Origin: a virus | Direction: 5' to 3' (one strand) | Length of the DNA stretch: 20,162 nt | Virus record (IMG/VR): IMGVR_UViG_3300023174_005216 | Span: 1-20,162 of that record | Part shown: positions 1 through 20,162 of the stretch, piece by piece | Layout: each line of letters starts with the position of its first letter | Position numbering within the stretch: the stretch's first letter is position 1 | Translations under genes and position numbers: made by a program | The notes under the pieces: generated by a model | Database searches by the model: none | The model's input: the letters and a program-made list of their open reading frames with translations, nothing else | Told to the model about the DNA's origin: nothing

Positions 1-698
1 ACTCGGCTAGCATAGAACTGAGTTTCAGCGAGTTAGTTGAAACCTACATTGTAGATATAGCCGAAGATGGTGTAGTATTACACGGAGATGATGCTGTGCT
101 TTCTTTGTTGAAAGAATCAGGATACACTCTTGAAACCATTCAACGATATGGTGCCGCAGGCAATGGTCCAGGCCAAGGGTACACTCTTGGTGAACAGGAC
201 AAGCCTGTGACTTCAATGAGTGATCTTGACATCATGCGACAAGATTATTATGACATGAGTCCACAACAATTTTATTCGGCACATCGTATTACCAAACAAA
301 ATTTCATTGAAAAATACAAATCTTTGATTAAGCCCACAGCCGATAATCAAGTTGCTAGAATCATGGAACTGTCGGGCTTGACAATGCCCGAGAATGCCAA
401 CAGCAATGATCCTTTGTTGGCAAAAAGCATAGATGATGCCGCAGTTGGTGCATTAGAAGAAGCTGAATATCAAGGTCGCAATGTGCCCCTGGGCAAGCCC
501 ATGGCCGGCGATGTCAAGAAGTCCAAGGTCTACGTCAAAGGGCCAAACGGAAACGTGGTCAAGGTAAATTTTGGTGACAAAACCATGCGTATCAAAAAAT
601 CAAATCCTGAACGCAGGAAAAGTTTTAGAGCCAGACACCATTGTGAAAATCCAGGACCACGATGGAAAGCACGTTACTGGTCATGCCGAGCATGGTAA
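1..698 (+). CDS. Conserved phage (probable virion) protein with Cys/His C-terminal module, 5'-truncated by the window edge
   Basis: The frame is open from position 3 with no stop and no ATG before a GTG at 96, so the gene very likely begins left of the window; 231 residues are visible. The body is hydrophilic and shows no membrane segment. The last 40 residues are distinctive: a Val/Lys-rich strand, then a very basic run (MRIKKSNPERRKSFRAR) and a HHC...C arrangement ending in ARYWSCRAW. From memory this tail recurs at the C-terminus of various aquatic phage proteins; the paired His/Cys residues and basic charge would suit metal or nucleic-acid binding, but that is inference. It is followed after 13 bases by a small structural-type gene, so a virion role is likely. 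I do not recognise the specific T4 counterpart. Confidence 0.75.
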   Translation, partial: SASIELSFSELVETYIVDIAEDGVVLHGDDAVLSLLKESGYTLETIQRYGAAGNGPGQGYTLGEQDKPVTSMSDLDIMRQDYYDMSPQQFYSAHRITKQNFIEKYKSLIKPTADNQVARIMELSGLTMPENANSNDPLLAKSIDDAAVGALEEAEYQGRNVPLGKPMAGDVKKSKVYVKGPNGNVVKVNFGDKTMRIKKSNPERRKSFRARHHCENPGPRWKARYWSCRAW

Positions 699-711
699 AA
701 GGAAATAACAA

Positions 712-990
712 ATGAGTCAAGCAAACGTATACACATCCGCCAGCAGCCAGGCCTGGTACACAGACAAAGCTAGAATTAGCACAGGCACAAATACTGTGAC
801 CTACAATGTAAATTTGGTATATGGTCCAGCCACTGGCAATCTATACTCAAACCCCATTGTGGTTCCTGCCAATAACAGAGTCACTGTTTGGGTGGGAGTT
901 GGCAACCAACTCACTATTGTTGGCGGCAATTGCTCAATACAAGAAGTAGGCACTACATCATCAGGTAAAAACGCAGTCTGGCAAGCATAA
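712..990 (+). CDS. Small beta-rich phage protein, probably virion component
   Basis: A 92-residue protein rich in Val, Thr, Asn, Gly and Ser, with alternating hydrophobic positions that suggest an all-beta fold. There is no signal peptide, membrane segment or recognised catalytic motif. The start is supported by a purine-rich AAAGGAAA about 5 bases upstream of ATG 712. Its stop TAA shares its last base with the ATG of the next gene (TAATG at 988-992), so the two are translationally coupled. Composition and position among fibre-like and head-related genes point to a small structural or decoration protein. This is inference from context; no family was recognised. Confidence 0.7.
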   Translation: MSQANVYTSASSQAWYTDKARISTGTNTVTYNVNLVYGPATGNLYSNPIVVPANNRVTVWVGVGNQLTIVGGNCSIQEVGTTSSGKNAVWQA

Positions 991-1364
991 TGAGAGCACA
1001 TGAGTTTATTGTTGAAGGCAAAGAAACACCTATCCCAGGCAATGCAGAAAATCAAATGCAAACTGCTATCCGTGCCCGGGACAAAGGTGGTTACGACCGT
1101 ACCTATTGGTTGAATCGATTTGGTATGGCTGTGGCATCTGCTGACGGCAAAAGTACTAAAGCAATTGACAGTCCAATTAGTAGTTGGAATGAAAAATATA
1201 ATACACTTCATCCTTATTCAGACGCCGAAGTTAAAATGATTAAACAGGCATTAAAAGCAGTGCCACACGATGGTGGTACAATAATTAGTGATCATAGAAG
1301 TCAAGAAAAACCCGACACACACAAAGTCAGTCCTGTTACGGGATTCAAAGGTTACCCAAGATGA
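990..1364 (+). CDS. Putative capsid-targeted internal head protein, tandem copy 1
   Basis: A 124-residue protein starting MRAHEFIVE. This closely resembles the capsid-targeting peptide of T4 internal head proteins (MKTYQEFIAE), which the prohead protease gp21 cuts after the Glu; here cleavage would fall after residue 9. The mid-region NRFGMAVAS and the C-terminal SPVTGFKGYPR match the next gene in order, so the two are paralogues from a tandem duplication. No enzymatic motif is visible. The ATG overlaps the upstream stop by one base and the TGA overlaps the downstream ATG (ATGA at 1361-1364). I infer a protein packed in the head and possibly injected with the DNA. The targeting-peptide reading comes from similarity to T4, not from proof in this phage. 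Confidence 0.75.
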   Translation: MRAHEFIVEGKETPIPGNAENQMQTAIRARDKGGYDRTYWLNRFGMAVASADGKSTKAIDSPISSWNEKYNTLHPYSDAEVKMIKQALKAVPHDGGTIISDHRSQEKPDTHKVSPVTGFKGYPR

Positions 1365-1750
1365 GAGCCCGCGAGTTTATCACTGAACAAGCCGCCCAGT
1401 TGCCGGCTGAGCAAGCTGATCCCATGCGTTACACGTATGTAATTCCTGGCCTCAGTGCCTCAGACCCTTATAGAAATTACAGGTTTGGTGTAGCAGTTGC
1501 TAGAGCAAGAAGTGAAGCAGTTAAAGATGATGTAAACCCCAACATGCCTGAATGGCACGATGAAACAGCATTTGGCGAACACGGCATTGTTGCTGGAATG
1601 AGTCCTAGCATTGCGCAAATAATAGATGCCGCATTGTTGATGACCAAAACACCCGGTGGTAAAAAAATGGTGTCAAGTCCCACTAGCACCGAGCCTGCAT
1701 TTGTAGATACAAAAAGTCCAGTAAAGGCATTCAAAGGATACCCAAGATAA
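1361..1750 (+). CDS. Putative capsid-targeted internal head protein, tandem copy 2
   Basis: A 129-residue protein starting MRAREFITE, paralogous to the gene just before it. Shared landmarks are the N-terminal MRA-x-EFI-x-E, a YRFGVAVA core (residues 41-48) and a C-terminal SPVKAFKGYPR. The middle has diverged strongly and this copy has a longer segment before the core. The N-terminus again fits a T4-like capsid-targeting peptide with a gp21-type cleavage point after Glu9. ATGA coupling joins it to copy 1 and a TAATG overlap (1748-1752) joins it to the next gene. Proteins with these N- and C-terminal landmarks recur in aquatic T4-like phages as hypotheticals, from memory. Function after packaging is unknown. 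Confidence 0.75.
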   Translation: MRAREFITEQAAQLPAEQADPMRYTYVIPGLSASDPYRNYRFGVAVARARSEAVKDDVNPNMPEWHDETAFGEHGIVAGMSPSIAQIIDAALLMTKTPGGKKMVSSPTSTEPAFVDTKSPVKAFKGYPR

Positions 1751-2028
1751 TGGCAAATTCACCACCACCGTACAATGACATCACAGGCATCAGCCGTGCT
1801 GTAATGAAAGACAACGCTCAGGTAACTCTAGCAAACTATGACGGCAATGCTAGACCCGGTGAACTAGTTGTTGACCAAAGCACCGATCAAGTGTATATTG
1901 GCAACAGCTCGGGTGCGTTAACACAGATTGCCGCAGGCATTGGTAACGGTGGATCTAGTGGATTGCCCGCAGGATTTTATCAAATGGCATACAATCCAAC
2001 CACAGGTGAGATTGTTTACTACACTTAA
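1750..2028 (+). CDS. Small fibre-like phage structural protein
   Basis: A 92-residue protein. Residues 33-59 (GNARPGELVVDQ followed by QVYIGNSSGALTQI) match the short beta unit often seen in phage tail-fibre and head-fibre proteins, where a PGELVVD-type strand is followed by a YIGN-type strand. A Gly/Ser-rich linker (62-72) precedes a short C-terminal strand region. There is no signal peptide and no enzymatic motif. The ATG shares a base with the upstream stop. It lies 26 bases before a long protein with similar beta-rich, Gly-Asn-rich character, so both probably belong to the same virion appendage. The assignment is by motif style and context only. Confidence 0.7.
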   Translation: MANSPPPYNDITGISRAVMKDNAQVTLANYDGNARPGELVVDQSTDQVYIGNSSGALTQIAAGIGNGGSSGLPAGFYQMAYNPTTGEIVYYT

Positions 2029-2054
2029 CGTTGTCAATATAAGAAAGAAACACA

Positions 2055-3602
2055 ATGGCAACACCAGACCCAACAGAAGTAGCACCGTGGTATTTACGGA
2101 ACATTAATCAAGCACTAGAGCTTGACGAAACCACAGGCAATGTGTTTGTTCGTACAGGATTAGCATCCGGCGGCAATATCGTTATCACAGGAAATGTAAC
2201 CATTCCTGGAGAAATTGACACGCACATCACTGCAATTGGATCTTTAGGAAACATTACTACACCATACATGCCCATAGGTGGCAATGTAATAGTGTCTTCT
2301 GGCAATATTACCGCGGTGGTATCAGGAACAGTAGCAGTTTCTAGTATTGCTGCCAATGTCACAGTAGTTGACGGTGGCGGCAGTTTGACTGTAGACGGCA
2401 ATGTAAATGCCACGATCACTGGTGGCAATGTAGCCACAACCATTGGTGGTACCAATCTTGATGCATTTGGTCGACTGCGTGTAAGCAATCCCGTTACCCT
2501 GTTTGACAGTCAAAATCGTTACATAGACGGCGATCAATTTTCAAGCATCACAGCCACAGGTGGCAATGTAGTGTATGTGGCCAATGAAAGTTCATTCAAT
2601 CTAAATGTATCCTCTGCCAGCGGAAGCAGTGTAATTAGACAAAGCAAAACAGTACAAGGCTATCAACCTGGCAAGAGTCTGCTGATCATGAACACGTTTG
2701 CCATGGCCACACTCAAGACCAACTGTCGCCAGCGTGTGGGGTACTTCACAGCAGACAACGGCATATATTTTGAAGCGGTGGGCACTCAATTAAATCTTGT
2801 GATTCGTAGTAGCACCACAGGCAGCGTGGTTGAAGAAAGAATTCCGCAGGCCTCATGGAATGGCAACAAATTGTTGTCTGGAACGGTATTAGATCCTACA
2901 TTGACACAGATTTTTTGGTGCGATGTTGAGTGGCTGGGTGTGGGCAATGTGCGCACAGGATTTGTGATCAACGGTGAATTCATTGTGTGCCACACGTTCC
3001 AACATGCTAACCAACCAGGCAACATCACAGTGTATATGACCACTGCTACACTAAATCCTCGATATGAAATAACCAACACCGGTGCTACCTCGGGTGCTAG
3101 TACTATGAAACAAATTTGTAGTACTGTGATAAGCGAAGGCGGCTATACGCCCTCTACCAAGATAGGTTATGTGACCAACAACACAGTTCCAACTCGAGTT
3201 AGTTCAGCCAACACTATCACAGCCTTGTGCAGTATACGATTGAATCCAGCCTATCCTGACGCGGTAGTTGTACCAGCTCAGCTGGACCTGTTGTTGATTG
3301 ATGTTAGATACGGCCAGTTTCAACTGATTGAAAATGCCACCTTTACAACCAGCTGGAGTAATGTTGCTGGATCAGTCGTACAAACAGCCATACACAGCAA
3401 TGTCATCACAGATGGCACCGTGGTCTATGCTGGCTTGACCAGCAGCCGAGACGAAGTAGAAATTGGCGATGATGTTAAAAAACGAATTCAATTATGGAGA
3501 ACAGCGGCTGGAACACCCAGCACCTTGACTCTAGCAGTGGCTTACACAGCCGCTAACGCTGACCTGCTTTGGAAAATGGGCTGGGAAGAATTATCAAATT
3601 AA
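2055..3602 (+). CDS. Fibre-like virion structural protein with Gly-Asn repeats
   Basis: A 515-residue protein with three visible parts. After a short N-terminus, residues about 39-132 carry degenerate repeats built on GGN-V/I and GN-V/I-T, which looks like a repetitive beta structure. Residues 136-146 (DAFGRLRVSNP) then LFDSQNRY form a junction motif I recall from many aquatic phage structural proteins. The remaining 350 residues are beta-rich, with Trp and Cys in the core and ending KMGWEELSN. There is no export signal or catalytic motif. A purine run AAGAAAG at 2041-2047 serves ATG 2055. Likely a head- or tail-surface fibre/adhesin; which appendage cannot be told from sequence. Confidence 0.75.
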   Translation: MATPDPTEVAPWYLRNINQALELDETTGNVFVRTGLASGGNIVITGNVTIPGEIDTHITAIGSLGNITTPYMPIGGNVIVSSGNITAVVSGTVAVSSIAANVTVVDGGGSLTVDGNVNATITGGNVATTIGGTNLDAFGRLRVSNPVTLFDSQNRYIDGDQFSSITATGGNVVYVANESSFNLNVSSASGSSVIRQSKTVQGYQPGKSLLIMNTFAMATLKTNCRQRVGYFTADNGIYFEAVGTQLNLVIRSSTTGSVVEERIPQASWNGNKLLSGTVLDPTLTQIFWCDVEWLGVGNVRTGFVINGEFIVCHTFQHANQPGNITVYMTTATLNPRYEITNTGATSGASTMKQICSTVISEGGYTPSTKIGYVTNNTVPTRVSSANTITALCSIRLNPAYPDAVVVPAQLDLLLIDVRYGQFQLIENATFTTSWSNVAGSVVQTAIHSNVITDGTVVYAGLTSSRDEVEIGDDVKKRIQLWRTAAGTPSTLTLAVAYTAANADLLWKMGWEELSN

Positions 3603-3616
3603 CTAATAAGTACTTG

Positions 3617-4054
3617 ATGAAAAAACTTTTAATACTCTTACTTGTTGTGCCTTGCTTGGTACTAGCACAACCCAAACAAAAACCTGGTGTAGTGTATGAT
3701 GCTGTGATCACTCGAGTGATCGACGGCGATACTGTGGGCATACAAGCTACATGGTTACCTGCACCACTCAAACCTGAACTCAGCATTCGTGTGTACGGTG
3801 TGGACACGCCAGAAAAAGGCTTTAGAGCACAGTGTCCCAGTGAAGCCCAACGCGGCGAAGCTGCCTCAGCATTCACCAAGCAACTGATTGCCAACAGTCA
3901 GAAGCGTCAAATTGTGCTCATGGACTGGGACAAGTATGGCGGCCGTGTGCTGGGCGATGTTATACTAAATGGTGTTAGCCTGCGTCAACAGTTGATTGCT
4001 AATGGATTTGCTCGAGAATATTACGGCGAAGCTAAAACTAGTTGGTGTAATTGA
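3617..4054 (+). CDS. Exported thermonuclease-like nuclease (SNase fold)
   Basis: I choose the ATG at 3617 (145 residues), because it opens with a signal peptide: MKK, a hydrophobic run to about residue 16, then AQPK with a likely cut after Ala17. A longer frame from 3569 would bury this signal and overlap the upstream gene. The mature part has all landmarks of staphylococcal-nuclease-family enzymes, Ca-dependent nucleases that cut DNA and RNA: RVIDGDTV (D38), IRVYGVDTPE (R58, D63, T64, E66) and DKYGGR with the second catalytic Arg. A C-terminal NGFAREYYG segment follows, as in the family. The likely site of action is the periplasm or outside. It lies between a fibre-like gene and the terminase, so it may be made late. 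Confidence 0.88.
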   Translation: MKKLLILLLVVPCLVLAQPKQKPGVVYDAVITRVIDGDTVGIQATWLPAPLKPELSIRVYGVDTPEKGFRAQCPSEAQRGEAASAFTKQLIANSQKRQIVLMDWDKYGGRVLGDVILNGVSLRQQLIANGFAREYYGEAKTSWCN

Positions 4055-4076
4055 TAGATACTATCCACAGGGCTGA

Positions 4077-4083
4077 GTAAATA
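4077..4083 (+). promoter_or_regulatory. T4-type late promoter motif directly before the terminase ATG
   Basis: The heptamer GTAAATA ends 4 bases before ATG 4088 and is followed by CT, as in T4 late promoters (TATAAATA, start about 6 bases downstream). This would put the transcript start at or within one base of the start codon. No good Shine-Dalgarno lies in the usual window; an AGGG sits about 15 bases upstream of the ATG. Function is inferred from motif and placement. Confidence 0.5.
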
Positions 4084-4087
4084 CTGC

Positions 4088-5638
4088 ATGCCCGCAGTCA
4101 CCGAAACAGCACTAATTAAAAGTCCGTACGCAAGTACATTGTACACAGACGAGCAAATCGACGAGTTTGCAAAGTGTGCTGACCCCGTTAATGGTCCATT
4201 GTATTTCATGGATCATTTTTTCTATATACAGCACCCTACCAAAGGTAGAATGTTGTACCATCCATTTGAGTATCAACGCAGACTGGTAGAAACATATCAC
4301 AACTATCGTTTCAGCATCTCAATGATGCCTCGACAAACTGGTAAGTCAACTTCGGCCGCAGGCTATTTGTTATGGTATGCAATGTTTGTACCTGATTCAA
4401 CTATCTTGGTTGCGGCTCACAAATACACAGGCTCACAAGAGATCATGCAACGTATTCGGTATGCTTATGAAAGTGTGCCCGATCATATCAGAGCCGGTGT
4501 AACAAGTTACAACAAAGGTAACTTAGACTTTGACAACGGCAGCCGTATTGTTTCAGCAACTACTACAGAAAATACCGGTCGTGGTATGTCCATCTCCCTG
4601 CTGTACGCAGACGAGTTTGCGTTTGTGCGTCCCACCATAGCCACAGAGTTTTGGACTTCTATTAGCCCCACACTGGCCACAGGTGGTAAAGCCATTATCA
4701 CATCAACTCCCAACAGTGACGAGGATCAATTTGCGCTGTTATGGAAAGGTGCCAATCGTTGTGAAGATGAATTTGGTAATCCCACAGAAGTGGGCATGAA
4801 CGGATTCAAATCATATCGTAGTTTTTGGAACGAGCATCCAGATCGTGATGAAACATGGGCCAAGCAACAACGTGCGGCACTTGGTGTAGATCGTTTCCGT
4901 CGAGAAATGGACTGCGAATTCATCATCAATGATGAAACACTGATTGCTCCGGCCAAACTATTTGATTTGCAAGGTGTGGACCCAACCTACAAAACAGGCG
5001 AAGTTCGCTGGTACAAAAAGCCACAATCTGGTAGAATATATTGTGTGGCATTGGATCCCAGTCTTGGTACTGGCGGTGACCCGTCGGCTATACAAGTGTT
5101 TGAAGCTGATACCACAGAACAAGTGGCCGAGTGGCGACACAACAAAACTGATATCCCCACTCAAATTCGAATTTTAATCAACATTATTCAACAAATATAT
5201 GATATTACCAGAGACGACAAAAGCATCTACTACAGTGTTGAAAACAACTCAATTGGCGAAGCTGCCTTGATATCAATCAATGAATACGGCGAACAAAACA
5301 TAAAAGGTTATTTTTTAAGCGAGCCCGGACGAAATCGCAAGGGTTTTAACACCACAAACAAGCCAAAACTAGCAGCCTGTGCCAAGCTCAAGCACTTGAT
5401 CGAAAGCAATAAAATGAAGATCAAAAGCCGAAGTTTGGTAAGTGAATTAAAAACATTTGTGGCAGTTGGCGTTGGATATCAAGCCAAACAAGGCGAAACT
5501 GACGATTTAGTAATGTCAACATTGTTGACTGTTAGAATGTTGCAGGTTTTACAGAGCTATCACAGCGATCTTGACTCACACATGCGTGATCATGCTGACA
5601 GCATAATTGAGCCTTTGCCATTTGTTATGACATTGTAA
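4088..5638 (+). CDS. Terminase large subunit, gp17-like packaging ATPase/nuclease
   Basis: The motor that pumps DNA into the prohead and cuts the concatemer. The 516 residues contain the whole two-domain enzyme. ATPase: Walker A PRQTGKST (81-88), Walker B LLYADEF with D175 and catalytic E176, and the coupling motif IITSTPNS (203-210). RNase-H-like nuclease: acidic residues D323 (VALDPSLG), E385 (YYSVENNS) and D472/D473 (ETDDLVMS), matching the three acids of T4 gp17. It is shorter than T4 gp17 (610 residues), mainly at the N-terminus. No small-terminase gene precedes it and no tail-sheath gene follows, unlike the T4 order 16-17-18. ATG 4088 lies just after a late-type TAAATA motif. Confidence 0.96.
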   Translation: MPAVTETALIKSPYASTLYTDEQIDEFAKCADPVNGPLYFMDHFFYIQHPTKGRMLYHPFEYQRRLVETYHNYRFSISMMPRQTGKSTSAAGYLLWYAMFVPDSTILVAAHKYTGSQEIMQRIRYAYESVPDHIRAGVTSYNKGNLDFDNGSRIVSATTTENTGRGMSISLLYADEFAFVRPTIATEFWTSISPTLATGGKAIITSTPNSDEDQFALLWKGANRCEDEFGNPTEVGMNGFKSYRSFWNEHPDRDETWAKQQRAALGVDRFRREMDCEFIINDETLIAPAKLFDLQGVDPTYKTGEVRWYKKPQSGRIYCVALDPSLGTGGDPSAIQVFEADTTEQVAEWRHNKTDIPTQIRILINIIQQIYDITRDDKSIYYSVENNSIGEAALISINEYGEQNIKGYFLSEPGRNRKGFNTTNKPKLAACAKLKHLIESNKMKIKSRSLVSELKTFVAVGVGYQAKQGETDDLVMSTLLTVRMLQVLQSYHSDLDSHMRDHADSIIEPLPFVMTL

Positions 5639-5644
5639 TAAATA
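5638..5644 (+). promoter_or_regulatory. T4-type late promoter motif directly before the gene at 5651
   Basis: ATAAATA, overlapping the terminase stop codon, ends 6 bases before ATG 5651. T4 late promoters start about 6 bases after their TATAAATA box, so the predicted start would be 5650, one base before the ATG. The 15 bases before the ATG are only A and T, with no Shine-Dalgarno. Confidence 0.5.
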
Positions 5645-5650
5645 TAAAAT

Positions 5651-7135
5651 ATGCAAAACAACGCCAATCAAGAATTGTACGAGCTACTGTTAACACATGA
5701 CTTTGAACCAGTAGTCAAAGATAAACATAATAACCCCATTGAAGATGGTAGTAAAGGGGAAGTGTTTATCTTCAAGTTTAAAACTGCCAATCGTGACTAT
5801 GGAACTGTGGTGATATTGCTCAAAAGCAGTAAAGAAATGTTGGTTATGTTTGGTGATAATTTTGGTCGTAGCATGGAAGGCGATGACAAAACAGCCTGGC
5901 TGGACTTTTTAGAACAACTGAAGCATTTTGCTGTGTCACACGGATTCATGGATTTCAAGATAGAAAATATCAACAAGCTTAAATTTACCATGCAGGGTAT
6001 GGCTGCCATTCAAGAAGGCTTGTTTGAAGGATTCTACGGCAAAAAACGCATAAGCTACAGTGATCAGCCCAAACAAGTTCGATTGATGATCAAACACAAT
6101 CGAGACTTGGGTGAAGGTGAAGCAAGGCACAAAGCAATTGACAGCATTTTTGTTGAGACCAGCGAAGGTGAACGCTTCAAGGTACCAACTCGCAGTTTGA
6201 TGCATGGAAGAATGTTGGCCAGACATGTGTGCGAAGGCGGCAGTCCTCACGATGCATTTGGACAGCATATAAACAATGTAATTTCAGAAATGGGAACTCT
6301 GGCTCGATTTATACGAGCCACCCGTGGACGCCAATTTGATGAGTCAACAATGGCCTTGACGGAAACAGCAATACGCCATTATCAAGACCTCAAGGCCAAG
6401 GCCAAACGCATGTTGGGTCAACGTGGCTATTTTGAGGAGCGAGAAAGTTTTGATCCAGCTGCCTTTACCGAAAGTGAAGTAGTAGTTGATACAATTAGAG
6501 AAATGTTCATTGAACAAACTGTGGACCAACGCATCGAAGAAGCACTGCCATACTTGGCAAAAATACAACAAGCCGTAAAGGAAGATGACATGAAAGAAGT
6601 TAACGAATTTGAATCGTGGGCCAATGGCCTTGCCGAAGGTACCTGGTCCTTGCCTGATACCCCCGACCAACAAAAAGAACTACAACAATTAATGAGCAAA
6701 CCATTGATAGTTGGCGCTGATGCCACCAACGCCACTGAGCAACTGTACGACCTGGTCGGCGATGATATATTGTTTGATCGACTGAATGATCTAGCTGATC
6801 GAGACGCCAGTGCCAACGCCTGGGATGATCCAGACGTAATGAATCGACTTCGTGAATTAGGTGTAGAGCCTGTTGTTGCCCAGAATACTCAAGTTGCCGA
6901 TGAAGGCTTTGGTGACACAGTTAAGAAAGTTGGTGGCGCTATTGCACAAGGTGCCAGCAAAGCCTTTGATAAATTGGGCGGTGGTACTGATCAAGAGTTG
7001 TTGGACAAACTACGCAAGGATGCAGGCCTGCCACCAAGAATGGCCACACCAAATGAACCTAAAAAACAAGACTTTGAGGAAGACCTTGACACCGACGGTG
7101 TCATGATGACACGTCCATCAAACATGAGCAGTTGA
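5651..7135 (+). CDS. Large conserved phage protein of unknown function
   Basis: A 494-residue hydrophilic protein. Three zones are visible. Residues 1-120 are mixed alpha/beta, starting with a segment that begins NQELYELLLTHDFEPV. About 121-390 is mostly helical and highly charged, including ESWANGLAEGTWSLPDTP followed by a PLIVGADATNATEQLYDLVGDD stretch, which I recall in hypothetical proteins of aquatic T4-like phages. The C-terminal 110 residues are a flexible acidic tail with a short amphipathic stretch (DTVKKVGGAIAQ). There is no nucleotide-binding, catalytic or membrane motif. It follows the terminase after 12 bases and ends at a terminator, so it belongs to the late packaging/structure block. 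A virion or head-assembly role is possible but unproven. Confidence 0.8.
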   Translation: MQNNANQELYELLLTHDFEPVVKDKHNNPIEDGSKGEVFIFKFKTANRDYGTVVILLKSSKEMLVMFGDNFGRSMEGDDKTAWLDFLEQLKHFAVSHGFMDFKIENINKLKFTMQGMAAIQEGLFEGFYGKKRISYSDQPKQVRLMIKHNRDLGEGEARHKAIDSIFVETSEGERFKVPTRSLMHGRMLARHVCEGGSPHDAFGQHINNVISEMGTLARFIRATRGRQFDESTMALTETAIRHYQDLKAKAKRMLGQRGYFEERESFDPAAFTESEVVVDTIREMFIEQTVDQRIEEALPYLAKIQQAVKEDDMKEVNEFESWANGLAEGTWSLPDTPDQQKELQQLMSKPLIVGADATNATEQLYDLVGDDILFDRLNDLADRDASANAWDDPDVMNRLRELGVEPVVAQNTQVADEGFGDTVKKVGGAIAQGASKAFDKLGGGTDQELLDKLRKDAGLPPRMATPNEPKKQDFEEDLDTDGVMMTRPSNMSS

Positions 7136-7158
7136 CCTAAAACACAACTTCTGACAAA

Positions 7159-7183
7159 AAAAGGCAGATCTTTCTGCCTTTTC
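7159..7183 (+). terminator. Intrinsic terminator ending the late structural block
   Basis: A perfect 10-bp stem, AAAAGGCAGA paired with TCTGCCTTTT around a TCTT loop, with the 3' arm running into a T-rich tract. It lies 23 bases after the stop at 7135 and separates that unit from the ssb promoter. The A-tract on the other side could let it act in both directions. Confidence 0.85.
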
Positions 7184-7185
7184 CT

Positions 7186-7214
7186 TTGACATACTAAATA
7201 AAAGCACGTATACT
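7186..7214 (+). promoter_or_regulatory. Strong sigma70-type promoter for ssb
   Basis: TTGACA (7186-7191) and TATACT (7209-7214) are separated by exactly 17 bases, close to the ideal bacterial sigma70 promoter. It begins right after the terminator, and the expected start near 7221 gives a leader of about 65 bases before ATG 7287. Host RNA polymerase could therefore transcribe ssb early in infection. Confidence 0.8.
7194..7200 (+). promoter_or_regulatory. Late-type CTAAATA motif inside the ssb promoter
   Basis: CTAAATA lies in the spacer between the -35 and -10 boxes of the sigma70-type promoter. The same heptamer has been described as a late promoter in T4-like cyanophages. If used, transcription would start near 7206, giving an 80-base leader. 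ssb could then be read early and late from overlapping promoters. Confidence 0.4.
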
Positions 7215-7228
7215 CAGTGAAGTGTACG
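7207..7228 (+). promoter_or_regulatory. Imperfect stem-loop at the ssb transcription start
   Basis: CGTATACT (7207-7214) can pair with AGTGTACG (7221-7228) across a 6-base loop, with one G-T wobble. It overlaps the -10 box, so it could be a protein-binding dyad, or a 5' hairpin in the longer late-type transcript. T4 gp32 represses its own translation through leader structure, which makes this worth noting, but chance is possible. Confidence 0.25.
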
Positions 7229-7286
7229 TTTGTATAAACTATACTAGGCTTACATAGGCATTTTTAATTCTGAAAGGTAAAACACT

Positions 7287-8267
7287 ATGGCATCATTAGC
7301 AGACATCCGCGCAAGACTCGCAGCCGCTGAGTCCAACAAAGGCGGTCAATCACAAGGCGGCGACAACGCAATTTATCCCCACTGGAACATGGACGAAGGT
7401 AGTTCGGCAACACTCCGATTCTTACCCGACGGCAACTCAAAGAACACATTCTTCTGGGTTGAACGTGCCATGATCAAGTTGCCATTTAATGGCATCAAAG
7501 GTGAGATGGACTCCAAACAAGTACAAGTTCAAGTACCATGCGTGGAAATGTATGGCGAAGCCTGTCCTATTTTGGCAGAGGTACGCACATGGTTCAAGGA
7601 CAAGAGCCTTGAGGACATGGGCCGTAAGTACTGGAAAAAACGCAGTTACATTTTCCAAGGTTTTGTGCGCGAGAACCCACTGGGCGATGACAAGACTCCA
7701 GAAAATCCAATTCGACGTTTTATTATTGGACCACAAATTTTTCAAACCATCAAGGGTGCATTAATGGACCCTGAGTTGGAAGAGTTGCCAACAGATTTGT
7801 TGCGTGGTTTAGATTTTAAAATTACCAAGACCAGCAAAGGTGGTTATGCTGATTACTCTACTTCCAAGTGGGCTCGAAAAGAATCAGCATTAACCGAAGC
7901 CGAGCAAGAAGCTTTGCAAGCACATGGTCTTTATAACTTAAATGATTTCTTGCCTAAGAAACCCACTGATGTTGAACTCAAGGTCATGAAAGAAATGTTT
8001 GAAGCCAGCGTAGATGGTCAACCATATGACCAAGAACGATGGGGTCAATATTTCCGCCCAGCTGGTATGACTGCTCCAGCCAGCGCCGCCGGTACAACTC
8101 CACGTGCAGTGGCAGCACCAGCCGTGACTGACGAGGATCCACCATTTGATGTTGGTGATGCACCAGCACCGTCTGTGGCAACAGCGCCGGTTCAAAGCAA
8201 ACCAGCGACCAGTCAGAAAGCCGAGGACATCTTGGCCATGATTCGTAACCGGCAAAAACAGTCTTGA
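7287..8267 (+). CDS. Single-strand DNA-binding protein, gp32-like
   Basis: A 326-residue protein of the T4 gp32 type, which coats single-stranded DNA and coordinates replication and recombination. Recognisable parts are the N-terminal helix (MASLADIRARLAAAES), the core opening with IYPHWNMDEGSSATLRFLPDG (30-49), PCVEMYGEACPI (84-95), the basic/aromatic RKYWKKRSYIFQGFV (113-127) and IGPQIFQTI (147-155). Two things differ from T4. Of the His-Cys-Cys-Cys zinc ligands only C85 and C93 remain, and the position expected for the last Cys is L96. The tail is a Pro/Ala linker with an internal DEDPPF (282-287), then a basic helix AEDILAMIRNRQKQS instead of an acidic end. GAAAGG lies about 10 bases before the ATG. 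The gene has its own promoter and terminator. Confidence 0.92.
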   Translation: MASLADIRARLAAAESNKGGQSQGGDNAIYPHWNMDEGSSATLRFLPDGNSKNTFFWVERAMIKLPFNGIKGEMDSKQVQVQVPCVEMYGEACPILAEVRTWFKDKSLEDMGRKYWKKRSYIFQGFVRENPLGDDKTPENPIRRFIIGPQIFQTIKGALMDPELEELPTDLLRGLDFKITKTSKGGYADYSTSKWARKESALTEAEQEALQAHGLYNLNDFLPKKPTDVELKVMKEMFEASVDGQPYDQERWGQYFRPAGMTAPASAAGTTPRAVAAPAVTDEDPPFDVGDAPAPSVATAPVQSKPATSQKAEDILAMIRNRQKQS

Positions 8268-8275
8268 TAGACACC

Positions 8276-8303
8276 ACAGCCCACTTAGGTGGGCTGTTTT
8301 TTT
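8276..8303 (+). terminator. Intrinsic terminator after ssb
   Basis: A perfect 9-bp GC-rich stem, ACAGCCCAC paired with GTGGGCTGT around a TTAG loop, followed by seven T residues. It starts 9 bases after the ssb stop and closes the monocistronic ssb unit. Confidence 0.93.
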
Positions 8304-8321
8304 CATGCTTTTTAGTTTCAA

Positions 8322-8328
8322 GTAAATA
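8322..8328 (+). promoter_or_regulatory. T4-type late promoter motif directly before the gene at 8334
   Basis: GTAAATA ends 5 bases before ATG 8334 and lies 18 bases after the T tract of the ssb terminator, so the downstream operon needs a promoter here. With T4 late-promoter spacing, the start would fall exactly on the A of the ATG. No Shine-Dalgarno is present. Confidence 0.5.
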
Positions 8329-8333
8329 GTGTT

Positions 8334-8582
8334 ATGGAAAACAATCAAAACCATTTAACTGAAGTAGAACAAAGCTACTGGCAACATCTAGTGCACAGCT
8401 TTAAACAAAGCAATGCCTTGATTGTGATTGCTGTAAAAAGTTATATTCATGGTGTGTTTCCTATGTTTTTTGCAGGCGATGGCCCCACCGGCATCTATAA
8501 AATCTACAAAGAAATTAGGCGTATGCATCATGTAATTCGAATATTCAAAGAATACGATGCAAACCACAAAGACAAACAATAA
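8334..8582 (+). CDS. Small membrane-associated protein, DUF6356-like
   Basis: An 82-residue protein with the layout I associate with DUF6356: an N-terminal HLTEVEQSYWQHLVHSFK helix (7-24), a hydrophobic stretch of about 20 residues containing IHGVFPMFF (38-46), and a short positively charged C-terminal helix after a GPTGI turn. The hydrophobic part could be one membrane segment or a hairpin. Family function is unknown; members occur in bacteria and phages. It is the first gene after the ssb terminator and overlaps the next gene by 26 bases. The family name is from memory of the motif pattern, so moderately certain. Confidence 0.65.
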   Translation: MENNQNHLTEVEQSYWQHLVHSFKQSNALIVIAVKSYIHGVFPMFFAGDGPTGIYKIYKEIRRMHHVIRIFKEYDANHKDKQ

Positions 8583-9192
8583 CACAGTTGTACTAATTGG
8601 CTTTGAAAAAGCCAGTTTGATGGGCGACTTCATTGATCAATTTCAAAGCCATGGCTTTGACCCAGTTTTAGTCAGCGTTGAAGATTTCTATGCCAACCGC
8701 ACGGATCGCACCACACCTCACATGATCTGTGTGAGTTTGGATCTTACTCTACGAAAAGAGTTGGCTGATTACATTGACACCAATAACGTGGCCAAATTTA
8801 CATTTGTGCACAAGTTTGCCGAAGTTGCAAAAGATGCTGTGATTGGTGCCGGATCTTATATTGGACCATTTTGCGCCATTGGTAGCAAAAGCGTAATTGA
8901 AGAACACTGTAGTATTGCACCATACTGTATGGTGGCACACAAGGCTTGTGTGGGGCGAGGCACATTACTACATCCAAGTAGCATATTGGCCGGCAGTAGT
9001 AAAATTGGAGAATTTTGTCGACTCAGTCTCCGGGCCACAGTGATAGATCATGTCAAGGTCTGTGATTATGTTGAGTTGGGTGCCGGTGCCTTGTTGACAA
9101 AAGACATCACCGAAACAGGAAAATACCTAGGCAGTCCAGCAAGAAAAATACCCACCCCATATGCATGTAGAATTCATCCCGAAGCAAATTGA
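8557..9192 (+). CDS. NeuD/PglD-like sugar O- or N-acyltransferase (left-handed beta-helix)
   Basis: A 211-residue acyltransferase of the NeuD/PglD type, which moves an acetyl group from acetyl-CoA to a sialic-acid-like or amino-nucleotide sugar. Residues 10-80 form the N-terminal Rossmann-like part. From about residue 92, hexapeptide repeats build a left-handed beta-helix (DAVIGAGSYIGPFCAIG, then SILAGSSKIGEF). H128 in VAHKACVG sits where the family has its catalytic His. The C-terminus closes with YLGSPARKIP, the usual acetyl-CoA-binding end. The start lies 26 bases inside the previous gene; a later Met22 is possible but would cut the N-terminal domain. It opens the series of glycan genes. 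Confidence 0.85.
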   Translation: MQTTKTNNNTVVLIGFEKASLMGDFIDQFQSHGFDPVLVSVEDFYANRTDRTTPHMICVSLDLTLRKELADYIDTNNVAKFTFVHKFAEVAKDAVIGAGSYIGPFCAIGSKSVIEEHCSIAPYCMVAHKACVGRGTLLHPSSILAGSSKIGEFCRLSLRATVIDHVKVCDYVELGAGALLTKDITETGKYLGSPARKIPTPYACRIHPEAN

Positions 9193-10187
9193 CTTATCTT
9201 AACAATATAAAAAGAATACATTTTCCCTATCGCGAGCTAGATAACATGGATCTATTGCCGCGTGAATTAGTAGTTGCTGATCACAAAGGCGGGTTTGATA
9301 AAAATTTTCACAGCCCAATCTTGTCAAGACTAAACAATTATGCTTTTGAGCACAAATTCCAATTTACAATCTATACCTGGGAATATTACACACCCGAAAT
9401 CAAAGCATTGTACACAAATTTAAAATTTGTTATGAGCATAGAGTTGTTTCGTGCGCACAATGGATTGACTAAATTTGTTGACTACACTCGATGCAAGGAT
9501 CGTAGTTTTGAAAAGTTCCTTTGCACATTTAATGGAGCCTATCAACCAGGCAGAATTCTTTTGGTAAGTGCACTCAACAAGCTAGGCATGTTTGATGTGG
9601 ATACATGTGGAAAAAATTTCACTATAGAAGCTGGAGCAGTTGATGGCGTACTAGATGTTCATGTACCTGACCAAAATAGATTTTATAGAAAATTCTTTGT
9701 TGATACAGAAACTGATTTTAATAATTTAATTGTAAAATTTGGTAGTTATGGTAAATGGACTGACAAATTTAATTGGACTAACATACACACTGCCACCAAT
9801 GATGTAATAGCAAAATGTTTTGTAAATTTAGTAAGTGAGTCCGCTGCCACTAGTTATTATCCATTTGTTACTGAAAAATTTTTGTTGAGTGTAATTAGCC
9901 GCGGTTTATTTGTGGCCTATGCTCAGCCAGGGTACCACGCACACTTGAATAATCTGTATGGATTCAAACCTTACACTAAATTATTTGATTATTCGTTTGA
10001 CAGCATAACCAATCCAGTTGACAGATTAATTAATTTGCTATCAATGTTGAGCAAATTTCAAAATTTAAAACCCCATGACTGGTATGACTTGAACCAGCTT
10101 GAGATAGATACTATTAACTACAATTACGATCATTATTTCAGTGGTGATTATTTAAAACATATTGAAAAACAGTTACTATGGCTATAA
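9189..10187 (+). CDS. Putative glycosyltransferase-like protein
   Basis: A 332-residue protein without a signal peptide or membrane segment. The strongest clue is near residues 215-260: SESAATSYYPFVTEK, a hydrophobic helix, then PGYHAHLNNLYGFKPY. This resembles the C-terminal nucleotide-sugar-binding region of fucosyltransferase-like (GT10-type) and related phage proteins with the pattern TEK...G...G-Y...L...GF. The start is either TTG 9189, giving a TTGA overlap with the upstream stop as also seen at 13411, or ATG 9246 (Met20). I favour TTG because it preserves coupling, with moderate confidence. It lies between an acyltransferase and an oxygenase, in keeping with glycan work. The donor and acceptor are unknown. 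Confidence 0.55.
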   Translation: MTYLNNIKRIHFPYRELDNMDLLPRELVVADHKGGFDKNFHSPILSRLNNYAFEHKFQFTIYTWEYYTPEIKALYTNLKFVMSIELFRAHNGLTKFVDYTRCKDRSFEKFLCTFNGAYQPGRILLVSALNKLGMFDVDTCGKNFTIEAGAVDGVLDVHVPDQNRFYRKFFVDTETDFNNLIVKFGSYGKWTDKFNWTNIHTATNDVIAKCFVNLVSESAATSYYPFVTEKFLLSVISRGLFVAYAQPGYHAHLNNLYGFKPYTKLFDYSFDSITNPVDRLINLLSMLSKFQNLKPHDWYDLNQLEIDTINYNYDHYFSGDYLKHIEKQLLWL

Positions 10188-10804
10188 GCTATTCCGTCAT
10201 AAAAGATTTAAAGATTAGTCATGATCTAGCAGATCAGTTGTGCTCTATTAACTGGCAGGAATTGCCATTGGCATTCAGAGTAGATTCGGCAGCATCAAGA
10301 CGGTTTTTCTTTGAGAACTATCGATTGATAGATTATTTTGATTTTGCAAAACATTACGGGTCAACGTTCAATCGTGTGGCAACCTTGGATACATATATTT
10401 TGCCGCAATTATTGGAACAACAAGCAACAAAAGAAATACAAAATTATTTCCATCAAGAATTTGATGATCTAGTGATCAGATTACAAGTTGCGTATGATGG
10501 AGGGACTGTGCCATTACACAGAGATCCAACTCGGACTGCCAGCCTGGTATACCCATTGGATCACCATGCCCACAGTAGTACTGTATTTTATACCAGTGTT
10601 ACTAATGACAACACAGTTGACGGCATGCTTAATCCAACATTATTCGCTGAATCATCCAGGGTGTGTATTGACCGATACCCAGTATTGCTTGACGTCAAGC
10701 AAGCACACCAGGTCTATTTGTCAAACACATATACAAAACAACGACCAAGACTGAGTTTATCAGTAAAGTGGAAAACACTAGAATTTAATCAAGTAATCAA
10801 ATGA
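10178..10804 (+). CDS. 2-oxoglutarate/Fe(II)-dependent oxygenase-like protein
   Basis: A 208-residue protein with the double-stranded beta-helix signature of Fe(II)/2OG oxygenases: HRD (H114, D116) after a Gly-rich strand, a distal H177 in VKQAHQVY, and R191 in RPRLSLSVKW at the position that binds the 2OG carboxylate. Such enzymes hydroxylate or otherwise oxidise small molecules, sugars, proteins or bases, using 2OG and oxygen. It overlaps the previous gene by 10 bases and the next by ATGA. Context suggests a sugar or lipid substrate, but nothing in the sequence identifies it. TET/JBP-type DNA-base oxidation has no specific support here. Confidence 0.75.
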   Translation: MAISYSVIKDLKISHDLADQLCSINWQELPLAFRVDSAASRRFFFENYRLIDYFDFAKHYGSTFNRVATLDTYILPQLLEQQATKEIQNYFHQEFDDLVIRLQVAYDGGTVPLHRDPTRTASLVYPLDHHAHSSTVFYTSVTNDNTVDGMLNPTLFAESSRVCIDRYPVLLDVKQAHQVYLSNTYTKQRPRLSLSVKWKTLEFNQVIK

Positions 10805-11631
10805 CTAAAACAGTACATGTATCAGGATGCAGTTTTACTGAAAATGCATCTTGGGTCAACAATCTTTTTGAAAATGCCACTACAGTAATTAATCGAGCCC
10901 ATTCAAGTGCTGGCAATCGATATATTTCTGACAGCATTGTGCTAAACATAGATTTAAAAAACAAACCAGATTTCGTATTTGCATTGTTTAGTGGAATCAA
11001 TCGAGTTGATACTGTGGTGCCTCACAGTAATATTGTAAAAACAGCAGTGCGTATGGGGCTCAATGGCAGCAACATGATTGGAAGTAATAGTGCAGTGATT
11101 GGCACTAGTGCTTATATCTTCAGTGGTGGTTCGCACTATAACAGACTAATAAATGACAATTATAAAAACATCAATCATTATGGTTGGCCCAATGTTAAGT
11201 CAATTGAAGAATTTTTAAATTTGTCTAGTGAACAAAAAGAGGCATGCATAAACAACAAACTATTTTGGTGGAATAGCAATGACATTGCTGGCATGATACA
11301 CATTGCTTCGATGTTGCAATATCTTGATAACCCAGAATACCTCAGCGATCAAACATACATTGCATTAGAACGATTTCAGACTTTTTTAAATCTACATCAG
11401 ATTGATTATAAATTTGGATTCATACATGACCCATTTGACAAAAAACATCATGATCATCTGGGGTTTCTGAACAAACAAAGTTCTAGATATCATTGCATTG
11501 ATTGGCGTAAGTATGTTAAAATTAATCCCTATGAGTTCGGTATTAAACATGATTTTGTGTCACCGGATGGATTTCATATTTGTCCCGAGGGGATGAATAA
11601 GTGGGCAGACAGTATTAAACAATTTTTTTAA
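10801..11631 (+). CDS. SGNH-hydrolase-like protein (esterase/acyltransferase fold)
   Basis: A 276-residue protein showing SGNH-superfamily blocks. Block I is VSGCSFTE with candidate nucleophile S11; a block II-like Gly/Asn is in SSAGNRY (36-42); block III is FSGIN; and block V is SPDGFHICPEGM, with the Asp and His of the triad. Members de-esterify or transfer acyl groups on glycans and lipids. The middle is longer than in minimal SGNH enzymes and Trp-rich (WPNVKS, LFWWNSND). No signal peptide is present, so the protein is probably cytoplasmic. ATGA overlap couples it to the oxygenase, and uvsX follows 9 bases later. With the NeuD-like gene it suggests control of O-acyl groups on a glycan. Confidence 0.75.
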   Translation: MTKTVHVSGCSFTENASWVNNLFENATTVINRAHSSAGNRYISDSIVLNIDLKNKPDFVFALFSGINRVDTVVPHSNIVKTAVRMGLNGSNMIGSNSAVIGTSAYIFSGGSHYNRLINDNYKNINHYGWPNVKSIEEFLNLSSEQKEACINNKLFWWNSNDIAGMIHIASMLQYLDNPEYLSDQTYIALERFQTFLNLHQIDYKFGFIHDPFDKKHHDHLGFLNKQSSRYHCIDWRKYVKINPYEFGIKHDFVSPDGFHICPEGMNKWADSIKQFF

Positions 11632-11640
11632 AGGCATAAT

Positions 11641-12696
11641 ATGGGAAAACCATTTGACGTATCAAAATTCCGCAAGGAAATTACAAAAAGCATTGATGGC
11701 CTAAGCATCGGCTTTAACGATCCAACAGATTGGATCAGCACAGGCAATTATGCCTTGAACTATCTCATTAGCGGGGACTTTAATCGCGGCATTCCCTTGG
11801 GCAAGGTCACTGTGTTTGCCGGAGACTCTGGTGCAGGTAAATCGTATATCTGTTCAGGTAACATCATCAAACACGCACAAGAACAAGGTATCTTTGTTGT
11901 GTTGGTTGACAGCGAAAATGCACTAGACGAACAATGGCTCAAAGACTTGGGAGTCGATACCAGCGACAGTAAATTACTCAAATTGAGTATGGCCATGATT
12001 GATGACGTGGCAAAGACTATTTCGACATTCATGAGCGACTACAAGGCCTTGCCTGATGGCGAGCGTCCCAAGGTGCTGTTTGTGATTGACAGCTTGGGTA
12101 TGTTGTTGACTCCCACAGACGTTAATCAATTCGAAGCAGGCGAGATGAAGGGCGATTTAGGCCGTAAGCCCAAGGCACTTACAGCACTGGTTCGTAACTG
12201 TGTCAACATGTTTGGTAGCTACAATGTGGGATTGGTGTGTACTAACCACACATACGCTAGTCAGGACATGTTTGACCCAGATGACAAAATTAGTGGTGGC
12301 CAGGGTTTTATCTATGCGTCAAGTATTGTAGTTGCCATGAAGAAAATGAAGCTCAAAGAAGACGAGGACGGCAACAAGGTATCCGAAGTCAACGGTATTC
12401 GAGCTGGTTGTAAAGTTATGAAAACACGCTATGCCAAACCTTTTGAGGGTGTGCAAGTCAAGATTCCTTACACAACAGGCATGAGCCCTTACTCGGGACT
12501 TGTGGACTTGATTGAAAAGAAAAACTTGCTCAAGCGTGAAGGCAACAGCTTGGTGTTTACCACAAGCGAAGGCGAAGTTATTAAAAAGTTCCGCAAAGCC
12601 TGGGAAAAAAATGATGATGGGTGTCTTGACACTGTGATGAAAGACTTTAGTAATCAAAAGGAAGAGGTAACTATAGTTGAGGAGGAAGCAGAATGA
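11641..12696 (+). CDS. uvsX: UvsX-type recombinase (phage RecA)
   Basis: A 351-residue RecA/UvsX strand-exchange ATPase that forms a filament on single-stranded DNA, displaces the ssb protein and drives recombination-dependent replication and repair. Walker A is AGDSGAGKS (60-68); VLVDSENALD (87-96) carries the catalytic E92; Walker B is VLFVIDS (145-151). The L2 region contains CTNHTYASQDMF, followed by SGGQGFIYASSIVV, typical of UvsX. The C-terminus is acidic (EEVTIVEEEAE), as in other UvsX/RecA proteins. AAGG lies 6 bases before the ATG. The gene is followed through ATGA coupling by a small acidic gene and then uvsY, so the recombination set is co-translated. Confidence 0.95.
   Translation: MGKPFDVSKFRKEITKSIDGLSIGFNDPTDWISTGNYALNYLISGDFNRGIPLGKVTVFAGDSGAGKSYICSGNIIKHAQEQGIFVVLVDSENALDEQWLKDLGVDTSDSKLLKLSMAMIDDVAKTISTFMSDYKALPDGERPKVLFVIDSLGMLLTPTDVNQFEAGEMKGDLGRKPKALTALVRNCVNMFGSYNVGLVCTNHTYASQDMFDPDDKISGGQGFIYASSIVVAMKKMKLKEDEDGNKVSEVNGIRAGCKVMKTRYAKPFEGVQVKIPYTTGMSPYSGLVDLIEKKNLLKREGNSLVFTTSEGEVIKKFRKAWEKNDDGCLDTVMKDFSNQKEEVTIVEEEAE
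12679..12685 (+). promoter_or_regulatory. Strong Shine-Dalgarno within the end of uvsX
   Basis: GAGGAGG lies 7 bases before ATG 12693 and encodes part of the acidic C-terminus of UvsX. It is one of the best ribosome-binding sites in the window and supports high, independent initiation of the small acidic gene. Confidence 0.75.
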
Positions 12697-12962
12697 GTGA
12701 AGTAGTAGCCAGCGAAATTTGGAGTGAGTTAAAAAGATTTGTAAACACAGTGGATCGGGCTGAAGCCGCTGAGACTATGGTACAAATTTTAATGGACAAT
12801 GACAGCGATGTTGATGACATTCGTGATGCGTTCAAAGGCGACTTGGATATCAAACGTGCATTAACTGCATACCTTGACAACGACAAAGACTATGTTGAAG
12901 AAGAGGATGTAGAAGAGGACGAGGATTTTGAAGACTTTGAAGACGAAGACTGGAAAGATTGA
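12693..12962 (+). CDS. Small acidic phage protein between uvsX and uvsY
   Basis: An 89-residue protein with a helical N-terminal part (SEIWSELKRFVNTVDRAEAA and onwards, to about residue 60) and an extremely acidic C-terminal 28 residues, almost all Asp and Glu. There is no enzymatic motif. I recall similar small proteins next to uvsX in aquatic T4-like phages, without assigned function. It starts inside the uvsX stop (ATGA) behind a strong Shine-Dalgarno and its TGA overlaps the uvsY ATG by one base. The gp32-like protein here lacks an acidic end, and acidic tails mediate contacts among T4 recombination proteins. A role as a recombination accessory or DNA mimic is therefore conceivable, but speculative. 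Confidence 0.8.
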   Translation: MSEVVASEIWSELKRFVNTVDRAEAAETMVQILMDNDSDVDDIRDAFKGDLDIKRALTAYLDNDKDYVEEEDVEEDEDFEDFEDEDWKD

Positions 12963-13414
12963 TGTGGTATAGTCGTGTAGTCGCCGATCTCGGCGCTATT
13001 CCTGACTTTATTGCTCACTATGAGCAAGAGTTAAACTCCGCCAAGCTGGAATGCCGCATAGGTGGGTTGGTCGAAAAAAATATCACAGCTCTGCCCGGGA
13101 TCACAGAACATCGTTTTAATCAACTACAAGAAATTGAAGCAGTACTTAATTTTCTCAACATACAGTTACGCAAAATCCGCAGACGCCATTTCCAAAAATA
13201 TCTTGAAGGATATGCCCGTGCATTGACCTCAAGAGACGCTGAAAAATATGTAGATGGTGAGGATGAGGTTATCGATTTTGAAACTATTATCAACGAAGTG
13301 GCTCTATTGAGAAATCGATGGTTGGGAATAATGAAAGGTCTTGACACTAAGCAGTGGCAAATGGGACACATTGTTCGATTAAGAACTGCTGGCATGGAGG
13401 ACATACAAGTTTGA
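12962..13414 (+). CDS. uvsY: UvsY-like recombination mediator
   Basis: A 150-residue protein matching the UvsY type. UvsY helps load UvsX onto ssb-coated single-stranded DNA. The middle contains a basic segment LRKIRRRHFQKYLEGYARALTSRDAEKY in the place of the DNA-binding region of UvsY. The C-terminus has WLGIMKGLDTKQWQMGHIVRLR, then MEDIQ, which corresponds to the conserved C-terminal WG...GL...AI..I end of the T4 protein. T4 UvsY is 137 residues. I chose ATG 12962 (TGATG overlap) over the TTG one codon earlier. It belongs with the ssb and uvsX genes. Confidence 0.85.
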   Translation: MWYSRVVADLGAIPDFIAHYEQELNSAKLECRIGGLVEKNITALPGITEHRFNQLQEIEAVLNFLNIQLRKIRRRHFQKYLEGYARALTSRDAEKYVDGEDEVIDFETIINEVALLRNRWLGIMKGLDTKQWQMGHIVRLRTAGMEDIQV

Positions 13415-14169
13415 AAACAACATTTATAAATGAACAAGAAAGTCACGCTCATAGTCTAGAAACACTGGAAGCATTGTATCAATACGATGATTTTATGTTG
13501 AGTGTGCAAACACTGGTTGACATGGGATGTGGCTCAGGGCTTGATTTGGAATGGTGGGCCACAAGGACTACCAGAGATGAATTAGAGACACCATTAAACA
13601 TACGATGTACAGGAGTTGATGTCAACGACACTCTCCCCATGGCAACTCGATACAAAAATATCTCTTATTCAAAGTTTGACTTTGAAACAAATCTTTTAAA
13701 GAAAAACAAGTTTGACTTACTTTGGTGCCATGATGCTTTTCAATATGTAATCAATCCCATACAAACATTGTCTCAGTGGTGGGACATATTAAATCAAGAT
13801 GGTATGTTGGTATTAATCTTACCACAGACCACAAATTTAGTTTACAACAAACAAGAATTTACTCAACAAAGCAATGTCTATTATCACTGGACATTAGTGA
13901 ATTTGATACACATGCTGGCATTGTCGGGATTTGATTGTAAGGCAGGATTCTTTTCTAAAAAAAGAGATGACAATTGGTTGCATGCTGTGGTTTACAAAAG
14001 TGAACATGCACCCATGGATCCAAAAACAACAACATGGTATGATCTAGTCGATAAAGGACTGTTGCCATCTTCAGCTGACGCAGGAATATTAAAGTATGGT
14101 TTTCTAAGACAGCAAGATTTAATTTTACCTTGGTTAGATAAAACATTGGATACTTTTAAAGAACACTGA
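13411..14169 (+). CDS. Class I SAM-dependent methyltransferase
   Basis: A 252-residue methyltransferase. SAM-binding motif I is LVDMGCGSGLD (35-45) and the ribose-binding acid is D70 in CTGVDVND. A post-motif strand, FDLLWCHDAFQYV, leads to an ILNQDGMLVLILPQ motif. No DPPY/NPPY-type base-methylation motif is present, so a small molecule or sugar is a more likely substrate than DNA. Reading from an upstream start at 13354 would overlap uvsY by 61 bases and add an unlikely N-terminus. TTG 13411, forming TTGA with the uvsY stop, follows GGAGG (13396-13400) by 10 bases and places the protein start at KTTFINEQ. It is linked with recombination genes by position but probably belongs to the glycan set. 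Confidence 0.8.
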   Translation: MKTTFINEQESHAHSLETLEALYQYDDFMLSVQTLVDMGCGSGLDLEWWATRTTRDELETPLNIRCTGVDVNDTLPMATRYKNISYSKFDFETNLLKKNKFDLLWCHDAFQYVINPIQTLSQWWDILNQDGMLVLILPQTTNLVYNKQEFTQQSNVYYHWTLVNLIHMLALSGFDCKAGFFSKKRDDNWLHAVVYKSEHAPMDPKTTTWYDLVDKGLLPSSADAGILKYGFLRQQDLILPWLDKTLDTFKEH

Positions 14170-14188
14170 TAAAATTTAAAGATATATT

Positions 14189-14950
14189 ATGAAAAATATT
14201 GTAATTGTAACCGGTGGATTTGACCCACTGCATTCTGGTCATGTCTCTTACCTCAATCACGCTGATCATTTGGGAGATTATCTAGTAGTAGGACTAAACT
14301 CTGACGCATGGCTTACTCGTAAAAAAGGTCGTCCTTTTATGCCTTGGCGCGAACGCATGATTGTGTTGGACAATCTGCACATGGTTGACGAAGTGATTGA
14401 ATTCAACGATGACGACGGATCTAGTTGTGATGCTATTCGCCAAGTCCGAGAAAAGTATCCTGACGCAAACATCATCTTTGCCAACGGCGGAGACCGTACC
14501 AAAGACAACATTCCAGAAATGGTGTTTGATGATGTAGAGTTTGTATTTGGAGTTGGTGGAGAAGACAAAGCCAATTCTAGTTCCTGGATTTTGGAAGAAT
14601 GGAAAAATCCAAAAACAACCAGAGCCTGGGGGTATTATCGTGTGTTACATGAAGTGGGCGCTGAAACCAAACTTAAAGAACTTACAGTGACACCCAAAAC
14701 TTGTTTGAGCATGCAACGGCACGACAAGCGAGCAGAGTTCTGGTTTGTGGCCAAGGGAGAAGCAACAGTGTACACACTAGATCCTGCCAGCACAGATCAA
14801 GACATCAAGTGTTCCATGGTAGTACACGAGCATTGTTGGATTACAGTGAATGAATGGCATCAGCTTTGCAATGAAACTGATGAACCGTTAAAGTTAATTG
14901 AAATCCAGTACGGAGAAAATTGTGTGGAAGAGGACATTGAACGCAGATGA
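14189..14950 (+). CDS. Nucleotidyltransferase fused to phosphomannose-isomerase-type cupin
   Basis: A 253-residue two-domain protein. Residues 1-140 are a cytidylyltransferase-like domain of the HldE/RfaE C-terminal and GCT type: VTGGFDPLHSGHVSYL with the HSGH nucleotide-binding motif (15-18), GGDRTKDN (100-107), and SSSWILEEW in the ISSTxI-like position. Residues 143-253 match the type II phosphomannose-isomerase cupin: RAWGYYRVLHE, LSMQRHDKRAEFW with candidate metal ligands H178 and E183, EWHQLCN (H224), and the closing EIQYGENCVEEDIER. It would activate a sugar or polyol phosphate as a nucleotide donor and perhaps also isomerise or bind its sugar phosphate. It starts after a 19-base gap without a clear Shine-Dalgarno and is ATGA-coupled to the GT8-like gene. 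Confidence 0.85.
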   Translation: MKNIVIVTGGFDPLHSGHVSYLNHADHLGDYLVVGLNSDAWLTRKKGRPFMPWRERMIVLDNLHMVDEVIEFNDDDGSSCDAIRQVREKYPDANIIFANGGDRTKDNIPEMVFDDVEFVFGVGGEDKANSSSWILEEWKNPKTTRAWGYYRVLHEVGAETKLKELTVTPKTCLSMQRHDKRAEFWFVAKGEATVYTLDPASTDQDIKCSMVVHEHCWITVNEWHQLCNETDEPLKLIEIQYGENCVEEDIERR

Positions 14951-15633
14951 AAGCCATTCCTGTTTATGTTGGATATGATCCCAGGGAAGCCATTGCTTTT
15001 CACACCTGTGCCAATTCAATCATAAGGCATTCATCAAAGCCTGTGGCCATTATTCCTGTGGCCTTGAACCTGTTTCGTGACTACAAAGAAACACACACAG
15101 ACGGATCAAATCATTTTATCTATACACGTTTTCTAGTACCACACCTGCAAGAATACACCGGCTGGGCTATATTCATTGACGGTGACATGATTGTGCGTGA
15201 TGATATTGTGAAGTTATGGGAATTAAAGAATCCTTATAACGATGTCATGGTAGTCAAACATGATTACCAAACACGTATGCCTGTAAAATACCTAGGAGCA
15301 CGAAATGAAGACTATCCTCGAAAAAATTGGAGTAGTGTTATTCTGTGGAATTGTAATTCTTTTCCTAACAGGAAACTTACTCCCCAGTTCGTCCAGCAAT
15401 CCACAGGCAGTGAGCTCCACCGCTTCTCGTGGTTAGAAGATGATCGTATTGGGGAACTACCACCAGAGTGGAATTGGTTGCCTGATGAATATGGTGTTAA
15501 TAAGGATGCCAAATTACTGCATTATACTTTGGGCACACCTTGCTTCCAGGAGTTTGCTGACACACCACAAGGCGACGAGTGGCACAGAGAACGAATACTT
15601 ACTGAATATTGTTTACAGAGAACAATAGAATGA
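14947..15633 (+). CDS. GT8-like glycosyltransferase
   Basis: A 228-residue GT-A-fold enzyme. FIDGDMIV (76-83) has the metal-binding DGD, and the upstream YTRFLVPHL and downstream NWSSVILWN (127-135) are in GT8 order. HYTLGTPCF (192-200) supplies the C-terminal His expected to bind Mn2+. It would transfer a sugar from a nucleotide donor to a glycan or lipid acceptor with a retaining mechanism, if it follows the family. At 228 residues it is compact. There is no membrane segment. ATGA overlaps on both sides couple it to the nucleotidyltransferase fusion and the next glycosyltransferase-like gene, suggesting that donor synthesis and transfer are co-produced. Confidence 0.82.
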   Translation: MKAIPVYVGYDPREAIAFHTCANSIIRHSSKPVAIIPVALNLFRDYKETHTDGSNHFIYTRFLVPHLQEYTGWAIFIDGDMIVRDDIVKLWELKNPYNDVMVVKHDYQTRMPVKYLGARNEDYPRKNWSSVILWNCNSFPNRKLTPQFVQQSTGSELHRFSWLEDDRIGELPPEWNWLPDEYGVNKDAKLLHYTLGTPCFQEFADTPQGDEWHRERILTEYCLQRTIE

Positions 15634-16706
15634 GTAATGACGGCAAGGGATCATCGCCAAGACCTAAAAGTGTTGATGCAAATACATTTGCAAGCAATTG
15701 GGAATTGGTATTTGGAAAGAAAGAAAAACCAAGTGTTAACTTACTATCCCCTCCTTTAGAAATACACGAATTAGATATGGTCACTGACCCTATCAAAAGT
15801 ATTTTTAGAGATATACTAAAATGGAGGGTAGACCCTGACGGGCATTATTATGGTACTAGCATTGATTATATCATGGATCAAATTAAATTATTAAACACAG
15901 GCAATGTAGCAGCCGTAGCAAGTGATGACAAGGATTTTGAACTCATGTACGAGAAAAAAGGAAAACGGTACGATCCAATTTTACAAAGTTTTATACAGGG
16001 CTCCGGCGGCAGATTAAGCACCTGGGCTCGAGAAGAAACTACATCAACACCGGTGGTGATACGTGGGATTACTAGAAAGAATCAAATGTTGGCATGCCGC
16101 GACACTGGCAGAACTTTTTATTACATCGACACTGGATATTTTGGCAACGGCAAGAGAAAAACTTATCACAGAATTACCAAAAATGATGTACAATGGTTTG
16201 GTGGTATTGTAGAACGTCCCGGGGATAGATTTGTTGCTACCGGGGTTCGATTAAAAAAATTCAGTCCTGGCTCTAGCATACTATTAGCACCGCCTAGTCA
16301 AAAACTACTAAACCTATACAACATTGTGTTAGAAGATTGGCTGGAACAAACACACGCAGAAATAAAAAAACACACTGATCGTCCTATTATAGTGCGCACC
16401 AAACAAAATCGCATGGTGAGAGTTACTCAAGACACAATGGAAATGGCCCTGTCTCGTGATATACATTGTCTAGTGACATTCTCAAGCATTGCTGCCACAG
16501 AAGCATTGCTACTAGGTAAACCAGCCATCACCCTGGGCCCAAATGCAGCCGCGCCGTTGTGTCGACATCAAATTTCTGACATTGAAAATCTGTACGTTCC
16601 GACTATGGATGAAGTGGATGCCTGGGCGCGGCATCTTGCATATTGTCAGTTTACGGAACCAGAAATGCGTAATGGCACAGCCTGGCAAATACTAAATGAC
16701 CGTTGA
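15630..16706 (+). CDS. Glycosyltransferase-like protein with fused N-terminal phage domain
   Basis: 358 residues from ATG 15630, which overlaps the upstream stop (ATGA); an earlier in-frame TTG at 15609 is less likely. Residues 1-34 (NDGKGSSPRPKSVD, then SNWELVFGKK) match a short phage protein that I know as a stand-alone hypothetical. After a linker of about 35 residues comes a GT-B/capsule-synthesis-like region: FIQGSGGRLSTW, FYYIDTGYFGN, RPGDRF, HTDRPIIVR, and the donor-binding end VTFSSIAATEALLLGKPAI. From residue 125 on it is co-linear with the minus-strand gene at 18803-19606. No frameshift is evident at the domain junction. Likely a glycan-assembly enzyme; substrate unknown. Confidence 0.72.
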   Translation: MSNDGKGSSPRPKSVDANTFASNWELVFGKKEKPSVNLLSPPLEIHELDMVTDPIKSIFRDILKWRVDPDGHYYGTSIDYIMDQIKLLNTGNVAAVASDDKDFELMYEKKGKRYDPILQSFIQGSGGRLSTWAREETTSTPVVIRGITRKNQMLACRDTGRTFYYIDTGYFGNGKRKTYHRITKNDVQWFGGIVERPGDRFVATGVRLKKFSPGSSILLAPPSQKLLNLYNIVLEDWLEQTHAEIKKHTDRPIIVRTKQNRMVRVTQDTMEMALSRDIHCLVTFSSIAATEALLLGKPAITLGPNAAAPLCRHQISDIENLYVPTMDEVDAWARHLAYCQFTEPEMRNGTAWQILNDR

Positions 16707-17625
16707 TGTAGTTGTATACATCAGTAGCGTGGCAAATCCTCGGAATCATCCTAGGAAAATTGCATGTTTAGAAAGCTTCGCCGCAGGAGTTATTAAAACA
16801 GGGCATCACGTTTATGTTGAAAGAGATTTTAAATATCGACCAGGACGATTAGCGGTGATGTTGGGGTGGGCAACAACAAATACTGGTGGACCAAACATTG
16901 TATTACGTAAACAAATCATTGCCGAGCAACAACAGCGAGGATTCAAAACCATGTGTATTGACGCCAGTTGCTTTAAGTATCTAGATGACACTGGTACGTA
17001 TCTTAGGTATAGTCTAGGTGGACCGTTTTATGATCGTGCCGAGTATGCAAATAAAAATAGCGGTCCTGAGAAGTGGCAAGAGATCAGCCAAAAATTATCT
17101 TTACAACTGACCCCGCCACAGGTCAACAACGGACATGTATTGATATGTATGCAACGTGATGGCGGATTCTCAATGAAGTCATTGAATCCAATTGCGTGGC
17201 TTGATGAAAAAATCAAAGAGATAAGACTGCACACCACAAGAGCAATTGTTGTTCGTCCCCATCCAGGTTCTTATGCAATGCCGGACTTTGACAAATTTAC
17301 ATCACCGGAGTATAAAGCAAAATGGAATGTATCTGTTATAGATCCCAAGCATAGTAAACTAACTGACAACTTAGTAGGAGCACACTCTGTGGTGTTGTTT
17401 AATAGTTCAGCAAGTGTGGCAGCGGTGTGTGCTGGCATACCTGTGTTTGCTGATGATTCGAGTTGTGTAAGTTGGGCAGTGGCAAATAAAAATGTGGCTA
17501 GTATTGAATCGCCGATGATATTTGATCGTCGGCAATGGATTCAAGACTTAGCTGCCGCACACTGGAGTGACGAAGATGCCCGTGCAGGCAAAATATACCA
17601 GAAGTTTATACCTTTTCTACAATGA
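16696..17625 (+). CDS. Capsule-synthesis-like glycosyltransferase
   Basis: A 309-residue protein with two Rossmann-like halves. The N-terminus, VDVVVYISSV, then ACLESFAAGVIKTGHHVYVE, resembles GT-B enzymes. The C-terminal half contains VLICMQRDGGFSMK, AIVVRPHPGSY, HSVVLFNSSASVAAVCAGIPVF and a DRRQWIQDLAAAHWSDED end. The FNSSAS...AGIPVF stretch is the same element as VTFSSIAATEALLLGKPAI in the preceding gene, so the two are distant relatives with a KpsS/LipB-like donor site. It overlaps the preceding gene by 11 bases. Its 3' end overlaps the convergent methyltransferase gene by 20 bases. Confidence 0.72.
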   Translation: MTVDVVVYISSVANPRNHPRKIACLESFAAGVIKTGHHVYVERDFKYRPGRLAVMLGWATTNTGGPNIVLRKQIIAEQQQRGFKTMCIDASCFKYLDDTGTYLRYSLGGPFYDRAEYANKNSGPEKWQEISQKLSLQLTPPQVNNGHVLICMQRDGGFSMKSLNPIAWLDEKIKEIRLHTTRAIVVRPHPGSYAMPDFDKFTSPEYKAKWNVSVIDPKHSKLTDNLVGAHSVVLFNSSASVAAVCAGIPVFADDSSCVSWAVANKNVASIESPMIFDRRQWIQDLAAAHWSDEDARAGKIYQKFIPFLQ

Positions 17626-18166
17626 CATCGTAGTTGTGGCCACTAACCCAGGCCCACTTGTCTGATCGGTCAAACACACTGATCTCTTCCCAGACAATTC
17701 GAACACTCATTTCAGTTTCAATCTTGTGTCTCCACCATTCAGGCGTCTCGACTATCAGATGCGCATTACGTCCGTCGGGCAAGTGTTTTTTTGCTGGATA
17801 ACATGCAATCCTAAAAAAACCACAGCGTTGCATTTTTTCATTAATGGTGTGTAATGTAGCATCTAGGTAATCAGGCTCAATGTGTTCTATAGCATCTGTG
17901 CTGACCACAGCATCTATTGGATGTTCTGGCAACTGTTGGAAGTTTGGATTACCGGGATCGTACCCGGTGACCTCGATGTCGGGATGTAGTTCTTTGATTG
18001 TGGCAATTAGTCCTCCTTGCCCGCACCCAAAGTCTAACACACCAGTAGGCTGATATTTTTCAATAAAGTCTTTGACAATTGCATAGGCTTTGTGCCCGTT
18101 GTTAAACTTGCCTGCTTGATGCAGGTATGCAAGTTGGTCTTTATAATCTTTGTCTATTAGGCTCAT
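17606..18166 (-). CDS. Class I SAM-dependent methyltransferase
   Basis: A 186-residue methyltransferase. Motif I VLDFGCGQGGL (43-53), D70 in VTGYDPG, and VVSTDAIEHIEPDYL (87-101) are typical of methyltransferases acting on small molecules, lipids or sugars. The C-terminal half has LIVETPEWWRHKI and a closing SGHNYDVIVEKV. No DNA-methylase catalytic motif is seen. I chose the start at 18166, which forms ATGA with the upstream stop; a Met two codons earlier (18172) is the alternative. It is the last gene of the minus-strand operon and runs 20 bases into the end of the convergent plus-strand gene, with no terminator visible between them. Confidence 0.83.
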   Translation of the reverse strand: MSLIDKDYKDQLAYLHQAGKFNNGHKAYAIVKDFIEKYQPTGVLDFGCGQGGLIATIKELHPDIEVTGYDPGNPNFQQLPEHPIDAVVSTDAIEHIEPDYLDATLHTINEKMQRCGFFRIACYPAKKHLPDGRNAHLIVETPEWWRHKIETEMSVRIVWEEISVFDRSDKWAWVSGHNYDVIVEKV

Positions 18167-18810
18167 ACCCATCCCATAATCCAGTCATCTTTGACTTGAT
18201 CTAACTTTTTCATACCAAGTGATTCTAGCAACCCAATGGCTGCAAATTGCCCGTACTCTTTTGAATACATATCGTGTGGTTTTTGCTCTACAACAATAAC
18301 TGGACGACATCTCTGTATAGTTTCCCTTGCGCCCTGTAACACACGGTACTCAAATCCTTCGCAGTCAATTTTAATGTAGTTGACATTTTTTAAATTCAAA
18401 CTATCTAATTTAATAATAGTAGTATCACCATTAATGCTATTGGGGTCTACATGAGTGTGTCCAGTGTTGCCTTCGGTGACAATCATGTTGACTCTGCCTT
18501 CTTGATCGCCTAATGCAGTTGAATGAACAACTAAATTTTGATTGGGCACATTTTTTTCCAAGCACTCTCTAAACATTGTCACCGGCTCAAATGCAATGAC
18601 TTGATCAAAATGTTTAACAAGGTCCCGACTCCATAGTCCTACATTGGCACCAATGTCCAACGCCAATTGATGTTGTGTAACATACTGTAAGCTACGCAAC
18701 CTTACTGGTTGTTGATATTCAGCAGGTCCGCCTTTTGAAATATTTTTAGCCAACATTTCTGGAAAATGAGTTTCAATGTCGGGGAACTGCCATCCGTGAT
18801 ATTCACGCAT
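18163..18810 (-). CDS. FkbM-family methyltransferase
   Basis: A 215-residue FkbM-type SAM methyltransferase, a family that O-methylates sugars and other small molecules. Motif I LDIGANVGLWS (51-61), E75 in VIAFEPV, TALGD (98-102) and the family signature IKIDCEGFEYRVLQGA (147-162) followed by VIVVEQ are all present. The start at 18810 (MREYHGWQFP) overlaps the upstream gene by 8 bases; an upstream Met at 18846 would give a 44-base overlap and an unusual extension. It is coupled downstream by ATGA to the second methyltransferase. Together the two suggest methyl capping or decoration of a glycan. Confidence 0.88.
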   Translation of the reverse strand: MREYHGWQFPDIETHFPEMLAKNISKGGPAEYQQPVRLRSLQYVTQHQLALDIGANVGLWSRDLVKHFDQVIAFEPVTMFRECLEKNVPNQNLVVHSTALGDQEGRVNMIVTEGNTGHTHVDPNSINGDTTIIKLDSLNLKNVNYIKIDCEGFEYRVLQGARETIQRCRPVIVVEQKPHDMYSKEYGQFAAIGLLESLGMKKLDQVKDDWIMGWV

Positions 18811-19606
18811 CGTATGTCTCCTTGAGTATCCGGGTAGCCGATCCATCGGCTAGTTCTTTAATATGAAATTGACCATATGCAAGATGACACGCCCATGCAT
18901 GACGTTCGTCATCACTGGGGAACCATGGCGTTTCTATCTTGTCAAGATTAATATTGCTAACTGGAAGAGCAGCATTGCATGGTGCTGTGACAAACACAGG
19001 AACACCGGCTAATATGCATTCGGATGCTGCCGAACTGTTAAACGTTACCACAGCATGGGTATCTGCCAACCAATCTTCCGGACTCTGTGTTTTTCGTTGC
19101 CATCTTGAAGCTGGCCGTTCACGTATGACAATGGGTCGATCAGTATGTTGCTTTAACGTATCAACTGTGTTGCGCATCCAATTCTCTAACGTAGTGTCAT
19201 AGAAACTACATGGCTTTTCATCCGGTGCAACAATTAATATATTGCGTTTGTGTTTTTTTTGAGGTTTCATTTTTATACCAAGTTGTTGCCATCGATCTGC
19301 TGGTCTTGGGACAACCTCGTTGTGTTGTAAATTGTTGGGTACTACTCGATGCCAGTGTTTCCAACCAAGTGGATTAATCACACTGGGCCTGTTGCCTAAG
19401 TAACCAGTATCCATGTAGTAAAACCATCGACGGTCTTGCCAACAACGTTTGATAATTTTATGTTTCATAATACCACGTAGCACAAGTGGTGTGTTAGAGT
19501 CTTCGTATTGCCAAGTTTCTAAGCAAGTGGAAGAGCTGCCGGATCCTTGAGCAAACATCTCTATGTAATTGTCATTGTTGTTTTTGTTTAAAAAAATCCA
19601 ATTCAT
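18803..19606 (-). CDS. Glycosyltransferase-like protein, inverted paralogue of 15630-16706
   Basis: A 267-residue protein co-linear with the C-terminal two thirds of the plus-strand gene at 15630-16706. Shared blocks in order are AQGSGSSSTCLETW, FYYMDTGYLGN, RPADRW, TLENWM, KQHTDRPIVIRE, AVVTFNSSAASECILAGVPVFV and ERHAWACHLAYGQF. It lacks the N-terminal NDGKGS domain and linker, so this is the plain form of the enzyme. Likely a GT-B/capsule-synthesis-like glycosyltransferase. ATG 19606 forms ATGA with the upstream stop and is preferred over the TTG at 19612. Confidence 0.75.
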   Translation of the reverse strand: MNWIFLNKNNNDNYIEMFAQGSGSSSTCLETWQYEDSNTPLVLRGIMKHKIIKRCWQDRRWFYYMDTGYLGNRPSVINPLGWKHWHRVVPNNLQHNEVVPRPADRWQQLGIKMKPQKKHKRNILIVAPDEKPCSFYDTTLENWMRNTVDTLKQHTDRPIVIRERPASRWQRKTQSPEDWLADTHAVVTFNSSAASECILAGVPVFVTAPCNAALPVSNINLDKIETPWFPSDDERHAWACHLAYGQFHIKELADGSATRILKETYDA

Positions 19607-20162
19607 TGCCAATATGCCTCTGTGCGATGTACTTTTAAATCAGTCAACGGACTACGACCAGCATCTTTGCGCTTGCCTTTTAAATGATCAAGATACCTGC
19701 CCCAATCAGAATTAATCAAAGGATGCCCTTCACCAGTTACCAAATGGCTACTCCAGTCTAACTCATTTAATGGTAAAGTATTCCTGACAGCATCGAATAC
19801 AAAGCTATCGTGCCACTCATCCAAGTTAAAAATAATATCTTCGTCATAGTATTGTTTAAATTTTGTCAGGAACAGTTTGCCTGAATTAGACGCAAGATTA
19901 ATAGCGTATAGGCCACACTCACTAAATTTGCCCCTCCTTCCCAGGAAACACAAGTCGTACTGTGATGGGCATAATTTTTGAATATCTGGCATTGATATAT
20001 TACTATGGCAATATGTATCGCCGTCCATCCATATCAACATGTCTGCTGTGGTGTTTTCGGCGCAGTGAAAAATGCTGTAGACTTTGTGAGCAAATCGCAC
20101 AGCATCCCATTTAAATCCTTTACCGGAATCTCGGCGCTGTGATCGTATGGGATCATTGCGTA
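19603..20162 (-). CDS. Glycosyltransferase (DxD type), 5'-truncated by the window edge
   Basis: Open from the right edge, with 185 residues visible and no stop. A GTG at 20100 exists, but the frame continues upstream with plausible coding sequence (SGKGFKWDAVRFAHKVYSIF), so the true start is outside. MLIWMDGDTYCHSNI has a GT-A-type DGD metal site, followed by YDLCFLGRRGKFSECGLYAIN, a pattern I recall from glycosyltransferase-like genes of aquatic phages, and DEWHDSFVFDAVRN. The C-terminus is basic (LKGKRKDAGRSP). As the most upstream visible gene of the minus-strand operon, it shows that the operon and its promoter extend beyond the window. Confidence 0.75.
   Translation of the reverse strand, partial: RNDPIRSQRRDSGKGFKWDAVRFAHKVYSIFHCAENTTADMLIWMDGDTYCHSNISMPDIQKLCPSQYDLCFLGRRGKFSECGLYAINLASNSGKLFLTKFKQYYDEDIIFNLDEWHDSFVFDAVRNTLPLNELDWSSHLVTGEGHPLINSDWGRYLDHLKGKRKDAGRSPLTDLKVHRTEAYWQ

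Follow-up and report, generated by a model that had tools for sequence, protein, structure and literature searches.

We consider it very probable, from comparison of sequences, that gp55-type late promoters give rise to leaderless late mRNAs (leaders of 0–3 nt) in an uncultured jumbo lineage of T4-type phages, distantly related to T4 itself. The hexamer TAAATA stands a few nucleotides before the ATG of many late genes that lack a Shine-Dalgarno sequence, and further upstream of others that carry one.

TAAATA boxes in the window

The window analysed here comprises 20,162 nt of IMGVR_UViG_3300023174_005216, a record that itself consists of only these 20 kb. An earlier note on this DNA had described TAAATA boxes ending 4 nt upstream of the ATG at 4088, 6 nt upstream of that at 5651 and 5 nt upstream of that at 8334, and all three were recovered. 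The relevant features are as follows.

3607..3612, + strand: TAAGTA variant box, tentative; 4 nt before ATG 3617
3617..4054, + strand: gene for an SNase-like nuclease whose N-terminus resembles a signal peptide, may be leaderless; Pfam PF00565, E 4.6e-11
4078..4083, + strand: late-type promoter box TAAATA preceding the large terminase gene; ends 4 nt before ATG 4088; kept in L001, L002, L003, L006, L016 and other homologous loci
4088..5638, + strand: large terminase (gp17-type) gene, predicted leaderless; PHROG terminase E 1e-112; PA5oct terminase 53% identical
5639..5644, + strand: TAAATA late-type promoter box, adjoining the terminase stop codon on its 3′ side; 6 nt before ATG 5651
5651..7135, + strand: gene for a virion structural protein (phrog_13484), predicted leaderless
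7287..8267, + strand: gp32-like single-stranded DNA-binding protein (SSB) gene, a contrast case with a Shine-Dalgarno sequence and no near box
8276..8303, + strand: intrinsic terminator-like hairpin and T run, shortly upstream of the box at 8323; −17.3 kcal/mol, z −3.68
8323..8328, + strand: late-type promoter box TAAATA; 5 nt upstream of ATG 8334, which a pyrimidine precedes
8334..8582, + strand: DUF6356 gene of 82 aa, predicted leaderless; Pfam PF19883, E 8.5e-12

In the upstream region scanned by our script, the ATGs at 4088, 5651 and 8334 lack a Shine-Dalgarno sequence, as had been held, in contrast to the SSB gene at 7287. The T4 rule, with TATAAATA at −13 to −6 according to PMC1524935, would place the RNA starts at 4089, 5650 and 8334, the positions calculated earlier. 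At a spacing of 4 nt, the strict form of this rule makes the RNA begin 1 nt into the ATG, which counts against the leaderless reading. The three ATGs look like true starts: ATG 4088 coincides with the start in L001 (87% identical), 88 homologous loci align close to the N-terminus encoded from ATG 5651, and residues 6–62 of the ORF at 8334 align to positions 6–62 of the DUF6356 profile in Pfam.

In the window alone, TAAATA-N4-7-ATG occurs three times against 1.08 expected, and 14 of 100 shuffles gave three or more, which is not significant; the hexamer itself is found less often than chance would give (7 versus 15.8 expected). Because these window-only statistics are weak, we turned to relatives, which provide the decisive evidence. 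The SNase-like gene at 3617 is only a tentative fourth case, since few homologues of the gene have a box.

Spacing of TAAATA to ATG in relatives

Eight IMG/VR records (1.65 Mb, including the large genomes G001–G003) were analysed together with the window, using gene calls from a simple ORF script. The distance from TAAATA to ATG is bimodal in this set, with a peak at 4–8 nt (near class), few cases at 9–16 nt and a second mode from 17 nt (far class). After TAAATA, 147 open-frame ATGs lie at 4–7 nt, compared to about 2.3 per position at 9–15 nt. Counted over whole records and both strands, TAAATA-N4-8-ATG occurs 44, 50 and 47 times in G001, G002 and G003, respectively, versus 17, 9 and 11 for TAAATA-N10-14-ATG. 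Each of these three genomes has 21–31 near cases, whereas anagram controls have a mean of 3–4. The near peak is absent for TAAATT, TAAATG and TAATAA, in contrast to TAAATA, and weak for TAAGTA. Thus, the sharp peak at 4–6 nt that the earlier note had predicted for the genome and its relatives does exist, in the broader form of 4–8 nt, and the enrichment it expected over other A/T hexamers is seen as a TAAATA peak without a comparable counterpart among them. The 7-nt spacing is a frequent class and reads ACT|ATG.

Shine-Dalgarno, start codon and initiator signals

Shine-Dalgarno sequences precede only about 2 of 133 near genes, but 71–100% of far genes per record and 29–43% of the remaining genes. 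At the same 4–7 nt spacing, they were found in 3 of 122 cases after TAAATA, compared to 44 of 452 after other A/T hexamers. The start codons 4–7 nt after TAAATA are strongly biased (147 ATG, 4 GTG, 8 TTG). With a spacing of 5 nt, C or T precedes the ATG in 40 of 44 genes, versus 45–54% in Shine-Dalgarno genes, and in this subclass a pyrimidine-A initiator falls exactly on the ATG. With a spacing of 7 nt, nucleotide 5 is A in 23 of 29 cases and G is absent from nucleotides 5–7.

In the far class, the Shine-Dalgarno core begins 5–9 nt after the box in 68 genes and less than 5 nt after it in only two. The edge of the Shine-Dalgarno sequence in the far class and that of the ATG in the near class thus coincide at nucleotide 5, which would mark the RNA start. 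This common edge, the missing Shine-Dalgarno sequence, the ATG bias and the initiator at the ATG are all consistent with leaderless transcripts.

Conservation by gene

Homologues of the gene at 5651 were found in 88 loci (69 distinct, 37–64% identity), and all 88 carry the exact TAAATA 4–7 nt before the ATG. Its recognisable homologues in cultured phages instead have TAAATA 14–29 nt away, in most cases with a Shine-Dalgarno sequence. The SSB gene, used as a control, has a near box in 0 of 77 loci and a Shine-Dalgarno sequence in all 77. None of 38 boxed terL genes has a Shine-Dalgarno sequence. About half of the terL homologues are without the box, so that the arrangement is frequent, though not general, at this gene, and along the terL tree the box state switched at least six times. 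The near class includes gp25 in 5 of 5 records and the portal gene in 4 of 6, and the far class the tube and adaptor genes in 8 of 8. Overall, boxes were found before sheath, tube, adaptor, portal, gp25 and structural genes, and rarely before replication genes.

Relation to T4-type late promoters

The TAAATA core of TATAAATA stands in front of late genes, and the late sigma factor gp55 is encoded in all four large relatives searched (G001–G004, E 2e-60 to 7e-72). A gp17-type terminase, a gp32-like SSB and homologues of UvsX and UvsY place the phage with the PA5oct/T4-superfamily jumbo phages. The sequence logo of the near class shows no conservation of a −35 element, nor of the T and A of TATAAATA at −13/−12. 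According to PMC1524935, several T4-like phages show little conservation of the T at −13 and Aeh1 has C at −12, and these are still counted as late promoters. Since other T4-like phages are loose at these two positions as well, we treat the lack of the full 8-bp box as a variant and not as an exclusion. The gp45 clamp model phrog_223 matched 0 of 9 records; as it found no match even in PA5oct, this search says nothing about gp45.

Alternative explanations

TAAATA close to the ATG could instead be an A/U-rich translation-initiation element within longer mRNAs, with no promoter involved. The near box does stand in place of a Shine-Dalgarno sequence, at a distance plausible for a ribosome site. 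Nevertheless, the same hexamer also occurs 17–30 nt upstream, before Shine-Dalgarno sequences that almost never start within 5 nt of it, which is promoter-like. The initiator bias at the ATG, the gp55 genes, the terminator shortly upstream of one box and the box 14–29 nt away in cultured homologues of the gene at 5651 likewise fit a promoter, and other A/T hexamers lack a comparable peak; we regard a translation element as unlikely.

Slightly less probable still is that these are late promoters whose RNA starts lie further inside the gene or are scattered, with translation from an internal start codon that a Shine-Dalgarno sequence precedes. The strict T4 rule at 4-nt spacing speaks for this reading. 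It would however offer no explanation for the preference for ATG or for the pyrimidine-A pattern found precisely there, and the Pfam match of the gene at 8334 is in register from residue 6. That the peak merely results from gene packing, with the TAA stops of upstream genes falling shortly before the next ATG, is hardly credible: phage genes are tightly packed and the box at 5639 adjoins the terminase stop codon, but the TAA-initial hexamers TAAATT, TAAATG and TAATAA show no near peak, the near class is missing from T4, Syn9 and PA5oct, and the exact hexamer is kept at the gene at 5651 in every locus. We therefore rejected the stop-codon reading, as other TAA-initial hexamers give no similar peak at the same spacing.

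Comparison with known systems

Late transcription in T4 has long served as a model system. The boxes described here share with the gp55/gp33/gp45-dependent late promoters of T4 (Tevenvirinae) the TAAATA core, the lack of a −35 element, the location before late structural genes and a gp55 homologue in G001–G004. They differ in being a 6-mer and not TATAAATA, and in their placement: no TAAATA was found 4–7 nt before an ATG in T4, where 76% of the far class has a Shine-Dalgarno sequence. The near class is also absent from Syn9 and PA5oct. PA5oct-like jumbo phages (Wroclawvirus) are the nearest cultured relatives by terminase, and PA5oct encodes gp55, but it has just one case at 4–7 nt, and in its gp278, the homologue of the gene at 5651 by homology search, TAAATA lies well upstream and is followed by an AAGG motif. 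In PA5oct, Phosso, Atu_ph07, Vibrio 2.275 and 121Q, there is no excess at 4–8 over 10–14 nt like that in G001–G003.

Bacterial leaderless genes and lambda cI use host-type promoters, whereas the promoter here would be a phage late promoter. They resemble the near genes in having an AUG at, or close to, the 5′ end without a Shine-Dalgarno sequence (reviewed in PMC9031893). In Aeh1 the late consensus reads CTAAATA, but near-ATG placement is not mentioned for it or for further T4-like phages whose late consensus is altered in the accessible text of PMC1524935. AR9 and phiKZ are likewise jumbo phages, with mapped transcript starts; AR9 leaders are 26–491 nt long (PMC5312081) and phiKZ late RNA begins at the G of TATG (PMC4666361), so that neither yields a 5′-AUG by rule.

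Model and significance

The box and its spacing, the missing Shine-Dalgarno sequence, the use of ATG, the initiator bias, the conservation and the gp55 genes are seen in the sequences themselves; we infer the polymerase, the RNA start and the mode of translation as follows. TAAATA would be a T4-type late promoter core read by host RNA polymerase with phage gp55, the latter assigned because gp55 genes exist in the large relatives. RNA would begin at the fifth or sixth base past the box. Many late promoters would be positioned so that this start is the A of the ATG or, in the ACT|ATG class, lies up to about 3 nt ahead of it; the mRNA would thus be leaderless and translated without a Shine-Dalgarno sequence, ribosomes presumably binding the 5′-terminal AUG. 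In the same phages, other late genes (sheath, tube, head-tail adaptor) have the same box 15–28 nt away, with the Shine-Dalgarno sequence in between. The leaderless expression originally proposed from the window is thus supported, with the amendments that the leader is not always zero (0–3 nt), that leadered late promoters coexist with it, and that it is lineage-specific.

A literature search, with subscription journals mostly outside its reach, returned no earlier description of T4-like late genes without leaders. Leaders are kept in T4 and in the cultured relatives examined; if the late promoter itself fixes the start codon, this would be a novel layout of the T4 late system, one that is seen in many public metagenome records. 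It guides the choice of start codons in annotating these genomes, supplies a natural collection in which genes with and without leaders share one type of promoter, and directly predicts that late in infection RNAs start at a 5′-AUG. As no more than a working hypothesis, the split could contribute to setting output, with sheath and tube leadered and gp25 and many portal genes leaderless. It is conceivable, though we lean slightly against it, that throughout the lineage one fused signal both triggers the late promoter and sets the translation start for a defined part of the late genes, while abundant proteins keep their leaders. If so, the presence of a leader would partly set late output, and ribosomes of the infected cell would have to initiate well at a 5′-AUG late in infection.

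TAAATA boxes adjoining start codons in the window

The window comes from a T4-superfamily phage with jumbo-sized near relatives: its terminase shares 53% identity with the PA5oct (Pseudomonas phage) enzyme, and it has gp32-, UvsX- and UvsY-like genes. An earlier note had suggested that T4-type late boxes are positioned here so that some mRNAs may start at the ATG (leaderless), and the box positions it gave are exact:

TAAATA box starting at 4078, ending 4 nt before ATG 4088, large terminase gene
TAAATA box starting at 5639, ending 6 nt before ATG 5651, virion structural protein gene (phrog_13484; 5651..7135, + strand; gene 5651)
TAAATA box starting at 8323, ending 5 nt before ATG 8334, gene for an 82-aa DUF6356 protein

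The window on its own proves little about this pattern, because three or more such matches were also reached by 14 of 100 shuffles of it.

Upstream of the SSB gene (7287..8267, + strand), a near-consensus sigma-70 promoter (TTGACA-17-TATACT, 7186-7214) carries a TAAATA box at 7195-7200 within its spacer, and an early and a late promoter possibly overlap here. Stable hairpins followed by a T-rich stretch, resembling intrinsic terminators, lie before this promoter (7155-7188, seen by folding only) and before the box at 8323 (8276-8303, folding and scan). An SNase-like nuclease gene encoding a signal-peptide-like N-terminus (3617-4054, + strand) adjoins the terminase gene, and the sequences upstream of its homologues differ, as if the gene moves.

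Distance between TAAATA and ATG in related records

Eighty IMG/VR loci were collected by terminase, and 1.65 Mb from eight records behind them was analyzed with the 20-kb window added; G001–G006 and G010 were used whole, and G007 with 140 kb of its 147.6 kb. PA5oct, T4 and Syn9 served as whole-genome controls. The relatives are metagenomic records with genes from a simple, crude ORF script, and counts include near-identical loci unless given as distinct.

Counting distances over relatives, as the earlier note had proposed, gave a bimodal distribution (eight records plus window): one mode peaks at 4–8 nt, the other begins at 17 nt, and few cases lie between them at 9–16 nt. The enrichment over other A/T hexamers was likewise borne out, with 21–31 cases at 4–7 nt in each of the large genomes G001–G003 versus a mean of 3–4 for TAAATA anagrams; the whole genomes of T4, Syn9 and PA5oct contain 0, 0 and 1 case. 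On both strands of the whole records, TAAATA-N4-8-ATG occurs 44, 50 and 47 times in G001, G002 and G003 versus 17, 9 and 11 times for TAAATA-N10-14-ATG, a contrast absent from PA5oct, Phosso, Atu_ph07, Vibrio 2.275, 121Q, T4, Syn9 and P-SSM2.

A Shine-Dalgarno motif (GGAG, GAGG, AGGA, AAGG, GGTG or GGGA, 4–18 nt before ATG) was found in about 2 of 133 genes with a near box, versus 71–100% of those with a box further upstream (far box) and 29–43% of unboxed genes (ranges per record). Since the box itself occupies Shine-Dalgarno space, other A/T hexamers at near spacing were counted, where the motif occurs in 44/452 genes versus 3/122 with TAAATA; this control lowers the contrast and does not remove it.

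Conservation in individual genes

An exact TAAATA stands 4–7 nt before the ATG at all 88 loci homologous to gene 5651 (37–64% identity), of which 69 are distinct in start-region sequence; spacing 7 is seen in 52 of these 69. The neighboring SSB gene shows the opposite, with a Shine-Dalgarno motif in 77/77 loci and a near box in 0/77. Among homologues of gene 5651 in cultured phages, the box is 21 nt off in Phosso and 29 nt in 121Q, both with a Shine-Dalgarno, and 14 nt off in Vibrio 2.275 without a clear one. In PA5oct (gp278) TAAATA lies well upstream of the start with AAGG in between, and gp108 of Atu_ph07 resembles gene 5651 in position only.

The terminase gene carries an exact near box in 20 of 80 loci and a one-mismatch form in 18, some of which may be chance. 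Loci with either form have a Shine-Dalgarno in 0/38 cases versus 13/42 of the others, and the terminase tree calls for six or more gains or losses of the exact box. Several homologues (L007, L029, L040, L052 and others) have TAAGTA at spacing 5 and cluster on this tree, which points to a subclade with a variant box.

Matching named PA5oct proteins to the records showed far boxes at tail tube (8/8 records), head-tail adaptor (8/8) and sheath (6/7) genes, near boxes at gp25 (5/5) and portal (4/6), and none before UvsX, DnaB, primase and SbcD. Ribonucleotide reductase, DNA polymerase, PhoH and ClpA have an occasional, mainly distant box. Among the near genes of G003, PHROG scans identified portal, gp25 and virion structural proteins as well as homing endonucleases and radical-SAM proteins, and its far genes include sheath, baseplate wedge and the late sigma factor gp55 itself. 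Homologues of gp55 are encoded in PA5oct and in all four large records searched (G001–G004).

Start codon and predicted RNA start

Starts 4–7 nt after TAAATA with frames open for 80 codons are ATG in 147 cases, GTG in 4 and TTG in 8, the latter two both under their own background. At spacing 5, C or T precedes the ATG in 40/44 cases versus 45–54% in Shine-Dalgarno genes. Genes with spacing 7 have A at position 5 after the box in 23/29 cases, with two pyrimidines usually coming next, and G is absent from positions 5–7; TAAATA-N4-ACT-ATG recurs in near genes across records and would yield a 3-nt ACU leader. In 68 far genes the Shine-Dalgarno core starts 5–9 nt past the box, and in two it starts closer to the box. 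Thus, near ATGs and far Shine-Dalgarno cores both appear from position 5 on, an edge that would match, to within one base, the RNA start under the T4 late promoter rule as stated in PMC1524935 (box at −13 to −6).

The box, the absence of −35 conservation, gp55 and the class of genes argue for promoter identity, and spacing, initiator bias and the missing Shine-Dalgarno predict leaderlessness. The reading best supported by these sequences is that of T4-type late promoters with transcripts that would begin at the start codon or no more than about 3 nt ahead of it. AR9 leaders measure 26–491 nt (PMC5312081) and phiKZ late RNA begins at the G of TATG (PMC4666361); therefore, neither phage is a precedent. 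The word "leaderless" is absent from a T4 review on post-transcriptional control (PMC3014915).

Translation of leaderless mRNAs is aided by initiator tRNA and, mostly, IF2 (PMC9031893). A bS21 gene is present in G001, G003 and G006, and large tRNA arrays with tRNA-Met(CAT) in G003 and G002 (behind terminase loci L077 and L065); the bearing of the bS21 and tRNA-Met genes on leaderless translation is only suggestive. tmRNA-like genes were seen in G002 and G001 (the latter behind L021). From a handful of genes, we conjecture that the presence of a leader is tied to protein abundance.
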